Shown: piece after piece, positions 1-64,000 of the stretch | Layout: every line of letters starts with the position of its first letter | Numbering within the stretch: position 1 is the first letter of the stretch | From: Vibrio bathopelagicus | Lineage (GTDB): Bacteria > Pseudomonadota > Gammaproteobacteria > Enterobacterales > Vibrionaceae | Direction: 5' to 3' | DNA length: 64,000 nucleotides | Assembly: GCF_014879975.1 (NCBI RefSeq) | Contig: NZ_CP062500.1 | Span: forward strand, 2,046,001 to 2,110,000 | Notes under the pieces: model-generated | Database searches by the model: none | The model's input: the letters and a program-made list of their open reading frames with translations, nothing else | What the model was told of the DNA's origin: nothing | Made by a program: the position numbers and the translations under genes

Positions 1-2204
1 TGAAGCTGCTGGTAATCAGGCATTTGATGCCAAAACCTGGCTAGTAGATACACCTTATTCTGCGCTGGTTTACCTGAGGTATGAACGCAAGCCAAAACAG
101 CATTAAGCGCTTTTTCTAGGGGAGATACACCTTGTTCATTTCTACCTTGTCTGAGTATTGATACAGCAGGCTTGTTAACCTTAATCAGGGACTGAATGTC
201 TTTTTTGACTTGTACTGGGTTTCTGGTGACAAATTGCGTTGCTACATCTCCAATCGCACTGTTAAAACGAAACGTTAAATCCAATTTTGTTTCCGAAGTC
301 GCACCGAAATACTCAACAAAATTAGTAGTAAGCTTAACGTCTGCACCACTAAAGCGATAAATAGCCTGCCAATCATCCCCAACACAAAACAGTGACGTAC
401 CAGGCAGTGAATCACGCAACGCTTTGACTAGCCTAGCTCTGGGCTCTGAGATGTCTTGAAACTCATCCACTAAGATGTATTTCCAGGATGAAACAAACTG
501 TCCGGTTTGGACGTACATCAATGCTTTACTGATCATGTCATTGAAATCTATCCACTGTTTTTCACGAAGAAACAGCTCATAGCGATTGTATAGTGGATAC
601 AACAACTCTAATGCTTTCTCTGTTTGCTTGGGATCGATTGAGTTTCTAATGACGTTCTCTATCGCAATATCATCAAGGCAAGCCGCTTTGTACATATCCA
701 CCAAAGCACTAAACAATTTAGCCAACTCTGTCACTTGACCTAACTGGCGCAGGTTATTAAGTAAATCCTGTGGCGGGATGGGGTTAAATTCGACTTCACG
801 CTCCAACAGTTTATTTTCAAGCACCTGAAGAAGCTTTCCAACTTTATGCTGGTGGTAGAACACCTCAACATAACCAGTCTGGTATTGCTTGTGCGTTTGG
901 CGTTTCCATTCAATCGACTCTTGATAGCGATCTTTATCAATCCACGGGGCTGTATTACCGTGCTCATCAGTACCGTAGTATTCAATGTAAATGTCGTGGT
1001 CTGGTAAATAAAAGTCTGGGTGATATTGGCGATATTGATCTGTACTTACGTCAAATCGATAGCTCGCTTCATAATCATAATTAATTCCGTTTCTAAATAG
1101 CCAGTTGGCAATGACAACCTCACCGTAACTCTTTACCTGGTCGCCTTTCAATGAACGGATGTCATTGTCAGTTAAGTACTGTAGATACTCACCTTCACTT
1201 TGAAACTCAAAAGGATTCTTATCAACAAAATAATACGAGCTGAAGTACTCAAGTAAAGACTCACGGTAGCCATCATCAAGCATGAGTTGCTCTAGGTTAT
1301 CGTTCATCCATTTTGATTTAGCTTTAATGTCGTCTTCAAATGGGGATAGGTTTGGTTTTGAACCTTCAACTTCAGCGATTATTTTCATACCCAAGCTATG
1401 GAAGGTGCTGGCTCTCACGTCATCAAAACCCAGTTTGTCTTTGATGCGCTCGTCCATTTCCTTAGCTGCAATACGACCGTAAGCCAACAGCAAGATATCA
1501 TTTGCAGTCGCTTGATCACTATTAATCAGATACCCAGTTCTACCAACCATAACACTTGTTTTACCGGTACCCGCTCCAGCTAAAAGTAGATTGTTGTCGT
1601 TATCCGTAATACAAGCGATTCGTTGCTTCTCTGTTAACGGGTTAGATTCGACGTTGTCGAAAAACATTCCGTATTCTGTTAGCTGCTTTTGGACGTAGGC
1701 ATAGCGCATATTCTCAATATCTGACGGCTTCCAGGCACAAATTACATCGAGTGTGTGAGCGACCTGTTGGGCTAGTTCGCTTAACCCTAAAGCTGACCGC
1801 CATCCCTTCCACCTTTTCGCTTCTTTATTTGCGATGGTTTGAAAGCTTCGAGTTTCAGACGTTCTAATAAAACTTGCGGCAGAGGCATTTTCCACTTGGT
1901 CCAAAAATGGAATCAGTTTCTGAGCGTTACTGTTGGCCCAAAAAGGAAAGAAAGTGTGTTTGTGTCGATGTGTAAATAGGTAGCTCAACATCGGAACGGA
2001 CAAACCGACGTCATTTGTTTCAAACGACAAAACGCCACCTGAAAAGCCTAATTTGGCTACTGGAGGAGCAACTATCGTATCCCACTTGTACAACGTTTTT
2101 ATATTGTCTTTGAAGATGGTAATACCGTCTTCGTTAACGTTTACCTGTTGTCGCTTGCCAAGAAGGTGTGCCAAAAAGTTGGTTTTGAGGAGAAGTTTCG
2201 TCAT
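1..2204 (-). CDS. UvrD/HelD-like DNA helicase with inserted nuclease-like segment (C-terminus cut off)
   Basis: Superfamily 1 helicase, open to the window edge, so the C-terminus is missing. The first ATG is at 2204. Visible motifs in order: Walker A AGAGTGKTS near residue 208, Walker B VDEFQDIS near residue 580, and motif III-like GDDWQAIYRFSG about 35 residues later. These match E. coli helicase IV (HelD). Unlike HelD (about 684 residues), this protein has an extra segment at about residues 355-455 with SYGEVVIANWL, then HPDFYLPDHD and YIEYYG, the spacing of a PD-(D/E)XK-type nuclease core. It lies 153 bp downstream of the HNH gene on the same strand and may be co-expressed with it. I infer a role in DNA processing or phage defence. 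Helicase identity is secure; the nuclease segment is a pattern call. Confidence 0.85.
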   Translation of the reverse strand, partial: MTKLLLKTNFLAHLLGKRQQVNVNEDGITIFKDNIKTLYKWDTIVAPPVAKLGFSGGVLSFETNDVGLSVPMLSYLFTHRHKHTFFPFWANSNAQKLIPFLDQVENASAASFIRTSETRSFQTIANKEAKRWKGWRSALGLSELAQQVAHTLDVICAWKPSDIENMRYAYVQKQLTEYGMFFDNVESNPLTEKQRIACITDNDNNLLLAGAGTGKTSVMVGRTGYLINSDQATANDILLLAYGRIAAKEMDERIKDKLGFDDVRASTFHSLGMKIIAEVEGSKPNLSPFEDDIKAKSKWMNDNLEQLMLDDGYRESLLEYFSSYYFVDKNPFEFQSEGEYLQYLTDNDIRSLKGDQVKSYGEVVIANWLFRNGINYDYEASYRFDVSTDQYRQYHPDFYLPDHDIYIEYYGTDEHGNTAPWIDKDRYQESIEWKRQTHKQYQTGYVEVFYHQHKVGKLLQVLENKLLEREVEFNPIPPQDLLNNLRQLGQVTELAKLFSALVDMYKAACLDDIAIENVIRNSIDPKQTEKALELLYPLYNRYELFLREKQWIDFNDMISKALMYVQTGQFVSSWKYILVDEFQDISEPRARLVKALRDSLPGTSLFCVGDDWQAIYRFSGADVKLTTNFVEYFGATSETKLDLTFRFNSAIGDVATQFVTRNPVQVKKDIQSLIKVNKPAVSILRQGRNEQGVSPLEKALNAVLACVHTSGKPAQNKVYLLARFWHQMPDYQQL

Positions 2205-2357
2205 TAAAAATACAATCGCAAAGTTGGAATGATAACGTTATATGCAACTGTAGTTTACATGACAAAGTATGAACTATAGTGATCTACATCGGTATTGAAG
2301 GGAATAGAGCTCTGACTTTTACCCAGAGCACTCTGAAGGTATTGAGCAAGAATTCAA

Positions 2358-3485
2358 TTAGCGTCCTTTAAATAACTCGCCTCGATGACAACGAAGGTAT
2401 GGTCTGTGATCCGGCATGATTCTAAATGCCATATCTTCCTTTAAACCGATCATATCCGGAGACTCCAAGTAGCTTGAAATAAGTACCTTTCCGTTATCAT
2501 CAAAGGAGATAAAACCGAGATCAAACGCTTTATCTAGGTTGGCAAGAAGCAGCAAACCATTAAATTTATCTAATCGCTCTTCATTACTAGAATCTCGCCA
2601 GGGTTTAATGTGTGAAGCCAATAACAGCTGTGTATTTCGATACCCTGTAATGGCGCAACCACCCCACATCTGAATCAGCTTTGATCTAAAGTGTCCCTGC
2701 CCTACTCTTGTATTAACCAAAATAGTCTTTTCAGTTTCGGACAAAGTTTTGTCAGTCATCACTTGTTTGATGTCTGCATTAACATCGACTTGAGATAGGT
2801 CAGCTAAAAACTTGTGGTAATGAGACAAAGCGGCGCTGTACATCCCCTTACCCCTAGAGTCACAAATTTGAAACTGTTCCAACTTTCTCGCTTTTTCTTC
2901 ATAACCAACAAACTCACGATACGAATTGATATCAGTAAGCGGTGCTTCTAACTCACCAACATCCATCAACCAATTAGATATCGAGCCTCTTATGGCTCCA
3001 AGGTAGTTCTTCGCGGTTTTTTCAGATTTACCAATATCAATCAACCACTGATGATATAACGTCGCTAGATCAGATAGATTAGAAACTAAAGCATCCTTTA
3101 GTTCGTTAGAAACGATATAGCTTTTCATGTAGCTAAACAGCTCATCGTCAATATATGCGTGGGAGACCGCCTTTACTGAATAACGACTGGTTGACGTATT
3201 GTCATAACCGTCATTGAAGAAAAGGTGCCAAAAGCCTTCACTTCTCAAATGGAAGAAAGGGTTTTCTGGGGTATTTTTGTCAGCCCCCTGAGCTAGGTTA
3301 TCAAAGTGATGTGTAAACCGTTCTTTAAGGGCTTGGTTAAGGCAGATCTTATTGGTCGAAATATGCCCTGCTTGAATTAGATCCATAACAGCCAGCAACA
3401 TACAGACTTTATGAGGACTTTTTTTGCCACCAGCATTGTTCATTTTCAGGTTTTGAAAACGATCTAAGTAGTACTCTAATGCCAT
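2358..3485 (-). CDS. HNH endonuclease (HNH_2 type), putative restriction enzyme
   Basis: The 375-residue protein ends in an HNH_2-type nuclease domain: a GCAITG turn, then HIKPW about 15 residues later, then NGLLLLANLDKAFDLGF, which carries the conserved Asn, Asp and Asp/Gly of the fold. The N-terminal half (around residues 18-90, with SPHKVCMLLAVMDL and NPFFHLRSEGFW) resembles the modified-base or specificity modules of McrA-like restriction enzymes, and a middle helical part separates the two. Its ATG overlaps the stop of the methyltransferase gene (TAATG), so the two are translationally coupled. DNA cleavage is inferred from the family. The target, and whether cleavage depends on a DNA modification, cannot be read here. 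Confidence 0.8.
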   Translation of the reverse strand: MALEYYLDRFQNLKMNNAGGKKSPHKVCMLLAVMDLIQAGHISTNKICLNQALKERFTHHFDNLAQGADKNTPENPFFHLRSEGFWHLFFNDGYDNTSTSRYSVKAVSHAYIDDELFSYMKSYIVSNELKDALVSNLSDLATLYHQWLIDIGKSEKTAKNYLGAIRGSISNWLMDVGELEAPLTDINSYREFVGYEEKARKLEQFQICDSRGKGMYSAALSHYHKFLADLSQVDVNADIKQVMTDKTLSETEKTILVNTRVGQGHFRSKLIQMWGGCAITGYRNTQLLLASHIKPWRDSSNEERLDKFNGLLLLANLDKAFDLGFISFDDNGKVLISSYLESPDMIGLKEDMAFRIMPDHRPYLRCHRGELFKGR

Positions 3486-4114
3486 TATCGACCCTTGCTT
3501 TTGTTAGATTTTGCATGTTCTAACACTACGGTTCGCCAAGATATCTCTTTTCTCTTCAATGAATCAGAGTCTTCGGCAACGTGACAGACTGTCAGCCCTA
3601 CAGCTTCACTTAACCTTTCTAATTGTTCGACTGAAACACTGTAAGCACTACGCTCATCATTAAAGCCGCCATGACGCAATGTGATCACTAGTTTTCCATT
3701 CTCGGAAAGCAGTTCAGACAATACAGCGATCGACTCTTTTCGAACCGCCGAATTTAAATGCATCCATACCGCTGAAAGTAAAATCAAATCGTAATGACTG
3801 CACAGCTCTCTAGCTTTGCTTAAAGCAGGCAGAGCATCGTCTAACCACTGAACTTGAGTCGAGGAGTTTAATCTCCCTAACTGGCAAAGTTCGCTTGCTG
3901 GTTCAACAGCGACCACTGAGCAGCCTTGTTCAACAAACCACCTCGAATCTCGACCTGAGCCAGCACCGATATCAAGTACACTTGCATCACCATAAGGCCA
4001 ATACATACGCCACACACGGTGGACATTTTCGAATTCTAAAGAATCGTACTGCTTTGCAAGCTGAACAGCGTTTTCGTTGTAGTAAGAAACATTCCCCGAC
4101 ATAAACCGACCCAT
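3485..4114 (-). CDS. Class I SAM-dependent methyltransferase
   Basis: A 209-residue Rossmann methyltransferase. Motif I is VLDIGAGSGRDSRWF (about residues 45-59), followed by the acidic ribose-binding VVAVEPA and the motif IV region HYDLILLSAVWMHL. It has no NPPY or PC motif, so it does not look like a DNA base methylase; the sequence is closer to TehB/UbiE-like small-molecule or RNA/protein methyltransferases. A second in-frame ATG 12 bp downstream (4102) is an equally good start. It is first of a coupled pair with the HNH nuclease and points towards the helicase gene. I infer that it works with those two; the methylated substrate is unknown. Confidence 0.75.
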   Translation of the reverse strand: MGRFMSGNVSYYNENAVQLAKQYDSLEFENVHRVWRMYWPYGDASVLDIGAGSGRDSRWFVEQGCSVVAVEPASELCQLGRLNSSTQVQWLDDALPALSKARELCSHYDLILLSAVWMHLNSAVRKESIAVLSELLSENGKLVITLRHGGFNDERSAYSVSVEQLERLSEAVGLTVCHVAEDSDSLKRKEISWRTVVLEHAKSNKSKGR

Positions 4115-4253
4115 ATACCAATCTGACTCGATAGTATATGGGTCAGTTGCATATGACGATTAAGTATTAGATAAGTATCAGTAATTGTGATTAGAGTCTC
4201 GTGATGCCTAACTAACAAGTATTCCATCGATTTACTGCCTTTTTAAGAACATA

Positions 4254-4279
4254 GAGCCAGTAGCTTTCACTACTGGCTC
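4254..4279 (-). terminator. Perfect 10-bp hairpin after AlpA gene
   Basis: The arms GAGCCAGTAG and CTACTGGCTC pair perfectly around a 6-nt loop, just past the stop of the AlpA gene at 4289. There is no strong T-run beyond it, so termination may be weak. Confidence 0.5.
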
Positions 4280-4288
4280 ATACTGTTG

Positions 4289-4456
4289 CTACATTCTATT
4301 ATCTATCCATTCATCCAGTTCGTACTCTACCCATGCAGAAGCTCTCTCACCGAGTGATACGTTGTGTGGAAACTCCCCGTTAGCCATCATTTTATAGATA
4401 CTCGATTTACTCAACTGAACCCTTTCTATTACTTCTTTTAAACGAACTAATCTCAT
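4289..4456 (-). CDS. AlpA-family DNA-binding regulator (55 aa)
   Basis: Short ORF starting with MRLVRLKEVIERV and continuing QLSKSSIYKMM, then NGEFPHNVSLGERASAWVE, ending in DEWIDNRM. This is the AlpA/MerR-like helix-turn-helix pattern (RLKEV...LSxSSIYxxxxxGxFPxxVxLGxRAxxW) found on P4-like and CP4-type elements, where AlpA controls excision or island genes. The start codon sits inside a TCTCATGAGA palindrome, and a second identical palindrome is 29 bp upstream, so autoregulation is likely (inference). It is one of three AlpA-type genes in this island. Confidence 0.85.
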   Translation of the reverse strand: MRLVRLKEVIERVQLSKSSIYKMMANGEFPHNVSLGERASAWVEYELDEWIDNRM

Positions 4457-4489
4457 GAGAATTTCCTCGTGTTGTTATCTCTCATGAGA
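4451..4489 (-). promoter_or_regulatory. Paired TCTCATGAGA palindromes over the AlpA start
   Basis: The perfect 10-bp palindrome TCTCATGAGA occurs at 4451-4460, covering the alpA-like start codon, and again at 4480-4489. The centres are 29 bp apart, close to three helical turns. This is an operator-like arrangement. The binding protein is not known; the adjacent AlpA protein is the simplest candidate. Confidence 0.5.
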
Positions 4490-4513
4490 TAGAGGCGCTA
4501 TGTAAAAAATGAC

Positions 4514-5014
4514 TTACTTGGGCTCTAGCTTAAGCTTGTCTTGAGTAGTGGTTCCTATTTTTTGCTCCACATCATTTCCCATTACACACACCATGCTTGG
4601 GAATGGCGCTGCATCCTGCTCCTCTCCATCTTGTAAGAACTTAAGTCGCCCCTTAATAAGACGCACCTCTCCATGGCTTAAATGGTCATGGAAGGCTTTT
4701 GTGTCCGTTCTAGCAGGAACCAACATGACGACGGTTGCCCCTTTATTCGCTTCTTCTTGTGCTTTCTTAGCAAAGTCTTTGAGTTGGGAATAAGGTGGAT
4801 TGCAGTAGACCGTCTGATTACTCCAGTCTTGAGTGAGCGCATCATCATCCATCGTGAAGTAATGGTCACACAGTGCTGTTTCAGGCTCAGCCGTTGCATC
4901 AAGCGTAAAGTGAAATTCTTCGTTGAGCTTCTTAAATACAGCGGGTGGTGTTTGCCATTTGTCACGCTTGGGGTTCCCTGTTCGAGCGCTGGAGAAAAAG
5001 AGCTTATTGTCCAT
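4514..5014 (-). CDS. Phage-type DNA N-6-adenine methyltransferase (Dam family)
   Basis: 166 residues. RDKWQTPPAVFKKLNEEFHFTLD at the N-terminus and YCNPPYSQLKDF in the middle are the signature of the small phage N6-adenine methyltransferases (PF05869-type); NPPY is the catalytic motif for adenine amino methylation. The ATG at 5014 is preceded by AAGGAG with 7-nt spacing; an in-frame GTG directly before it is less likely to be used. The gene overlaps the preceding YagK/YfjJ-like gene by 11 bp, so it is the last gene of that operon. In islands and phages such enzymes give protection against host restriction or regulate the element; which applies here is unknown. Confidence 0.88.
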   Translation of the reverse strand: MDNKLFFSSARTGNPKRDKWQTPPAVFKKLNEEFHFTLDATAEPETALCDHYFTMDDDALTQDWSNQTVYCNPPYSQLKDFAKKAQEEANKGATVVMLVPARTDTKAFHDHLSHGEVRLIKGRLKFLQDGEEQDAAPFPSMVCVMGNDVEQKIGTTTQDKLKLEPK

Positions 5015-5681
5015 CACAACTCTCCTTGGTATTAGCGTAATCGGCTTTCTTCTTGGCCTTTTTAGATTTACTGATAAACGAGCCTAATGTGTTTTTCTCA
5101 TCATGAGTCGTTGTGTTGACTCTGGCCTGTCTACTCAATACATAGAAAAGAAACCCACGCTGGTAACGGTAATCATCATGCTCTTTGTTCAACTCAACGA
5201 GTGGTTGATTCAGAAAGAGACAAACGGCATTGATATTACGTTTATCAACATTGGTTGTATTTCTCCACGAGTTTTTGGTGTCTTTTGTCAGTCGCTTTCT
5301 AAGCTTGAATTCATTGACAAATGGAGGGTAACTTGAAGCATCAAGGAAAAGAGTCATACGGTAACTTATACAACCCGTTTGGCTCACCTCCCTTTTCCAT
5401 ATCACGTTAAGGTTGTCATCCTTTCGGTAGTGGCACAGACGGTAGAACCATTGGTTGATTAGCGTTTTCTCTTGCTGGTTTTGTTTTTTGGGTATTCGTA
5501 ACCGGAATCGAAAGACATAACAGTGACCAAAGCGCATCAAGGCGTTTTGATATGCACGAGATAAAATCTCAAGCGCAGCCAGAGAAAGATTGCCATGGTC
5601 AATATCGACTTGATAATCACGATAAAACCCCTTCTCTAATTGCTTCAAACCTGCCTCATTGTTCATCATTTTATCTTCCAT
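5004..5681 (-). CDS. YagK/YfjJ-like (inovirus Gp2-like) island protein
   Basis: 225 residues from the ATG at 5681, which has AGGAG at good spacing; a longer in-frame reading to 5789 would run far into the AlpA gene and is unlikely. The central pattern (CYVFRFRLRIP, then NVIWKREVSQTGCISYRMTLFLD) resembles the YagK/YfjJ C-terminal domain seen in CP4-type prophages and inovirus Gp2 proteins. Gp2 relatives usually have a His-rich strand (HYH) where this protein has SYR, so the metal-binding HUH-type chemistry may be lost. The C-terminus is Lys-rich. Overlaps at both ends place it in an operon with AlpA (upstream) and the adenine methylase (downstream). Confidence 0.6.
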   Translation of the reverse strand: MEDKMMNNEAGLKQLEKGFYRDYQVDIDHGNLSLAALEILSRAYQNALMRFGHCYVFRFRLRIPKKQNQQEKTLINQWFYRLCHYRKDDNLNVIWKREVSQTGCISYRMTLFLDASSYPPFVNEFKLRKRLTKDTKNSWRNTTNVDKRNINAVCLFLNQPLVELNKEHDDYRYQRGFLFYVLSRQARVNTTTHDEKNTLGSFISKSKKAKKKADYANTKESCDGQ

Positions 5682-5940
5682 AGCGTTTCTCCTGTTTTGC
5701 CTTTTCCACTGCTTGTATTGCCAGTCTTTCGTCTCGCTCTTGTATCTTCTCTTGTATCCAGTTTTGGATATCTTGAGAGCGCCAGCCAATGGCTCTCGCG
5801 CCTAATGACACGGACTGAGGAAAAGCACCTTGTTCCATAAAGCTGTAAATTGACGCCCTTGAAAGGCCACTGATATGAATCACTTCTTTTAATCTCATCA
5901 AGCGATTGGGATGTTCGGTGTTCGAATGGTTTGAATTCAT
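5671..5940 (-). CDS. AlpA-family DNA-binding regulator (89 aa)
   Basis: RLMRLKEVIHISGLSRASIYSFM followed by QGAFPQSVSLGARAIGW shows the AlpA helix-turn-helix. A C-terminal charged helix (QEKIQERDERLAIQAVEKAKQ) is added compared with the 55-residue paralogue at 4289. I chose the ATG at 5940 because AAGG lies 8-9 nt before it; an in-frame ATG at 5964 also exists. The gene overlaps the next one by 11 bp. It is divergent from the RadC gene, with about 155 bp between them, which must hold both promoters. Likely role: switch for the operon of YagK/YfjJ-like protein plus methylase (inference). Confidence 0.85.
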   Translation of the reverse strand: MNSNHSNTEHPNRLMRLKEVIHISGLSRASIYSFMEQGAFPQSVSLGARAIGWRSQDIQNWIQEKIQERDERLAIQAVEKAKQEKRYGR

Positions 5941-6095
5941 GATGACTGCCTTTGTTGGTTTCACTCAAACAAAGACGTTGTTGTGTATTTTTTATCTCAA
6001 CTGGTCTCAGGTGGCCTCATTCAAATTCGATTGAAAAGTTTTTCACATCCATATTATCCCCTTGAGTATTCCGTTTATTGATACAAGGAGAAGAT

Positions 6096-6560
6096 ATGGA
6101 AACGCTATATACCTTCAGCGCTCCCGTCACAGAGCACCAGATATTAGAGAAAGCCGTCGAGATACTAGAGAGCCGCTTAGTGAGTGGGGATGCTTTTACT
6201 CGTCCGAATGACACGAAAGCCTTTCTACGCTGCAAGCTAGGAGAATATGAGAGAGAAGTCTTTGGGGTGATGTTACTCAACAACCAACATCAGTTGATTG
6301 AGTTCAATGAGTTGTTCTTTGGCACGATTGACAGCGCTTCAGTGTATCCACGAGAAGTGGTGAAGCTGGTGCTTGAGAGAAACGCCTCAGCGGTGATTTT
6401 TGCTCATAACCATCCATCGGGTGATTCCACCCCATCACAGGCTGATAGACGCATTACAGAGCGTTTAAAGGATGCTTTAGCACTGATTGATGTGCGAGTA
6501 CTCGACCACATTGTGGTGGGCAGTGATTGTGTGTCTTTTGCTGAGAGAGGTTGGCTATGA
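6096..6560 (+). CDS. RadC/YeeS-family JAB (MPN/JAMM) protein
   Basis: 154 residues from ATG 6096, chosen because AAGGAG precedes it at the right distance. The JAMM metal-binding motif is intact: FAHNHPSGDSTPSQAD, with an upstream Glu in REVVKLVLERNA. Members of this family (often named RadC or YeeS) are almost constant on P4/CP4-like islands. Despite the name, a DNA repair role is not established; a JAMM fold suggests peptidase or isopeptidase-like activity. Its stop overlaps the start of the next gene (ATGA), and the two DUF2787 genes follow, so it leads a rightward operon. Confidence 0.9.
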   Translation: METLYTFSAPVTEHQILEKAVEILESRLVSGDAFTRPNDTKAFLRCKLGEYEREVFGVMLLNNQHQLIEFNELFFGTIDSASVYPREVVKLVLERNASAVIFAHNHPSGDSTPSQADRRITERLKDALALIDVRVLDHIVVGSDCVSFAERGWL

Positions 6561-6991
6561 ATCGTGTTATCAAACGTAATTTCAAACTCGACCTATTCCA
6601 CCAGCTGGTTGAGCTCTTAATTGAACAATACGACATTCCCACAGAAACAAAACGCCTTGCGCTTAACCTTAAGGCCGCAAGCTTCTACAGCAACCGAAGC
6701 GGGATACACCCCATAGAGGTACAGCTTGAACGAGCTACTCCTAATGAACCTTGGGAGGTACGATTCATCGCTTCTTTTGATTACCCAACACTAGAAGCTG
6801 AGAGCGTTGAAGTATCTCTATATTTTAACTTCAAACACCAATGGTTCTATCAACCAGATATCCAACGATGCGAGCTCAACAGGCCTGAGGTGCATTCGCT
6901 CTTCATTAGCTGGCTCAAGGCATTCACCAAACACCTAAAGGCATCACAGTTCGATACACAGACACTCACTATCGTCAGTCGATTTCAGTAG
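6557..6991 (+). CDS. DUF2787-family protein, first copy
   Basis: 144 residues; the ATG at 6557 overlaps the RadC stop (ATGA). The segment FYSNRSGIHPIEVQLE...WEVRFIASFDYP aligns by eye with the DUF2787 core seen more clearly in the next gene (YSADAGGYHPVEIMLL...YQIQYLTDFAY). The family is common on Vibrio and Shewanella islands and has no known function. This copy is the more diverged of the two. No membrane segment or catalytic motif stands out. Confidence 0.7.
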   Translation: MNRVIKRNFKLDLFHQLVELLIEQYDIPTETKRLALNLKAASFYSNRSGIHPIEVQLERATPNEPWEVRFIASFDYPTLEAESVEVSLYFNFKHQWFYQPDIQRCELNRPEVHSLFISWLKAFTKHLKASQFDTQTLTIVSRFQ

Positions 6992-7092
6992 TTGCTTCTT
7001 TCTTACTTCAACCATCCCAACCACATTCGATTCAAGCCAATCTCAGATACATATCATCCAACCGAATAAATAACTATTGAAAGGGAAAGACC

Positions 7093-7539
7093 ATGAAACC
7101 ACAAACACTGACCATCACAGCGCCATACTCACCCGTATCTCAAAAACTCAAAAGCTTGTTGAAAAACAAGATAGAGACTTTCTGGAAACAGAACCCAACC
7201 AAGAGGGGCTGTGAAAGCCTCACCATTAACTTTCGAGATGTCAGTTACAGTGCTGACGCTGGTGGCTATCACCCGGTAGAAATCATGTTGCTGAAAGAAC
7301 AGGAGAGCCAGTATCAAATCCAATACCTTACTGACTTTGCTTACATGAGCAACGTTTACCCAGAGCTAGAGCGTAATGTGGATTTTGATATTGCTAACGG
7401 ACAAACGTTCATTGCCTCTATGGGGTGGCAAAGCTGCGACGATAAATCCATTGTGGAGTTCTACTCTCTCTGGGAAAGTAACTTTCTTGCTTACTTACAA
7501 ATGGGAGCCTATGACGAGATTAAAATATCGATAAGTTAA
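7093..7539 (+). CDS. DUF2787-family protein, second copy
   Basis: 148 residues, ATG at 7093 with AAAGGGAAAG just before it. The conserved pattern RDVSYSADAGGYHPVEIMLL, then YLTDFAYMSNVYPELERNVDFD, is typical DUF2787. It follows its paralogue after about 100 bp and probably belongs to the same rightward transcript that begins with the RadC-like gene. Function unknown. Two diverged copies side by side suggest a heteromer or a specialised pair rather than redundancy (inference). Confidence 0.85.
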   Translation: MKPQTLTITAPYSPVSQKLKSLLKNKIETFWKQNPTKRGCESLTINFRDVSYSADAGGYHPVEIMLLKEQESQYQIQYLTDFAYMSNVYPELERNVDFDIANGQTFIASMGWQSCDDKSIVEFYSLWESNFLAYLQMGAYDEIKISIS

Positions 7540-7621
7540 AGACGCCATCGGTCAGATAGTGACGCACCCATCGTTAGGATGATTGCCACTCTATCAAGTA
7601 ACCACCAGCAGCGACCTAACC

Positions 7622-8395
7622 ATGACAACAAGGGATAAAGCCAGTACCACAGAGCAATTATCATTGGTGTTTGAGTTATATCGACGTATACCACAAGGTC
7701 GAAAGGTGACGGCTAAGCAGCTTCAGGCTGAGTTAGTGGATGCAGGGATGTATCGAGGCATCAGAAGCGTACAGCGTAATCTCGATGTTATCGTCGATTA
7801 TTTTGATGTCGATAAAGACACTCGAAGTAAACCTTTTGGTTACAGTCGCGGAATGTACAGTCAACCAACCTTAGGCGCGAGAGAGCTTGTCCTGCTACAG
7901 CTCGCCAAAGCAACCATTAGCCAGCAACTCCCACCATCCTTAGAGTACGCCATTGATTTTGCATTCAGCCTGTTAAGAGCCCAACCACGCACCTATGCAG
8001 GAATGAAACCACCACGAGGAGACACAAACAAAACACATGCAGTGATTAATGAACTAAACACACCAACAACGCTAGGGGAGTTCTTCGAACCCATTTCAGT
8101 GGCACTGGTTCATCAAAAACAAATCACGCTTACCCTTAAATCCGGTAAACAGATAGAGCAAGTCTCACCTGTTGGTATCACGACGACCGCAAGTGAGCTT
8201 TATTTAGTCTATCAAAATACACTCAACGATTACGACGACCTTCCTTTAACCTGTATTGCTAAGCTGAAAGTACTGACCTTCTATTTTGATTACCCGTCAG
8301 GCTTTCAATTACAGCAGTATCAACTCAAATCAGAGCCTAAGCGCTCAATACAACAACTAAGTAATGTCACTCAATTGATTGCATCGGACAGATAA
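7622..8395 (+). CDS. WYL-domain transcriptional regulator
   Basis: 257 residues from ATG 7622; a TTG 39 bp upstream is a weaker start. The N-terminus is a winged helix (GRKVTAKQLQAELVDAGM, then RSVQRNLDVIVDYF), and the C-terminal half contains a WYL-like sensor: ITLTLKSGKQIEQVSPVGITTTASELYLVYQN. WYL proteins next to mobile cargo and defence genes (for example BrxR and CapW) are ligand-controlled repressors, often binding nucleic acid or nucleotides. I infer a control role for this island's cargo. It follows the DUF2787 pair on the same strand. Confidence 0.8.
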   Translation: MTTRDKASTTEQLSLVFELYRRIPQGRKVTAKQLQAELVDAGMYRGIRSVQRNLDVIVDYFDVDKDTRSKPFGYSRGMYSQPTLGARELVLLQLAKATISQQLPPSLEYAIDFAFSLLRAQPRTYAGMKPPRGDTNKTHAVINELNTPTTLGEFFEPISVALVHQKQITLTLKSGKQIEQVSPVGITTTASELYLVYQNTLNDYDDLPLTCIAKLKVLTFYFDYPSGFQLQQYQLKSEPKRSIQQLSNVTQLIASDR

Positions 8396-8775
8396 TGACG
8401 CAAGCAGTGATACCTTACCTCTGCTTCAAAAATTCAATGGAATCCACAGGGTACTTACTCCCTTTCATGTTCCATTGTGCCATAGCGCAATCAAAGTAAA
8501 GCATGGGGCACTAATCTTACTTCAACTCCATTAGGTTAGTGTGCAAGGCAGAACTGTACTTTACGATTGGCTGCGCCATTAAACGTCTCTAGCTAAGACG
8601 AACAATGTTAAGGGGGACGGCCGCCCCCTTAGTATGGTCATGTCGAAACCACCTTATCTGAAACGCATATTATACAAGAAAAACCCCATATCTAGGCTAT
8701 TAGCGTTTATCTCACCTGTCGTCACTTCGTTGAGTTTTACCTAACTAATACATACATCTCAATTGGAGAATTATC
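8396..8775. other. Non-coding gap with a GC-rich hairpin
   Basis: No ORF with a ribosome-binding site is visible. The main structure is the hairpin at 8609-8631, listed separately. The 120 bp before the next gene probably hold its promoter. Confidence 0.5.
8609..8631. terminator. GC-rich perfect hairpin, possible terminator
   Basis: The arms TAAGGGGG and CCCCCTTA are perfectly complementary around a 7-nt loop (acggccg). No T-run follows on either strand, so it may be a protein-binding or mRNA-stabilising hairpin rather than an intrinsic terminator. Confidence 0.4.
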
Positions 8776-9063
8776 ATGAAATCAATCATTACTAAAATCA
8801 TCACACTAGCTGCTTTAACCATCTCAATGAACGTGAGTGCTGAAAGCGCTATTGATGCGCTCAGTGTCGAATCGATTAAAGCTACTCTTACACCTGAGCA
8901 GATTCAACAATCCCTCAGCCAGTGGAAAGAGAACCAACTAAAACAAGTTGAATCACGCGCTCAGAACATCTCTGATAGAGCGCCTATTGAGGCAAGGCGA
9001 CAATTAGTGAAGTCTCAAGTCGAGCAAGAATACAAACAGACAGCGAAAGCCTTAGGCTTGTAG
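8776..9063 (+). CDS. Small exported protein of unknown function
   Basis: 95 residues with a clear signal peptide: MKSIITKIITLAALTISMNVSA, cleavage expected after VSA. The mature part (about 73 residues) is helical and charged, rich in Gln, Glu and Lys, with TPEQIQQSLSQWKENQLKQVE, so a coiled coil in the periplasm is plausible. GGAG lies before the ATG (ATTGGAGAATTATC), and a strong intrinsic terminator follows at 9083. It stands as its own transcription unit in the island. I do not recognise the family. Confidence 0.75.
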   Translation: MKSIITKIITLAALTISMNVSAESAIDALSVESIKATLTPEQIQQSLSQWKENQLKQVESRAQNISDRAPIEARRQLVKSQVEQEYKQTAKALGL

Positions 9064-9082
9064 CTTGTCGATTATTAGGAAG

Positions 9083-9105
9083 GGAGCGTAACGCTCCTTT
9101 TTTTT
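9083..9105 (+). terminator. Intrinsic terminator of the small exported protein gene
   Basis: GGAGCG and CGCTCC form a 6-bp stem with a 3-nt loop, followed by eight T residues, 20 bp after the stop codon. Confidence 0.9.
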
Positions 9106-9108
9106 GCT

Positions 9109-9369
9109 TCAATACGAAGCGAAAGGATTAACTCGCTTCTCAGGGGTAACGTAATGTGGGCTATTTTTCATTTCAGCCTGCTCTCGCTTGAAATTGCTTT
9201 GACTCACCTTTCTCATTAAGAACTCATCAACCAAGGATTCTTCCCAGCCAACAGTACGAGCAGATATTTGAATGCTTGCAGGAAACTCACCAGCAGCAAT
9301 CAATCGGTAGAGAGTCGCCTTGCTCAACCCTGTTTTATCTAACACTTCTCTTAATCGAATCAATCTCAT
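9109..9369 (-). CDS. AlpA-family DNA-binding regulator (86 aa)
   Basis: From ATG 9369 the protein reads MRLIRLREVLDKTGLSKATLYRLI, then AGEFPASIQISARTVGWEESLVDEF: the AlpA helix-turn-helix. A basic tail follows. An upstream extension to 9435 exists in frame but lacks the family pattern. It is the third AlpA-type gene in the island, convergent with the small exported protein gene, and faces a long non-coding stretch (9370-10051) that must contain its promoter. Confidence 0.85.
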   Translation of the reverse strand: MRLIRLREVLDKTGLSKATLYRLIAAGEFPASIQISARTVGWEESLVDEFLMRKVSQSNFKREQAEMKNSPHYVTPEKRVNPFASY

Positions 9370-10051
9370 TTTGACCTCACTCACTACGGTTGTAAAAACG
9401 ATGACTCCCTTAGACGCCAAGATATCTAGCACCACAGGGAATCACCTAGTCTCATACAATAAGTAACAATGAGTTCGTAACGACCTTGCACACTATCGAT
9501 AGGGCAACAACTCATTTCCAGATTAGTTAGCTTCGACTCAACATTACATTCAATATGAAAAATTGATCTGTAATTGATTGATATTGATAAACATAAGAGT
9601 CTTTAGGACTCTTAATTGACTAGAATAAATTTGATAGAAAAAAGAGATAAGAAAAAGATTTATAATGATGTCGCATGGTCATGCTCCTCTATGCATTATA
9701 AATCCTACCCAGTCTTCTCTGCTCTCTTAATCTAACAGACACAACCGAATCTCTTCAGTCATGCCTGTTAGGTAGAGCCCCTTGTCGAAACAGAAGCTCT
9801 CTATACAATAGGGATGAGAATGTATTTTTTATTTGCAGAAGATAGTGCAGCCTTTTGTATCAACATGGAAAACAATTCTAATACTCGTCGAACTAGTGAG
9901 ATTCACATTCCACATTGAATAGATACAAGGTTGTCTCGCTACCTTAAGCCAGCAAGTTGCTCACCTATAGATCAATTTGTCAAAAGACTAGGCGAGTGAC
10001 CAAACAGTACCACTCTGATAAATATCAAAACTATTCGTAATAAATTATGTC
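9370..10051. other. 682-bp non-coding stretch with nested inverted repeats
   Basis: I see no credible coding sequence. It contains an 8-bp hairpin TAAGAGTC/GACTCTTA (9594-9614) and a two-level inverted repeat at 9657-9704, listed separately. The stretch is AT-rich and lies between the AlpA gene and the winged-helix gene, both on the minus strand. It could encode a small RNA or contain an element-specific cis site such as an origin or recombination site (inference). Confidence 0.45.
9657..9704. repeat. Nested inverted repeat (11-bp outer, 5-bp inner)
   Basis: The outer arms GATTTATAATG (9657-9667) and CATTATAAATC (9694-9704) are perfectly complementary. Inside the 26-nt loop a second palindrome, GCATG-GT-CATGC (9673-9684), can form its own stem. 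There is no T-run. The double-stem shape fits a structured RNA or a cruciform recognition site better than a terminator. Confidence 0.55.
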
Positions 10052-11116
10052 TTACCAATTATCTGAAAACGTCAACGATGCATCAAAAGCAAACTTAAGA
10101 CCTTTCATGACTTCAGAGAGCCCCACCTTTATCATTTCCAACTCGTCAACATTCAACTCGTTATCAAGGATCCCCTGATAAGCCTTGGACAATGGACATA
10201 GCGCTTCCAAATGAAAATTGGTATCTGGATGTTGGATACAGTGTATAGATAAGTTGAACAACAAATGCTTAGCAATGGCAGGCCTTAACAAATCGGAATG
10301 TATATCTATCAGCGCTCGTTTCACTTCATCGCAACACTCCCCCTTAGACTGCATAATTATTGAACTTACTAACACATCATAATCATAGTTTGATTCGTAA
10401 CTCTCTAGTAATAGGTCGGAGTAACTCACAAGCTTTCTACCCTCATCTGAAAAAAGAAGTCCATAACTACTACTTACGACACCATACAAGTATTTCCCAG
10501 TAAAGCCTGAACTCAGCTTTGTGATTACTCCTAAGGATATTAAACGCTCCAACTGATTACGGACACCGTCGACACCAACACCAGAAAACTTAGCTAGCTC
10601 TTTCGTTCCAGGAATAACTATACATCCTAATGGTGATTTTGATATCAACCAGAAGAGTATTAAACGTCCCGCATAACTCAAACAATCGACTGCATCAATC
10701 CAACTCTTATTAACACCACTCCCCTTATCTACTACTGAGTAAAGGCAATAAAGTGATAGCGCATCGACCTCTCCTCTATCAGGCTGAAACGATGCAAATC
10801 TTAAATGATTTTTCATCACAACTGAGTACATTGAGAAACGATAGCAATATTGCCTCGAATCAATTCGATGCTTATGTAACACGCCTTGTTTAACGAGAGA
10901 GGTTATGCTCGCTTTTATCATATTTTCTGGAAAGGCAAATTTTATCGATAGCTCTTTAACCGACAATATGTACTCAGCTTCTACGCCCTCATGATGCAAT
11001 AAATTCAGCATAAATAGTTTATCTCTTGCGATTAAACCTCTTAACCATTTATCAACAATTTGAAATTCAACCACAAATAAACCTATAGGTATTTTAGCTT
11101 TAGTGACATGTAACAT
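10052..11116 (-). CDS. Double winged-helix protein, putative island control or replication protein
   Basis: 354 residues, no known family recognised. Two winged-helix-like segments can be seen: about residues 50-90 (SVKELSIKFAFPENMIKASITSLVKQGVLHK) and about 165-215 (GTKELAKFSGVGVDGVRNQLERLISLGVITK, then a wing ending KYLYGVV). Two tandem winged helices are the layout of plasmid Rep_3-type initiators and of some MarR/TrmB-like regulators. It is divergent from the MatP-like gene, and the 93-bp gap holds repeated TGTCA/TGACA motifs, so one of the two proteins probably binds there. Function remains unknown. Confidence 0.6.
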   Translation of the reverse strand: MLHVTKAKIPIGLFVVEFQIVDKWLRGLIARDKLFMLNLLHHEGVEAEYILSVKELSIKFAFPENMIKASITSLVKQGVLHKHRIDSRQYCYRFSMYSVVMKNHLRFASFQPDRGEVDALSLYCLYSVVDKGSGVNKSWIDAVDCLSYAGRLILFWLISKSPLGCIVIPGTKELAKFSGVGVDGVRNQLERLISLGVITKLSSGFTGKYLYGVVSSSYGLLFSDEGRKLVSYSDLLLESYESNYDYDVLVSSIIMQSKGECCDEVKRALIDIHSDLLRPAIAKHLLFNLSIHCIQHPDTNFHLEALCPLSKAYQGILDNELNVDELEMIKVGLSEVMKGLKFAFDASLTFSDNW

Positions 11117-11166
11117 AACACATAATGACTACATGTCACACTTCAAAAAGTGACACCTACATGTCA
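11104..11166. promoter_or_regulatory. Operator-like cluster of TACATGTCA/GTGAC repeats between divergent genes
   Basis: TACATGTCA occurs three times: inverted at 11104-11112 and direct at 11130-11138 and 11158-11166. Between the last two, TGTCAC (11134-11139) and GTGACA (11150-11155) form an inverted pair, and TGACA-N6-TGTCA spans 11151-11166. GTGAC/GTCAC are also the half-sites of the E. coli matS site bound by MatP, though the spacing differs. The cluster overlaps the start of the minus-strand gene and precedes the plus-strand gene. Confidence 0.6.
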
Positions 11167-11209
11167 TCTCGCATTTCGATATACTGAGTAAAAAATAGGG
11201 AGTCTTCAT

Positions 11210-11959
11210 ATGAGAGCATTGGATAAATGGGATGTGAGTTGGGTTGACCAGTTAACTGAAAACGAGCTTGATTGGTTAATTACTCATTTAGACAAGAAGG
11301 GAATTTCGTCCCCTTACGATACCATCAGTGAAAGCTTTGATTTGTCTAAGAAAGAGTATGTCTGCAACCGTTTGGTGACGATAAACTCTGCGGGTGAATA
11401 TAGAAAAATCAGACAAAGCTACCGGCAGTTCAAATACAGGCAATCTAGCTCCTCAAAGACCAGAAGCTATACGCTGAGCAATCAAGCAATTACCGAACTC
11501 GACAAGCTGCGCTTTTCACTCGCACAAGCACAGAATAGAAACACTCCACTCTCAAAGTCAGACGTAATCGAACATTTAATCTATGACACGTACAACGACT
11601 TAATTGACAGAAAGAGCGTAGAACGCCTTGCCCATAAACAGCTAAAACATGAAAAAGACATTGAAAAATTAAGGTATGAAAAAATCAATTTTGCTAATGC
11701 TAGAATGGAAAAGCTAAGAGAAAGAGCTCAATCTAATCAGACTTCAGTCATTGATCAACTTACTGTTGAGAATGAAGAACTTTATAAAGAGCTTGAGAGT
11801 GAGATGAATATAAATTCACTATTAGAGGATAAAATAAAAACCCAAACGTCCTATCATGATCAGACTATTTCAGAGAATGAAAAATTGAAAACAGAAGTTG
11901 ATGAGCTTAAAAAACAAATTCAAGCTTTGCTAGCAGCTAAAAAACGCCTCGGTCTTTGA
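11210..11959 (+). CDS. MatP-like ribbon-helix-helix protein with C-terminal coiled coil
   Basis: 249 residues; GGGAG precedes the ATG at 11210. At about residues 76-125 a basic stretch (YRKIRQSYRQFKYRQ) is followed by SYTLSNQAITELDKL and PLSKSDVIEHLIYDTY: one strand plus two helices, the ribbon-helix-helix pattern. The order (helical N-terminus, basic region, RHH, long coiled coil from about residue 135 to the end) matches chromosome-organising MatP, with a longer coiled coil. No sequence search was possible, so the relationship is by architecture and short motif likeness only. It is divergent from the winged-helix gene across a cluster of GTGAC/GTCAC half-sites. Confidence 0.55.
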   Translation: MRALDKWDVSWVDQLTENELDWLITHLDKKGISSPYDTISESFDLSKKEYVCNRLVTINSAGEYRKIRQSYRQFKYRQSSSSKTRSYTLSNQAITELDKLRFSLAQAQNRNTPLSKSDVIEHLIYDTYNDLIDRKSVERLAHKQLKHEKDIEKLRYEKINFANARMEKLRERAQSNQTSVIDQLTVENEELYKELESEMNINSLLEDKIKTQTSYHDQTISENEKLKTEVDELKKQIQALLAAKKRLGL

Positions 11960-12179
11960 TGGTACTCAACCAGGTAAAGAGTGTTACCTTGTCCTCCGTT
12001 CTAAACCCAAAACTTAGGTCGTCAGCATCTCTGGGCAAGGCATTCCGTTGACCTTTTTCACGTAATGGTTTCAGGGGTTCTTTCGAGCTAATTGTGACTG
12101 CAGCACGCAAAATCAATACTGGATTAGTTGTCACCAACCAATTTGTCGAGTGTTGATAGTACTAATACTCGGTCTGCAA

Positions 12180-13421
12180 TTAACCCACAATCTTAAGGCT
12201 CTTTTTACCACTCATCGACAAGCTTCCTGTTGCAGCTTCTTCAATATGATCACTCCACCACGCCATTAGAACTTTGCGACGTTCAAGGTAGTCTGTGCGG
12301 TTATATGCGCTTCTCACCTTATCTCTATCAACATGAGAGAGCGCAGCTTCAATAATATCTGGATCGAAGTTCTGCTCATTTAGAGTGGTACTGGCTAATG
12401 CACGTAAACCGTGAGAAGTTTGCCTGCCCTTCATACCCATTCGTACCAATGCTTTATTTGCTGTCTCTTTATTGATGTGATTGGGGTTGCTTTTGTCTGC
12501 TGGGAAAATGTATTCACTTTCACCCGTGATGAAATCAATTGTTTCTAATAGGTCTAAAGTTTGTTTTGTTAAAGGAACAGTGTGTACTCTTCCTTTTTTC
12601 ATTCGTTCAGCAGGAATGATCCAAAGCATCTTTTCTCTATCAATTTCATCCCAACGTGCCCCGGCTGTTTCAGCTGGCCTTGTCATAGTATGAAGTTGCC
12701 ATTCTAGCAAGCAGCGAGTGATCGGCTTAATTGACGCGTAGTTGATTGTTTTGAGGAGTTCTGGAAGCTCATCTGGGGCTAACGCAGCTTGGTTGGTTAC
12801 CTTGGCGGTTTCAAATGCTTTACCAATACCTGCGAGCTTGTTGTGCTCAATAACACCTGTGTTTACTGCAAAGGTCATTATCTCATTGAGATTGCGACAC
12901 AAGCGCCCTACTGTTTCTAATTTACCTTGGTTCGCAATAGGTTTAATTGTTTTAATCGCTTGAGGGGCTGTAATATCGCTAAGTGGACACTTACCTAGAT
13001 CCGGCAAGAGGTACTTTTCTATTCGTTGTTTTAACTTTTTAGCCGTTTGCTCTTTGACGCTTGTTCTCTTCACTTCAATCCAATCATCAAATACCGACTG
13101 TAACGTATTCGACAATTCTAACTGTTTTTCTCTAAGAGTAGTGTCACGGTGCTCTTTAGGGTCAATACCATCAGCAAGTAGTTCTCTCGCTTCAATAGCT
13201 TTGGTTCGAGCTTTAGCAAGCGATACAGATGGGTATTTACCAATACTGAGGTTTGCTCGCTTACGAGTAATTGGACGGTAATAGTTAAAGAGCCACAATT
13301 TGGAGCCATTAGGCTTTATTCTCAATGCAAGTCCATCGCCATCGAGCAGGTTATATTCCTTTTCTTTAGGTTTTGCTTGCAAGATCTGCGTAGCCGTTAA
13401 TGGGGTTGTTTTCTTAGCCAT
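12180..13421 (-). CDS. P4-type tyrosine recombinase (island integrase)
   Basis: 413 residues. The N-terminal DUF4102-type arm-binding domain (LLDGDGLALRIKPNGSKLWLFNY, LSIGKYPSVSLAKAR) is typical of P4/CP4-57 integrases. Catalytic residues are visible: Arg in HTMTRPAETAGARWDE, the HxLR box in SHGLRALASTTLNE, His in ALSHVDRDKVRSAYN, and the Tyr nucleophile in YNRTDYLERRKVL. It starts 175 bp from the 3' end of tRNA-Val and should integrate and excise the island there. The ATG at 13421 is followed by the family start MAKKTTPLTATQI. It looks intact. Confidence 0.95.
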   Translation of the reverse strand: MAKKTTPLTATQILQAKPKEKEYNLLDGDGLALRIKPNGSKLWLFNYYRPITRKRANLSIGKYPSVSLAKARTKAIEARELLADGIDPKEHRDTTLREKQLELSNTLQSVFDDWIEVKRTSVKEQTAKKLKQRIEKYLLPDLGKCPLSDITAPQAIKTIKPIANQGKLETVGRLCRNLNEIMTFAVNTGVIEHNKLAGIGKAFETAKVTNQAALAPDELPELLKTINYASIKPITRCLLEWQLHTMTRPAETAGARWDEIDREKMLWIIPAERMKKGRVHTVPLTKQTLDLLETIDFITGESEYIFPADKSNPNHINKETANKALVRMGMKGRQTSHGLRALASTTLNEQNFDPDIIEAALSHVDRDKVRSAYNRTDYLERRKVLMAWWSDHIEEAATGSLSMSGKKSLKIVG

Positions 13422-13561
13422 AGTAACATCACCAATCCATGTTCCCTTCTAATGTTACCAATAGTGTTACTTTAAACTGTGGATTTTACAAGATGCTATT
13501 GGACGTTCTCGGAAGTGAAATTCGCTAAATCACTGATAAAACAAGGAATTCAGGACACACA

Positions 13562-13584
13562 AAAGCCCACACTAGGTGGGCTTT
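13562..13584 (-). terminator. Terminator downstream of tRNA-Val
   Basis: AAAGCCCAC and GTGGGCTTT form a 9-bp stem with a 5-nt loop 11 bp past the tRNA 3' end. It reads as an intrinsic terminator on the minus strand, with T residues following, and also has a T-rich tail on the plus side. Confidence 0.8.
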
Positions 13585-13595
13585 CTTTTTGAATT

Positions 13596-13672
13596 TGGTG
13601 CCCGCTACTGGACTCGAACCAGTGACACCTTGCATGTCATGCAAGTACTCTAACCAACTGAGCTAAGCGGGC
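13596..13672 (-). tRNA. tRNA-Val (anticodon GAC)
   Basis: 77 nt including an encoded CCA. Acceptor stem GCCCGCT/AGCGGGC, anticodon stem CTTGC/GCAAG with loop ATGACAT giving anticodon GAC, and T arm with GGTTCGAGTCC. The discriminator base is A. It is intact and is the presumed attachment site for the island to its left. Confidence 0.96.
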
Positions 13673-13937
13673 AATGCTGTGAAACTTAACTAACCGCTTT
13701 ACTAAGTGGCTAACGCTTCAGAACGAGATGGATAATAGCGAGTGAATGGGTAGCGCGCAAGGATAAATTTACACAAAACTGATCGTTTGCTTTTAAAAAC
13801 AACAATCAGAATAAATTTTAAACACAAAGCAGATCAATGGCTTGAAGTAGATCACATTTCGCCTCTACTTCAATAGCTACATACATCTGCCGGTTTCGTG
13901 TCTTATTACCTTGCTCTAAGTATTTATACTCAAGATA

Positions 13938-14606
13938 TTAGTTAGAATCTTCATCCACATCGAACACAACATTGTAATTCTCGGTGTAAGTACAATTAGG
14001 TTGACGGCTACATGTGAAGAAGCGTCGGCCTTTATAGTCACCTTGGCTTGCCAACTTGATGATCATCGGGCTACCGCACTTCTTACAGAATCGAACTTCT
14101 TTCGATGGTTCAATAAGGTCAATATGAGTTGCCAATAACCTTTTCAAACGACTCACCTGGTAGCTGTGTTTTACCGATGCACCAATCAAGGGTAACCCTG
14201 CCGATTTGCACACGTGTATTAGCAGCTTCTCGCGATCTACCTTGCCCTTATTCAGCTCTTTGCCGTTGTCGAGCTCGATGATGACTCTTGGCTCTAACGT
14301 ACGCGGGTCACACACCACAAAGTCGAAATAGCTTCGTGCGATTTTATTGTTCGCGATGAACCAGTTTTTCTTGGTATTCGATTTTGCAGGCGCAAGTACG
14401 TTTGCCATGTTCACTTTTGCAAACACCACGCCATGATTGCCCACTGCGGAGATCAAGGCCGTATAAAAGGTGGCTTGCTGTACGTTGAGCAATGCGCCTT
14501 TCTTTTGGTAAGCGTGGTCTTTGGTGTCGTCGTGTTTAAACACATACTTTTGAATAAAGTAAAAGAACACAACAAGAACCACTACAACGATAAAAATATT
14601 AGTCAT
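13938..14606 (-). CDS. Membrane-anchored DUF2726 protein with topoisomerase-type zinc ribbon
   Basis: 222 residues from the ATG at 14606; a TTG 12 bp upstream is the only longer option. An N-terminal membrane helix (IFIVVVVLVVFFYFIQ) is followed by a DUF2726 domain: TFYTALISAVG, YFDFVVCDPRTLEPRVIIELDNG and REKLLIHVCKSAGLPLI, a restriction-endonuclease-like fold with DFVV and E-x-D-x-G. The C-terminus has a zinc ribbon (FCKKCGSPM ... FFTCSRQPNC), as in topoisomerase I tails. Location in the inner membrane with domains in the cytoplasm is inferred. Physiological role unknown. Confidence 0.8.
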   Translation of the reverse strand: MTNIFIVVVVLVVFFYFIQKYVFKHDDTKDHAYQKKGALLNVQQATFYTALISAVGNHGVVFAKVNMANVLAPAKSNTKKNWFIANNKIARSYFDFVVCDPRTLEPRVIIELDNGKELNKGKVDREKLLIHVCKSAGLPLIGASVKHSYQVSRLKRLLATHIDLIEPSKEVRFCKKCGSPMIIKLASQGDYKGRRFFTCSRQPNCTYTENYNVVFDVDEDSN

Positions 14607-14801
14607 TTTTGAATGCAATCACGTAAATAGGGAGATTAGAAGAGTTTGTAGCCTAAGTAGAAAGCCAGCATGTGGCAAGAAAAAGAAAATCAATTGCTAA
14701 CAAACATCACGCCCTTTCAAGCCAGCCAAGAAGAAAGTGTCAATTGATGAGTTCGACACAGCTCACCCATTTGATCATTTTAAGAATATTTACACCCTAA
14801 C

Positions 14802-14850
14802 TTGATGTAGATCAATTTGCGCACATTTGTGATCACTTAGATTGAAAAAC
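14802..14850 (+). promoter_or_regulatory. Class II FNR-dependent promoter
   Basis: TTGATGTAGATCAA (14802-14815) is an exact match to the FNR consensus TTGAT-N4-ATCAA. A -10 element TAGATT lies at 14838-14843, so transcription should start near 14850, which puts the site centre at -41.5: the standard class II position. It drives the 61-residue gene at 14880. Confidence 0.75.
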
Positions 14851-14879
14851 GTTAGGCAAATGTTAATAAGGAAATTGAT

Positions 14880-15065
14880 ATGACACTAAAACAAGACCCT
14901 CGATGTTACACCGATGTCTGTGTAGATGGTAAATGGTTCCACTACGATCATTGCGGAACGCAAGCCTACATGCTGAAAGGTGGATCTTCTGCTGTGTTCG
15001 AGCTTTCTAAAGAGCCTGCGACAGAAGGCGAATTAGTAGAAATGCTGCAAGGCATCGCAAAGTAA
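14880..15065 (+). CDS. Small protein of unknown function, predicted FNR-activated
   Basis: 61 residues, ATG at 14880 with AAGGAAATTGAT before it. The sequence has Cys9, Cys14 and Cys25 (RCYTDVCVDG, YDHCGTQAYM) and a short acidic C-terminus. No signal peptide or membrane segment is visible, so it should be cytoplasmic. The three cysteines and the perfect upstream FNR box suggest a part in the low-oxygen response, possibly metal or redox linked (inference). I do not recognise a named family. Confidence 0.7.
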   Translation: MTLKQDPRCYTDVCVDGKWFHYDHCGTQAYMLKGGSSAVFELSKEPATEGELVEMLQGIAK

Positions 15066-15162
15066 GTTAATACGCTCATCTAACACTGACACCAAAATTA
15101 CCGCCTAGAAGTCATTCTTATCTAACCACGATCAGAATGGCTTTTTATTCCCTAATTACCGA

Positions 15163-17127
15163 TTAACTTTCAGCTATGACCACACAGTCTCTACCCGATT
15201 CTTTAGCTTGATATAAAGCATCGTCTGCGGCCTTGAGGTGCTTCTTATAGGTTCCGCTATTAACTTGCTCTTGTGGGATGTTAATAGTGGCACCAATCGA
15301 ACAAGTAAGCTTCAACGTTCCAGTATGAGTATCAACGGGGTGCTGAGCGATGGCTAGCCTGATGGTTTCCAGTTGTTGTTCTGGCTCCTGAGATCCTGAA
15401 AGTAGCAGAACGAACTCTTCCCCTCCCCAACGAGCGACGACATCGTTTTTAGACAACTGTTGTTGGATACGCTTAGCCACTTCCACCAGAACTTCGTCAC
15501 CAACATCATGCCCGTAGGTATCATTCACTCGCTTAAAGAAGTCGAGGTCTAAAATCGCCAAACTCACGCCAAATTCAGTGTGGTCGAATGACATAGGTTG
15601 AGTGAGTAACTGCTCAAGATAGCGTCTATTGAATAAGCCTGTGAGCTCACAAGTCGTTGATTGTGTTAACAAGGCTTTGTTCTTGTATTGAATTGAACGC
15701 AGTCGAATCATCAATAAAAATGCGCTAATACCTACCATGATGATCAGTGCGACAACGATTCGATTCCTAAGCTGCTGCTTTTGCAGTAACAACTCATTTA
15801 AATCTTTTTCAGTGTTGAGTAATTCGTTTTCTTTTGCGAGTGTCGCAGTAGCAAAGTCTTGCTCTAAAAGGAAGATGTCACTCTGACGCTTGTCAAAAAG
15901 CAGCGCTTTATTGTCTTTATAGTAAAGCTTGTAATAGTGTAATGCCTTATCAAGGTCGCCCTTTGATTCGTAATATTGAGCCAACCGTTTTAGACCGAGT
16001 ACCTTCCAGCTTCGGCTGCCCACCACTTCAAAACTGTCGAACGCGTGTTGAAAATCTGTCAGGGTATCGTCGTCTTGATTCAGTCCAATTTTCGCCAACG
16101 CTCGGTTGAGATAGCACTGACCATGTTGAAGTGTGTATTTCTCAACGCCAGGATAGTGAATGCATTGATTCGTCACACTTAATGCTGATTGAAAATCACC
16201 TTCCGCGAGTAATACATCGCTATATGTTCTAAGTAATAGAACCTTGTATCGAGCACTCACTCTCTCACTATTAAGCTATTGCGCTTTGTTATAAGCAATA
16301 CGACCTTTCACGAGATCGCCACTGCCTAAATAGGTAAAGGCTTCGTTAATGTAGAGGATGCCAATGGCTTCATCTTCAAGTAAACCGCTTTGATAATAGA
16401 GCTTTTTGGCCTTTTCAATAATCTTGAGTGCTTTAGGCCAATCTTCCAAATAGATGTACAGCAACGCCATGTTAGACATGAGTTTGCTGTTATAAATGTG
16501 TTTTGGGTACTTTTTACCAAGTTGTATCCCTTGATGGAAAAAGTATTGAGCATCTTGGAGATCGTTACGAACGTTATTGATGGCGCCCGCCGTGTTATAG
16601 GCTTTGACCAACAGTTCTTCGTATCGAATGGATTCTGCAATATCGATCGCGGCGCGGATTTGAATTTCAGAGGCTGCGAGCTCCCCTTCTTTCAAATACT
16701 CGATGGATAATTCAACAAGCGACTGGGCTTTCAACCACAACAAATCTTCGTGGTCAGCCAGTTCTTCAAGCTGTTGAACGTATCTCATGACGGCTTCGGT
16801 ATCTTGCTGATGATGGGCGACATTTGACAGAATCATCAGACGGTAAGCTTGGTAAATAGCTGAAGGTTTTGCAGGTGAAGTGTCTGTAAGCTCAGTAAGC
16901 TTTTGCTGTGCGAGAAGTGGGTCACCGCGAGATAGCTCAAGCAGTTTGATTAACTGAAGCCCATATGCGGATTTAGCCAGTTCGTTTTCTGGGGTGTAAG
17001 CAGCAATGTTCGTTGATTGCGTATGACTCAGGTCGTCGTCCTGCAATGGGTACAACAAATAGAGCCCGAGTACGGCACTCATTGTTACAACGAGTAGAAA
17101 GGATCCTAAAACGTTGTTTTTATTCAT
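15163..17127 (-). pseudogene. TPR-GGDEF diguanylate cyclase gene split by an in-frame amber codon
   Basis: Two ORFs (16276-17127, 283 aa; 15163-16260, 365 aa) are in the same frame, separated only by TAG at 16276-16278 and five sense codons before a GTG. Read through, they give one protein of about 654 residues: a signal anchor (LLVVTMSAVLGLYLLYPL), tetratricopeptide repeats, a membrane helix (IVVALIIMVGISAFLLMI) and a GGDEF domain with intact RWGGEEFVLLL. The stop falls inside the TPR region after IAYNKAQ. So the cyclase would be made only by suppression of the stop or by restarting at the GTG (16260), which would keep the TM and GGDEF parts. A recent null or a sequencing error are alternatives. 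Confidence 0.75.
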
Positions 17128-17386
17128 GTATCAAGACCGTTCCAAATTGAATTCTCATATCACTGCTGTTTATCTATATTAGAAACGTATTATACCCGAG
17201 CCCTAGACAGATTAAAATGTTGCCAGCTCGACGATATAAATAAGATTTTTCTAATTAAATAGAATAATCAGGCAACTTTCTTGATTTAACTCAGGCATTC
17301 ATCTGGCACATTGGCGTTATAGTGATTTTCCTGTTCCTATAGCCGTGACTTCTGACGAACGAGCGGAAACATAATGAGAATTAACA

Positions 17387-18493
17387 ATGACCCAAATTAA
17401 TGAACAACGTCTTGTCGACCATTTCTGCGATCTTGTGAAAATCGATAGTGAATCACGCAACGAAAAAGCCATTGCGGAAGCACTGGCTGAGCAGCTAGGC
17501 GAACTAGGCTTTGACGTACATAAACTGGCTGTTCCTGAAGAAGTGTCGAACGGTTTCAACATCTACGCTCGTCTAGATGGCACTCTTCCAGGTAGCACAG
17601 TGTTCAGCTGCCACATGGACACAGTAACGCCAGGTATCGGCATTGAGCCAATCATCGAAGACGGTATCATCCGTTCAAAAGGCAACACAATTCTTGGTGG
17701 CGACGACAAGTCTGGTATCGCAGCTATCATGGAAGCGGTTCGTTGCATCAAAGCTGAAGGCCAAGAGCACAAAACTATCGAGATTGCATTTACGGTATTC
17801 GAAGAAGGCGGTCTGTTCGGTTCTTTGAACTTCGATATGTCTTACATTCAGTCTGAGCACGCTATCGTTCTAGATACAGGCGGCCCAATAGGCACCATCG
17901 TAAATGCGGCTCCGGGTCAGCAGAAGATTGTTGCTAACATAAAAGGTCGCCCTGCTCACGCGGGTTTAGCACCAGAAGAAGGCATCAGTGCCATTCAAGT
18001 TGCTGCAGATGCGATCACGAAGATGAATCTACTTCGTATCGATGAAGAAACTACGGCAAACGTCGGTATTGTTGAAGGCGGTCAAGCGACTAACATCGTA
18101 ATGCCGGAGCTTAAAGTCGTAGCAGAAGCGCGTTCACTGAACGGTGAGAAGCTAACAGCGCAAGTTGAGCATATGATTTCGACATTCGAAGCAAGCGCTA
18201 AGCAGTTCGGTGCTGAAGTAGAAATCGAATCAACTCGTGCTTACGATGCATTCGTGATTGCAGACGATCACCCGCATATTCTTTCAATCAAATCAGCATT
18301 CGAAAAGCTTGGCGTAACGGCTAACACCAAACGCACTGGCGGCGGTAGCGATGCAAACAACTTCAACGCTAAGGGTCTGACAACGGTTAACCTTTCTACT
18401 GGTATGGCGAAAGTTCACACCACTGAAGAGTACATTGCAGTGAAAGACATGGTCGCAATCACTGAGTTTGTTGTCGCTTACGTAACGCAATAA
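17387..18493 (+). CDS. PepT-like M20-family metallopeptidase
   Basis: 368 residues. Zinc-site motifs of the M20 family are present: SCHMDTVTPG, LGGDDKSGIA, FEEGGLFGS and DTGG, with the dimerisation lid between about residues 180 and 290. The length and the pattern NGFNIYARLDGT fit the PepT-like subfamily rather than true tripeptidase PepT (about 410). It is expected to be a cytosolic aminopeptidase or deacylase that uses two metal ions; substrate unknown. It is monocistronic with a terminator directly after it, and its codon use looks like a highly expressed core gene. Confidence 0.88.
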   Translation: MTQINEQRLVDHFCDLVKIDSESRNEKAIAEALAEQLGELGFDVHKLAVPEEVSNGFNIYARLDGTLPGSTVFSCHMDTVTPGIGIEPIIEDGIIRSKGNTILGGDDKSGIAAIMEAVRCIKAEGQEHKTIEIAFTVFEEGGLFGSLNFDMSYIQSEHAIVLDTGGPIGTIVNAAPGQQKIVANIKGRPAHAGLAPEEGISAIQVAADAITKMNLLRIDEETTANVGIVEGGQATNIVMPELKVVAEARSLNGEKLTAQVEHMISTFEASAKQFGAEVEIESTRAYDAFVIADDHPHILSIKSAFEKLGVTANTKRTGGGSDANNFNAKGLTTVNLSTGMAKVHTTEEYIAVKDMVAITEFVVAYVTQ

Positions 18494-18539
18494 TCTAATC
18501 GATTATCTAGATGGCAACTTATATCTAGCACAATAAACA

Positions 18540-18573
18540 AAGCCGAGACATCATCATGATTCTCGGCTTTTCT
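18540..18573 (+). terminator. Intrinsic terminator of the M20 peptidase gene
   Basis: AGCCGAGA and TCTCGGCT form an 8-bp stem with a 12-nt loop, with A residues before and a short T-run after. It may act in both directions. Confidence 0.85.
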
Positions 18574-18593
18574 ATGGTAACAACACCTGATTA

Positions 18594-18989
18594 TTAGTCG
18601 CTATGTTGATAATCAAAATAGTATTCACAGTTAACATTCATGACATCGGTAATGATGTCTCGACCATGGTCAATATACACATACTCTTTCATTTCCCACC
18701 AGCTTATACGATTAACTCGCTCATCCTTGCTTGTTGCGTGCTTCATCGCGACGGTATTTAAAATATTGGTGCACCCTCTAAATCCGCTTTCAGAATTCCT
18801 CATTCCTTGATATTCGGAAAACTCAGCGACAACATGTACACCATAGCCATAATCCTTGATGCTATATTCGCCTACCATTACACCATCAGGATTGAACTGT
18901 TGAGGCTCACCAATATGATTTATTCCAGTGCTGCATCCCGACAATACGAGCACCGAAAATAAAACCATGGGGATTAACTTGGTTGTCAT
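18594..18989 (-). CDS. Hypothetical lipoprotein
   Basis: 131 residues with a lipoprotein signal: MTTKLIPMVLFSVLVLSGC, lipobox LSGC and Ser at +2, so outer-membrane sorting is expected. The mature part has three further Cys (GCTNI, NCEYY region) and no family I recognise. Its ATG overlaps the stop of the upstream 88-residue gene by 4 bp, so the two are translationally coupled. Confidence 0.65.
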   Translation of the reverse strand: MTTKLIPMVLFSVLVLSGCSTGINHIGEPQQFNPDGVMVGEYSIKDYGYGVHVVAEFSEYQGMRNSESGFRGCTNILNTVAMKHATSKDERVNRISWWEMKEYVYIDHGRDIITDVMNVNCEYYFDYQHSD

Positions 18990-19252
18990 TCCACAATCTC
19001 CCTCAGTCCTAGTTCGATTCGTCGCGATGACAAACCTAGCCGAAGTAGATAATCAAGGTCCTCTTTAGCCATTGATTGCCAAATGTTATCCATAAAGACC
19101 GACGTAGCCAATTCACTTTCTTGATTATTCAGAAACTCGTGCCCGGTTAAATCAATATTTTCATGCACTTCTCTAGAAGTGCTTTTAGAGTCACTATTTA
19201 CTACTCGACACTCATCAACATCCAACATTAACTCAAATTTGTACTTTGCCAT
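18986..19252 (-). CDS. Hypothetical protein (88 aa), coupled to lipoprotein gene
   Basis: Cytoplasmic-looking, acidic protein starting MAKYKFELMLDVDEC and ending GLREIVE. No domain recognised. A 4-bp overlap with the downstream lipoprotein gene shows coupling. Upstream (19387-19438) is a sequence that is partly repeated upstream of the gene at 19864. Confidence 0.55.
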   Translation of the reverse strand: MAKYKFELMLDVDECRVVNSDSKSTSREVHENIDLTGHEFLNNQESELATSVFMDNIWQSMAKEDLDYLLRLGLSSRRIELGLREIVE

Positions 19253-19522
19253 TTTTCTTCCTACCTAAAGTTTTGAAAACTCTAAGCTAAACCTATGAAT
19301 ACAGTTAGGGTGCAAACGACCCTAATGACAACGTTTTTCTAGCTATGTGCTAGAAGCGGACGAGTATCGTTAACACTTTCTATCCCGTAAAGTTAAACCT
19401 TACACATTAATATTAGGTTTATATTTTTGAGAGATAAGTGATTGTATTTTGTAGTTCTATTGAGAGGGACTAGATAAGTTGAAGATATATTAATACTGAA
19501 GTCCAGACAGAAGTAATCCTAC

Positions 19523-19864
19523 CTAAGCCGCGCTCTCCATGCGTTCTAGAACATCCGTAGCATGTAACAAATCATTCAAAGCAACGGTTCTTCCTTCCAT
19601 TAGCGAGCAAAATACAACTTCCAAAAACGTGTTCGTTTTGTATAGCGCTTTATTAGACATGTATTGAGCGATGTAGGTATGTTTCTGTATTTCAATTTTT
19701 GCTTTTACGGCTTCAGTCATTCCATCTGGCAGAAAGAGTAATACAAAGATCGAAAATGGCATCAATAAGCTAAACGCTCCCCAAAGGTAGAAATTTCTAT
19801 TTTTAGATTTGGCTATCAGTGCGCCAGAAACTGACGAAATTAACAGAAAGATGAAAGTTAACAT
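19523..19864 (-). CDS. Small inner-membrane protein of unknown function
   Basis: 113 residues. Two membrane helices at the N-terminus (FIFLLISSVSGALIA and LWGAFSLLMPFSIFVLLFL) are joined by a basic turn (KSKNRN); the remaining 60 residues are soluble. No family recognised. The upstream sequence shares two blocks with the region in front of the 19252 gene, suggesting shared regulation. Confidence 0.6.
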   Translation of the reverse strand: MLTFIFLLISSVSGALIAKSKNRNFYLWGAFSLLMPFSIFVLLFLPDGMTEAVKAKIEIQKHTYIAQYMSNKALYKTNTFLEVVFCSLMEGRTVALNDLLHATDVLERMESAA

Positions 19865-20052
19865 GGGCCTACCTTTACTTTAAACAGCCTAAACATTATG
19901 AAGCTGAGTGAGTATCTAGAGCACGCCCTATTGAGTAAAGTTAAATTAGCTTATTGATATTATTGAGAGATAAACGTTTGAATTTTAGCGAGTTAAAATT
20001 ACGCTCGCAAAAGCCGATAATGTTGTTCTTAAGGCACTCCCACGCTAATTAA

Positions 20053-20475
20053 CTAAAATCCCCTACGCTTCCAGAACTGACTTTCGTCTTTACCAACTAA
20101 GTCGAATGTTTTGTCGGCAATGATGTTTCCTTTTAGCTCGACCGTCATGCGCCATTTACCGAGTTTGTTCGAGACTGGCGCCCAGATAGTGTCACCTAAG
20201 TAGAAATCCCAATCGTTGTTACCTACATACTCTTCACCATCGAAGGGTTCTAAGACCTCACCTTTGTCTGTGGTGATATCTGGGTGGTAGATGCAGTAAC
20301 GGATCTTTTCACCTTTGGCCTTTTTAATATTCAGAATGTAACCAAACTCGACGTCAATTTCTGCGTCGACAATCGTGGTGAACTCTTGGATTTTTGGTAG
20401 GTCTTTGGATTTTGAATCCCATGTGGAGTAGATACCATAAGAGGTCATGTCGACCACAACAGAGCGCTTTGCCAT
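20053..20475 (-). CDS. DUF3859-family protein
   Basis: 140 residues. The pattern YGIYSTWDSKSKDLPKIQEFT, FGYILNIKKAKGEKIRYCIYHP and DNDWDFYLGDTIW-like strands fit DUF3859, an all-beta family of unknown function found in gamma-proteobacteria. No signal peptide, so cytoplasmic. It stands alone, with a short gap to the kinase-like gene behind it on the same strand. Confidence 0.7.
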   Translation of the reverse strand: MAKRSVVVDMTSYGIYSTWDSKSKDLPKIQEFTTIVDAEIDVEFGYILNIKKAKGEKIRYCIYHPDITTDKGEVLEPFDGEEYVGNNDWDFYLGDTIWAPVSNKLGKWRMTVELKGNIIADKTFDLVGKDESQFWKRRGF

Positions 20476-20569
20476 TTCAATCTTTACCTTGGAGTTATTC
20501 TATGAGTTTAAGTATTGGTCGTTGTGTTTGATTCGTTAGCCAGATACTCGTTAACAAAAAAGCACAGGG

Positions 20570-20938
20570 CTATTCTTGCCAATCTTTCGCCATACGCTTA
20601 ATCACCGATGGTTCGATATCGTGAACGCTGCCATATTGCTCACGGCAGACTTCTATAACCAAATCTGCTTTGTATTTGAGTGCAAGTTGGCGATAAGCCT
20701 TCATTTCCCACGGCTTGATAAAGGTATTCGACACCACGACATCTAGCCCTTGCTTTAGACCGTTTTCCGTTGTGTTCTGACACCACTCATGCGCTTGCTG
20801 CAACTGTCTAGGATCAAAACAGTACTCACCTTGTTCATTCACGTAATACATATCCGCTTCGACATGTAATGCATCGTAGGTCTTTGCTTTTGTTGATTTG
20901 CCCGAGCCAGGCAACCCTCGAATGAGTATTAACTTCAT
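20570..20938 (-). CDS. P-loop ATP-binding protein (zeta/NEDD4BP2-like kinase fold)
   Basis: 122 residues. Walker A RGLPGSGKSTKA occupies residues 8-19. Then come EADMY and QQAHEWCQ, and VVVSNTFIKPWEM is a Walker B-like strand. This layout is shared by small P-loop kinases related to zeta toxins and NEDD4BP2-type polynucleotide kinases. No cognate antitoxin gene is adjacent, so a toxin role is not supported. Substrate unknown. Confidence 0.75.
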   Translation of the reverse strand: MKLILIRGLPGSGKSTKAKTYDALHVEADMYYVNEQGEYCFDPRQLQQAHEWCQNTTENGLKQGLDVVVSNTFIKPWEMKAYRQLALKYKADLVIEVCREQYGSVHDIEPSVIKRMAKDWQE

Positions 20939-21162
20939 CTGTCACTTTACAGGCTAATTCGAAAACGTAAGTTTATCTTAAATACTAACGAGTTGCTCCG
21001 ATAACTCCTCTAATCCTACATACTTGAATCAATCAGTTCCCCCAAGCTGAATGTGTGAACAACAAACACCAAGCCCCTAAAAACCTGTACCTTGCTTCTG
21101 ATAAAAAACACAAATAATTTACATCTATCCACTTTGTATATCGACAAGCGTATCAAACTACT

Positions 21163-21194
21163 ATAGATTTAGAAGTATAGACGTCTAAATATCT
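21163..21194 (+). promoter_or_regulatory. MetJ operator (tandem met boxes) upstream of metA
   Basis: Four contiguous 8-bp units precede metA: atagattt, agaagtat, AGACGTCT and aaatatct. The third is a perfect met box. Tandem met boxes are the known binding site of the MetJ repressor with S-adenosylmethionine, so metA should be repressed by methionine. Confidence 0.8.
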
Positions 21195-21211
21195 AGCTTA
21201 GGGAGAAAGCT

Positions 21212-22153
21212 TTGCCTATTCGCATTCCAGACCAATTGCCAGCATCTGATGTTCTTCGTGAAGAAAACATCTTTGTAATGCCGCTATCAAGAGCATCGAC
21301 ACAGGAAATTCGTCCGCTTCGAGTCTTGATCCTCAACCTAATGCCAAAGAAGATTGAAACTGAAACTCAATTCTTACGCCTACTATCGAACAGCCCACTG
21401 CAAGTGGATGTAGAGCTGCTGCGCATAGATGACCGACCAAGCAAAAACACACCAACCGAACACCTTGACAACTTCTACCGTCAATTTGAAATGGTCAAAA
21501 ATCGTAACTTCGATGGATTGATCATCACAGGTGCGCCGCTTGGTTTGGTTCAATTTGAAGATGTGATCTACTGGGATCATCTAAAAACCATCATGGAATG
21601 GGCAAACAAGCACGTTACCTCGACTCTGTATGTGTGCTGGGCTGCTCAGGCAGGTTTGAAACTACTGTATGATTTACCAAAACGTACTCGTAAAGAGAAG
21701 CTATCTGGTGTTTATAATCACGAAATACATAACCCATATCACCCTCTTTTACGTGGCTTTGACGATACGTTTTTAGCCCCCCACTCACGTTATGCTGATT
21801 TCTCACCAGAATACTTAGCCGACCATACAGAGCTGGATATTCTTGCGACATCTGACGTCGCGGGTGTGTACTTAGCGGCCACCAAAGATAAGCGCAACGT
21901 GTTTGTTACTGGTCATCCAGAATACGATGCGCATACACTACACGGTGAGTACGTTCGTGATTTAGGGGAAGGTATGGAGCCAGTGATTCCAATCAATTAC
22001 TACCCGAACAATAATCCAGACAACAAACCCATCGCGAGCTGGCGAAGTCATGGGCACTTGCTGTTCTCCAACTGGCTAAACTACTGTGTTTACCAGCAAA
22101 CGCCTTACGACTTGGATCACTTCAGCGAAGACAACTTCACTAAAGACGATTAA
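21212..22153 (+). CDS. metA: Homoserine O-succinyltransferase
   Basis: 313 residues, the normal MetA length. It transfers an acyl group from acyl-CoA to homoserine in the first committed step of methionine synthesis. The active-site Cys lies in [10 protein letters not shown] and the His/Glu pair in [10 protein letters not shown]. The start is TTG at 21212, supported by AGGGAGAAAGC directly before it and by the family N-terminus [10 protein letters not shown]; there is no ATG nearby. MetJ boxes upstream point to methionine control. Whether it uses succinyl- or acetyl-CoA cannot be read with certainty. Confidence 0.95.
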
Positions 22154-22198
22154 ACGAAAAGCCATTTAGGTATTTGGTTATTCAGAAAAAGTTCAGTA

Positions 22199-22251
22199 AA
22201 GCCGTGTTCAGTAGGTTGTTGATAAAACACCGAATTGAGCGCGGCTTTTTT
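22199..22251 (+). terminator. Intrinsic terminator of metA
   Basis: AAGCCGTGTTCA pairs with TTGAGCGCGGCTT through G-U pairs, with an inner stem, followed by a run of T residues. Confidence 0.7.
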
Positions 22252-22339
22252 ATGGTGTGTGACTCGCATTCCATAATAGATTTACCACTTCGACGACTGC
22301 GATTTCATATGATGTGTCTGTGTTCATAAGGAGCCGCAC

Positions 22340-23086
22340 ATGCCTGCCAAGTCGTTGTTTTCATATCCGCTATTATCAAATCTCGCACTACTCGCCTCAA
22401 TCTCAACGGTTGGCTGCGTTTCTGTAACTGAAGGACCACCTAAAATAGAAAGTGATCCGATTGCGATGTCTGAATCTCGAATTGAGTTAGGCTTGGGGTA
22501 TATGGGGCAAGGTAACATGGTAAGAGCGCGAGAAAATCTTGAACTCGCCGTTAGACATGCACCAAGTTACTATCGCGCACGCCTGTCTATGGCTCACTAC
22601 TTTGAACAAGTGGGAGAAATTGATGAAGCCAGAGTGACTTATCAAAAAGCTCTGCGCTTGGATTCAAAAAATGGCAACGTGCTCAATAATTACGGCACTT
22701 TTTTATGTAAACAAGGGGAATACGAGCAAGCCGATAAATACTTCAACCAAGCTATTGATCAGCCTTACTATTATTTAGTGTCTGCCAGTTATGAAAACGC
22801 GGCTTTTTGTGCATTTAAAGCGGGCGAAGTAGACCAAGCACGATACTACTTCACGAGAGCGATTGACCACGATCCAAACCGCGTAAAATCAATTCTTCAG
22901 TTATCAAAAATAGAAGTCAGTGCTGAGGATTATAATGATGCCCGGCTGCGTCTGTTTAAATTCCACCAGCGTTATGGCTATCAAGTCCCCTCACTTCAGA
23001 TCTTAGTCGAACTAGAAAAGAAAGCCGGCAACAGCGCATTACAGCAGAAGTACCAAAGTGAATTAGACGAGCTGCTTTCTGCTTAA
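22340..23086 (+). CDS. PilW/PilF-like TPR lipoprotein
   Basis: 248 residues. The lipoprotein signal ends in STVGC (Cys26), and the mature part has about four TPR units: SRIELGLGYMGQGNMVRARENL, YYRARLSMAHYFEQVGEIDEARVTYQKAL, and so on. This is the PilW/PilF family, whose members are outer-membrane pilotins needed for PilQ secretin assembly in type IV pili. The usual Vibrio pilW sits in the rodZ-ispG region; here it is alone beside metA. So this may be a paralogue serving another system, or a relocated gene. Confidence 0.75.
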   Translation: MPAKSLFSYPLLSNLALLASISTVGCVSVTEGPPKIESDPIAMSESRIELGLGYMGQGNMVRARENLELAVRHAPSYYRARLSMAHYFEQVGEIDEARVTYQKALRLDSKNGNVLNNYGTFLCKQGEYEQADKYFNQAIDQPYYYLVSASYENAAFCAFKAGEVDQARYYFTRAIDHDPNRVKSILQLSKIEVSAEDYNDARLRLFKFHQRYGYQVPSLQILVELEKKAGNSALQQKYQSELDELLSA

Positions 23087-23114
23087 ACCAGCTTAGGCTT
23101 TAGATGATTAAATA

Positions 23115-23153
23115 AAAAACGGGCTTGCTGAAAGTATCAGCAAACCCGTTTTT
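23115..23153. terminator. Bidirectional terminator between PilW-like gene and rlmF
   Basis: AAAAACGGGCTTGCTG and CAGCAAACCCGTTTTT form a long stem with a single mismatch and a 7-nt loop, with T-runs on both strands. It lies between two convergent genes. Confidence 0.9.
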
Positions 23154-23166
23154 AATTTTGGATCCG

Positions 23167-24468
23167 TTATTTCAATTCGATCCATTGTTGACGCTGTTCG
23201 TCGTCCATAAATGTCCAAGCAACGAAGCGACTGACTTTTTGTCCTTGCGACATCTCAACCACTTTTACTTGTTTTGCTCTCAGCTTACCAAGTTCTGAAC
23301 GAATCATGTCTACGTTGTCTTTCTTAGAAATCAACGTCGTAAACCACAAGACTTGCGTCGAGAATAATTGGCTCTCTTTGGCCATTTTCAAGATAAACGC
23401 AGCTTCACCACCCGGACACCACAACTCGGTTTTCTGACCACCAAAGTTCAGTGTTGGTTTGTTCGCTGCATCTGAAGCTTTCTGCACAATTTTCTTATTT
23501 TTGCGCTCAGGCTTAAACGGAAGACCTGCTTTCTTCGCTCGATTGGCTGCTAAGTTGTCTAGCTTGCGTTGAGAACCTTGTTCAGCTTCTTCTTGTGAAC
23601 CATGGAAAGGAGGATTACAGATAGTGACATCGTAACGCTCATTATCCTTGATCACACCTTTGAAGATGGACTCAGAGTCTGCTTGTAAACGACTGCGGAT
23701 TTTACCTTTGAGGTTCGCATTACTTTCTGCGATAAAGTTCGCCGCTTTCACTGAAACAGGATCCACGTCCGTGCCTGTACAACGCCATTTATACTCTGTC
23801 GCACCGATGATTGGGTAGATACAGTTTGCACCAACACCGATATCTAGCGCTTTAACCGAAGCATGGTTATACGGTTCACCTTGGCCATCGCTATTCAGGA
23901 TATCTGCCACTCTGTGGATATAATCAGCGCGTCCTGGAATAGGCGGACACAAATAGCCCGCAGGAATATCCCAATGCTTCACACCGTAGTGATGAGCAAG
24001 TAAGGCTTTGTTCAAGAGCTTGACCGCCAGAGGATCAGAGAAGTTGACTGTATCTTCCCCTACTGGGTTCTTAATCAGGTGTTCTTTGAGCTCAGGTAAT
24101 GCAGCAACCAACAGTTCAAAGTCGTATCGGCCTGTGTGTTGGTTTCTCGGGTGTAATCCACCTTGAGGTTTTTCAGCCGAACGTCTTTTCTGCGCTGCAT
24201 TTTTGTTAAAAGCCGTTTTATTGAAAGAACCCTTATTCGATGATCCTTTATTCGCACCCTGTTTACCTTTGCTATCTTTTGCAAAAGGTCGCTTTGTATT
24301 GTTATTGCCAGCGCCTTTGGGTGCACTATTCTTGCTGCTTTTATCAGATGTGTTCTTTGTAGAAATACGCTTGTTACTGCCTTCTTTAGCTTGGTTATCT
24401 TTTGTTTTTGCTGATGAGGTACTGTTTTTCGACAGGCTTAGCGTAGTTCTGTTTTTTGATTGGCTCAT
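23167..24468 (-). CDS. rlmF: 23S rRNA (adenine-1618-N6)-methyltransferase
   Basis: 433 residues. The catalytic part begins near residue 105 ([16 protein letters not shown]) and contains [14 protein letters not shown] (SAM site) and [11 protein letters not shown] (NPPF catalytic motif for adenine N6), then [14 protein letters not shown]. This is the RlmF signature; it methylates A1618 of 23S rRNA. The first 100 residues are a low-complexity, Lys/Ser/Asn-rich tail, longer than in E. coli RlmF (308 residues) and typical of vibrios; it probably binds RNA (inference). It follows the YgjP-like gene after only 4 bp. Confidence 0.93.
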
Positions 24469-24472
24469 TGGG

Positions 24473-24970
24473 CTACTTCTTTAAATCTAAATACATCATG
24501 AATAAACGGGCATCTAACTCAAGTTGGTGATAGTCCGGTTCCATGTGACAGCATAGTTGGTAAAAAGCTTTATCGTGCTCTTTCTCTTTAATATGCGCCA
24601 GTTCATGAACCACCAGCATTCTCAATAGAGGCTCTGGTGCGTTCTTAAAAACACTCGCTATGCGAATTTCATTTTTCGATTTAATCTTTCCACCGTGATT
24701 CTTCGCAACGTAAGAATGAAGGCCTAATGCATTATTGATTAGGTGTATCTTCCCGTCGTAAATCACTTTGCTAATGGGCGGTGTTTTTTTCATATAGCGA
24801 TTTTTTATCTCAATCGCATAGTCAAACAAGGCTCTCTCGCTCTTTATCTCATGATTATTTGGATAACGAGCTTCAAACCAAGGCACTAACTTATCCGACT
24901 CAAGTAACTGAGTCACGGGGTCAATAATGTGCTTGGGATAGCCTTGAATATACCGCAAAGAAGGATGCAT
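24473..24970 (-). CDS. YgjP-like (DUF45) zinc metallopeptidase-domain protein
   Basis: 165 residues. The zincin motif [15 protein letters not shown] gives HExxH plus a downstream His, and [20 protein letters not shown] completes the YgjP/DUF45 pattern. The third ligand appears to be the His of KEKEHD. It is expected to be cytosolic, and its natural substrate is unknown. It is 4 bp upstream of rlmF on the same strand, so the two are almost certainly co-transcribed. Confidence 0.85.
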
Positions 24971-25107
24971 GCTGAAAGACCGTATCGGTTACACCACGAC
25001 AATACGTTGTGGTCTTGAAATTTGAGCCGCATAGTGTAACTGATCACACTTTTCTAATCACCTAGGATTCGTTACACTTTAGCGAGATTCACCAAGAGAA
25101 TGAAAAA

Positions 25108-25344
25108 ATGAAACGTGTTGTATTGTACGTCGCAGACAAGTGCCCGCACTGTAAAGATGCCCAACGCTATCTGGACTCGAAGAAAATTGAATATCGCCTC
25201 ACGAATGCAAAAATGCAGCGTGGTCGTAAAGAATTGCAGGCAATGGGCGCGCGCTCTATCCCTGTACTGAAAATCGGCGATCAAGTGATGGTCGGTTGGA
25301 ATCAGAAGAACTTCGATAAGATGTATAACTCAAAGAACACATAA
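25108..25344 (+). CDS. Glutaredoxin-family protein
   Basis: 78 residues. The active site is CPHC at residues 12-15, and the cis-proline region reads SIPVLKIGDQVMVGWN, both standard for glutaredoxin/NrdH-like thiol oxidoreductases. A single thioredoxin fold with no extra domain. The ATG at 25108 is preceded by AGAGAATGAAAA, a weak Shine-Dalgarno. It is its own unit with an intrinsic terminator at 25377. The reducing partner cannot be told from sequence. Confidence 0.88.
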   Translation: MKRVVLYVADKCPHCKDAQRYLDSKKIEYRLTNAKMQRGRKELQAMGARSIPVLKIGDQVMVGWNQKNFDKMYNSKNT

Positions 25345-25376
25345 CGTAGCTTAAGAGTTTCATACTTCTACAACAC

Positions 25377-25415
25377 AAAGCCCGAATATCCACCTAGGAT
25401 TTTCGGGCTTTGTCT
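25377..25415 (+). terminator. Intrinsic terminator of the glutaredoxin gene
   Basis: AAAGCCCGAA and TTCGGGCTTT form a perfect 10-bp stem with a 15-nt loop; short T-run after. Confidence 0.85.
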
Positions 25416-25450
25416 TATCTATGCCATCAAGCAACTAACGCTAGGTAACA

Positions 25451-25576
25451 TTAGCCTTTAATCTTAAATGCAGCGTTACAATTATTACACTTGTACCTAC
25501 CTTTAATACCCATCACTCGATCTATAAACGTTCTTCGAACTCTTACTAATTTTTGTTCTTTACATACACACTTCAT
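25451..25576 (-). CDS. 41-residue zinc-ribbon-like microprotein
   Basis: This short ORF has Cys3-x-Cys5 near the start and Cys30-x2-Cys33 near the end (KCVCKEQ, YKCNNCNAAF), separated by a basic stretch (RVRRTFIDRVMGIKGR). The four cysteines make a plausible one-metal zinc ribbon that could bind nucleic acid. The Shine-Dalgarno is weak (AGTAGTG), so translation is likely but unproven. It lies between the glutaredoxin terminator and the LysR gene, on the same strand as LysR. Confidence 0.5.
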   Translation of the reverse strand: MKCVCKEQKLVRVRRTFIDRVMGIKGRYKCNNCNAAFKIKG

Positions 25577-25735
25577 AATTCACTACTGCATACCCAAAAA
25601 GTAGTAACATTATTTAGCATTGCGTATTATAAGTAAATTCAGAGCCCACTAGAATGGCACTCAATTAAGTGACACACGTCGCATAAGCCATCAAAAAGCG
25701 TGACATCAATTCCAATTATTGATAAGCGTTATGTT

Positions 25736-26608
25736 TCATACATATTGTTTTACGAAGTCAATGAAGGTTCTATCTGCTTTTGATAGATACCCCTCCTTTC
25801 TCCAAGCCAAAGATAGGTTCAGTTTTACTGGGTCTTTAAATGGCACGCCTACTACATCTTCTTCGTATTCTGTCACTAAGCTAAGCAGAGCGGTGATGGC
25901 GAACTCTCGCTTCACTATGGAGAGAATCATAGGCAGCAAGTTGGTCTCGAACGCAATGGTCATATCTAAATCGTATTTTTTGCAGGTTGCATCGATAAAG
26001 TCACGGTGGAAATAACCCGACTTGAACATGATCAGCTCTTGAGCGAAAAACTCTTCAAAGGTGATGGATGGTTGCGTTGCCAATGGGTGCTCTTTACCAA
26101 CGACGGCTAACATTTCTGAGCTTAATAGGTGGTCAGTTTCAAGATCATCAGGTACGTTTTCATGGTTAATCACGCCGATATCAAGCTCACCGTTTAATAA
26201 CATTTCACGGATCGAAGCGGTACCAGCATCTATAAGCGTCAGTTTTAGGTTTGGGTATTGGCTCTTAAATGCCATCACGACTTGCGGGAAAAAGTAGCTC
26301 CCCATCATGCTTGGAGCCCCTAAACGAACCTCCCCTTTCTCTAACCCCTTTAACTCGTTCATGGCGAGTTGAGCATCATCAAACTGCTGAGCAATTCTCT
26401 TTGCATGTTCGAACAACACTTTTCCCTCTTCCGTTAAGGTGACGGATTTGTCTCCTCGACGAAACAGAATTAACTCCAGTGTTTGTTCAAGTTTCTTGAT
26501 AGAGATACTCAACGCAGGCTGTGCAATATGCAGCGCTTTTGCGGCTTGAGTAAAGTTACCAAACTGAGCAACGGCCAAAAAATGTCGAAGAGGTTTTGAT
26601 TCAAGCAT
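25736..26608 (-). CDS. LysR-family transcriptional regulator
   Basis: 290 residues. The N-terminal winged helix is typical (LRHFLAVAQFGNFTQAAKALHIAQPALSISIKKLEQ, residues 7-42, interrupted here by family variation), and the remainder is the periplasmic-binding-like effector domain (GEVRLGAPSMMGSYFFPQVV). It is divergent from an MFS transporter gene; two 16-bp AT-rich direct repeats lie in the gap. The pair resembles YnfL/YnfM of E. coli. The regulator probably controls the transporter in response to its substrate, which is unknown. Confidence 0.92.
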   Translation of the reverse strand: MLESKPLRHFLAVAQFGNFTQAAKALHIAQPALSISIKKLEQTLELILFRRGDKSVTLTEEGKVLFEHAKRIAQQFDDAQLAMNELKGLEKGEVRLGAPSMMGSYFFPQVVMAFKSQYPNLKLTLIDAGTASIREMLLNGELDIGVINHENVPDDLETDHLLSSEMLAVVGKEHPLATQPSITFEEFFAQELIMFKSGYFHRDFIDATCKKYDLDMTIAFETNLLPMILSIVKREFAITALLSLVTEYEEDVVGVPFKDPVKLNLSLAWRKEGYLSKADRTFIDFVKQYV

Positions 26609-26611
26609 GTC

Positions 26612-26649
26612 GATATATTTAATATATGGAGGTGATATTTTTAATATAT
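26612..26649. promoter_or_regulatory. Two GATATWTTTAATATAT repeats in the LysR-MFS gap
   Basis: GATATATTTAATATAT (26612-26627) and GATATTTTTAATATAT (26634-26649) match at 15 of 16 positions and are 22 bp apart, two helical turns. This is the expected spacing of recognition and activation sites for a LysR-type dimer pair. A GGAGGTGAT stretch lies between them but has no start codon at the right distance. Confidence 0.6.
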
Positions 26650-26718
26650 TTCTTTAATCATCATTGTGCTGATAACTTGTTCACAAATAGCTTATTAACT
26701 CGCACAGGCGCAACATCA

Positions 26719-27918
26719 ATGTTTGATAAAGGCAGTACTCAATACAAACGAATCATCCAATCATTGGCGATTGGCTCGTTTATCATTTTCTGTAATCTGT
26801 ACCTTTTTCAACCTATCTTGCCGCACATGGCAGAGCACTTCCAAGTATCCGAAACTCAAATCAACTGGCTATTTGCCGCAACAACGCTTGGTCTTTCGAT
26901 TAGCTTGGTGCCTTGGGCGATAGCTTCGGAAACTTTTGGTCGTAAACCCATTATTCTGTTCAGCCTGTTCGCTATCCCATTAATAGGGTTAAGCATGGTG
27001 TTCACGACTACCTTACTGCAACTCGTTATTGCTAGAGCATTCATGGGAATCGCTGTCGCTGCGTTTGCTGGTGTGGCGGTTGCCTACATGGTGGAAGAGT
27101 TGTCACCGAAAGCGTTCGCAGTCGCGATTGGAGGTTATATTGCGGCTAACTCGTTAGGTGGTATCTTTGGGCGTGTATTAGGTGGCTTGATTACGGACTA
27201 TTTTGACTGGCATGCAACGGTGTTGTTTTTTGTTGTCGGCTCTTTGCTTGGTGCGCTCTATATTGCGTATAGCCTGCCTGACCAACAAAACTTCAAACCG
27301 CAGAAAGGGCTGTTCTTTCATCATAACCGCTCGGTAGTGATGCACTTAAGAAACCGTACCTTGTGGCTCGCTATGTTGATTGGTGGTGCTAACTTCGCTC
27401 TGTTCGTTAACTTATATTCAGTAATGGGCTTTAGGTTAGTATCCGAACCTCATTCAGTGCCTGTTGGTTTAGCGTCACTTATATTCCTGTGCTATCTGGC
27501 GGGTACAGTCAGCTCTAAGCTATCGAACAAATGGACGCTACGTTTCGACCCGTTAAACGGAATTCTGTTAGGCGTGTGTATCAGCTTAATCGGGATGTTG
27601 GTTTCTGCCGTTGATAAAGTCCCATTCATGCTCGCAGGTTTATTACTGATTAGTGGGGGCGCCTTCTTCGCACACACGCTGGCCTACTCTTGGGTGAGTC
27701 AAAAAGCCCCTAGTGCTAAGGCAACGGCGACCGCGCTCTACTTAGTTCACTATTACATTGGCGGTAGTTTAGGTGGATTCTTGCTCTTATATTGCTGGCA
27801 ACTATTCGGCTGGAATGGTGTGATAGCGGGCGGTTCTATCTTCTATGTCGCCATATTTGCATGGGTCTATCAGTTAAAACAGCTGCAAGTATCGACTTCT
27901 AAACTAGCCGAAGCTTAG
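26719..27918 (+). CDS. MFS transporter, YnfM-like
   Basis: 399 residues from the ATG at 26719; an in-frame ATG at 26626 would add 31 atypical residues that overlap the operator repeats. Twelve membrane helices are apparent. The MFS signature is SETFGRKPIILFSL between helices 2 and 3, and FGRVLGGLITDYFDW lies between helices 4 and 5. The second half (SLIFLCYLAGTVSSKLS, GGAFFAHTLAYSWVSQKA, YYIGGSLGGFLLLYCW) is like E. coli YnfM, a putative drug or sugar efflux carrier. Divergent LysR gene is the likely regulator. Substrate not known. Confidence 0.88.
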   Translation: MFDKGSTQYKRIIQSLAIGSFIIFCNLYLFQPILPHMAEHFQVSETQINWLFAATTLGLSISLVPWAIASETFGRKPIILFSLFAIPLIGLSMVFTTTLLQLVIARAFMGIAVAAFAGVAVAYMVEELSPKAFAVAIGGYIAANSLGGIFGRVLGGLITDYFDWHATVLFFVVGSLLGALYIAYSLPDQQNFKPQKGLFFHHNRSVVMHLRNRTLWLAMLIGGANFALFVNLYSVMGFRLVSEPHSVPVGLASLIFLCYLAGTVSSKLSNKWTLRFDPLNGILLGVCISLIGMLVSAVDKVPFMLAGLLLISGGAFFAHTLAYSWVSQKAPSAKATATALYLVHYYIGGSLGGFLLLYCWQLFGWNGVIAGGSIFYVAIFAWVYQLKQLQVSTSKLAEA

Positions 27919-28003
27919 GTTAGACAAGGTATCCAACTGAATTATTGCTTTTGATTGACGTCCGTTCTGATATCCTACGCAAAATTTCATTTCGGAACCT
28001 GTT

Positions 28004-28570
28004 ATGTCGAACACTCAAAGCACAGATCTTCAAACCATCCATGACCAAGTAAAACAATGGTTAGATGATGTTGTTATTGGCCTAAACCTGTGTCCATTCG
28101 CAGCCAAGCCACAACGTAACAAGCAGATTAAGATCTTTGTGAGTGAAGCGAATACGGAAGAAGCGTTACTGGAAGACATCATGACGCATTTCGTAGAGTT
28201 AGATAACACGCCAGTCGCTGAATTAGAGACGACTTTAGTGGTTGTCCCTAACATGCTGCAGGACTTCTTCGACTACAACATGTTCATTGATTGGATTGAA
28301 GCGCTAATCAAACAGGAAGACTGGGAAGGTGTTTACCAAGTGGCAACGTTCCACCCAGACTATTGCTTTGGTGGGGCGGATCCAGAAGACGATGAAAACC
28401 TCACTAACCGTTCTCCGTATCCGGTTTACCATTTGATTCGTGAAGCAAGTATGGAAAAAGTGTTGAAGCACTACCCTAACCCTGAAGCGATTCCTGATAC
28501 AAACATTGCAAGAGTTGAATCTTTAACACCAGCGGAACGTCGTCAGCTGTTCCCTTATCTATTCAGCTAA
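28004..28570 (+). CDS. DUF1415-family protein
   Basis: 188 residues. The N-terminal VKQWLDDVVIGLNLCPFA and the later FIDWIEALIKQEDWEGVYQVATFHPDYCFGG are the conserved blocks of DUF1415, a small cytoplasmic family widespread in proteobacteria with no known function. The NLCPFA and HPDYCF motifs hold conserved Cys, Asp and His residues that might be a metal or active site (inference). It is monocistronic and convergent with the GAF-GGDEF gene. Confidence 0.85.
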   Translation: MSNTQSTDLQTIHDQVKQWLDDVVIGLNLCPFAAKPQRNKQIKIFVSEANTEEALLEDIMTHFVELDNTPVAELETTLVVVPNMLQDFFDYNMFIDWIEALIKQEDWEGVYQVATFHPDYCFGGADPEDDENLTNRSPYPVYHLIREASMEKVLKHYPNPEAIPDTNIARVESLTPAERRQLFPYLFS

Positions 28571-28609
28571 TCGCGAACAATTGAACATTAAGAACGAACT
28601 AATTTCTGC

Positions 28610-29680
28610 TTACGAACCGGAGTGTTCTTGATGATATGGACGAGAAATAAACTGATCTCGTCCATTTTGCTTAGCAATGTACAGGCATTCATCGGCAACT
28701 TTGATTAACGAGTCTAACGTCGACATTCTTTCCCCTTTGGTATCTCCGGTACTCAATTCAAAATGACATGCACCGATTGATATGGTGACTGGATTTCTAT
28801 CAAGCGTAATTGTCTTCATCTCTTGCAAAAGAGTCATGAACTTATCTTCAACACAACTTGGTGTTTTATTTGGATACCAAAGAATGAATTCTTCACCACC
28901 AAAACGCGCCACAAACTCACCCTCTTGAGTATTATTACTCAGTACGTTCGCCACTTTCTTTAAAACAACATCACCCATTTGATGACCATAAGTGTCGTTG
29001 ACCTGTTTAAAGAAGTCGATGTCGACAACCGCGAGTGTCCCTTTCCCTAAAGAGCCTCTTAACTGCTCGACTTCCACATTCAGCGTTTTGAACAAGCAAC
29101 GTCTGTTAGGTAGGTGTGTTAAAGGGTCGTACAGAGCTTGATACTCTAACTTCTCATTCAGCTCTTTGAGTTTTCGTTCTTGTTGTCTTCGAACTAACTC
29201 TACTTCTATCCATGAGGCCATTAACCTCATCACGTCGATGTCGAACCCTTTGAATTCGCGATGATAGGGAGCCGGGCTGGAAAAGTTTAAGGTGCCATAA
29301 AGCTCATCATTAACGAAGATAGGAATACCAATGTACGACTCCAAACCAAAAGACTGGTAAGCAGGGTGAGTCGCGTACTTATCGTGTTTGCCGCAATGTT
29401 CTATGCAGATAGGACCAATAGATTTACAAGTGATTTCACAATAGGTAGAACGATAATCGAAGGTATCTCCACTATTGAGCTCAACCTCTTCAGGTGTTAC
29501 GCAGTGTTCAACCAAATAAGTATTACCATCGACTTTGGATAAGATTCCAATATCTAGGTTGAAGCGTTCAAGCCCCATGATAAGCAGCTGAGCGATCTGG
29601 CTATCGAAGCCCTTTCGATAATCATTAGTGATTTGATACAAGCGTCGTATCACAATTTCACTTTCACTGGCTTGGTTCAT
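28610..29680 (-). CDS. GAF-GGDEF diguanylate cyclase
   Basis: 356 residues from the ATG at 29680. The longer in-frame reading to 29908 would overlap the divergent pyrophosphohydrolase gene and adds 76 unlike residues. A GAF sensor domain occupies about residues 15-175 (IGILSKVDGNTYLVEHCV, SYIGIPIFVNDELYGTLNF). A GGDEF domain follows with an intact active site (ARFGGEEFILWYP) and YGHQMGDVVLKKV. So it should make cyclic di-GMP in response to a small ligand or redox cue bound by GAF. No membrane segment, so cytosolic. No I-site RxxD just before GGEEF is obvious. Confidence 0.9.
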   Translation of the reverse strand: MNQASESEIVIRRLYQITNDYRKGFDSQIAQLLIMGLERFNLDIGILSKVDGNTYLVEHCVTPEEVELNSGDTFDYRSTYCEITCKSIGPICIEHCGKHDKYATHPAYQSFGLESYIGIPIFVNDELYGTLNFSSPAPYHREFKGFDIDVMRLMASWIEVELVRRQQERKLKELNEKLEYQALYDPLTHLPNRRCLFKTLNVEVEQLRGSLGKGTLAVVDIDFFKQVNDTYGHQMGDVVLKKVANVLSNNTQEGEFVARFGGEEFILWYPNKTPSCVEDKFMTLLQEMKTITLDRNPVTISIGACHFELSTGDTKGERMSTLDSLIKVADECLYIAKQNGRDQFISRPYHQEHSGS

Positions 29681-29893
29681 AACTGGGATCCCACTGCTGC
29701 CGAGTTTTATGACAACATCAATATTTGGTATATTTAGAAGAGTAAAGGGTAATAAAACACAATAATCAATTGGTTTGTATGCAAAATACCTCATTGGTCC
29801 AATGAATAAAAGTCGACTTCTTCGACTTTGCGTTAGCACCCTATTCCCAGCTTTGGTAAAATACCCCATTAACGAAACAGAATGGATAGGAAA

Positions 29894-30469
29894 ATGAACC
29901 TTTCTCAACTAAGCCAAGAAATCTACGATCACCTTTACCGCGACATTGAAGAGTTCCGCAGTACTTTTGATCTGCCTGTTGCTGCTCCTGAAACAATGGA
30001 CGAAAAAGGCGATACGCTACACACCTCTCTAGCGATCGAAGAACTGACAGAACTTGCAGAAGCTGACTCTAAAATCGAACAAGCGGACGCTATTGTAGAC
30101 AGCGTTTATGTTTTGATGGGACGTTTGGTTCACCTTGGTCAGGCTAAGGTAGAAGACAACCTAGCAATCAGCTACCTGATCGACCTACTATTGAATGTTT
30201 CTAAAAACCGTTCGATCGACTTTCTGCCTTGTTGGGACGAAGTACATTCAAGCAACATGAGTAAAGTATGTCGTAACGAAACAGAATACGCAGAAACTGA
30301 AGCTTTCTATGCTGAGCAGAACATCAAACTGATGGCTGTTCAAAAAGGCGAATACATCATCGCTAAGTGTGCGGAAGATTTCGTATCTGAAGGCAAGACA
30401 ATTCGCCAAGGTAAAGTGCTAAAATCAGTACACTACCGTCCTGCGAACCTTGAGCCATTAACGGCTTGA
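29894..30469 (+). CDS. MazG/PRA-PH-like nucleotide pyrophosphohydrolase family protein
   Basis: 191 residues from the ATG at 29894, with AGGA close before it; an in-frame ATG 12 bp upstream is possible. The segment SLAIEELTELAEADSKIEQADAIVDSVYVLMGRL has the EExxEL...D spacing of all-alpha NTP pyrophosphohydrolases (MazG, HisE and relatives), which hydrolyse nucleotides to monophosphates. Its last 105 bp are repeated as a remnant at 41926-42030, so the 3' end of this gene is the junction of the neighbouring island. Confidence 0.75.
   Translation: MNLSQLSQEIYDHLYRDIEEFRSTFDLPVAAPETMDEKGDTLHTSLAIEELTELAEADSKIEQADAIVDSVYVLMGRLVHLGQAKVEDNLAISYLIDLLLNVSKNRSIDFLPCWDEVHSSNMSKVCRNETEYAETEAFYAEQNIKLMAVQKGEYIIAKCAEDFVSEGKTIRQGKVLKSVHYRPANLEPLTA
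30365..30469 (+). repeat. Direct repeat, left copy (3' end of pyrophosphohydrolase gene)
   Basis: These 105 bp match 41926-42030 at 90 of 105 positions by eye, including 42 identical bases (30402-30443 and 41963-42004). Both copies encode the same 34-residue C-terminus with a stop at the same place. The two copies are 11,561 bp apart. Confidence 0.9.
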
Positions 30470-30511
30470 ATGGTTACTAATATAGAATCGAAACGCTTCA
30501 ATTAGATACAT

Positions 30512-30548
30512 AAAAGCCACATTCATTAACAATCTGGATGTGGCTTTT
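30512..30548 (+). terminator. Intrinsic terminator of the pyrophosphohydrolase gene
   Basis: AAAAGCCACAT and ATGTGGCTTTT form a perfect 11-bp stem with a 15-nt loop and a T-run. Confidence 0.9.
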
Positions 30549-30683
30549 TATTTGAACCTTGATTATGCCCCACTATCAAATAATGCGACGACTGTTATTC
30601 ATTAACTATAATTTATCTTCAATGTTCACACATGATGCTTTTAAAAAGTATCCGTCTTCTTAGGAGGAATTTTGTTTATCCCC

Positions 30684-30961
30684 CTAAAAGGGGGCGTTCG
30701 CGCTATTAGTTCCCTCTATACCTATATCAATTCCAGCTTGCTTTAATGAATCTATAGGAAGCCCACCACACGACACCTCTCTTCCATTCAATTTCTTAAC
30801 CTTTTCCTTAACACCTTCAATGTCGGCAATTGGTCCTGTTTAGATACCCACTGCTGCCAACCAAAGAGTGATTGCTCATAGAAACGTACAAACATCCCCT
30901 CTTTTATGCCAACAATACGTTGACTGCTTTCAACCAATGCTAATTTAGTTTCAATATTCAC
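30684..30961 (-). pseudogene. Frameshifted small gene remnant in the surface island
   Basis: From a GTG at 30961, which has an excellent ribosome site (AAAGGGGGAAGATAA), an ORF reads VNIETKLALVESSQRIVGIKEG, then GMFVRFYEQSLFGWQQWV, and ends after 57 codons at 30788. In another frame the downstream part continues coding-like (ADIEGVKEKVKKLNGREVSC, then GGLPIDSLKQAGIDI) to a stop at 30684. The simplest reading is one gene of about 90 codons with a frameshift near 30838. I do not recognise the family. A 57-residue intact product is the alternative. Confidence 0.45.
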
Positions 30962-30975
30962 TTATCTTCCCCCTT

Positions 30976-31005
30976 TAAAAAGTGCCAGATGCGACTCTGA
31001 CACTT
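30976..31005 (-). terminator. Intrinsic terminator of the Ig-repeat lipoprotein gene
   Basis: On the minus strand AAGTGTCAG pairs with CTGGCACTT (one G-U pair, 8-nt loop), followed by T residues, about 35 bp after the stop at 31041. Confidence 0.8.
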
Positions 31006-31040
31006 CAAAAATTAAAACGTTAAACTCTAAACGCTCAACT

Positions 31041-34000
31041 TTAAGGATTTGAGACGCAGGATGCGTACAAATACCAGTGGGACCCACTCTTGGGGAGGAA
31101 CGTGCCGCTGTAGAGTTTCACGCCGTAGTAGGAGTAATTAGCACCCACTTCAGGAGTCTCTGACCAATAGTAACCGACCGTCGGCCAACCGCGCGCGGTA
31201 AACATATTACCATATGTGTCGTATAGCTCCGTTTTTAACTCATCTTTTGTCGCTAAATACCAGTTCGTCCGCCCGCGGAGACTATGTCTGTTGTAGGCAT
31301 CGCACAATGCATTAGCATCAGCCCATTTGAACGCGTAAAATTCACCAGCAGGGCCTTTAGTTCCTTTTTCAGTATTAGTAATTCCTTGTGGAGGACTATA
31401 GCCAATAATGTTGTCTAGATAGCCCACTGATGGTGAACTGGTAAATAACTTACCAGTACCTGTATCAAAGATATCAATACACATACCCGCAAAATTAGCA
31501 CATACATTCACGTCCACCGTATTACTGGTGACACCATCTTTGTTGGCCGTGAGTGTCGTATGACCCACCTTAACCCCGGACACTAAACCGGTTGGTGACA
31601 CGGTAGCCGTCGCCATATCAGCCGACAGCCACGCCACTGAGCTCGAGATATCAGACGATGTTCTATCACTGAGCTCCGCTGTTGCGGTTAACTGTTCAGT
31701 CTGACCTTTCGCAACACCTACAGCCGAATGGGTGACTTGAATGGCAGTAATGACCGCTGGCGAAACATTCACGTCCACCTTATTACTGGTGACACCATCT
31801 TTGAAGGCCGTGAGTGTCGTATGACCCACCTCAACCCCAGCCAATAAACCGGTTGGTGACACGGTAGCCGTCGCCGTATCAACCGACGCCCACGCCACTG
31901 TGTTCGAGATATCAGAGAGTACTCCATCACTGAACGTCGCTCTTGCGGTTAACTGTTTATCCAGACCTTTCGCCACATCCACAAGCGAAGGGGTAACTTG
32001 AATAGCGGTAATGACCGCTGACGAAACATTCACGTCCACCGTATCACTGGTGACACCATCTTTGAAGGCCGTGAGTGTCGTGTTACCCACCTCAACCCCA
32101 GCCAATAAACCGTCGGCTGACACGGTAGCCGTCGCCGTATCAACCGGCGTCCACGACACATAGCGAGAGATGTCAGAGAAACTTCCATCACTGAACGTCG
32201 CTGTTGCGGTTAACTGTTTATCCAGACCTTTCGCCACATCCACAGGCGAAGGGGTGACTCGAATGGCAGTGATGATCACTGGCGAAACACTCACCTCCAC
32301 CGTATTACTGATGACACCATCTTTGAAGGCCGTGAGTGTCGTTTTACCCGTCTCAACCCCAGACAATAAACCGGTTGGTGACACGGCAGCCGTCGCCGTA
32401 TCAACCGGCGTCCACGTCACTGAGTTCGAGATATCAGACGATGTTCTATCACTGAAGGTCGCTGTTGCGGTTAACTGTTGAGCCTGACCTTTCCCAACAT
32501 TCACAGGCGAAGGGGTGACTTGAATGCCAGTAATGACCGCTGACGAAACATTCACGTCCACCGTATTACTGGTGACACCATCTTTAATGGCCGTGAGTGT
32601 CGTATGCCCCACCTCAACCGCAAACAATAAACCGGTCGAGAACACGGCAGCCGTCGCCGTATCAGCCGGCGCCCACGTCACATAGCGAGAGATGTCAGAC
32701 GATGTTCCATCACTGAAGGTCGCTGTTGCGGTTAGCTGTTCAGTCTGACCTTTCGCCACAGTCACAGGCGAAGGGGTGACTTGAATAGCAGTAATGACCG
32801 CTGACGAAACATTCACGTCCACCGTATTACTGGTGACACCATCTTTGAAGGCCGTGAGTGTCGTGTTACCCACCTCAACCCCAGCCAATAAACCGGTTGG
32901 TGACACGGTAGCCTTCGCCGTATCAGCCGACAGCCACGCCACTGAGCTCGATATATCAGATACGGTTCCATCACTGAAGGTCGCTGTTGCGGTTAACGGT
33001 TCAGCCTGACCTTTCGCCACATCCACAGGCGAAGGGGTGACTTGAATAGCAGTAATGACCGCTGACGAAACATTCACGTCCACCGTATTACTGGTGACAC
33101 CATCTTTGAAGGCCGTGAGTGTCGTGTTACCCGCCTCAACCCCAGCCAATAAACCGGTTGGTGACACGGTAGCTGTCGCCGTATCAGCCGACAGCCACGT
33201 CACTGAGCTCGAGATATCAGACACGGTTCCATCACTGAAGGTAGCTGTTGCGGTTAACGGTTCAGTCTGACCTTTCGCCACATCCACAGGCGAAGGGGTG
33301 ACTTGAATGGCAGTAATGACCGCTGACGAAACATTCACGTCCACCGTATTACTGGTGACACCATCTTTGATGGCCGTGAGTGTCGTTTTACCCGTCTCAA
33401 CCCCAGACAATAAACCGTTTGAGAACACGGCAGCGGTCCCAATATCAGCTGGCACCCACACCACTGAGCGAGAGATGTCAGACGATGTTCCATCACTGAA
33501 GGTCGCTGTTGCGGTTAACGGTTCAGCCTGACCTTTCGCCACATCCACAGGCGAAGGGGTGACTTGAATGGCAGTAATGACCGCTGACGAAACATTCACG
33601 TCCACCTTATTACTGGTGACACCATCTTTGAAGGCCGTGAGTGTCGTTTTACCCACCTCAATCCCAGACAATAAACCGGTTGATGACACGGTAGCCGTCG
33701 CCTTATCAACTGGCGTCCACGTCACTGAGTTCGAGATATCAGACGATGTTCTATCACTGAAGGTCGCTGTTGCGGTTAACGGTTCAGTCTGACCTTTCGC
33801 TACATCCACAGGTGAAGGGGTGACTTGAATGTCAGTAATAACCGCTGACGAAACATTCACGACCACCGGAGCACTCGTTACGCCATCTTTGAAGGCCGTG
33901 AGTGTCGTGTTACCCACCTCAACCCCAGACAATAAACCGGTTGGTGACACGGTAGCCTTCGCCGTATCAGCCGACGTCCACGACACATAGCTAGAGAGGT

Positions 34001-37000
34001 TAGACACTGTTCCATCACTGAACCTCGCTGTTGCGGTTAACGGTTCAGCCTGACCTTTCGCTACATCCACAGGCGAAGGGGTGACTTGAATGTCAGTAAT
34101 AACCGCTGACGAAACATTCACGTCCACCTTATTACTGGTGACACCATCTTTGAAGGCCGTGAGTGTCGTATGACCCACCTCAACCCCAGCCAATAAACCG
34201 GTTGGTGACACGGTAGCCTTCGCCGTATCAGCCGACACCCACGCCACTGAGCTCGAGATATCAGACACGTTTCCATCACTGAAGGTCGCTGTTGCGGTTA
34301 ACGGTTCAGTCTGACTTTTCGCCACATCCACAGGCGAAGGGTTGACTTGAATGGCAGTAATGACCGCTGACGAAACATTCACGTCCACCGTATTACTGGT
34401 AACACCATCTTTGAAGGCCGTGAGTGTCGTTTTACCCACCTCAACCCCAGACAATAAACCAGTTGGTGATACGGTAGCCGTCGCCGTATCAGCCGACACC
34501 CACGCTACTGAGCTAGAGAGGTTAGACACTGTTCCATCACTGAACCTCGCTGTTGCAGTTAACTGTTGACCCTGACCTTTCGCCACATCCACAGGCGAGG
34601 GGGTGACTTGAATGGCAGTAATGACCGCTGACGAAACATTCACGTCCACCGTATCACTCGTTACACCACCTTTGGTGGCCGTGAGTGTCGTGTTACCCAC
34701 CTCAACCCCAGACAATAAACCAGTTGGTGACACGGTAGCCTTCGCCGTATCAACCGACAGCCACGCCACCGAGCGAGAGATGTCAGACACGGTTCTATCA
34801 CTGAAGGTTGCTGTTGCGGTTAACTGTTGAGCCTGACCTTTCGCTACATCCACAGGCGAAGGGGTGACTTGAATGGCAGTAATGACCGCCGACGAAACAT
34901 TCACGTCCACCGTATTACTGGTGACACCATCTTTGAAGGCCGTGAGTGTCGCATGCCCCACCTCAACCCCAGCCAATAAACCGATTGATGACACGGTAGC
35001 CTTCGCCGTATCAGCCGACACCCACGCCACTGAGTTCGAGATATCAGACACGGTTCCATCACTGAAGGTGGCTCTTGCGGTTAACGGTTCAGTCTGACCT
35101 TTCGACATATCCACGGTCAAAGGGTTGACTTGAATGGCAGTAATGACCGCTGACGAAACATTCACGTCCACCGTATTACTGGTGACACCATCTTTGAAGG
35201 CCGTGAGTGTCGTGTTACCCACCTCAACCCCGGACAATAAACCGGTTGGTGACACGGTAGCCGTCGCCGTATCAGCCGACAGCCACGCCACTGAGCTCGA
35301 GATGTCAGACGCTGTTCCATCACTGAAGGTCGCTGTTGCGGTTAACGGTTCAGTCTGACCTTTCGCCACATTCACAGGCGAAGGGGTGACTTGAATGGCA
35401 GTAATGACCGCTGACGAAACATTCACGACCACCGTATTACTGGTGACACCATCTTTGATGGCCGTAAGTGTCGTGTTACCCACCTCAACCCCAGACAATA
35501 AACCGGTTGAGAACACGGCGGCAGTCCCCGTATCAGCCGGTGCCCACGTCACTGAACTCGAGATATCAGACACGGTTCCATCACTAAAGGTCGCTGTTGC
35601 GGTTAACGGTTCAGTCTGACCTTTCGCCACATCCACAGGCGAAGGGGTGACTTGAATATCAGTAATAACCGCTGACGAAACATTCACGTCCACCGTATTA
35701 CTGGTGACACCATCTTTGAGGGCCGTGAGTGTCGTATAACCCGACTCAACCCCAGACAATAAACCGGTTGGTGATACGGTAGCCTTCGCCGTATCAACCG
35801 ACGCCCACGCCACTGAGCGAGAGATATCAGACACTGTTCCATCACTGAAGGTCGCTGTTGCGGTTAACGGTTCAGTCTGACCTTTCGCCACATCCGCAGG
35901 CGAAGGGGTGACTTGAATAGCAGTAATGACCGCTGACGAAATATTCACGTCCACCTTATTACTGGTGACACCATCTTTGAAGGCCGTGAGTGTCGTGTTA
36001 CCCGCCTCAACCCCGGACAATAAACCGGTTGGTGACACGGTAGCCTTCGCCGTATCAGCCGACGTCCACGCCACTGAGCGAGAGATATCAGACACGGTTC
36101 CATCACTGAACGTCGCTGTTGCGGTTAACAGTTCAGTCTGACCTTTCGCCATATCCACAGGCGAAGGGGTGACTTGAATATCAGTAATGACCGCTGACGA
36201 AACATTCACGTCCACCGTATTACTGGTGACACCATCTTTGAAGGCCGTAAGTGTCGTGTTACCCGCCTCAACCCCAAACAATAAACCGCTTGAGAACACG
36301 GCAGCTGTCGCCGTATCAACCGGCGCCCACACCACTGAGCTCGAGAGGTCAGACGATTTTCCATCACTGAAGGTCGCTGTTGCGGTTAACGGTTCAGTCT
36401 GACCTTTCGCCACAGTCACAGGAGGAATGACTTGAATGACAGTAATGACCGCTGACGAAACATTCACGTCCACCGTATTACTGGTGACACCATCTTTGAA
36501 GGCCGTGAGTGTCGTATAACCCGACTCAACCCCAGACAATAAACCGGTTGGTGATACGGTAGCCTTCGCCGTATCAGCCGACACCCACGCCACTGAGCGA
36601 GAGATATCAGACACGGTTCCATCACTGAAGGTCGCTGTTGCGGTTAACGGTTCAGTCTGACCTTTCGCCACATCCGCAGGCGAAGGGGTGACTTGAATGG
36701 CAGTAATGACCGCTGACGAAACATTCACGTCCACCGTATTACTGGTGACACCATCTTTGGTGGCCGTGAGTGTCGTGTTACCCACCTCAACCGCAGACAA
36801 TAGACCGATTGATGACACGGTAGCCGTCGCCGTATCAACCGGCGCCCACGTTACTGAGCTAGAGAGGTCAGACGCTGTTCCATCACTGAAGGTCGCTATT
36901 GCGGTTAACTGTTGAGTCTGGCCTTTCGCAATATCCACAGGCGAAGGGGTGACTTGAATAGCAGTAATGACCGCTGACGAAACATTCACAACCACCGTAT

Positions 37001-37886
37001 TACTGGTGACACCATCTTTGAGGGCCGTGAGTGTCGTATGCCCCACCTCAACCCCAGACAATAAACCGGTTGGTGACACGGTAGCCTTCGCCGTATCAGC
37101 CGACACCCACGCCACTGAGCGAGAGATATCAGACGCTGTTCCATCACTAAAGGTCGCTGTTGCGGTTAACTGTTGAGCCTGACCTTTCGCCACAGTCACA
37201 GGCGAAGGGGTGACTTGAATGGCAGTAATGACCGCTGACGAAACATTCACCTCCACCGTATTACTGATGACACCATCTTTGAAGGCCGTGAGTGTCGTTT
37301 TACCCGTCTCAACCCCAGACAATAAACCGGTTGGTGACACGGCAGCCGTCGCCGTATCAACCGGCACCCACGTCACTGAGCCAGAGATGTCAGACGCTGT
37401 TCCATCACTAAAGGTCGCTGTTGCGGTTAACGGTTGAGCCTGACCTTTCGCAATATCCACAGGCGAAGGGGTGACTTGAATGGCAGTAATGACCGCTGAC
37501 GAAACATTCACGTCCACCGTATTACTGATGACACCATCTTTGATGGCCGTGAGTATCGTATGCCCCTCATTGTTAGCAGTAAATACGCCTGGCTTATCAA
37601 AGTACCCCGCACCATAGTTACTTGCATGCCAATTATTCACATTCAATTCCGTCAATGTACGAGATGAGCCATCAGAGTAGTGACCAACCGCTTCAAAGGA
37701 CTGCTTGTAACCAATCGCAAGCGTCAGATTACTCCCACCACTCGTTTCGATTGGCGATGCGATCATATCTATACGTTCTAATTTTACGGTTGATTCAGTG
37801 AAGGCGTCTTCTGAATCACAACCGGTTAATAACATTAATAATGGAAAAGCCACTATTGCTAATAGAGACTTAAAAAATTTATTCAT
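31041..37886 (-). CDS. Giant lipoprotein with 23 Ig-like (BIG2-type) repeats and C-terminal DUF1566-like domain
   Basis: 2281 residues from the ATG at 37886. I chose this start because it gives a clean lipoprotein signal (MNKFFKSLLAIVAFPLLMLLTGC); the longer in-frame reading lies inside the ompA-like gene. A diverged first Ig-like domain is followed by 23 repeats of about 87 residues (VITAIQVTPSPVDVAKGQ, LTATATFSDGT, SDIS..V.W, GLLSGVEVG, TTLTAFKDGVTSNTV), typical bacterial Ig-like group 2 adhesin units. The last 150 residues (WYLATKDEL, GYYWSETPE, GVKLYSGTF) look like a DUF1566/lectin-type tip. The +2 residue is Asp, an inner-membrane retention signal in E. coli. It overlaps the OmpA-like gene by 8 bp. 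Role: probable adhesin (inference). Confidence 0.85.
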   Translation of the reverse strand: MNKFFKSLLAIVAFPLLMLLTGCDSEDAFTESTVKLERIDMIASPIETSGGSNLTLAIGYKQSFEAVGHYSDGSSRTLTELNVNNWHASNYGAGYFDKPGVFTANNEGHTILTAIKDGVISNTVDVNVSSAVITAIQVTPSPVDIAKGQAQPLTATATFSDGTASDISGSVTWVPVDTATAAVSPTGLLSGVETGKTTLTAFKDGVISNTVEVNVSSAVITAIQVTPSPVTVAKGQAQQLTATATFSDGTASDISRSVAWVSADTAKATVSPTGLLSGVEVGHTTLTALKDGVTSNTVVVNVSSAVITAIQVTPSPVDIAKGQTQQLTAIATFSDGTASDLSSSVTWAPVDTATATVSSIGLLSAVEVGNTTLTATKDGVTSNTVDVNVSSAVITAIQVTPSPADVAKGQTEPLTATATFSDGTVSDISRSVAWVSADTAKATVSPTGLLSGVESGYTTLTAFKDGVTSNTVDVNVSSAVITVIQVIPPVTVAKGQTEPLTATATFSDGKSSDLSSSVVWAPVDTATAAVFSSGLLFGVEAGNTTLTAFKDGVTSNTVDVNVSSAVITDIQVTPSPVDMAKGQTELLTATATFSDGTVSDISRSVAWTSADTAKATVSPTGLLSGVEAGNTTLTAFKDGVTSNKVDVNISSAVITAIQVTPSPADVAKGQTEPLTATATFSDGTVSDISRSVAWASVDTAKATVSPTGLLSGVESGYTTLTALKDGVTSNTVDVNVSSAVITDIQVTPSPVDVAKGQTEPLTATATFSDGTVSDISSSVTWAPADTGTAAVFSTGLLSGVEVGNTTLTAIKDGVTSNTVVVNVSSAVITAIQVTPSPVNVAKGQTEPLTATATFSDGTASDISSSVAWLSADTATATVSPTGLLSGVEVGNTTLTAFKDGVTSNTVDVNVSSAVITAIQVNPLTVDMSKGQTEPLTARATFSDGTVSDISNSVAWVSADTAKATVSSIGLLAGVEVGHATLTAFKDGVTSNTVDVNVSSAVITAIQVTPSPVDVAKGQAQQLTATATFSDRTVSDISRSVAWLSVDTAKATVSPTGLLSGVEVGNTTLTATKGGVTSDTVDVNVSSAVITAIQVTPSPVDVAKGQGQQLTATARFSDGTVSNLSSSVAWVSADTATATVSPTGLLSGVEVGKTTLTAFKDGVTSNTVDVNVSSAVITAIQVNPSPVDVAKSQTEPLTATATFSDGNVSDISSSVAWVSADTAKATVSPTGLLAGVEVGHTTLTAFKDGVTSNKVDVNVSSAVITDIQVTPSPVDVAKGQAEPLTATARFSDGTVSNLSSYVSWTSADTAKATVSPTGLLSGVEVGNTTLTAFKDGVTSAPVVVNVSSAVITDIQVTPSPVDVAKGQTEPLTATATFSDRTSSDISNSVTWTPVDKATATVSSTGLLSGIEVGKTTLTAFKDGVTSNKVDVNVSSAVITAIQVTPSPVDVAKGQAEPLTATATFSDGTSSDISRSVVWVPADIGTAAVFSNGLLSGVETGKTTLTAIKDGVTSNTVDVNVSSAVITAIQVTPSPVDVAKGQTEPLTATATFSDGTVSDISSSVTWLSADTATATVSPTGLLAGVEAGNTTLTAFKDGVTSNTVDVNVSSAVITAIQVTPSPVDVAKGQAEPLTATATFSDGTVSDISSSVAWLSADTAKATVSPTGLLAGVEVGNTTLTAFKDGVTSNTVDVNVSSAVITAIQVTPSPVTVAKGQTEQLTATATFSDGTSSDISRYVTWAPADTATAAVFSTGLLFAVEVGHTTLTAIKDGVTSNTVDVNVSSAVITGIQVTPSPVNVGKGQAQQLTATATFSDRTSSDISNSVTWTPVDTATAAVSPTGLLSGVETGKTTLTAFKDGVISNTVEVSVSPVIITAIRVTPSPVDVAKGLDKQLTATATFSDGSFSDISRYVSWTPVDTATATVSADGLLAGVEVGNTTLTAFKDGVTSDTVDVNVSSAVITAIQVTPSLVDVAKGLDKQLTARATFSDGVLSDISNTVAWASVDTATATVSPTGLLAGVEVGHTTLTAFKDGVTSNKVDVNVSPAVITAIQVTHSAVGVAKGQTEQLTATAELSDRTSSDISSSVAWLSADMATATVSPTGLVSGVKVGHTTLTANKDGVTSNTVDVNVCANFAGMCIDIFDTGTGKLFTSSPSVGYLDNIIGYSPPQGITNTEKGTKGPAGEFYAFKWADANALCDAYNRHSLRGRTNWYLATKDELKTELYDTYGNMFTARGWPTVGYYWSETPEVGANYSYYGVKLYSGTFLPKSGSHWYLYASCVSNP
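31507..37511 (-). repeat. 23 tandem 261-bp repeats
   Basis: The array encodes the Ig-like domains of the giant lipoprotein. The unit is 261 bp (87 codons); one unit (fifth from the N-terminus, near 36430) is 3 bp shorter. Units are nearly identical in DNA, so copy number can change by recombination and the array may be mis-assembled from short reads. Open shadows on the plus strand recur every 261 bp for the same reason. Confidence 0.95.
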
Positions 37887-38910
37887 AGTAATACAACCTA
37901 TTCTTGAGCGGAAAACTTGGAATAGAGATTTCAACTCGGCGATTTTCAGCTCGTCCTTCGGCAACATTGTTATCTGCAACAGGTTGAGAATCACCTTCAC
38001 CTCTCCACTCAAGTTGTGCCAGTGTAACTCCCAATTCGATCAGTTTATTGACGATCGCTTGAGCGCGACGCTCAGATAGATTTTGATTGTAAAGTGCTGG
38101 ACCTGTTGAGTCAGAGTGTCCAACAACCACAGCCTGAGCTTGAGGATATGAATTTAATACTGAGGATATCTCAGTTAATTGGTCAATAAACTCTTGGTTA
38201 GGTTCGACTGAATCAAAACCAAACAATCCATCTAGAGTTTTTGGTGAAAACACGTGTATTTGAGGAGGCATTTTTACTGCGGCTGTCTCTTTAACGGGAG
38301 TATCTTCGATAATAGACATTGGTGCTGTTTCGACTAGCGCAGGTTGAACTGGACTGCCAAACATAAAGGTTAGACTAACCAATAACCCACGACTATCATA
38401 CTTACCCGTGTTTGACTTACCAATACTGCCAATGAGTTGATAACCCGTTGATAATCGGACGTTAGGGTTAAAGTGGTAGCTAACCCCCACCTCACCGAGA
38501 GGAGAAAAACCTGTCGCATTGCTCTCATATGAAGACAGTTGTGATTTTCCCATGTCCCAATAAGCAGCACCAAGTCGACCGTATAAGCTTAGGTTAACTT
38601 GTAGGTGCCAATCGTAACGGAGAGTACTTTCAATCAACCAAGTTTTAACATGAACCGAACCAACATCCACCATTAGTTCGTCGTGATATTGATAGCCAAA
38701 ATCCCACCCCCAAGAGGGGTCGAACTGTAACCCACCATAGAGACCTAAAATTGTGCCCTCTGGATTTGAATAATTGTAACTGTCGTCTAGGCCCCATTGA
38801 TGCCCACCCTTTACACCAACAAAAACCTGAGGGAATTCTGTCGCGGATAGCACAGGAACACAGAATAAACAGACAAGTGATATTGTTATTTTCAAAAATA
38901 CATCAACCAT
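37879..38910 (-). CDS. OmpA-family outer-membrane protein
   Basis: 343 residues. Signal peptide ends near VLSA (residue 23). The next 160 residues form an OmpA-like beta-barrel (VFVGVKGGHQWG ... LYGRLGAAYWD ... GYQLIGSIG). A Pro-rich linker leads to an OmpA C-terminal domain that binds peptidoglycan: AVVVGHSDSTGPALYNQNLSERRAQAI and the end NRRVEISIP. The stop overlaps the start of the Ig lipoprotein gene by 8 bp, so the two are translationally coupled. The protein may anchor or export the lipoprotein at the surface (inference). Confidence 0.88.
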   Translation of the reverse strand: MVDVFLKITISLVCLFCVPVLSATEFPQVFVGVKGGHQWGLDDSYNYSNPEGTILGLYGGLQFDPSWGWDFGYQYHDELMVDVGSVHVKTWLIESTLRYDWHLQVNLSLYGRLGAAYWDMGKSQLSSYESNATGFSPLGEVGVSYHFNPNVRLSTGYQLIGSIGKSNTGKYDSRGLLVSLTFMFGSPVQPALVETAPMSIIEDTPVKETAAVKMPPQIHVFSPKTLDGLFGFDSVEPNQEFIDQLTEISSVLNSYPQAQAVVVGHSDSTGPALYNQNLSERRAQAIVNKLIELGVTLAQLEWRGEGDSQPVADNNVAEGRAENRRVEISIPSFPLKNRLYYYE

Positions 38911-39122
38911 TCTTTAACAGTTTAATTTCACACAAACTGAAAATCATATTAAATGAGGGCTTCCTTTATTTTTTTGACTAAAAACGATTGTCAACAAAAA
39001 AACCCGCCAAAGATCTACAGGATAACAACTACAAAACAAACTATAAATATGGATTAAGTAGATTTAATATTAAAATTAAACACCCACACTCAACACAAAT
39101 GACACCTTGCCACGTCTAATAA

Positions 39123-39157
39123 AAAACATAAAACATAAAACATAAAACATAAAACAT
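39123..39157. repeat. Heptanucleotide tandem repeat (AAAACAT x5)
   Basis: Five perfect copies of AAAACAT lie about 215 bp upstream of the OmpA-like gene start (38910) and just beyond the terminator-like palindrome of the beta-barrel gene. Such short tandem repeats can change length by slipped pairing and so alter promoter spacing. Confidence 0.85.
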
Positions 39158-39160
39158 CAT

Positions 39161-39198
39161 AATTACATACATCAGTTATAATCCTGATGTATGTAATT
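39161..39198 (-). terminator. Perfect 15-bp AT-rich inverted repeat
   Basis: AATTACATACATCAG (39161-39175) and CTGATGTATGTAATT (39184-39198) pair perfectly over an 8-nt loop, 8 bp past the stop of the beta-barrel gene. Downstream on the minus strand the sequence is T-rich but interrupted. Likely a terminator, possibly a regulator site. Confidence 0.6.
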
Positions 39199-39205
39199 AT
39201 TACAA

Positions 39206-39796
39206 CTAAAAGCGGTAGGCTGCACCAAGGGAAAATACACTAATTTTCGTAGACATTGTGGCCGAAGCATCACCTAATTTGAAAATATCCACTTCAGCTT
39301 CCATATAATCCCATTCAAAAGCTGCACTGAAGTTATCCGTTATCCTAAACTCCATTCCTAAACCATATTTCCCCGAAACAGAATCATCACTGACATCCCC
39401 ATAAATAGATTCAAATCTCGCACTATAGTAAGAAAATCCAGCTTTAGCAAAAGTGTTTAATTTCTGTGTTATCGGCAACGTTGCTTTTCCTTGAAATGCA
39501 AAAAACCTCATATCACCCAGCGAACCCATAGGCCCATCCAATGCGTCGTATCCTCCGATTGAACCCTCTATTGCAATAAACTGATTGAATTCATAACCAG
39601 TTAATAGTTTTATCGCGAGGCTATTATCATCGATATCTAATTTTTGGCTTCCCTTCCTCGTTGGAGAATTAATACTAGCTTTTATATCTGAGAAATATGC
39701 TTGCCCTAGCGATATTCCAACATACGGTTGAGCACTTACCGGAGAACTAACACTGCCTATTGAGGCTATTAATAGCCCTACTCTTATCCTTTTCAT
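39206..39796 (-). CDS. Outer-membrane beta-barrel protein (OmpA-like barrel)
   Basis: 196 residues from the ATG at 39796, with AAGGA at good spacing; the in-frame TTG upstream is less likely. Signal peptide ends near SPVSAQ. The mature part begins QPYVGISLGQAYFSDI and alternates aromatic strands to a terminal Phe (SLGAAYRF), the hallmark of BAM-inserted barrels. Size suits an 8-stranded barrel of the OmpA/OmpX type. It precedes the OmpA-like and lipoprotein genes in the same direction and probably belongs to the same surface system. Confidence 0.8.
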   Translation of the reverse strand: MKRIRVGLLIASIGSVSSPVSAQPYVGISLGQAYFSDIKASINSPTRKGSQKLDIDDNSLAIKLLTGYEFNQFIAIEGSIGGYDALDGPMGSLGDMRFFAFQGKATLPITQKLNTFAKAGFSYYSARFESIYGDVSDDSVSGKYGLGMEFRITDNFSAAFEWDYMEAEVDIFKLGDASATMSTKISVFSLGAAYRF

Positions 39797-39890
39797 AACT
39801 TTCAATCCTTAATGCATTATAAATATTAATTTCAAATAGAGCCCTAGATTCCTTACTGATTAAAGCTCGTTTTTTAAACTTCTCAAAAAA

Positions 39891-40091
39891 TTAATTGGTA
39901 AATTTATCAGTAAAAGTAAAGGAAATCGTAATGTCCTCCCCACCTACCTTATCAAACTCATGTTTCATAATAGAATATGTAATGCTCGACTCAGAAACAT
40001 TAAACGTACAGTGGATGTTTTTCCCTTCAACTAGCTTATTTCCACACATATCCATAAATGACTCAAACGACTGGCATACTATTGTTTCCAT
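39891..40091 (-). CDS. Small hypothetical protein (66 aa)
   Basis: ORF with a strong ribosome site (GGAGGTCGA) before the ATG at 40091. Sequence METIVCQSFESFMDMCGNKL ... ITISFTFTDKF shows a helix then beta strands and three Cys, no signal peptide. Family unknown. It lies between the regulator pair and the beta-barrel gene on the same strand. Confidence 0.55.
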   Translation of the reverse strand: METIVCQSFESFMDMCGNKLVEGKNIHCTFNVSESSITYSIMKHEFDKVGGEDITISFTFTDKFTN

Positions 40092-40327
40092 TCGACCTCC
40101 AAGACTTTAGATATAAACAAAATAATTACCTTAACTATAAATCAGACGTAACAACTGAAATACCATCCAAAGAGCGAACTCCCCTGAAAAAGAAAGGGTA
40201 TTTAGTTGCACCATTGAACTACGATAGATGATCAGCAACTTTATATTACATTCGATTTTAGAAAAAAATCATTAAAATATAACTTTAACTACAGATAATA
40301 TTAAATCTATAATCAATTGCATTTTTC

Positions 40328-40798
40328 TTAAGGCCTAGACCCAATCCCGGGCTGTATACAAGAACTGAATATACCTTTTAAAGGAACTTCTTGACGATCA
40401 CTATTAAAGCGAACACCTCTTTGGTGGTTCAAAAGAATATATTTTCCTGGAAACTCTTGTTTTATATAGTATGCATCAAATTTAAAATAACGAGGACTGA
40501 ATGGAGAGTCGGTAACCCAAGAAAGAAACACATAAAAATTTGACCACCGAAGAAACCAACCGTTAAATTGTCGAGTATCATACAGATTTTCATCTTTATC
40601 ATAACCTAAATATGTTGCCTGTCCTTTTATTCTATTGAATTTAATTCTTAACACCTCCTCACCACCATTAACATCAGAAACCTTAAAATTTACATTAAAA
40701 TTAGTTAAAGATGCACTTAAAAAGCCATACATTATAAAAAGCATTAGCGCTAATAAAAGAAAGCATACGATATTACTACTAACCTTAAATAGATTCAC
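40328..40798 (-). CDS. VtrC/ToxS-like partner of membrane regulator
   Basis: 156 residues, GTG start at 40798 inside the end of the regulator gene (14-bp overlap), with GGGAT before it. One N-terminal membrane helix (IVCFLLLALMLFIMYGFL) is followed by a periplasmic domain of about 125 residues rich in beta strands. Gene order, overlap, size and topology are those of ToxS, TcpH and VtrC, the stabilising periplasmic partners of ToxR-type regulators; VtrC forms a bile-binding barrel with VtrA. Sequence likeness to these fast-evolving proteins cannot be judged by eye, so the call rests on context. Confidence 0.6.
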   Translation of the reverse strand: MNLFKVSSNIVCFLLLALMLFIMYGFLSASLTNFNVNFKVSDVNGGEEVLRIKFNRIKGQATYLGYDKDENLYDTRQFNGWFLRWSNFYVFLSWVTDSPFSPRYFKFDAYYIKQEFPGKYILLNHQRGVRFNSDRQEVPLKGIFSSCIQPGIGSRP

Positions 40799-41462
40799 AA
40801 CTATTCATCCCAAATACATTTGTCATATCTACAAATCGACCATTTACACTTGCTAATATCTGGACATGTTCACAATTGACGACATCTGGCATAATATAAA
40901 CACTATCCGCTCCAGCTTTACTTAAATAATCTAAAACTTGGTTATAACTTTGATCGATAGATGTTCCAAATGACACTACATTGATACCCATTATCTTATC
41001 TTCGTTATAAGGCATAATAAGAAAGTAAGCGACGTAATAGAACATAATTAGCATTGTAAGAAGCCCTCCACCTTTAATGACCATTTTTCTTTTTTCAGTA
41101 CGAATAGTATCAGCCCCTACCTTAATCCCATCAGAATCGCCTACCTCCCTAACAGGCTCTTCTTTTTTGGGAGGTATATAAGGTATCATTGAGTAACCTC
41201 GCCTTGGTGAGGTAAAAATAGTAATAGAACTACCACAATCAATCAAAGCGAGCCTTATGTTTCTTATGGCAACATTCAGTGAACTATCCGTTACTACCTT
41301 TCCCTCCCAGCATGATTTTAGTAATTTTTCTCGCGTGACCAATTCCCCATTAGCTTCTACTAGCATATTTATTATTAATAGTTCTCTCCTTGCCAGCGAG
41401 CATTTTTTACCATTTTTAGTATTATTAAGTTCGTTAGCAATTAAATCAAAGAAAAGATCCAT
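40785..41462 (-). CDS. ToxR/VtrA-like membrane-bound transcriptional regulator
   Basis: 225 residues from the ATG at 41462, which has GGAGGGTAAG before it. The N-terminal winged helix is OmpR/ToxR type: LARRELLIINMLVEANGELVTREKLL, SSLNVAIRNIRLAL, then FTSPRRGYSM. A membrane helix (LLTMLIMFYYVAYFLIM) lies near residues 130-150, followed by a periplasmic domain of about 75 residues with two Cys (VVNCEHV, NSCESI), as in ToxR. So it senses outside and binds DNA directly. It overlaps the VtrC-like gene and is upstream of the surface genes it presumably controls. Confidence 0.82.
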   Translation of the reverse strand: MDLFFDLIANELNNTKNGKKCSLARRELLIINMLVEANGELVTREKLLKSCWEGKVVTDSSLNVAIRNIRLALIDCGSSITIFTSPRRGYSMIPYIPPKKEEPVREVGDSDGIKVGADTIRTEKRKMVIKGGGLLTMLIMFYYVAYFLIMPYNEDKIMGINVVSFGTSIDQSYNQVLDYLSKAGADSVYIMPDVVNCEHVQILASVNGRFVDMTNVFGMNSCESI

Positions 41463-41925
41463 CTTACCCTCCAAAACTGATTGAATAATTTATTTATAAA
41501 AGCACAACAACTAAATAAGTAATGATAAAAAAGACAAAACTCCCAGATTTAAAGACAAATAAACAGCAATATCTCTTGTCTTACCAACTAATAAACACCT
41601 CATATTTCCTTCCCTTACAGACTTTCAATTCATTTCTTAACAAGAGTACACAAATAAATGCAACTAGCGACAGCTAATATCAACATTGTCAATAAAATAA
41701 TATTAATCTTCTCATCACAAATTAATATAAACAAATCTAAAAGATTAATTTAAATTTAATGTTAATTATTTCATTTTCTTTTGATTAGATCTTGACTTAC
41801 TTACCAATAAGTTTAGATGAAAAAATGAATTTAATTTGACATTACATTGAGCAATAATAATTTATAAACTGTCCAATCAACACTGTTGTTGTGAATTTAT
41901 AACTTTCAATGTTTTTTAAAAAATA
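41463..41925. other. Very AT-rich non-coding stretch upstream of the regulator pair
   Basis: About 460 bp with long A/T tracts and no convincing ORF. It must contain the promoter of the ToxR-like gene. Its composition resembles H-NS-bound DNA of acquired islands (inference). Confidence 0.5.
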
Positions 41926-42030
41926 AAATGTGAAGAAGATTTTGTATCGCAAGGTAAAATGGTTCGCCAAGGTAAAGTGCTAAAATCAGTACACTACCGT
42001 CCTGAGAACCTTGAGCCTCTAACGGCTTAA
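41926..42030 (+). pseudogene. Remnant of the pyrophosphohydrolase 3' end (right direct repeat)
   Basis: 34 codons and a stop that read KCEEDFVSQGKMVRQGKVL, then KSVHYRPENLEPLTA, against KCAEDFVSEGKTIRQGKVL and so on in the intact gene at 29894. There is no start or upstream coding part. It marks the right border of the surface island and may be the displaced original end of the gene or the end of a foreign homologue. Confidence 0.85.
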
Positions 42031-42078
42031 GTTGAACAGAGTATGAAGCTGTTAAAACGAGCAGCTCACTAAAATAAC

Positions 42079-42108
42079 AAACGCCACGTTATAACAACGT
42101 AGCGTTTT
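42079..42108. terminator. Bidirectional hairpin terminator
   Basis: AAACGCCACGTT and AACGTAGCGTTT pair with one mismatch around a short loop; T-run on the plus side and A-run before it. It lies between the gene remnant and the convergent GNAT gene. Confidence 0.8.
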
Positions 42109-42168
42109 ATTATCTATTAGAGAACTCTAGCTCTGTGTTAATTGTAGCCGTGTGTTAGAAGCCGAGTG

Positions 42169-42657
42169 TTATACCAGTCGTGCCATGTGATAAGCCGCCA
42201 CATATTCGCCATTTCTAAAGGCAAATCCAGCAGACTCCCCTTCAATCACAAAACCAAACTTCTTATATAGGCTGATCGCTCTTTCGTTATCGGTATATAC
42301 CGTAAGCTCCAGTCGTTTGATGTTAATCCAGTTATCACACAAGTCGATCGCGGTCGCGAGTAGCTGGCTACCAACACCTTTGCCTAATACATCATCTTTA
42401 ACACCCATACCGAATGAAGCAACATGACGCCTTCTCGGATTTACACACACTTCCATTCCTAAATTGCCGACAATCTCATCGTCGATTAACGCGACATATG
42501 AATACACGTTATCAGGGATATTAGAGATTCGTTTTTGCCAGCTTTCCAGAGATGGGTTTGGGAGTTGCAGCGTTCCGGTATAAGCATTAGTGCATTCGTA
42601 GACTTCTTTTATTCCCTTCGCATCTGACGGTTCAGACCGTCTCACTATAATACTCAT
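42169..42657 (-). CDS. GNAT-family N-acetyltransferase, YhhY-like
   Basis: 162 residues. Acetyl-CoA binding motif A reads VLGKGVGSQLLATAI, followed by NIKRLELTVYTDNERAISLYKKFGF, the usual GNAT C-terminal half. The ends (IVRRSEPSDAKGIKEVY, FRNGEYVAAYHMARLV) closely resemble E. coli YhhY, an amino acid acetyltransferase. Cytosolic, single gene, convergent with the island border. Natural substrate not determined here. Confidence 0.88.
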   Translation of the reverse strand: MSIIVRRSEPSDAKGIKEVYECTNAYTGTLQLPNPSLESWQKRISNIPDNVYSYVALIDDEIVGNLGMEVCVNPRRRHVASFGMGVKDDVLGKGVGSQLLATAIDLCDNWINIKRLELTVYTDNERAISLYKKFGFVIEGESAGFAFRNGEYVAAYHMARLV

Positions 42658-42922
42658 CGCAACTCCTACTATTATTCTTCGCTAAATGTGATACACATCC
42701 TCAATGTGCACCTAGACACACTATCAAATAGTAAATATTTAACAATAGGTTAGATGAAATTGTTTTGGGTGTTGATATAAAGCGAAGGTGTAGATGTTCT
42801 AAAGAGGATATTACTTGAGGAATAAGACGAGTTGATCTGGAAATAATTCGATATGGGCACCTTGGTCATACCCATATCATCAAAGTTATAAAGTTGGTTT
42901 ACTTAGGTCCATGACGTTTCGG

Positions 42923-43102
42923 CTAATCACGCTCACATTGAACTTGGAGCACTTTAAGATCGGTGGCATTTAGTTTCTCAGCTAGCGCTGCACCTTCTTC
43001 ATTACATTGCTCAAGAGTCGTAAATTGAGTATTAATTTCCATTTCAGCCGTGCTGTCAGCGCCACCAATCATTAAACTAAGAAGTAGTGTAAGTTCGTAC
43101 AT
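42923..43102 (-). CDS. Small exported-like protein (59 aa)
   Basis: The ATG at 43102 has AAAGAGGATTAATTA before it, a good ribosome site. MYELTLLLSLMIGGADSTAE looks like a short signal or membrane helix, and the rest has two Cys (TLEQCNEEGAA, LQVQCERD) that could form a disulfide outside the cytoplasm. Family unknown. It is followed at a distance by the GNAT gene and preceded by the terminator of the cyd operon. Confidence 0.6.
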   Translation of the reverse strand: MYELTLLLSLMIGGADSTAEMEINTQFTTLEQCNEEGAALAEKLNATDLKVLQVQCERD

Positions 43103-43275
43103 TAATTAATCCTCTTTCGAGTTTTCAAAGCATCCATTCGAATTAGATAAAGTGACCAGATTAAGTCCTAGTTCACTTTTTTCGTTTGAGACAATTCTAG
43201 TCATTCACTCAAATCGAGTCTTACCATTTTGTGCCACTAACTAATAAAGCGGCATAGCCATGATTTAAAGGTGTA

Positions 43276-43309
43276 AAAAAGACCAGAGCATCATGCTTCT
43301 GGTCTTTTT
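43276..43309. terminator. Terminator after the cyd operon
   Basis: AAAAAGACCAGA and TCTGGTCTTTTT form a perfect 12-bp stem with a 10-nt loop; effective on both strands. It ends the minus-strand cydA-cydB-cydX transcript. Confidence 0.92.
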
Positions 43310-43325
43310 ATGAATAAACCGTCAA

Positions 43326-43427
43326 TCAGAACTCAGTTTCTGAGTCACTTTTCTCTAAGCTAATGGCATTCAAAACTGCAAATGCAGAGGCTAGGAATAA
43401 GCCTAATATCCAAACAAAATACCACAT
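43326..43427 (-). CDS. cydX: Cytochrome bd oxidase small subunit CydX
   Basis: 33 residues: MWYFVWILGLFLASAFAVLN then AISLEKSDSE. This is the CydX pattern (single membrane helix, conserved start W-Y-F-x-W, E after the helix), needed for stability of the bd oxidase heme site. AAGGAG precedes the ATG and only 10 bp separate it from cydB. Too short for most gene finders. Confidence 0.93.
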   Translation of the reverse strand: MWYFVWILGLFLASAFAVLNAISLEKSDSETEF

Positions 43428-43437
43428 GAGAAACTCC

Positions 43438-44574
43438 TTAATACAGTGAATGGCCGTTGCGTTCGACATACTCGTTATCGAGTCGTCCAAACATGGTGCG
43501 GTAACTAAAAGCGGTGTAACACAAGATGATTGGCACCATCACAAATGCTACGCCTGTCATGATGTTCAAAGTCAATTCGCTCGATGTTGAATCCCACAAC
43601 GTTAAGCTGTGACTTGGGTTAACACTAGATGGAATAATGAATGGGAACATCGCGAAACCAGCCGTTAAAACAATGCAGGCATTAGTAAGGCTTGAACTAA
43701 TAAAAACAAACGCATCCCATTTCAACCTAACGCTGATCAAAGCTAATAGCGGGATAAGCACACTACCAATTGGTGCAAACCACATCCAAAGGTAAGTGTC
43801 GAAGTTGGTAAACCAAGCTCCTGTTTCTGCTATCGCTTGTTTGTTTAACGGGTTTGAAACAGCGCTATTGTTCAACTCACTAACAATCAGATAGCCATCA
43901 ATTTGGCTTATCGCTAAACCACCAATTACCATCAGGCTAGCCACAAGTATCGCACTCACCTGCGCAACCAATCTTGCCTTGTTGTATAGCGCATCTGTCG
44001 TTTTCATCATCAGCCAAGCACTGCCTTGCAACAACGCCATTAGTAACCCAACGAAACCACACAACAGAGCGAACGGATTAATCAAATCATCAAACGACCC
44101 GTGGTATTCAACCATCAGTAAACTATTGAGCGAGAATGGAAGCCCTTGCATTAAATTGCCAAATGCGACACCAAATAAAATCGACGGAAAGAAGCCTGAA
44201 AACGAAATCGCCAAATCACACACTTTTCGCCATTGGTCGTTATCTATCTTGGCTCGATACTCAAGCGCAAGAGGACGCAGCCACAATGAGATAAGAACCA
44301 AGTACATCGCCACATATAAGCTTGAAAAGGATGTCGCATACACCAGCGGCCAAGCCGCAAACAAAGCGCCACCTGCTGTAATTAACCACACTTGATTGCC
44401 GTCCCAATGGGGCGCAATGGAGTTAATCATCACTCGTCTTTCAGAGTTGGTTTTACCGATAAACGGTAACAACGCTCCTACTCCCATATCGAAGCCATCG
44501 GTGATCATAAATCCAATCAGCAACACACCGATTAGCACCCACCAAATTAAACGTAATGTGTCATATTCGAACAT
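43438..44574 (-). CDS. cydB: Cytochrome bd ubiquinol oxidase subunit II
   Basis: 378 residues, normal CydB length, with about nine membrane helices. It begins MFEYDTLRLIWWVLIGVLLIGFMITDGFDMGVG, whose DGFDMG segment is a CydB signature, and includes SIAPHWDGNQVWLITAGGALFAAWP. With CydA it forms the bd-type quinol oxidase, a high-affinity terminal oxidase in the inner membrane. It is 12 bp downstream of cydA and followed by cydX. No ybgE or tol genes follow, unlike the main cyd locus of vibrios, so this is probably a second copy. Confidence 0.95.
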   Translation of the reverse strand: MFEYDTLRLIWWVLIGVLLIGFMITDGFDMGVGALLPFIGKTNSERRVMINSIAPHWDGNQVWLITAGGALFAAWPLVYATSFSSLYVAMYLVLISLWLRPLALEYRAKIDNDQWRKVCDLAISFSGFFPSILFGVAFGNLMQGLPFSLNSLLMVEYHGSFDDLINPFALLCGFVGLLMALLQGSAWLMMKTTDALYNKARLVAQVSAILVASLMVIGGLAISQIDGYLIVSELNNSAVSNPLNKQAIAETGAWFTNFDTYLWMWFAPIGSVLIPLLALISVRLKWDAFVFISSSLTNACIVLTAGFAMFPFIIPSSVNPSHSLTLWDSTSSELTLNIMTGVAFVMVPIILCYTAFSYRTMFGRLDNEYVERNGHSLY

Positions 44575-44586
44575 GAGTCAGTCACC

Positions 44587-46170
44587 TTATTGTTGAACTT
44601 GTTGTGCCAATTTGGCTTCAAGTGATGTTGTTTGTTCATAGTGATAACGGCCCGTTTTCAAACTGCTTGGGCCTTTTTTAGCAACGGTAATCATCAAGTA
44701 GCTTTCAACAATGATGAAGACTGTATAGAGGCTAATAATTAGCGCGAGAGACGTAAGTAGGTTTTCAACGGTTTGCGAAGATGCCGCGACCGCAACAGGA
44801 AGAATTTCACCGACCGCCCATGGTTGACGACCATACTCAGCAACAAACCAACCCGCTTCGATTGCTACCCAAGGTAATGGGATTGACCAAAGCGCTGCCT
44901 TCAATAGCCAAGGCTTTTGAGTGATGTTTTTACGGTAGGTTTGTAAGAAAGCCGCGCCAAAGACAAACAACATAATGAAGCCACAACCCACCATGATTCG
45001 GAATGACCAGAACAGTGGCCACACAGTTGGGATTGAATCGTCGGCTGCTTGTTGGATTTGCTGTTCAGTTGCATCAGTCACGGTGTCTGTGTATCGCTTA
45101 AGCAATAAGCCATATCCGAGGTCGTGCTTGGTTTGATCAAAGGCTTGTTCCGTCTCATTTGAGGTGTCGCCCGCTAGCAAACGCTCTAGCAATTCATAAG
45201 CAATAATGCCGTTTCGAATACGCACTAGATGTTGCTCTCGCAAGTCATGAAGGCCAGTCACTTGCTCATCCAAAGATCGCGTTGCAATAATCCCCATCAC
45301 ATAAGGGATTTTCACAGCGAAATCAGTTTTACCTTCCTCTTGGTTTGGTAATCCGAACAAGGTAAAAGCCGCAGGAGCAGATTCTGTGTGCCATTCAGCT
45401 TCAATCGCTGCCAGCTTTACTTTTTGAACGTCACCCAGTTCATAACCAGATTCATCGCCCAATACAATAACCGAGACAATGGCTGCCATGCCGAAAGACG
45501 CGGCCACAGCGAAAGAACGCTTTGCAAAGGCTACATCTCGACCTTTCAGTAAGTAATAGGAACTCACACCTAGGATAAACATCGCACCACAGGTATAAGC
45601 AGAAGCTACCGTGTGTAGGAACTTAACCTGCGCCACTGGGTTAAGGACCACTTCGGCAAAGCTGGTCATTTCCATACGCATGGTTTGGTAATTGAACTCC
45701 GACCCAATCGGGTTTTGCATCCAACCATTAGCAACCAGAATCCATAATGCAGAGAAGCTAGAGCCCAACGCCACTAGCCAAGTCACAATAAGGTGTTGGC
45801 GTTTAGATAGCCTTTCCCAGCCAAAGAAAAATAACCCAACAAAGGTCGACTCAAGAAAGAACGCGACGAGGGCTTCAATCGCTAAAGGCGCGCCAAAGAT
45901 GTCGCCTACATAGTGAGAGTAATAAGACCAGTTTGTGCCGAACTGGAACTCCATGGTCAAGCCAGTCGTGACACCCAAGGCAAAGTTAATACCAAACAAT
46001 TTGCCCCAGAAGCGAGTCATGTCCTGATAAATTTGCTTTCCGGTGAGCACATAGATCGATTCCATGATTGCCAATAAGCAAGACATACCGATAGTTAATG
46101 GGACGAAGAGAAAGTGGAACATAGCGGTTAGCGCAAACTGTAAACGCGACAATTCAACTACATCAAACAT
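44587..46170 (-). CDS. cydA: Cytochrome bd ubiquinol oxidase subunit I
   Basis: 527 residues. The heme b595 ligand His19 is in [13 protein letters not shown], a heme b558 ligand in [15 protein letters not shown], and [12 protein letters not shown] is a family signature. The quinol-binding loop (about residues 255-390) is of the long type, as in E. coli. The enzyme oxidises ubiquinol and reduces oxygen at low tension. Two direct repeats likely bound by the MocR-type protein encoded just upstream lie 80-114 bp before the start codon. Operon cydA-cydB-cydX. Confidence 0.95.
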
Positions 46171-46249
46171 TTAAGCTCCAAACATCATAATGATGGCTTT
46201 CATATTAAGAATTGGAGCATATTTCAGCATAGTTACCACGAACCAAACT

Positions 46250-46284
46250 AGAACAGATTGATTAGTAAAAAACAGAACAGATTG
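46250..46284 (-). promoter_or_regulatory. Direct repeats CAATCTGTTCT upstream of cydA
   Basis: On the minus strand CAATCTGTTCT occurs twice, 24 bp apart (plus-strand 46274-46284 and 46250-46260). The downstream copy lies next to a possible -35 (TTTGGT). MocR/PdxR-type activators bind such paired direct repeats with the second one near -35, and a MocR-type gene is directly upstream. Confidence 0.6.
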
Positions 46285-46344
46285 TGTATCCAGTCAATAA
46301 ATGACTAGCGTTGAGGTGAAAAAGACGGTAACTCAGCCAACGGA

Positions 46345-47763
46345 TTAAGCTTGCAGTTCCATGGTTCTGATTAGGTTGCCTAGCGTTTGAATTGCTTCTG
46401 CGATTTTGTCGTCGCAAGCATACGACCAATTAAGTCGAATATGATGGGAGAACTTCTTGTCACTGCTGAATATGATCCCTGGCGCGACAGATATGTTGTG
46501 TTCAAGAGCTTGCTCATAAAGTGTCTCAACACAAACAGAGTGAGGCAATTCTATCCAAAGGAAATAGCCACCTTGGCTTTTATGAATCAAAGTACTTTCA
46601 GGTAAACTGGACTCTAGAAGTGCTATATGTGCCTTCTTCCTTTCATTCAGAAGTTTGCGAAGCTTTTTAAGGTGGTTATCATAGCTATAAAACGTCAGGT
46701 AGTGAGACAAGCCAAGTTGAATAGGAATACTGCTGGAGAGTGTCGATAAGTGCTGTAATCGTTGAATCTTTAGCGCTTGTTTGCGTGCCACTACCCAACC
46801 AATTCGAAAGCCCGGCGACAGTGATTTGGAAAACGAACCACAAAGCATGATCTGTTCATCAGAGTCATAGGCTTTGGCAGGCAAAGATGTTTGATTACCA
46901 ACGTGAAGCTCTCGGTATACATCGTCTTCGATCATCGGGATCTTGTGTTGATTCACCAACTCAGCCAATCTTTGCTTGTTGCCGTCACTCATCGAATAGC
47001 CAACCGGGTTCTGAGATTCCGTCATGAACCAACATGCTTTGATGTCCATTGATGCGAACACCGACTCCAACACATCTAAATCTATACCCGTTTCAGGGTC
47101 TGTTGGTATCTCAACTGCCGTCAGGTTAAGCCTTTCAATGGTCTGCAACGCGCCATAGAACGCAGGATACTCGATAGCGACCAAGTCACCTGGATCTGTG
47201 CAAGATTGTAGGCAGAGATTAAGCGCTTCCATCGCTCCAGAAGTAATCACAATATCGTCAGGCAGTACATTTAATCCATGCATTTGGTAACGCTGGGCGA
47301 TTTGCCTACGGAGTGTTTCACTGCCTGGAGGTAAATTGGTGAGCATGCTGTTATCGGGCATTTGGCGACTGGCATTGGCTAAACTGCGCGACAATGCTTG
47401 ATGCGGAAACAAGGCAGGGTCTGGAAATGCCGAGCTAAGTGGAATGATGCTAGGGTCTTTGGCTCGTTGAAGCACATCGTAAAGCAGATCACTGATCTTC
47501 ACGGGATACGGTTTGATGGCTTTGTGTTGCACGTTTTCTGAAGTGAATATGTTCCTGCGAGGTAACACGAAATAGCCGGATTTGGGCTTTGAGCGCACAT
47601 AGCCTTGGTCTTCAAGCTGTTGATATGCCTGTAACACCGTTTCGATACTGAGTTTGTAACGCTTACACGCATCTCTAATTGATGGGATCTTCTCACCACT
47701 CAACCAGATGTTTTGTTCTATCTGATTCTTGATTGTATTGGCGAGTATCTGTGATTTTTTCAT
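46345..47763 (-). CDS. MocR-type regulator (GntR helix-turn-helix fused to PLP aminotransferase fold)
   Basis: 472 residues from ATG 47763 (MKKSQILANTIKNQIEQ); the longer reading to 47862 adds unlike residues. The GntR winged helix spans residues 1-70 (GEKIPSIRDACKRYKLSIETVLQAYQQLEDQGYV). The remainder is a fold-type I aminotransferase domain (YPAFYGALQTIERLN, ESQNPVGYSM, IEDDVYREL) with the PLP-binding Lys in LCGSFSKSLSPGFRIGW. Such proteins are regulators that sense PLP-linked amines. Direct repeats behind this gene, before cydA, suggest cydABX as target (inference). Confidence 0.9.
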   Translation of the reverse strand: MKKSQILANTIKNQIEQNIWLSGEKIPSIRDACKRYKLSIETVLQAYQQLEDQGYVRSKPKSGYFVLPRRNIFTSENVQHKAIKPYPVKISDLLYDVLQRAKDPSIIPLSSAFPDPALFPHQALSRSLANASRQMPDNSMLTNLPPGSETLRRQIAQRYQMHGLNVLPDDIVITSGAMEALNLCLQSCTDPGDLVAIEYPAFYGALQTIERLNLTAVEIPTDPETGIDLDVLESVFASMDIKACWFMTESQNPVGYSMSDGNKQRLAELVNQHKIPMIEDDVYRELHVGNQTSLPAKAYDSDEQIMLCGSFSKSLSPGFRIGWVVARKQALKIQRLQHLSTLSSSIPIQLGLSHYLTFYSYDNHLKKLRKLLNERKKAHIALLESSLPESTLIHKSQGGYFLWIELPHSVCVETLYEQALEHNISVAPGIIFSSDKKFSHHIRLNWSYACDDKIAEAIQTLGNLIRTMELQA

Positions 47764-47901
47764 CAAAAAGTCTTTTCTATCTAATGTGCAAAAGATTACT
47801 AAACCGTGGCTATTCGAAGTACTCGGACATTCAGGTATAACAAAGCCCCACCCTAAACCCAATTACCCTCACGGTCGACTTGTTTATCTCTCCCACAAGA
47901 A

Positions 47902-47936
47902 AAGGCACCACACTCATCAATCGAGTGTGGTGCCTT
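47902..47936 (-). terminator. Terminator of the AA10 oxygenase gene
   Basis: AAGGCACCACACTC and GAGTGTGGTGCCTT form a perfect 14-bp stem with a 7-nt loop and T residues beyond on the minus strand. Between it and the gene's stop lie tandem TTAGCTAG units. Confidence 0.92.
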
Positions 47937-47988
47937 AGTTACTTTGTTAGTTAGTAACTTACTTTAGGTTAACTAGCTAACTAGCTAA

Positions 47989-49485
47989 CTAGTTAGCTGG
48001 ACGCCAAACGCCCCACTTGTCGTTTTCGTAAGTCGCTTTAGGGTTTTCACCACCCTGAATCCACCATTGTGCTTTCCATGACTGGTTAGAGTAAGTCACG
48101 ATTTCACCGCCAAGGTAAGTTGCTGATGAATCCCACGAGCCTGGGTCTGGAGTCGGATCAGGATCCGGCGTTGGATCTGGGTCTGGTGTTACGCCACCGT
48201 CATCAGCAATCACTTCGAAAGTGAAGGTTTCAACACTTTCGCTCTCAATTGAACTAGCAATGAACGACAGAGTCTCGTTCGCTGTAATCGCAGTGGTATC
48301 AACCACAATTGAAGCTGTGCCATTGTTTTGAATACTAACTGCAGAACCTTGAGTCTGTGTTAGGTTTGCTGCTTCGCTTGTTGCAATCACAACCTTGTCG
48401 CCAGCATTAACGACGTTGTCACTCTTCACGAGTTCGTAGATGTCGCCTTTTAATGGCTCAACACCACCTTCTCCACCATCAATCAGCGTTAGCTGACCAG
48501 AAGCACGGCTATCTTTTGAGTTAAAGAAGTTACGTGAAGGGTCGTTTTGGAAGTACATGTAGTGTTGCATTTCAGCGTGCCAGTCACCAATGAAGATCGC
48601 GCCATCTTTAAACTCTTCATGCCAGCCGTTGATTTCTGAAGCCAGTAAGCGAGCCCAATCGTTAACGTTTGTTCCATCAATAACAATGTCAAAGCTACGC
48701 GCTACTTCACCGTATTTGTTGATGATGTCGTACTTAACTGTATCACCAATTTCTGGCGTACCAAACTGATCAGAAACAAACAGATCGCCACGAACTAGAT
48801 CCGGTTGTGGTGTAGGATCTGGCGGAGGTGTTGTACCGCCCGCGATGGTGATGTCTGAACAGTTGTAGAAGCCTTCGCCAGCTGCATCGTCACGTTGCCA
48901 ACGTACATATAGGATTGCATCGCCAGAGCGGTCTGAAGGAATCGTCACGTTAATACGGTATTTACCGCCGCTAACAGGAACATTGCCCACTTCTTGGATC
49001 AAATCTAAGTCTCCCCACGCTAGGCCTTTGCTCAGATCTGCGTTTGGTTTGGTTAGGTAGAACTCCCAAAATGAAGGATTGTGTGGCGCAGTCGCGTTGA
49101 ATACATATTCAAATGTACCTGTGCTTAGCTCGGTGCGAGTCCAACCGGTATGAGGCGCACCCATACCGCGCTTTTGCGAATCATTGGCATAACACAACGT
49201 GCCATCAGGAATCGCCGCTTTAACAGCATTGATGTTGTTGAAATCTTGGATATTTTTCGCGTACTCGTTACGTTGAACGAACGGGTATGAACCAGAAATA
49301 TCTTTTGCTTGAGCACATGCGGCGTTAGGTGGCGTACCCGACCAAATCCCACCTTGCTCGTAACACGTGTTCTGACGTGCACTTGGAAATTCAGACCAGC
49401 CATGAGCATTTGCCACTGACGGCACACTCGATAGCATAGCCATACCTACTGCTATTTTTAGAATGTTGTTATTTATTGTTGTCAC
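47989..49485 (-). CDS. AA10 lytic polysaccharide monooxygenase with C-terminal chitin-binding domain
   Basis: 498 residues from a GTG at 49485, chosen for GAGAGTGGGAA before it; the longer reading lacks a signal start. The signal peptide ends VANA, so the mature protein starts His-Gly-Trp, giving the N-terminal His of the copper histidine brace. The AA10 domain continues to about residue 215 (GAPHTGWTRTELSTG, NPSFWEFYLTK, ILYVRWQRDDAAGEGFYNC). After Pro/Asp-rich linkers, the last 50 residues (WDSSATYLGGEIVTYSNQSW ... WGVWRP) form a ChtBD3/CBM5-12 domain. It should cleave crystalline chitin oxidatively outside the cell. Neighbour of gbpA. Confidence 0.92.
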   Translation of the reverse strand: MTTINNNILKIAVGMAMLSSVPSVANAHGWSEFPSARQNTCYEQGGIWSGTPPNAACAQAKDISGSYPFVQRNEYAKNIQDFNNINAVKAAIPDGTLCYANDSQKRGMGAPHTGWTRTELSTGTFEYVFNATAPHNPSFWEFYLTKPNADLSKGLAWGDLDLIQEVGNVPVSGGKYRINVTIPSDRSGDAILYVRWQRDDAAGEGFYNCSDITIAGGTTPPPDPTPQPDLVRGDLFVSDQFGTPEIGDTVKYDIINKYGEVARSFDIVIDGTNVNDWARLLASEINGWHEEFKDGAIFIGDWHAEMQHYMYFQNDPSRNFFNSKDSRASGQLTLIDGGEGGVEPLKGDIYELVKSDNVVNAGDKVVIATSEAANLTQTQGSAVSIQNNGTASIVVDTTAITANETLSFIASSIESESVETFTFEVIADDGGVTPDPDPTPDPDPTPDPGSWDSSATYLGGEIVTYSNQSWKAQWWIQGGENPKATYENDKWGVWRPAN

Positions 49486-49749
49486 TTTCCCACTCTCTTT
49501 TATTTTACCCTTCACACAACACCAACAGGTCACTTATCAACCAAAGTTGCAGTTCATGGGTTTATCGTTTTTGTTTAAAGAACAACGAAAATATATACGT
49601 CAATTTTATCAATGATAGTGAGTTTTATATTGATAGGAATCAGAGTCACACAACTCAAAGAAATGCGTTGTCGATAGATGATGTTGCTTCGAATTATTGG
49701 ATTTCAGTATTCTGTCTTGATTGGAGGCATAACATTCAAAGTGAATAAA

Positions 49750-49776
49750 AAAGCGGCTTAACAAGTAAGCCGCTTT
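49750..49776 (-). terminator. Intrinsic terminator of gbpA
   Basis: AAAGCGGCTTA and TAAGCCGCTTT form an 11-bp perfect stem with a 5-nt loop and a T-run on the minus strand, about 50 bp after the gbpA stop. Confidence 0.92.
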
Positions 49777-49824
49777 GGGTTTCCCTATTCAAAAGAGAAT
49801 CAAATCAGATAGGTAAGTGAGATG

Positions 49825-51270
49825 TTAGTCCAACTTTTTCCATTGCTGTTCAACCCAGTTTGGATCGGCAGCAACACCTGGCAAGTAAGCTTCGTTGTTG
49901 CATTCTGCCGCCCAAGGGCCGTAACATTGATAGACACCCTCACCTTCGAATAGGACGATGTCTCCATCCACATAGCTACCGAAACCTTCTGGGTAAACAT
50001 AATCATGTTCAGGCGGTGGTGTGCCAGCTTCAACCAAATGGAAGTTCAACGTCTGTTGCCCTACCAACTTGCCTTCGCTGTTTTTCACACTCACGACTAA
50101 CATGTGGTGGCCAGCTTCTGATTTGGATAAAGGCAGTGCTACCGATTCTGACGAATCATCTTCTACTTCACCACTCCAATGCGCTAGTGAATCACGCCCG
50201 TGGTTATAGACAGTAAGCTCAGCTTGAGCGTCACCTTCGGCAATCAATGTAAGATCCAGAACCGTCGCTTCATCCCCAATGATGTATTCAGGCTCTAGCC
50301 CTTCAACAGTAAGTGATGTATCTGGTTCTGGCACCTCAACATCGTAGCCTATTTCGACACGCTGGATATCGCTGTCTTTATTGACGTATATAGGGTTCAC
50401 GCCATAAATAGGAGCGAATCCGTTTTCACTCCATACACCAGACTTAATATTGTTGTTCTCTTCATTAACTTTGGTCGCTAATGCCTTTGACCAATTCTTT
50501 GGTTGGCCATCCTCGCTATTAGCTATCTCAACACGAGTACTTAGGGCTGGGTTTTCACCCGTCCCATCAAATACACGCGTATATACCGCGTCACCTTCTT
50601 TCAAATTCATCGTAGGGATTATCTGCCCTGCTTTTTCCCAACCCGGTAGTTGAGAGTCGTCGCCATCAAACACGACATCAATTGCGTTGTAGAAAGCCTT
50701 ATCTGTATCGCCGACATCCCATACAGCAAGAATTACGTGATAGCCTTCCCTCTTTGGTACATCACAGGTATGGGTAGCCGTGTCTTGTGTCATAGTTCCA
50801 TTACCATCAACTTCACAGAAAGGTGTAAGGTCAAACGAAGCACGTTCCAGTGGTGAGTTTTGGTCCCAACCTTCTTTCGTGATGTAATATTTAAAGCCAG
50901 CCGCGACGTGGTTAGCCTTAAATGTCCACTCAAACTCTTGAGAGCCCGCTTCGATTGAGCGTTTCTGCCAGCGCTCAGAAGTTTGCTCATCTAGGTTTCT
51001 AGCCATTGCTATTTCGGCACTGGCGATGTAACCATCAGCTGGTCCATGGTCAGGGAAGCCATCAAATCCTTCCACACTTTGTGGCTCATATTGTATGTTG
51101 CCACAGTCCATGTTCTTCGCCTGACCCTCTGAGTCTTCTAGGTGACATAAAGCAACACGGCTTATGATGTTGCCATCGTCATTCAATGACACAAAACCGT
51201 GTGCCATTGCACCACCACAGACCGTAGACAAAGCGATAGCTAAAGCCGTTTTCTCGATTTTTATTCTCAT
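49825..51270 (-). CDS. gbpA: N-acetylglucosamine-binding protein A (AA10 family)
   Basis: 481 residues from ATG 51270 (an ATG 6 bp upstream is possible). Signal peptide ends AMA, and the mature N-terminus His-Gly-Phe gives the copper-binding His. The first domain has GbpA hallmarks: NIQYEPQSVEGFDGFP, DEQTSERWQKR, KYYITKEGW and YHVILAVWDVGDT. Two middle beta domains follow, and the C-terminal 60 residues form a chitin-binding module (YQCYGPWAAECNNEAY, WKKLD end). V. cholerae GbpA (485 residues) binds GlcNAc on chitin and mucin and aids colonisation. Secreted by type II secretion in that species. Confidence 0.95.
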   Translation of the reverse strand: MRIKIEKTALAIALSTVCGGAMAHGFVSLNDDGNIISRVALCHLEDSEGQAKNMDCGNIQYEPQSVEGFDGFPDHGPADGYIASAEIAMARNLDEQTSERWQKRSIEAGSQEFEWTFKANHVAAGFKYYITKEGWDQNSPLERASFDLTPFCEVDGNGTMTQDTATHTCDVPKREGYHVILAVWDVGDTDKAFYNAIDVVFDGDDSQLPGWEKAGQIIPTMNLKEGDAVYTRVFDGTGENPALSTRVEIANSEDGQPKNWSKALATKVNEENNNIKSGVWSENGFAPIYGVNPIYVNKDSDIQRVEIGYDVEVPEPDTSLTVEGLEPEYIIGDEATVLDLTLIAEGDAQAELTVYNHGRDSLAHWSGEVEDDSSESVALPLSKSEAGHHMLVVSVKNSEGKLVGQQTLNFHLVEAGTPPPEHDYVYPEGFGSYVDGDIVLFEGEGVYQCYGPWAAECNNEAYLPGVAADPNWVEQQWKKLD

Positions 51271-51690
51271 AACCATTCCAAATTAAAGACTTTATTTTCC
51301 AAGCCGCAGGCTAATTGTATTGTCCTGTCAGCCTATTTGACTTTCTTGCATGAACTGACAACCACACTTCATTAGTCGTTACTTGGCTCGAACATTAATA
51401 AAGTGGGTGCATATCGTTCAACTTGAGCATGGGTGATGAAGATTGGATTATTTAGTCAATAAACCTAATTGATACTCAACAAAGATGATATGAGGTGGAA
51501 GGTGGCTTATATATCTGAAAAACATGAGGTTTACCCAGAAAAGAAATGAAGTAGTTACTGGTTGTTAAAAGGATTTTAGGCTTGTTTAATAGATGGGTTT
51601 TAACGAATAGAGAGTTTTTGAAAAGGAGCTTCTCGTCAAAATAACGATTTTAACGAGAACAATACAGGAAGAAATAAGTGGTATCAGGCT
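51271..51690. other. 420-bp region upstream of gbpA
   Basis: Holds the gbpA promoter but no credible ORF. In V. cholerae a c-di-GMP-I riboswitch precedes gbpA; I looked on the minus strand for its core blocks (GGCAAACC, CGCAAAGC) and did not find them. Confidence 0.45.
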
Positions 51691-52050
51691 TTAGTAGCGG
51701 CTATGCATGCCCATGCGATGTGACATGTCGTCGTCCATACGACCACCCTTCCAGCCACTACCACCCAGAAGGTTCAGAATATCGCGTGCGTTGTAGTCCT
51801 CGCCAACGAAGAAGTCATTCGACACATCTTTTCGCAGCAATTGAATGGTGGTCGCCAGTTCAGTGTTGAGATCTTGTGGATCAGCAAACAGCGCGAAAGC
51901 AATTTGTTGCTGACGCTTACTCAGGTCTTTAGAGCTAGTTTCTACTTGTCCGATAGAGAAGAAATCACGGCTTCCGTAGCTCTTTACCATCTTTGCAGAC
52001 AGAAGCCTAATTACTTTTTTGATTCTTCGCTTTTGGATGTATCTAAACAT
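51691..52050 (-). CDS. Small cytoplasmic protein, DUF6559-like
   Basis: 119 residues: basic start MFRYIQKRRIKKVIRLLSAKMVKSYG, a middle helix-rich part (SKRQQQIAFALFADPQDLN) and a Gly/Arg-rich tail ending SHRMGMHSRY. The start resembles proteins annotated as DUF6559 in vibrios, but I recall this family only loosely. No signal peptide or membrane helix. It stands alone between the gbpA and btu operons. Function unknown. Confidence 0.6.
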   Translation of the reverse strand: MFRYIQKRRIKKVIRLLSAKMVKSYGSRDFFSIGQVETSSKDLSKRQQQIAFALFADPQDLNTELATTIQLLRKDVSNDFFVGEDYNARDILNLLGGSGWKGGRMDDDMSHRMGMHSRY

Positions 52051-52141
52051 ATTTGATCCCTTTACTCACTCGTTTCAACCCAATAATCAGCTTAACCAGA
52101 TGACCTTTTTAGCAAATACTCTTTCTAGCCAAACGCTCTCT

Positions 52142-52900
52142 CTAACCAAACAGCAGATAGGTTTGATCATCGACTGAGATACTTTTAACGTCAGTATTGA
52201 ACACCGATTCTAACTGCTCAGGGGTAAGCACTTGTTCGGCAGTACCAGAAGCTTGTAATACGCCTTTGTCGAGCAACAACACTTGGTCAGCGTGTCTTAG
52301 AGTCCGGTTAAGATCGTGGTTTGCCATTATTACTGTGATGCCCTTATCTGCTACTCGTTCAATAAGTTTGTAGAGCAAAGCTTCTTGCGCAATATCTAAC
52401 GGAGCTGCGGGTTCATCGAGGATCAATAGCTTGGCGTAAGGGTTAAGAGTCGGCCAGATTTGTAGACACATGCCCGCCAAACGAACGCGTTGCCACTCAC
52501 CGCCAGACAAAGCTTGAATAGAGCGATGAAGTTTGTCTGCAATGTCTAGCATCTGGCTGATTTCGTCCAAAGCCGTATTGATTTCAGCATCAAGGCCATG
52601 TGAGGAGCTTGGCAGTGACAACGCCAAGTACTGGAACACCTCTAAGTTAAAGGCTGGCCTTGCGCTTTGACACAGATAAGCACGACGTAATGATAAGTCT
52701 TGTAGTGACAGTTCCGACAAATCCTGCCCGTCGAGCTTGATATCGCCTTTGTAACCATCACCGATACCAGATATCGCTTCCAGTAAGGTACTTTTACCGC
52801 TGCCATTGGGGCCAATAACGTGAGTCACCTGCCCTTGCTTGAGCTCGAATGATAGCGGTAATAAACGAGCGCCGACGCTCAGGCTCTTAATTTGAATCAT
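52142..52900 (-). CDS. btuD: Vitamin B12 ABC transporter ATPase
   Basis: 252 residues, with a full set of ABC motifs: Walker [13 protein letters not shown]-loop [10 protein letters not shown], signature [13 protein letters not shown], Walker [13 protein letters not shown], and H-loop MANHDLN. Its ATG overlaps the btuC stop by 14 bp. BtuD powers BtuC-mediated cobalamin import across the inner membrane. The neighbouring cob genes support B12 as substrate. No btuF gene is visible in the window. Confidence 0.92.
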
Positions 52901-53882
52901 GATTTTTAATTAACATCCAAATGAAGATAGGCGCACCAATACTGGTGGTCATCACACCCAATGGTAGTTCTGCTGAATCTAACAAAGTTCGTGCACAAAT
53001 ATCAGCAAATACGAGCAGCGCGGCACCTGCAACGGCAGACAAAGGAAGCAGGTATCGGTTGTCGGTGCCAATCGCTAAACGCAACAAGTGTGGCACAACC
53101 AAGCCAACAAAGCTGATTACGCCGCCTAATGCCACCGCGCAGCCTACTAAAATAGACACAGCGAAGATCAAACGCCAACGTAATCTCGGAACGTTCACGC
53201 CTAACTGAGCAGCATGAGTCTCGCCAATCATGAGCTTATCTAGCTTACTACCTTGCAGACATAGCCAAATAATCACGGGAATCATTACTAACGTGAGTGA
53301 GTGTTGATACCAAGTAACACCGCCTAAACTGCCCATCAACCAGTACATCAATAAGCGAAGGCTGAGGTCATCACTAAAGTAGAAAGCCCACGTCACCATC
53401 GCACCAGAAAGAATGCCTAACGCGACCCCCACCAGCAGTAACTTGGCTGTAGTCAGTCGCATCGTTTTGACCATGCTCACCAGAATCACAGTAAAACAGA
53501 GTGACCCTAAAACTGCTGCGACCATGAAGAGTTCAGGTGTGGGAGCAAACGGCAAGAAGAACAGCACGATCACCATGGCTAAGCTCGCGCCACCGGAAAT
53601 ACCGAGCACACCCGGCTCTGCTAATACGTTGCCTAATAAGACTTGTAAGCTTGCGCCAGATACAGCCAAACCTGCCCCAATAGCAATAGCTGCTAAGAGT
53701 CGAGGTAAGCGTAAATCAATCAGTAGTTTTTGTTCTAACGTGGACAAGGTGCCCAGAGGGGAAATGAAGAGATCGCCAACCATTAGGTAAATTGCACTCA
53801 GCGCGACAAGCAGTGCTGCCATCAGATAAATGGCTCGCGTCCATTTGCGCTGTTTTTGGTGAAGAAGTTGTTGGAAATCCAT
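52887..53882 (-). CDS. btuC: Vitamin B12 ABC transporter permease
   Basis: 331 residues, FecCD/BtuC permease family with about ten membrane helices. Family motifs include [29 protein letters not shown] near the N-terminus and [30 protein letters not shown] in the last third. It pairs with BtuD encoded directly downstream. Iron-siderophore permeases share the fold; the B12 assignment rests on overall likeness and on the cobalamin genes close by. No B12 riboswitch seen upstream. Confidence 0.9.
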
Positions 53883-53935
53883 ATCAAGCTACTTTGAAAA
53901 TGTTCGCGTAACCTTACCTGTATACCCAAATAAAC

Positions 53936-53967
53936 TCAAGGCTCACACCGTAATGTGAACCTTGATA
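53936..53967 (-). terminator. Hairpin terminator after astE
   Basis: TCAAGG-C-TCACA and TGTGA-A-CCTTGA form an 11-bp stem with one mismatch and a 6-nt loop; T-rich beyond on the minus strand. Confidence 0.7.
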
Positions 53968-54014
53968 TTTCAACCAGTTGAGCTGTTGTTTAGTCGCTTA
54001 AATCCGACTCAGTA

Positions 54015-55043
54015 TTAATCGTACACAAGCTGACCGTGGTCGAATCGCGTTTCAACTTCACACACCATCAAGGCAGCTCGTTGACCAATAGCAACGTTTC
54101 GATTTGGGAACACCACGGCTTCGTTTTCATTCTTCGCCATTAATGGTTTGTCACCATCATGACCAAACACTTCACCGTGTTTAAATGCGGTAAAGTTCTC
54201 TACAGAATCAGAGAACATGAAATCGAAGTCATCATGCAAGCGAACAATAGTGCGGCTCACACGATACATGATGGTTCGTTTAGGTAGATGCTCTGGCTCA
54301 GCTTCAGCGATCAAGTTACGCATCGCCAAATCAAAAGCAGTGAGCTTATCAAGTTGGTTTTCACCAATTCTTGCTACCTGACCCAATTCCATTGTCAGAG
54401 CTTGCGCTTCGAAGTTTTCAGCGCTGTACCAACTGAAGGTGCTCGTTGGTGCATTCGACAGCAACACAGCTTCAACGTGGGCACTGTTGATGAAATCGAA
54501 AAGCTCCTTGTTGCGTACTTCGTGGCGAACCTTAGGGCTCACAGCGAACGAGTAATGCTTAGATAAACGGATTGCGCAGTGCAAATCTAGATGCCAACGA
54601 GTGGCAGGTTCCGTTTCTTTGTAAAACTCAGTAACCAAGAACTTCAAGTTCTTAGCGATATCCACTTCTCGATTGCTTTCGTGCTGCTTTTCATCAAACA
54701 GACGATTCATATTCACATCGAGAAAACGCGTATGCGCATTGGTCGCTTCTGGGTGAGCGATGATAAACAAGCATCGAGCATTTACTACTTGAAAGCCTGT
54801 CTCAATATCCTCAACTAATTTATCTACTAGCTCCATAGGTGAAGTTTCGTCACCATGAACACCTGTTGAGAAGATGATGTTCTTAGTTTCAGAATTATAA
54901 TCCGCGGGAATTACTTCCAATACACCACGTTGATGAAGCTTAATTTCAACACCGTTACTCAGTACGGTCTGTCCTGCAAACACTTCTTGCTCAAGATCTA
55001 GGCTGTCAAAAAGAAATGATTGGCGAAAGAGGGTCTTCGTCAT
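54015..55043 (-). CDS. astE: Succinylglutamate desuccinylase
   Basis: 342 residues. Zinc ligands are visible in STGVHGDETSPMEL (His, Glu) and LDLHCAI (His), the AstE/aspartoacylase pattern, and the C-terminal beta-domain carries the usual AVVFPNRNVAIGQRAALMV. AstE releases glutamate from N-succinylglutamate, the last step of arginine degradation by the succinyltransferase pathway. In this window it is not with the other ast genes, as is common in vibrios. Confidence 0.94.
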   Translation of the reverse strand: MTKTLFRQSFLFDSLDLEQEVFAGQTVLSNGVEIKLHQRGVLEVIPADYNSETKNIIFSTGVHGDETSPMELVDKLVEDIETGFQVVNARCLFIIAHPEATNAHTRFLDVNMNRLFDEKQHESNREVDIAKNLKFLVTEFYKETEPATRWHLDLHCAIRLSKHYSFAVSPKVRHEVRNKELFDFINSAHVEAVLLSNAPTSTFSWYSAENFEAQALTMELGQVARIGENQLDKLTAFDLAMRNLIAEAEPEHLPKRTIMYRVSRTIVRLHDDFDFMFSDSVENFTAFKHGEVFGHDGDKPLMAKNENEAVVFPNRNVAIGQRAALMVCEVETRFDHGQLVYD

Positions 55044-55301
55044 GCGCTACTCCTTAATTGCACGGCCGTATGTTAATAAATTGTACATAGAAATTGTGTC
55101 GCTAGGATCGCACTTATCAACAGAAACTCCGTTATCAATCACAAATACTACCCATATATTTTTATATTACCTGCTGGTTTTACTAACCGACATCTGTTCC
55201 AAATAACTTTCTCTATCCAAAATAACTTTGGAGGATCACAGCAAGATAAGAGCCACGTAAGCTAACACAGCTCTGACCTGCTATGAACAGATTGAGATCA
55301 A

Positions 55302-57098
55302 TTAATCTTCCTGATTCAGCAATCTTTCGAATTCATCGATTTGAACTTTGACCATGTCGATGCTTTGTTGCCAAAAATCTGCTTGAGTTAGGTCCATTCC
55401 GAGATGCTTTTGCACCACTTCCTCTGCCATCATGCTGCCAGTATCACGAAGCAATGAGACATAATCACTATAGAACTGTTCGCCCTTAGCATCACGTTGT
55501 GCATAAACGCCTTTACTGAACAGGTAGCCAAACAGGTATGGATAGTTGTAGAAGCTCACTTGAGAGATGCTGAAGTGCAACTTACTCGCCCAGAAATAAG
55601 GGTCGGCTTCTGTCATTGCATCGCCGTACCAATCTTTCCAAGTGGTTTCCATCAAGTCACACAATTGTTTAGCCGTCAGCTCGCCTTTCTCACGCTGCTC
55701 GTAAAACGCTTTTTCAAACTCAAAACGTACTGGAATATTGACCATCAAAGCCAATGAAGAAGAAAGCTCTTCCCACAGCATTTCAAGTTTCTCATTGCGT
55801 GTTTGTGCTTGTTGTAACAAGTGGTCACGAACGATGTTTTCAGCGAAGATTGAAGCGGTTTCTGCGAGCGTCATTGGGTAGCGAGTTTGACACAACGGCA
55901 TGTCTTTCATTACCCAGTTATGGAATGCGTGGCCCAACTCGTGTGCCAATGTCATTAAGTCAGAGCGGCTACCACTCCATGTCATGAACACAAGTGGCGT
56001 GCGTGTCGCGGCAAACTTAGTGCAGTACGCACCTAAACGTTTATTGGCTGCTGGTGCGGCATCAATCCAACCGTTCTCAACCATCAAAGCGACGAAGTCA
56101 GCCATTTCTGGGTTTACTTCAGCGAAAGCAGTTTTGATCACTTCGATCGCTTCATCAAATGGGTAAACCTTAGATTCAGCGTCACCCAGTGGCGGCATTG
56201 CAGCTAAGTGATTCCAAGGCTTCATTTCATCTAAGCCGTGGACTCTTGCCATCAACAAACCCGCTTTCTGACCAACAGCTCGATTGGCTTTTGCCACCGA
56301 CATCATGGTGTCTAGCGTTTCTGGCACGATGCGGCTGCCATGTAGGCTTGGATCTAAGAAATGTACGTCGCTTATTTTTGAGCGCTTTTTGTTTTCAGTC
56401 AGTCGCCATCCAGCAAGTGCGTTTAAGATCGAAGCAAAAGACTCTTGATGCGTTTTCATCGCACCTTGAACCGCGCGCCATGCAGGTTCTTGTTTGTCGA
56501 ATTCGCTGCCATACAACAAGCTCGCCGCTTGAGAAAAACCTAGAGCTTCGTCTTCACCGTCCAGCTTTAACGACAGTTTCAATGAACCCGTCAAGTTGTC
56601 GTACAAACGTCCCCACCCATCACGGCCATCAACCTTCATCGCGGCTAATAACTGCTCTTCAGCAACACTAAGGCGACTGCTCGACAGTTTGCGCGAGCTT
56701 TCAATAGCAAAGCGCTGCCCTGCTACATCGGCACTATCATGCTCTAATACGGCATTCACAAATTCAGGTTCTGCGTGAATCAACGTGTCTTCATAAGGGC
56801 TGAATGCTTGAGACATTTCGGAGTTCAATTTAGCTACACGGCCAAGCAGTGCTTTTGCTTCCGTGTGTGTCGCGTCGACCGATGCGTGGCAGTTAGCAAA
56901 GGTATTGATAGTGCTGAGTAACGTGCCTGCTGCTTCTGAGGTCTGGATTGCGTTTTGCATTGCCAGAATGATGTGACGCTTTTCAACGTGCAGGTACAAC
57001 AGTTCAATACACTGTTGAATCAGTTCGATGTCTTGTTCAATTTTTGCATCATCAAGATCGCGATAAGCAATGCTTAAATCCCAACTCGGAGTTGTAAT
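55302..57098 (-). CDS. M3-family oligoendopeptidase (apparent ATT start)
   Basis: 598 residues if read from the ATT at 57098. The frame upstream of the first conventional start (TTG 56999) codes for clear family sequence (TTPSWDLSIAYRDLDDAKIE), and AAAGGA lies 8 nt before ATT, with no ATG, GTG or TTG in that part. The zinc motif is LAHELGHAFHNW (HExxH), with the third ligand in TLAETASIFAEN. M3 peptidases of this length (PepF-like) are cytosolic and cut oligopeptides. Non-AUG initiation at ATT is rare (infC is the classic case), so a sequencing error of one base is the alternative. Confidence 0.85.
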   Translation of the reverse strand: MTTPSWDLSIAYRDLDDAKIEQDIELIQQCIELLYLHVEKRHIILAMQNAIQTSEAAGTLLSTINTFANCHASVDATHTEAKALLGRVAKLNSEMSQAFSPYEDTLIHAEPEFVNAVLEHDSADVAGQRFAIESSRKLSSSRLSVAEEQLLAAMKVDGRDGWGRLYDNLTGSLKLSLKLDGEDEALGFSQAASLLYGSEFDKQEPAWRAVQGAMKTHQESFASILNALAGWRLTENKKRSKISDVHFLDPSLHGSRIVPETLDTMMSVAKANRAVGQKAGLLMARVHGLDEMKPWNHLAAMPPLGDAESKVYPFDEAIEVIKTAFAEVNPEMADFVALMVENGWIDAAPAANKRLGAYCTKFAATRTPLVFMTWSGSRSDLMTLAHELGHAFHNWVMKDMPLCQTRYPMTLAETASIFAENIVRDHLLQQAQTRNEKLEMLWEELSSSLALMVNIPVRFEFEKAFYEQREKGELTAKQLCDLMETTWKDWYGDAMTEADPYFWASKLHFSISQVSFYNYPYLFGYLFSKGVYAQRDAKGEQFYSDYVSLLRDTGSMMAEEVVQKHLGMDLTQADFWQQSIDMVKVQIDEFERLLNQED

Positions 57099-57245
57099 GA
57101 CTAAATTCCTTTCACGTAGGTAGTAATACCAATCTGATATAGCGGCTGTTAACGCCGCTTTATACTTTTAGTTACTTTTAGTTACTTTTAATACTTCTAA
57201 TATTTTTAATAGATTGTTAATTCTTAAACTGTGTTTTTTGAACAC

Positions 57246-57863
57246 TCAGAGAACAGGTAGCCCTATCGCTTTCACGCTGATAAAGCTCTGCGCAAACTGA
57301 GTGACTTGAATATGAGTTATCGACGCATTCTCAATCGATAACTTCGAATACAAGCTCGGGTTTTTCCAATCAATATCAAGGCAATGCGCCAATAACATTC
57401 GAATTACGCCACCATGAGTAACCAGCAATAGATTGTCACTTGGATCATTCAAAAGTTGCGACCAAGCTTGAGTTACTCTGTTATGGAAGCTCTGTAAACT
57501 TTCCGCGCCGGTCAGTTTATGGTTTGCGGGATCTTGCCAGAAGGTTTCTAACATCGCCCACTTGTCTTCAAGTTCATCAAATGCGACCCCGTCAACTTCA
57601 CCAAAGTTCATTTCCTGGAAGTCTGGTGCAAAAGATAAAGGCACTAACATACGCTCCGCATACAAGCTCGCGAGATCACTGCATCGTCGTAATGGCGAGG
57701 TAATAACACCATCGAAAGCGACATCGTTCTGAGCCAACGCATCACAAATCCGCTGTTGAAGCTTTGGGTTAACCAACACGTCAGATAAACCATTCAGTGC
57801 AGCTTTCCCTTCAACCTTGCCATGTCTCAGTAAATAGATATTTTTGGTAGTTCCATTGACCAT
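57246..57863 (-). CDS. cobC: Alpha-ribazole phosphatase (histidine phosphatase family)
   Basis: 205 residues. The phospho-histidine motif YLLRHGKVEG is at residues 9-18, the second catalytic His in LLVTHGGVIRMLL, and TSPLRRCSDLA plus EMNFGEVDGV complete the family. Proteins of this family next to cobU and cobS dephosphorylate alpha-ribazole phosphate or adenosylcobalamin phosphate in B12 nucleotide-loop assembly. It is the last gene of cobT-cobS-cobU-cobC, 9 bp after cobU. Confidence 0.9.
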   Translation of the reverse strand: MVNGTTKNIYLLRHGKVEGKAALNGLSDVLVNPKLQQRICDALAQNDVAFDGVITSPLRRCSDLASLYAERMLVPLSFAPDFQEMNFGEVDGVAFDELEDKWAMLETFWQDPANHKLTGAESLQSFHNRVTQAWSQLLNDPSDNLLLVTHGGVIRMLLAHCLDIDWKNPSLYSKLSIENASITHIQVTQFAQSFISVKAIGLPVL

Positions 57864-57872
57864 GAGTGCGAC

Positions 57873-58466
57873 CTAGCCTTGCGTATTTATAGAATGGTTT
57901 GAAGGTTTTAAATTCAGTGGTAATCCTGCGGCTATCAGCGTAACTCGTTCGACAACGCGAGCAAGCGCTTGGTTCATTCGCCCTGCATTGTCTACAAACA
58001 AGCGCGACACTTTACCCAGTGGCACCACGCCTAAACCGACTTCGTTAGACACCATAATAATGCGTGCTGGGCTTTGCTCTACGCTTCTAACCAAAGCTTC
58101 AACCACAGCTTCGACTTGCTCATTGGTCGCATCCTCACCCAGTTCAAAAATGATGTTGTTCAGCCATAGTGTTAGGCAGTCAATCAGTACTACATCATCT
58201 TGATTAAACGACTGCAGTTTCGTGGCTAATTCGACAGGCACTTCATGCTCAATCCACTGTTTACCGCGACGATCTTTATGATGGGCGATTCGTTCTTGCA
58301 TTTCGTCGTCCAAATAAGTGGCCGTCGCAATATAGTTGAGGCGTCCATTTGAACATGCTTCAAGCGCACATAATGCTTGTTGCTCTGCAAAACTCGATTT
58401 GCCAGAACGTGCACCACCTAAAACAAGATGACGATGACTCTGATGCGCTTGATTATTCGTTGTCAT
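57873..58466 (-). CDS. cobU: Adenosylcobinamide kinase / guanylyltransferase
   Basis: 197 residues. P-loop GGARSGKSSFAEQ is near the N-terminus, RRGKQWIEHEVP holds the guanylylated His region, and VVLIDCLTLWLNN and VSNEVGLGVVPLG are CobU signatures. It phosphorylates adenosylcobinamide and converts it to the GDP form. Located 26 bp after cobS, in the same operon. Confidence 0.95.
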   Translation of the reverse strand: MTTNNQAHQSHRHLVLGGARSGKSSFAEQQALCALEACSNGRLNYIATATYLDDEMQERIAHHKDRRGKQWIEHEVPVELATKLQSFNQDDVVLIDCLTLWLNNIIFELGEDATNEQVEAVVEALVRSVEQSPARIIMVSNEVGLGVVPLGKVSRLFVDNAGRMNQALARVVERVTLIAAGLPLNLKPSNHSINTQG

Positions 58467-58492
58467 ATGTTGTCCCTGAAGTCCTGAATGAT

Positions 58493-59299
58493 TTACATAA
58501 GGCCGTTATAAAAAGCAGCAGCGAACGCAACGTAAATCAGTAGCTCCATCAACTGTTGAGCCGCACCTAAGCAGTCACCAGTAAAGCCGCCAATTCGAGC
58601 CATTAACCACTTTTTAAAACCTGTTCTGAACAGATAGGCGACGACAGATAAAACCAAAGCGAACTCAAGACCAAACCACAGGCTAGGCAGAACGCCAACA
58701 AGCAATAGAAAGACAAGTTCGCCCCAAGTTTGCTTATTGGCCAATGGCTTACTTTTACTGGTATCTAAATCGCTGACGTAGGGCATGTCGTAAATCAGTG
58801 ACGCAGCAATTGCACGGCTAAAGGTATAACTGGTAACTATAACCATAAACAAAGCAGTCATGTTGACCAATTCATTCAATAGCACCCACTTTCCAAACAG
58901 GGCCATAACCAGTGCAGACGCGCCATAAGTACCAATTCGACTGTCTTTCATGATGGTCAAACGGCGTTCTAAAGTCATGCCGCCGCCAATGCCATCCGCC
59001 ATATCGGTCAAGCCATCTTCATGAAAAGCACCCGTCAGCATTAAGCTAAAACTCATCATCAAAAAGATCGCAAGCGTACTCGGTAATACCACATCGAGCA
59101 GTAAGAACAGACAGCCACACAATACGCCAAGCAACAAACCGACCATTGAGAAATAACGACCCGAACGGTTCATTCGTTCCGATGAATAGGGTGTATTCTT
59201 CGGCATTGGCAAACGAGAAAAGAAGCCCATTGCCAACGAAAACAGCTCCCATTGATAAGCAGCGCGATCTTTCAACGATCTTTGTGGCATATCACTCAT
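58493..59299 (-). CDS. cobS: Adenosylcobinamide-GDP ribazoletransferase (cobalamin synthase)
   Basis: 268 residues, polytopic membrane protein with five to seven helices. It begins with [29 protein letters not shown] and has the Asp-rich ligand segment [38 protein letters not shown], in which [10 protein letters not shown] and DSRIG are diagnostic. It joins adenosylcobinamide-GDP with alpha-ribazole. The start overlaps the cobT stop by 4 bp (ATGA), so translation is coupled. Confidence 0.95.
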
Positions 59300-60336
59300 T
59301 CAACCGTGACTCCAGCGCTCTCGAAGCTCGCCATGTTGTTGTAAAACTCTGCCGCCGCTCGGATGATTGGCATTGCCAATGCAGCGCCTGTACCCTCGCC
59401 CAACCTCAGCCCAAGATCAAGCAACGGCTCAGCATCTAGCAGCTCTAATAGGATTTTGTGCCCTGACTCTTCAGAGCGATGCGCAAAGATCATGTAATCA
59501 CGGCAGTTAGGCTCAATTAAGGTCGCGACATATGCAGCGACTGATACGATAAAACCATCGACCAATACGGGGGTTCTGTTTTGATAAGCGCCAAGGAAAG
59601 CACCGACCATTTGAACGATTTCATAACCGCCGACCTGAGCTAGTACCTCTTTAGTATCTTTAAGCTCCAAGCCTTTGCAACGAACAACACCTTGCTCAAC
59701 CACAGCCACTTTTCGCGCAAGTTGATCATTGTTGATACCAGTTCCTAGGCCAACACATTCAACTGCAGTGCGGTTTGCTAGTGCACTTAAAATCGCTGAA
59801 GCGCTGCTGGTATTGCCGATGCCCATTTCACCAAACATAATGATATTCGTGCCATTCGAAATGGTTCTAGATACAAGCTCTGTACCCAGTTCAATCCCGC
59901 GTTCAACCGTTTCTAAACTCATTGCGGCTTCGTTGGCAAAGTTATTGGTTCGTGTACCCAAACGCTGGGAGATCAGCATTGGGCTATCAGATTCGACTGG
60001 TAACAAAATCCCAGTATCCACCACCGTAATATCAATGTTGTTCACCGCACAAAAGCAATTGATCGCCGCGCCACCGTTTAAGAAGTTCAACACCATTTGT
60101 TGTGTTACAGCACTTGGGGCAATACTCACGCCTTCGTCTGCAATACCATGGTCGCCAGCAAAAATGATGATGCTTGGCTTGTGTAACTTGATATGTTCAA
60201 CCGCTGAGCCTTGGCCTTGACTCTGAATTAACGCGAGCTGATGTGCCACTTTTTCTAATAAACCAAGAGCGCCTAATGGCTTAGTTTTTTGGTCAATACG
60301 ATGTTGGATGTACGGTGAGTATTTTGTATCTAGCAT
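59296..60336 (-). CDS. cobT: Nicotinate-nucleotide-dimethylbenzimidazole phosphoribosyltransferase
   Basis: 346 residues from the ATG at 60336; an in-frame TTG at 60381 is less likely. Family motifs are [44 protein letters not shown] and the C-terminal [13 protein letters not shown], which contains the catalytic Glu. It makes alpha-ribazole phosphate from dimethylbenzimidazole. First gene of the cobTSUC set, which supports salvage of cobinamide; corrin-ring genes are not in the window. Confidence 0.95.
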
Positions 60337-60425
60337 AATTTTAGGGACACTTGATTTTGAGAACACGTAATTAATGGACAATGAGTTTCGAGAACTCGAG
60401 TTCTTTGTACGTTAATGGATAACTC

Positions 60426-60539
60426 TTATTTAGGGCGAGTGACGGAGAAGACATCAGGAAGCGTGGCGTATTCACCACCATCAGGTCGAGATAAAGGATC
60501 AATCTGGTTGGGAGCAAGAGTATCAAACTTGAGGTTCAT
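60426..60539 (-). CDS. Possible 37-residue peptide upstream of cobT
   Basis: ATG at 60539 with AAGGA at ideal spacing (AAGGACGTGCT), reading MNLKFDTLAPNQIDPLSRPD, then GGEYATLPDVFSVTRPK. It ends 90 bp before cobT on the same strand. No hydrophobic segment. It may be a small protein co-transcribed with the cob genes or a leader peptide; conservation is not known to me. Confidence 0.4.
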   Translation of the reverse strand: MNLKFDTLAPNQIDPLSRPDGGEYATLPDVFSVTRPK

Positions 60540-60876
60540 AGCACGTCCTTGGTCTATGTGGAATACGACTCAGTTTACGTGTTAAGAAGAGCTGTATCCA
60601 TGGCTAAGTAACAGAAACCACAGAGAGTGTTCTTAATTTAAACAGTTCACGCCCATTTTTCTCAAATTGAGAATCAAATTAACGCCCCCTAAAACAACCA
60701 CATCGCTGATAACATAATTATCAGTAACTTACGTTTTGGCATCGTTTATGCTTTATTTAGAGTACTTATTGATCTCTCCATTGATAAGATCGTGCAGTGA
60801 ACTCCCACAACACTGACACAACACAAAGAAACACTATTGATTGAAAGACAGCTCAAAAAATGGTTTAGGAGGTGTG

Positions 60877-60966
60877 ATGATTCCCAACTCAAGTAAAAGA
60901 AAACCAAATAAATCAAATAAGAAAACGAGTAAAAAGGTAAGGAAAATCCCACTCTCCTTCACCTAG
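60877..60966 (+). CDS. Possible 29-residue Lys-rich peptide
   Basis: A near-perfect Shine-Dalgarno (TTTAGGAGGTGTG) precedes the ATG at 60877. The product MIPNSSKRKPNKSNKKTSKK then VRKIPLSFT is strongly basic. A hairpin with T-rich flank follows at 60984. The ribosome site and terminator suggest a real small gene; function unknown. Confidence 0.4.
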   Translation: MIPNSSKRKPNKSNKKTSKKVRKIPLSFT

Positions 60967-60983
60967 CAAGTAACAAAGTAAGT

Positions 60984-61012
60984 AACAAGCCCGTCGCCCA
61001 GCGGGCCTTGTT
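60984..61012 (+). terminator. Hairpin after the Lys-rich small ORF
   Basis: AACAAGCCCG pairs with CGGGCCTTGTT (one bulged C), loop of about 8 nt, followed by ATATTT. Confidence 0.6.
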
Positions 61013-61154
61013 ATATTTGGGGTTCAACTTCCTAGCCCCTCAACCACACCACTAGCTATTAAGTATTAACCACTCGTTTATCAAACTTTTATTCGCTTAA
61101 ATTTCAAACACTCTTTATATTAAACAAGCATTTGCAAACGGGTAAAGGATAGCT

Positions 61155-61850
61155 ATGAGCATTTCAGGAGACAAAGCATCAGTCATCGTTGCAGGGGCAA
61201 CAGGACTGATAGGTTCAGACGTTCTGGATTTACTCATAGACGAGCCCGCGGTCGAGCATATCTATGCTTTGTCCCGAAGAGCACTTGATTCTCATTTTAA
61301 CTCCAGCAAACTCCACACGCTCATTCACAGTGATCTGCAAGTAATAAGCTGGGATGACACCAAAGCGACGCCCAACTTAGGAATTATCTGCCTAGGTACG
61401 ACCAAGAAAAAAGCCGGTTCTAAAGAAGCATTGCGTAAAGTCGATGTTGAATTAGTCAGCCAAGTGGCACAGTCGATGAAGTTCTTAGGCGTTCAACGTG
61501 TCGCGGTAGTATCAAGCTATGGAGCATCCGTCGATTCCTATTCACACTACCTCAAGTGCAAGGGGCAAATGGAACAAAACTTAAAACGTATCGGTTTCAA
61601 GCAATTGTTTATTGCTCGTCCTGGTCCTCTTGTTGGCGAAAGAGCCCAGCCACGAGCCGACGAAAAACTCCTACAAAGTATCTTTCCTCTGCTGTCACCA
61701 TTTATGATTGGTAAATATAAGAACCTGCGCCCTATTCAGTCAAAAGACGTGGCACAAGCCATGTTGTTCCGATTATTCGAAAATAATTTCCAAAATATAG
61801 AAATTTACTCGTCAAGTGACATGCTCAATTTATTGGCAAAATATCGCTAA
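61155..61850 (+). CDS. NAD(P)-binding SDR-like protein (NmrA/HTATIP2 type)
   Basis: 231 residues. The nucleotide-binding motif VIVAGATGLIGSDVLDLL is near the N-terminus. VVSSYGASVDSYSHYLKCKGQMEQ contains YxxxK-like residues, and RPGPLVGERAQPR is a typical atypical-SDR loop. The length and lack of a substrate domain match the family that includes human HTATIP2. Cytosolic. Substrate unknown; some homologues are redox sensors rather than enzymes. Confidence 0.85.
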   Translation: MSISGDKASVIVAGATGLIGSDVLDLLIDEPAVEHIYALSRRALDSHFNSSKLHTLIHSDLQVISWDDTKATPNLGIICLGTTKKKAGSKEALRKVDVELVSQVAQSMKFLGVQRVAVVSSYGASVDSYSHYLKCKGQMEQNLKRIGFKQLFIARPGPLVGERAQPRADEKLLQSIFPLLSPFMIGKYKNLRPIQSKDVAQAMLFRLFENNFQNIEIYSSSDMLNLLAKYR

Positions 61851-62035
61851 AAAGCTCACCTATTCATCACAATGTTGAATATCCACCCATCCTATTGAGT
61901 GGATATTACTAATCGTTCTATTAAATTACTTTTCCTTATTTTACGTTTTGTTACAGGTCGCTACTGTAGCTAACAGTATTTGCGCCCATACATCCAAGCA
62001 CCCTATAGATTTAAAGAAATTCATAAGGAAAACAA

Positions 62036-63406
62036 ATGTCATTTTCAGCTATCGCTGCCTTAGCGGTATTCACTGGTATCCTCTTTTTTCTCTACGGACA
62101 GCAGAAAAAAGAAAACACACTTTCTCGCCTTGTTCTATTAGGTTTAGTTTTTGGTAGTGCTTTCGGCCTAGGTTTACAACTGCTATTTGGTGAAGGCAAT
62201 CCGGTCGTCAAAGAAACTTTGGATTGGGTAAATGTTGTTGGCAGTGGCTATGTTGGCCTATTAAAAATGGTGATCATGCCATTAGTATTGGTTTCAATGG
62301 TTGCGGCAGTAGTGAAGCTTGAGAAAGGCGGTTCACTGGGCAAGATTTCTGGTATCACTATTTCAGTATTACTGGCAACAACGGCGATCTCTGCAATTGT
62401 GGGTATTGCAGTGGCTCAGGCATTCGGTCTTTCGGCAGAAGGCTTAACAGAAGGTGCTCGTGAAACGGCTCGTATCGCAACACTAGAAAGCCGCATGGGA
62501 AGCGTGTCTGACCTAACTATTCCACAAATGCTGGTTAGCTTCATTCCAACTAACCCGTTTGCTGATCTAACCGGTGCTCGTTCTACTTCCATCATCGCGG
62601 TCGTTATCTTCGGTGTGCTTACGGGTATTGCTGCTCGTAAAGTGATGGCTGAGAAAGAAGAACTAGAGTCACCAATTCGCACTTTCGTTGAAGCGGCTCA
62701 ATCTATCGTAATGCGCTTAGTTAAGATGATTATGGCACTAACGCCATACGGCATCGCGGCATTAATGGCGAAAGTTGTCGCAACATCAAGTGCTTCAGAC
62801 ATCTTAAGCCTACTGGGTTTCATTGTTGCTTCTTACGTAGCAATCATCCTGATGTTTGTTGTTCACGGTGTGTTAGTCTCTTTTGTTGGTGTAAACCCGA
62901 AAGAGTACTTCCAAAAAATCTGGCCTGTGCTGACATTTGCTTTCACCTCTCGCAGTTCTGCAGCAACGATTCCACTGAACGTCGAAGCTCAAATTACTAA
63001 GTTAAACGTTCCACCAGCGATTGCTAACTTGTCTGCAACTTTCGGTGCAACAATTGGCCAGAACGGTTGTGCGGGTATCTACCCTGCCATGCTAGCAGTC
63101 ATGGTTGCGCCAACCGTGGGTATCGACCCAATGGACATCAACTTTATTCTGTCTTTGATTGCGATTATTACGGTGAGCTCGTTCGGTATCGCGGGTGTGG
63201 GTGGCGGTGCAACTTTCGCAGCGCTTATCGTCCTGCCAGCTATGGGTCTTCCAGTGACTATTGCAGCTCTACTTATCTCTATCGAACCACTTATCGATAT
63301 GGCACGTACTGCGCTTAACGTATCAGGTGCAATGACAGCCGGTACGATTACAAGTCGTATACTGGGTAAGAAAGAACAAAAGGAGTTGGAACAAGCGAAC
63401 GCTTAA
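62036..63406 (+). CDS. tcyP: L-cystine transporter (dicarboxylate/amino acid:cation symporter family)
   Basis: 456 residues. DAACS-family carrier with eight transmembrane helices and two re-entrant loops. Diagnostic parts: VGLLKMVIMPLVLVSMVAAV, FTSRSSAATIPLNV (hairpin 1 serine-rich motif), NLSATFGATIGQNGCAGIYPAML and RTALNVSGAMTAGTI. The sequence matches TcyP/YdjN, the cystine/sulfocysteine symporter of E. coli and Bacillus. AAGGAA precedes the ATG. A terminator follows at 63455. Confidence 0.92.
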   Translation: MSFSAIAALAVFTGILFFLYGQQKKENTLSRLVLLGLVFGSAFGLGLQLLFGEGNPVVKETLDWVNVVGSGYVGLLKMVIMPLVLVSMVAAVVKLEKGGSLGKISGITISVLLATTAISAIVGIAVAQAFGLSAEGLTEGARETARIATLESRMGSVSDLTIPQMLVSFIPTNPFADLTGARSTSIIAVVIFGVLTGIAARKVMAEKEELESPIRTFVEAAQSIVMRLVKMIMALTPYGIAALMAKVVATSSASDILSLLGFIVASYVAIILMFVVHGVLVSFVGVNPKEYFQKIWPVLTFAFTSRSSAATIPLNVEAQITKLNVPPAIANLSATFGATIGQNGCAGIYPAMLAVMVAPTVGIDPMDINFILSLIAIITVSSFGIAGVGGGATFAALIVLPAMGLPVTIAALLISIEPLIDMARTALNVSGAMTAGTITSRILGKKEQKELEQANA

Positions 63407-63454
63407 TTCGACTTCCTTACCGAAGAGCGATTAAAGCTTTTGGTATGAGTAAGC

Positions 63455-63484
63455 AAAAAACCGATGCAAATGCATCGGTTTTTT
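63455..63484 (+). terminator. Intrinsic terminator of tcyP
   Basis: AAAAAACCGATGCA and TGCATCGGTTTTTT form a 13 to 14-bp stem with a very short loop; T-runs on both strands. Confidence 0.92.
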
Positions 63485-63526
63485 ATTATCTGTCTTTTAT
63501 CTGAGTCACTTTGTAAACGGCAGAAC

Positions 63527-63919
63527 TTAAAGCACTAACTGAATCACTTTCTCAGCCAGTGCTTCATCGTCGTCTTCGCTCAACCCACTAATACCAATCG
63601 CCCCAAGCACCTGCCCTTTATGTTGAATAGGCACCCCACCCTTAAAACCGGTGATCTTTGGGTCTGTCCAATAGTTCAAGTCTTTACCTGTCGTCTTTGC
63701 CCACGCGCCCAAGTTACCACTCGGTTGTCTATCTCGTGCCGAGGTATAGGCTTTGTTTTGAGCTAACAAACCCGCCTGTACGCTAACGTTGTCCATTCGA
63801 GAAAACGCAAGCAGTTCACCATGTGTATCACACACACTCACCGCAATCGCTTGGTTGTTATGCCCTGCGATATCAAGAGCGCTATACACGAGTTGCTGTA
63901 CTATTTTTTGATTCAACAT
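63527..63919 (-). CDS. GlcG/HbpS-family protein
   Basis: 130 residues. The GlcG/HbpS (PF03928-type) pattern is clear: AIAVSVCDTHGELLAFSRMDN, ARDRQPSGNLGAWA, GFKGGVPIQHKGQVLGAIGISGLSEDDDEALA. Members bind heme or small ligands, or accompany catabolic operons; the exact role varies. AAGGGATCAAT precedes the ATG, which lies 9 bp after the stop of the upstream gene, so both are in one operon. Confidence 0.85.
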   Translation of the reverse strand: MLNQKIVQQLVYSALDIAGHNNQAIAVSVCDTHGELLAFSRMDNVSVQAGLLAQNKAYTSARDRQPSGNLGAWAKTTGKDLNYWTDPKITGFKGGVPIQHKGQVLGAIGISGLSEDDDEALAEKVIQLVL

Positions 63920-63928
63920 ATTGATCCC

Positions 63929-64000
63929 TTATGGCAGTGCCTGACCGCGTGAATACACGTATAAGTTGTACCACTCTTCGCGACTTAAGGTGATTCGAGT
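63929..64000 (-). CDS. C-terminal end of an unidentified gene
   Basis: Open reading from the window edge to TAA at 63929: 23 codons ending with LSREEWYNLYVYSRGQALP. Followed after 9 bp by the GlcG/HbpS-like gene on the same strand. Too short to identify. Confidence 0.5.
   Translation of the reverse strand, partial: TRITLSREEWYNLYVYSRGQALP

Follow-up and report, generated by a model that had tools for sequence, protein, structure and literature searches.

A predicted sulfur-binding HNH nuclease and a small non-DNA-type methyltransferase form a candidate two-gene restriction module in a Vibrio bathopelagicus genomic island

Introduction

Type IV restriction enzymes are understood to need no methyltransferase, as they cut only modified DNA. 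In one group of them, comprising SprMcrA, EcoWI, ScoMcrA and Hga (whose sulfur-binding domain was solved with phosphorothioated DNA, PDB 8h0l), an N-terminal sulfur-binding domain (SBD) is followed by a C-terminal HNH nuclease; the main text of the paper on these SBD-HNH enzymes contains no word starting with 'methyltransferase'. VcaM4I (EVE-HNH, PDB 6yex) shares the HNH nuclease, and its HNH domain was the only solved one returned by our profile search, but it has a different modification-reading domain, and the consulted part of its description mentions no methyltransferase partner. SauUSI belongs to another type IV class, the PLD-SF2 helicase enzymes. These are also filed as modification-dependent (PADLOC mREase_IV) and have relatives that adjoin, or are fused with, methyltransferases of the kinds reported here, but their nuclease and helicase parts are different and are absent from the DNA analysed.

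Outside type IV, Dnd clusters with TIGR04096 (dnd_rel_methyl) likewise tie a non-DNA-type methyltransferase to phosphorothioation (PT) loci, although that protein is larger and forms a separate family. Type II restriction-modification (R-M) systems likewise encode a methyltransferase and an endonuclease in one operon; here, in contrast, DNA-methyltransferase motifs are missing and closely similar methyltransferases occur with differing nucleases. PD-lambda-5, an R-M plus Abi-like system according to its authors, contains a methyltransferase (PMC9519451); the comparison with our pair was by description only.

Here we analyse a locus of V. bathopelagicus at the start of a 64,000-nucleotide stretch of contig NZ_CP062500.1, referred to throughout as the window. 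Its HNH protein has the architecture of the SBD-HNH enzymes, with an additional helical middle, and comes from a family whose genes pair with one for a SAM methyltransferase or for a HIT protein. A literature search found no account of a methyltransferase and type IV nuclease paired in this way. With a probability of roughly 0.6, the locus would be a two-gene restriction module made of an SBD-HNH type IV nuclease and a dedicated, swappable non-DNA-type methyltransferase, with the adjoining helicase outside it.

Results

Locus layout and genomic setting

The features of the locus, in window coordinates, are as follows.

4114..3485, minus strand: methyltransferase gene, 209 aa, small class I SAM methyltransferase, non-DNA type
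3485..2358, minus strand: HNH gene, 375 aa, sulfur-binding domain, helical middle and HNH_2 endonuclease
3483..3487, minus strand: TAATG stop/start overlap of the methyltransferase and HNH genes, sequence context GGTCGATAATGGCA
3066..3485, minus strand: sulfur-binding domain, HNH protein residues 1-140 (8h0l profile and Foldseek matches)
2499..2657, minus strand: HNH_2 nuclease core, HNH protein residues 277-329 (Pfam and alignment A1)
2204..past the window edge, minus strand: HelD-like helicase gene
12180-13421: integrase of tyrosine-recombinase type (reading frame, named by reading its translation)
13596-13672: tRNA-Val

An earlier note on this DNA had described three genes on a shared strand in a tRNA island, the last two joined by a TAATG overlap, as a defence-type locus. 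The coordinates are correct, all three genes lie on the minus strand, the overlap is real (..GGTCGATAATGGCA..), both the tRNA-Val and the integrase-type frame are present, and the defence assignment was borne out. The note had overlooked that the HNH protein begins with a sulfur-binding domain, as well as three features just beyond the window: a sigma-54 regulator of the RtcR type, a type I R-M system and Druantia III. Sigma-54 sites showed no excess across the surrounding region (16 observed, 16.2 expected).

The HNH protein resembles type IV phosphorothioate-dependent enzymes

Residues 1-138 of the HNH protein match 8h0l (profile E 6.5e-41), as does the Foldseek comparison (E 2.4e-10, 36-39% identity), with weaker matches to the sulfur-binding domains of SprMcrA and ScoMcrA (E 0.009-0.1). 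Residues 228-374 match VcaM4I (profile E 7.6e-37), and the HNH_2 endonuclease of the earlier note was recovered by PF13391 at 42.6 bits. The protein thus combines an N-terminal sulfur-binding fold with an intact HNH motif. H292, N309 and N316 were invariant in all 22 rows of alignment A1, and the catalytic residues of the HNH core, over which the AlphaFold2 model is poor, can be assigned putatively from this motif. PF26340 was not reached at E 0.1, though it is precomputed for relatives. The model NF045808 (PT-DNA_restrict) gave 63.4 bits and its cut-off of 180 was not reached; as an 'exception'-type model of 284 positions, it is narrower than the SBD-HNH architecture. Because of its N-terminal sulfur-binding domain we group the protein with the type IV phosphorothioate-dependent restriction enzymes, of which it is, by domain architecture, a predicted member.

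E. coli genomes gave no megablast match to window positions 1-4300; seven phage records contained a partial match to the HNH protein, none reaching 80% cover; none of 80 IMG/VR loci (80 kept of 100 confirmed) matched across the sulfur-binding domain; and 4 of 98 plasmid records reached 80% cover, at 25-26% identity.

A methyltransferase outside the DNA type

The methyltransferase matched Pfam Methyltransf_23, 12, 25 and 11. Its AlphaFold2 model (pLDDT 93.4) was nearest to UbiG, TehB-like, phosphoethanolamine and N-terminal protein methyltransferases, with no DNA methyltransferase among the best 50 of 1956 Foldseek matches. Reading of the translation revealed neither [NDS]PP[YFW] nor PCQ, which agrees with the earlier note that the enzyme lacks NPPY/PC motifs, is of non-DNA type and does not make an ordinary R-M pair with the HNH protein; a type II assignment fails on the same motifs. 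A filing under MADS was rejected: the mad2 match (42.7 bits) covers only the generic methyltransferase part, and HsdM fits mad2 better (149.9 bits). The matches listed included no other mad gene except HsdS-mad5, which we attribute to resemblance to type I systems.

It might still be that the pair is R-M in disguise, with the methyltransferase placing methyl groups on the mark or site recognised by the HNH protein, such as the PT sulfur, and so shielding the host. Operon coupling and nuclease fusions (see below) agree with this, as does a likeness to chalcogen and sulfur methyltransferases, with TehB at 23.9 bits (cut-off 20.4, general methyltransferase families scoring higher) and TPMT at 15.7-18.1 bits in relatives (below the cut-off of 26). 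Against it, the protein has only 209 aa, with no DNA-methyltransferase motif or target-recognition domain. Together with the nuclease exchange, methyltransferase decay and absence of DndC reported below, this leads us to regard the explanation as unlikely.

The methyltransferase-nuclease pair recurs

The coupling of the two genes proved recurrent. Among 39 other full-length HNH loci, which are not independent (several come from near-identical species, and one has broken frames), the partner was a methyltransferase of this family in 28, another methyltransferase in 1, a HIT protein in 4 and neither in 6. The methyltransferase gene lay upstream in 21 of the 28 paired loci, downstream in 4 and convergent in 3. 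Recurrence in several gene orders shows that the neighbourhood is not due to chance, whilst the six loci with neither partner indicate that a methyltransferase or HIT partner is not essential. In a second set of 394 genomes of the order to which V. bathopelagicus belongs, 12 of 17 full-length HNH matches were paired with the methyltransferase.

Seen from the methyltransferase, 77 of 88 close matches in the 394 genomes had an HNH nuclease either fused or adjacent. Fusions made up 57 of the 88, all strong matches whose open frames span 514-643 aa (for 22 the second domain was examined by BLAST, and 35 were counted by frame length only); 5 of the 88 had no recognised nuclease alongside. A more distant relative (E 3e-33, below the cut applied) also had no nuclease recognised beside it. 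In a second methyltransferase subfamily, 18 of 20 sampled loci adjoin HNH or SF2-helicase proteins, and a single plasmid gene encodes methyltransferase, PLD and SF2 helicase parts in one protein.

That these are merely two mobile genes which often share islands, functionally unlinked, would be in keeping with the island setting of the window's copies and with the 11 of 39 SBD-HNH loci where this methyltransferase does not adjoin. Set against the gene overlap, the natural fusions, inversions of order with linkage kept and repeated partner exchange, we give hitch-hiking almost no credence.

Nucleases are exchanged and the methyltransferase can decay

A methyltransferase tree of 67 rows required at least 19 changes of partner type (least possible 5; shuffled mean 32.9). 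In one case, two methyltransferases 95.6% identical adjoin an SBD-HNH protein and an HNH protein of another class, respectively. In relatives, the methyltransferase is the constant part and the nuclease the exchanged one, and closely similar methyltransferases adjoin nucleases with different recognition parts, which counts against disguised R-M. So does decay: in two V. hepatarius loci, a decayed N-terminal methyltransferase remnant lies beside an HNH gene whose motif is intact, and loss of the methyltransferase is evidently tolerated there.

A constant partner with exchanged effectors would also be expected of a toxin-antitoxin-like arrangement, in which the methyltransferase neutralises an otherwise harmful nuclease until infection lifts the block. 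All six SBD-HNH genes with neither partner (6/39), two of them those with a decayed methyltransferase, keep an intact HNH motif, which argues the other way; overall, this arrangement seems to us quite improbable. Pairs with another kind of effector would favour it. We inspected nine plasmid or phage regions around methyltransferase relatives, eight of them annotated (that of Embleya carries no annotation there). A fused or adjacent nuclease was present in three (Roseomonas, Polaromonas, Acinetobacter), no annotated nuclease lay directly alongside in three of the eight annotated regions (Azospirillum, Streptomyces, Cyanobacterium), and in two (E. coli phage phi458, where the pair is near an integrase, and a Sphingopyxis plasmid) the partner was a small membrane-like protein with no Pfam match, not recognised as a nuclease and called a membrane protein by reading only.

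Among the other HNH classes, the pre-HNH-core parts of the fused class and of a separate class of about 350 aa are mutually related (profile comparison, 95.3%). In the fused HNH_4 form, the N-terminal region resembled a sulfur-binding domain by eye, but profile comparison lent this no support (probabilities of 0.4 and 0.1%). Mutual exclusion of fused and separate forms in Vibrio is not absolute, as Vibrio sp. 10N.286.49.B3 has both, on contigs listed with equal length; a genome of another genus in the same order also has both.

Phosphorothioation context

The window and its immediate surroundings showed no dnd gene, and a search for DndC in the same genome was negative, a further point against disguised R-M. 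DndC was also found in none of 17 genomes with full-length SBD-HNH proteins; since this is expected by chance at P = 0.39, it gives no independent support, and avoidance of dnd by SBD-HNH genomes was rejected as a claim. Related methyltransferase-HNH pairs do occur inside two dnd clusters, and more loosely in a third. These pairs adjoin the TIGR04096 'DNA phosphorothioation-associated putative methyltransferase', a point in favour of disguised R-M. They show that some family members coexist with PT, a setting in which a nuclease cutting PT-DNA would endanger the cell, and this counts against our preferred explanation; the HNH proteins concerned, however, belong to a different class (HNH_4).

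The helicase is a probable passenger

The third gene, truncated by the window, encodes 963 aa in the genome. Its Pfam matches were UvrD-helicase/AAA_19 and C-terminal topoisomerase-type zinc ribbons. The HelD-like helicase with an inserted segment of the earlier note was upheld, with 512.6 bits to NCBIfam 'DNA helicase IV' (HelD; slightly below the cut-off of 543) and a match of insert residues 345-472 to PADLOC candidate PDC-S69 (E 1.9e-13). Filing under Gabija was rejected: the GajB match (117 bits) covers only the UvrD parts, and the matches listed for its neighbours in the PADLOC scan include no GajA.

The note had proposed all three genes as one candidate defence cluster, and of this the HNH-methyltransferase coupling stands whilst the helicase as third component does not. 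On its own rule, a helicase widespread without a link to the pair would speak against the trio. The insert is present in 41 of 394 genomes (the match is weak in 4 of the 41, where the frames have about 300 aa); it directly adjoins the pair in the window's own genome only, so the trio fails by that rule. In the search for a recurrent three-gene neighbourhood, the helicase adjoined the pair at a single one of the 39 other full-length HNH loci, that of V. tasmaniensis, where the trio is kept at identities of 90, 97 and 98% (helicase 98%). This copy and the shared strand are what a helicase-nuclease working with the pair could claim, together with three genomes where no more than about 10 kb separates the helicase from a methyltransferase of these families, a proximity that would be expected of island neighbours. 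The HNH and helicase genes are moreover separated by a 153-base gap. A three-gene system is already largely refuted and, from these comparisons, highly unlikely; the helicase is apparently a neighbour or passenger and no component of the module.

Discussion

In the two-gene restriction module that we favour, the sulfur-binding domain would recognise PT or a like mark on incoming DNA, the HNH domain would then cut that DNA, and a host without such a mark, as suggested by the failure to find DndC, would be spared. The methyltransferase would then not be needed for self-protection. Since closely similar methyltransferases serve different recognition parts, their substrate should be common to all the nucleases, and our first choice of target would be the nuclease step itself rather than a base in a recognition site. 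Cut DNA ends or a nucleotide product may be methylated, so that damage stays unrepaired, or methylation of the nuclease protein may set its activity. HIT proteins are a family of nucleotide hydrolases and transferases, and their appearance as an alternative partner in this HNH family would suit a role on ends or nucleotides.

More tentatively, the pair may belong to widespread, undescribed defence modules, with a small non-DNA SAM methyltransferase as constant core and exchanged effectors. These effectors would include SBD-HNH proteins, other HNH classes (often fused), SF2-helicase proteins carrying PLD domains, LexA-like S24 domains or both and, on a pair of mobile elements, the small membrane-like protein. 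The methyltransferase would act on a step shared by all of them, for example by sealing cut DNA ends chemically against repair or by reading an infection-made nucleotide, and a HIT hydrolase could take over its job.

Retention of a dedicated methyltransferase through exchange and fusion (77/88) implies a hitherto unknown step in type IV immunity, and near-identical methyltransferases with different nucleases offer ready controls for the substrate question. Moreover, current naming has probably hidden the nuclease nature of an abundant Vibrio gene family, because the fused form is labelled only as a methyltransferase among the 120 matches listed, despite Pfam HNH_4 being precomputed for many of them.

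Organisation of the locus

Loci fetched for comparison are numbered with L (L002, L003 and L164 are from the home genome) and genomes from a set of 394 of the order with G. Three genes open the window:

4114..3485, minus strand: methyltransferase, 209 aa (window reading)
3485..2358, minus strand: HNH protein, 375 aa (window reading)
2204 and on past the window edge, minus strand: helicase (963 aa when taken from the genome)

The earlier note proposed these as a three-gene defence cluster in a tRNA island, and much of that description holds. All three genes occupy one strand where it had placed them, the methyltransferase stop overlaps the HNH start in TAATG, and a tRNA-Val (13596-13672) adjoins an integrase-like frame. 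Adjoining the pair, Dam-type methyltransferase (PF05869), YagK/YfjJ, AlpA and RadC genes (window 4514-6560) are satellite or integrative-element equipment. The helicase is indeed HelD-like and carries C-terminal zinc ribbons, and its insert (residues 345-472) matches the candidate defence family PDC-S69. This insert (L003:6735-7307) is nuclease-like with a PDFYLP..IEYYG stretch, and by reading only, the usual PD-(D/E)XK catalytic lysine is not obvious.

Further defence genes lie left of the window:

L003:3773-5257, same strand as the pair: CARF-AAA-HTH sigma-54 activator, RtcR/PspF-type (PADLOC RtcR_PspF2, 623.6 bits)
L002:1227-17608, same strand as the pair, after the activator: type I HsdR-M-S, then Druantia III DruH-DruE

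This is a known kind of arrangement: for CoCoNuT loci, 'superoperons' led by RtcR and containing type I R-M and Druantia III have been described (PMC11090510), as have RtcR-like regulators together with R-M (PMC4012209). A GG-N10-GC site lies between activator and hsdR (L003:3738-3753); L003 holds 16 such sites against 16.2 expected. Left of Druantia, three genes (L164:7836-14900) match the PADLOC candidate PDC-M27 C, B and A at 53-253 bits, the B and C genes also matching Zac.

The pair recurs without the helicase

A scan of species genomes gave at least 582 confirmed HNH relatives, of which the best 80 were kept; in 39 of these (L004-L042) the match is full-length, including both the N-terminal and the HNH domain. 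Several come from near-identical species, so that the 39 loci represent fewer independent events. A relative of the window's methyltransferase (first kind) is the next gene in 28 of the 39, upstream on the same strand in 21, downstream on the same strand in 4 and convergent in 3; the linkage suggested by the earlier note is thus recurrent. The weakest of these neighbours are in L036 (32%) and L038 (28% identity). In two loci, L022 and L039, the downstream methyltransferase is a form fused to an HNH_4 part. L025 has broken frames. One further locus, L031, carries a different, TehB-like methyltransferase convergent with the HNH gene, a truncated first-kind copy lying 3 kb away. In 4 of the 39 loci the gene immediately upstream of the nuclease encodes, in place of the methyltransferase, a HIT-domain protein (Pfam-confirmed for L028 and L041):

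L028:9600-10001: HIT-domain protein
L030:9511-9999: HIT-domain protein
L041:9540-10004: HIT-domain protein
L042:9606-9998: HIT-domain protein

Six have neither partner (L007, L011, L015, L019, L024, L032). Two of these, L011 and L019 (both V. hepatarius), speak against a toxin-antitoxin reading, a rival explanation of the methyltransferase-nuclease linkage: the methyltransferase has decayed to a remnant of its first ~50 residues, and the adjoining HNH motif is intact. Among the 394 genomes, 17 HNH matches span the whole model; 12 adjoin a first-kind methyltransferase and one (G259) the TehB-like kind, and four (G193, G263, G283, G340) have no adjoining methyltransferase, the only partner counted here.

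A three-gene system that includes the helicase was rejected. Within flanks of up to 10 kb (less at contig ends), the helicase accompanies just one of the 39 HNH loci, L034 (V. tasmaniensis, 98% identical); in L039 and L042 just the general helicase parts are matched, and weakly (39% over 86 residues; 24%). Its insert occurs in 41 of the 394 genomes (4 weakly, in ~300-aa frames), and by coordinates it directly adjoins the pair in the home genome alone. In G037, G311 and G012 it lies within ~10 kb of a methyltransferase of either subfamily, which looks like island sharing. The helicase is not part of the methyltransferase-HNH unit.

Architecture of the HNH protein and the phosphorothioation link

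Searching a 22-row profile against solved structures matched HNH residues 1-138 to the sulfur-binding domain SBDHga1 (8h0l, E 6.5e-41) and residues 228-374 to the HNH restriction enzyme VcaM4I (E 7.6e-37). In the AlphaFold2 model (mean pLDDT 74.6; below 50 at residues 264-297 of the HNH part) the N-terminal fold matched 'sulfur binding domain of Hga complexed with phosphorothioated DNA' (E 2.4e-10) and, more weakly, the sulfur-binding domains of SprMcrA and ScoMcrA. By these profile and fold matches the protein is built like a type IV enzyme that reads backbone sulfur, and is here called SBD-HNH; the NCBIfam phosphorothioated-DNA restriction model scored 63 bits, below its cut-off of 180. The HNH part belongs to an already known kind, and from architecture and relatives we infer a modification-dependent nuclease. 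A 427-aa Vibrio relative, P0090, joins the methyltransferase start to an HNH protein without most of the sulfur-binding domain and looks like a deletion product.

Some dnd loci speak for a second rival, in which the pair would be restriction-modification in disguise, methylating for example the phosphorothioate sulfur. DndC occurs in 21 of the 394 genomes, and 20 of these loci were fetched (all except G210). A methyltransferase-HNH_4 pair lies inside the dnd cluster of L246 and L247, and the cluster of L248 holds a first-kind methyltransferase and a two-frame HNH with other genes between; the ~680-aa L246 and 627-aa L248 proteins are TIGR04096, 'DNA phosphorothioation-associated putative methyltransferase'. 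L259 has a methyltransferase only and L264 an HNH only; judged by BLAST labels, the other 15 have neither. A search of the home genome for the DndC family found none. DndC is likewise missing from all 17 genomes that carry a full-length SBD-HNH, an outcome that chance alone gives with P = 0.39.

Partners of the methyltransferase

The methyltransferase matches listed for the 394 genomes fell into two groups, with a cut placed at E 1e-38 after viewing the list: 88 at or better than the cut and 54 weaker, G303 (3e-33; no nuclease recognised) lying between. Partners of the strong matches were tallied by hand for 87 of the 88. Fifty-seven lie within open frames of 514-643 aa; all 22 fetched have a second part that BLAST relates to the portion of L039 or L044 bearing HNH_4 (only 26% for L225), and fusion in the remaining 35 is taken from frame length. 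Pfam recognises HNH_4 in L022, L039 and L044. A further 12 adjoin SBD-HNH, 8 a separate ~350-aa HNH (one, G237, read in L043 and equated by matching coordinates) and 3 SF2-helicase proteins (L193, convergent; L194; L195); one lies in a dnd locus and one is a truncated fusion. No nuclease was recognised beside five (L188, L196, L199, L203, L205; Pfam covered the neighbours of L196 and L199). One fused protein as query found at least 2783 proteins at E <=0.001 among 7996 candidates scored, with methyltransferase names throughout the 120 matches listed. In four Vibrio-genus genomes (L209-L212) the fused gene is flanked by neighbours of similar size (242, 255, 312-314 aa), and on that comparison of sizes it may be resident rather than mobile.

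A quick tree (LG+G4 without mixture, SH-aLRT support) was built from a selection of 67 of the methyltransferases collected, leaving out, among others, L013, L025, L038, L192, L204, L210, L212 and L225. Six partner labels required at least 19 changes on it, against a minimum of 5 and a shuffled mean of 32.9 (0/200 shuffles reached as few); the labels are therefore clustered, yet far from one origin each. The methyltransferases of L026 (SBD-HNH) and L191 (other HNH) are 95.6% identical, while their nucleases align over 22 residues only. Other close pairs with different partners include L023 and L208 (fused; 90.3%), L035 and L039 (fused; 79.9%), L174 and L189 (77.4%), L167 and L186 (75.6%), and L029 and L216 (fused; 74.0%). 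The tree carried a long-branch warning; the joined long branches that it names include none of these close pairs.

The 54 weaker matches are another small, TehB-like family. In 20 picked by hand, 8 directly adjoin an HNH protein, 10 an SF2-helicase protein of 813-1058 aa and two (L271, L272) neither, with Pfam confirmation for L266, L278 and L284. Outside this sample, members adjoin the PLD-helicase-S24 protein of L193, lie convergent with SBD-HNH in L169, and occur in dnd loci. In L195 the helicase protein adjoining a first-kind methyltransferase matches the PADLOC type IV methyl-directed enzyme (379.9 bits). SF2-helicase proteins beside small methyltransferases carry a LexA-like S24 part by Pfam in L193, L195, L278 and L284, and by likeness to L193 in L269, L276 (split over two frames), L279, L281-L283 and L285; L275 lacks the end that would carry it. 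A PLD domain is also present in most of them, with none found in L278 or L284. The S24 part might act as a switch set off by damage.

Mobile elements show similar pairings. Single genes join methyltransferase, PLD and helicase parts (Polaromonas plasmid) or methyltransferase and HNH_4 (Roseomonas plasmid), and an Acinetobacter plasmid has a methyltransferase, then HNH. Three of nine plasmid or phage regions have no annotated nuclease directly adjoining, and one has no annotation. In E. coli phage phi458 (L290:2336-3519, integrase gene adjoining) and a Sphingopyxis plasmid (L294:3549-4579) a same-family methyltransferase without nuclease partner overlaps a small protein, membrane-like by reading; the two small proteins share 26% identity (E 5e-11). 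The Sphingopyxis pair diverges from genes for a cysteine desulfurase and a DUF4007 protein.

Proposed role of the methyltransferase

The window's methyltransferase is a class I core only (model pLDDT 93.4). Its best 50 fold matches listed include UbiG, a TehB-like protein, phosphoethanolamine methyltransferase, NTMT1 and one tRNA enzyme, with no DNA methyltransferase among them, and its sequence lacks a DNA-methyltransferase motif, in agreement with the non-DNA type first proposed. It probably does not protect a recognition site in the classical manner, because it stays constant while the nuclease changes, can be lost with the nuclease intact, and has no DNA-methyltransferase features.

Neither a methyltransferase or HIT partner of SBD-HNH nor the fused family turned up in the main texts within reach (most subscription papers fall outside, and a report may exist), including the portions consulted of PMC10853773, PMC7461809, PMC12707154, PMC11662687, PMC12923530, PMC13092281, PMC9519451, PMC4012209 and PMC11090510. 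We propose that the methyltransferase would be an accessory enzyme acting on a target common to all its partners, which might be the ends of cut DNA, a nucleotide or the nuclease itself. Given the rest, the HIT alternative hints, at a little under even odds, that this target would be ends or nucleotides.
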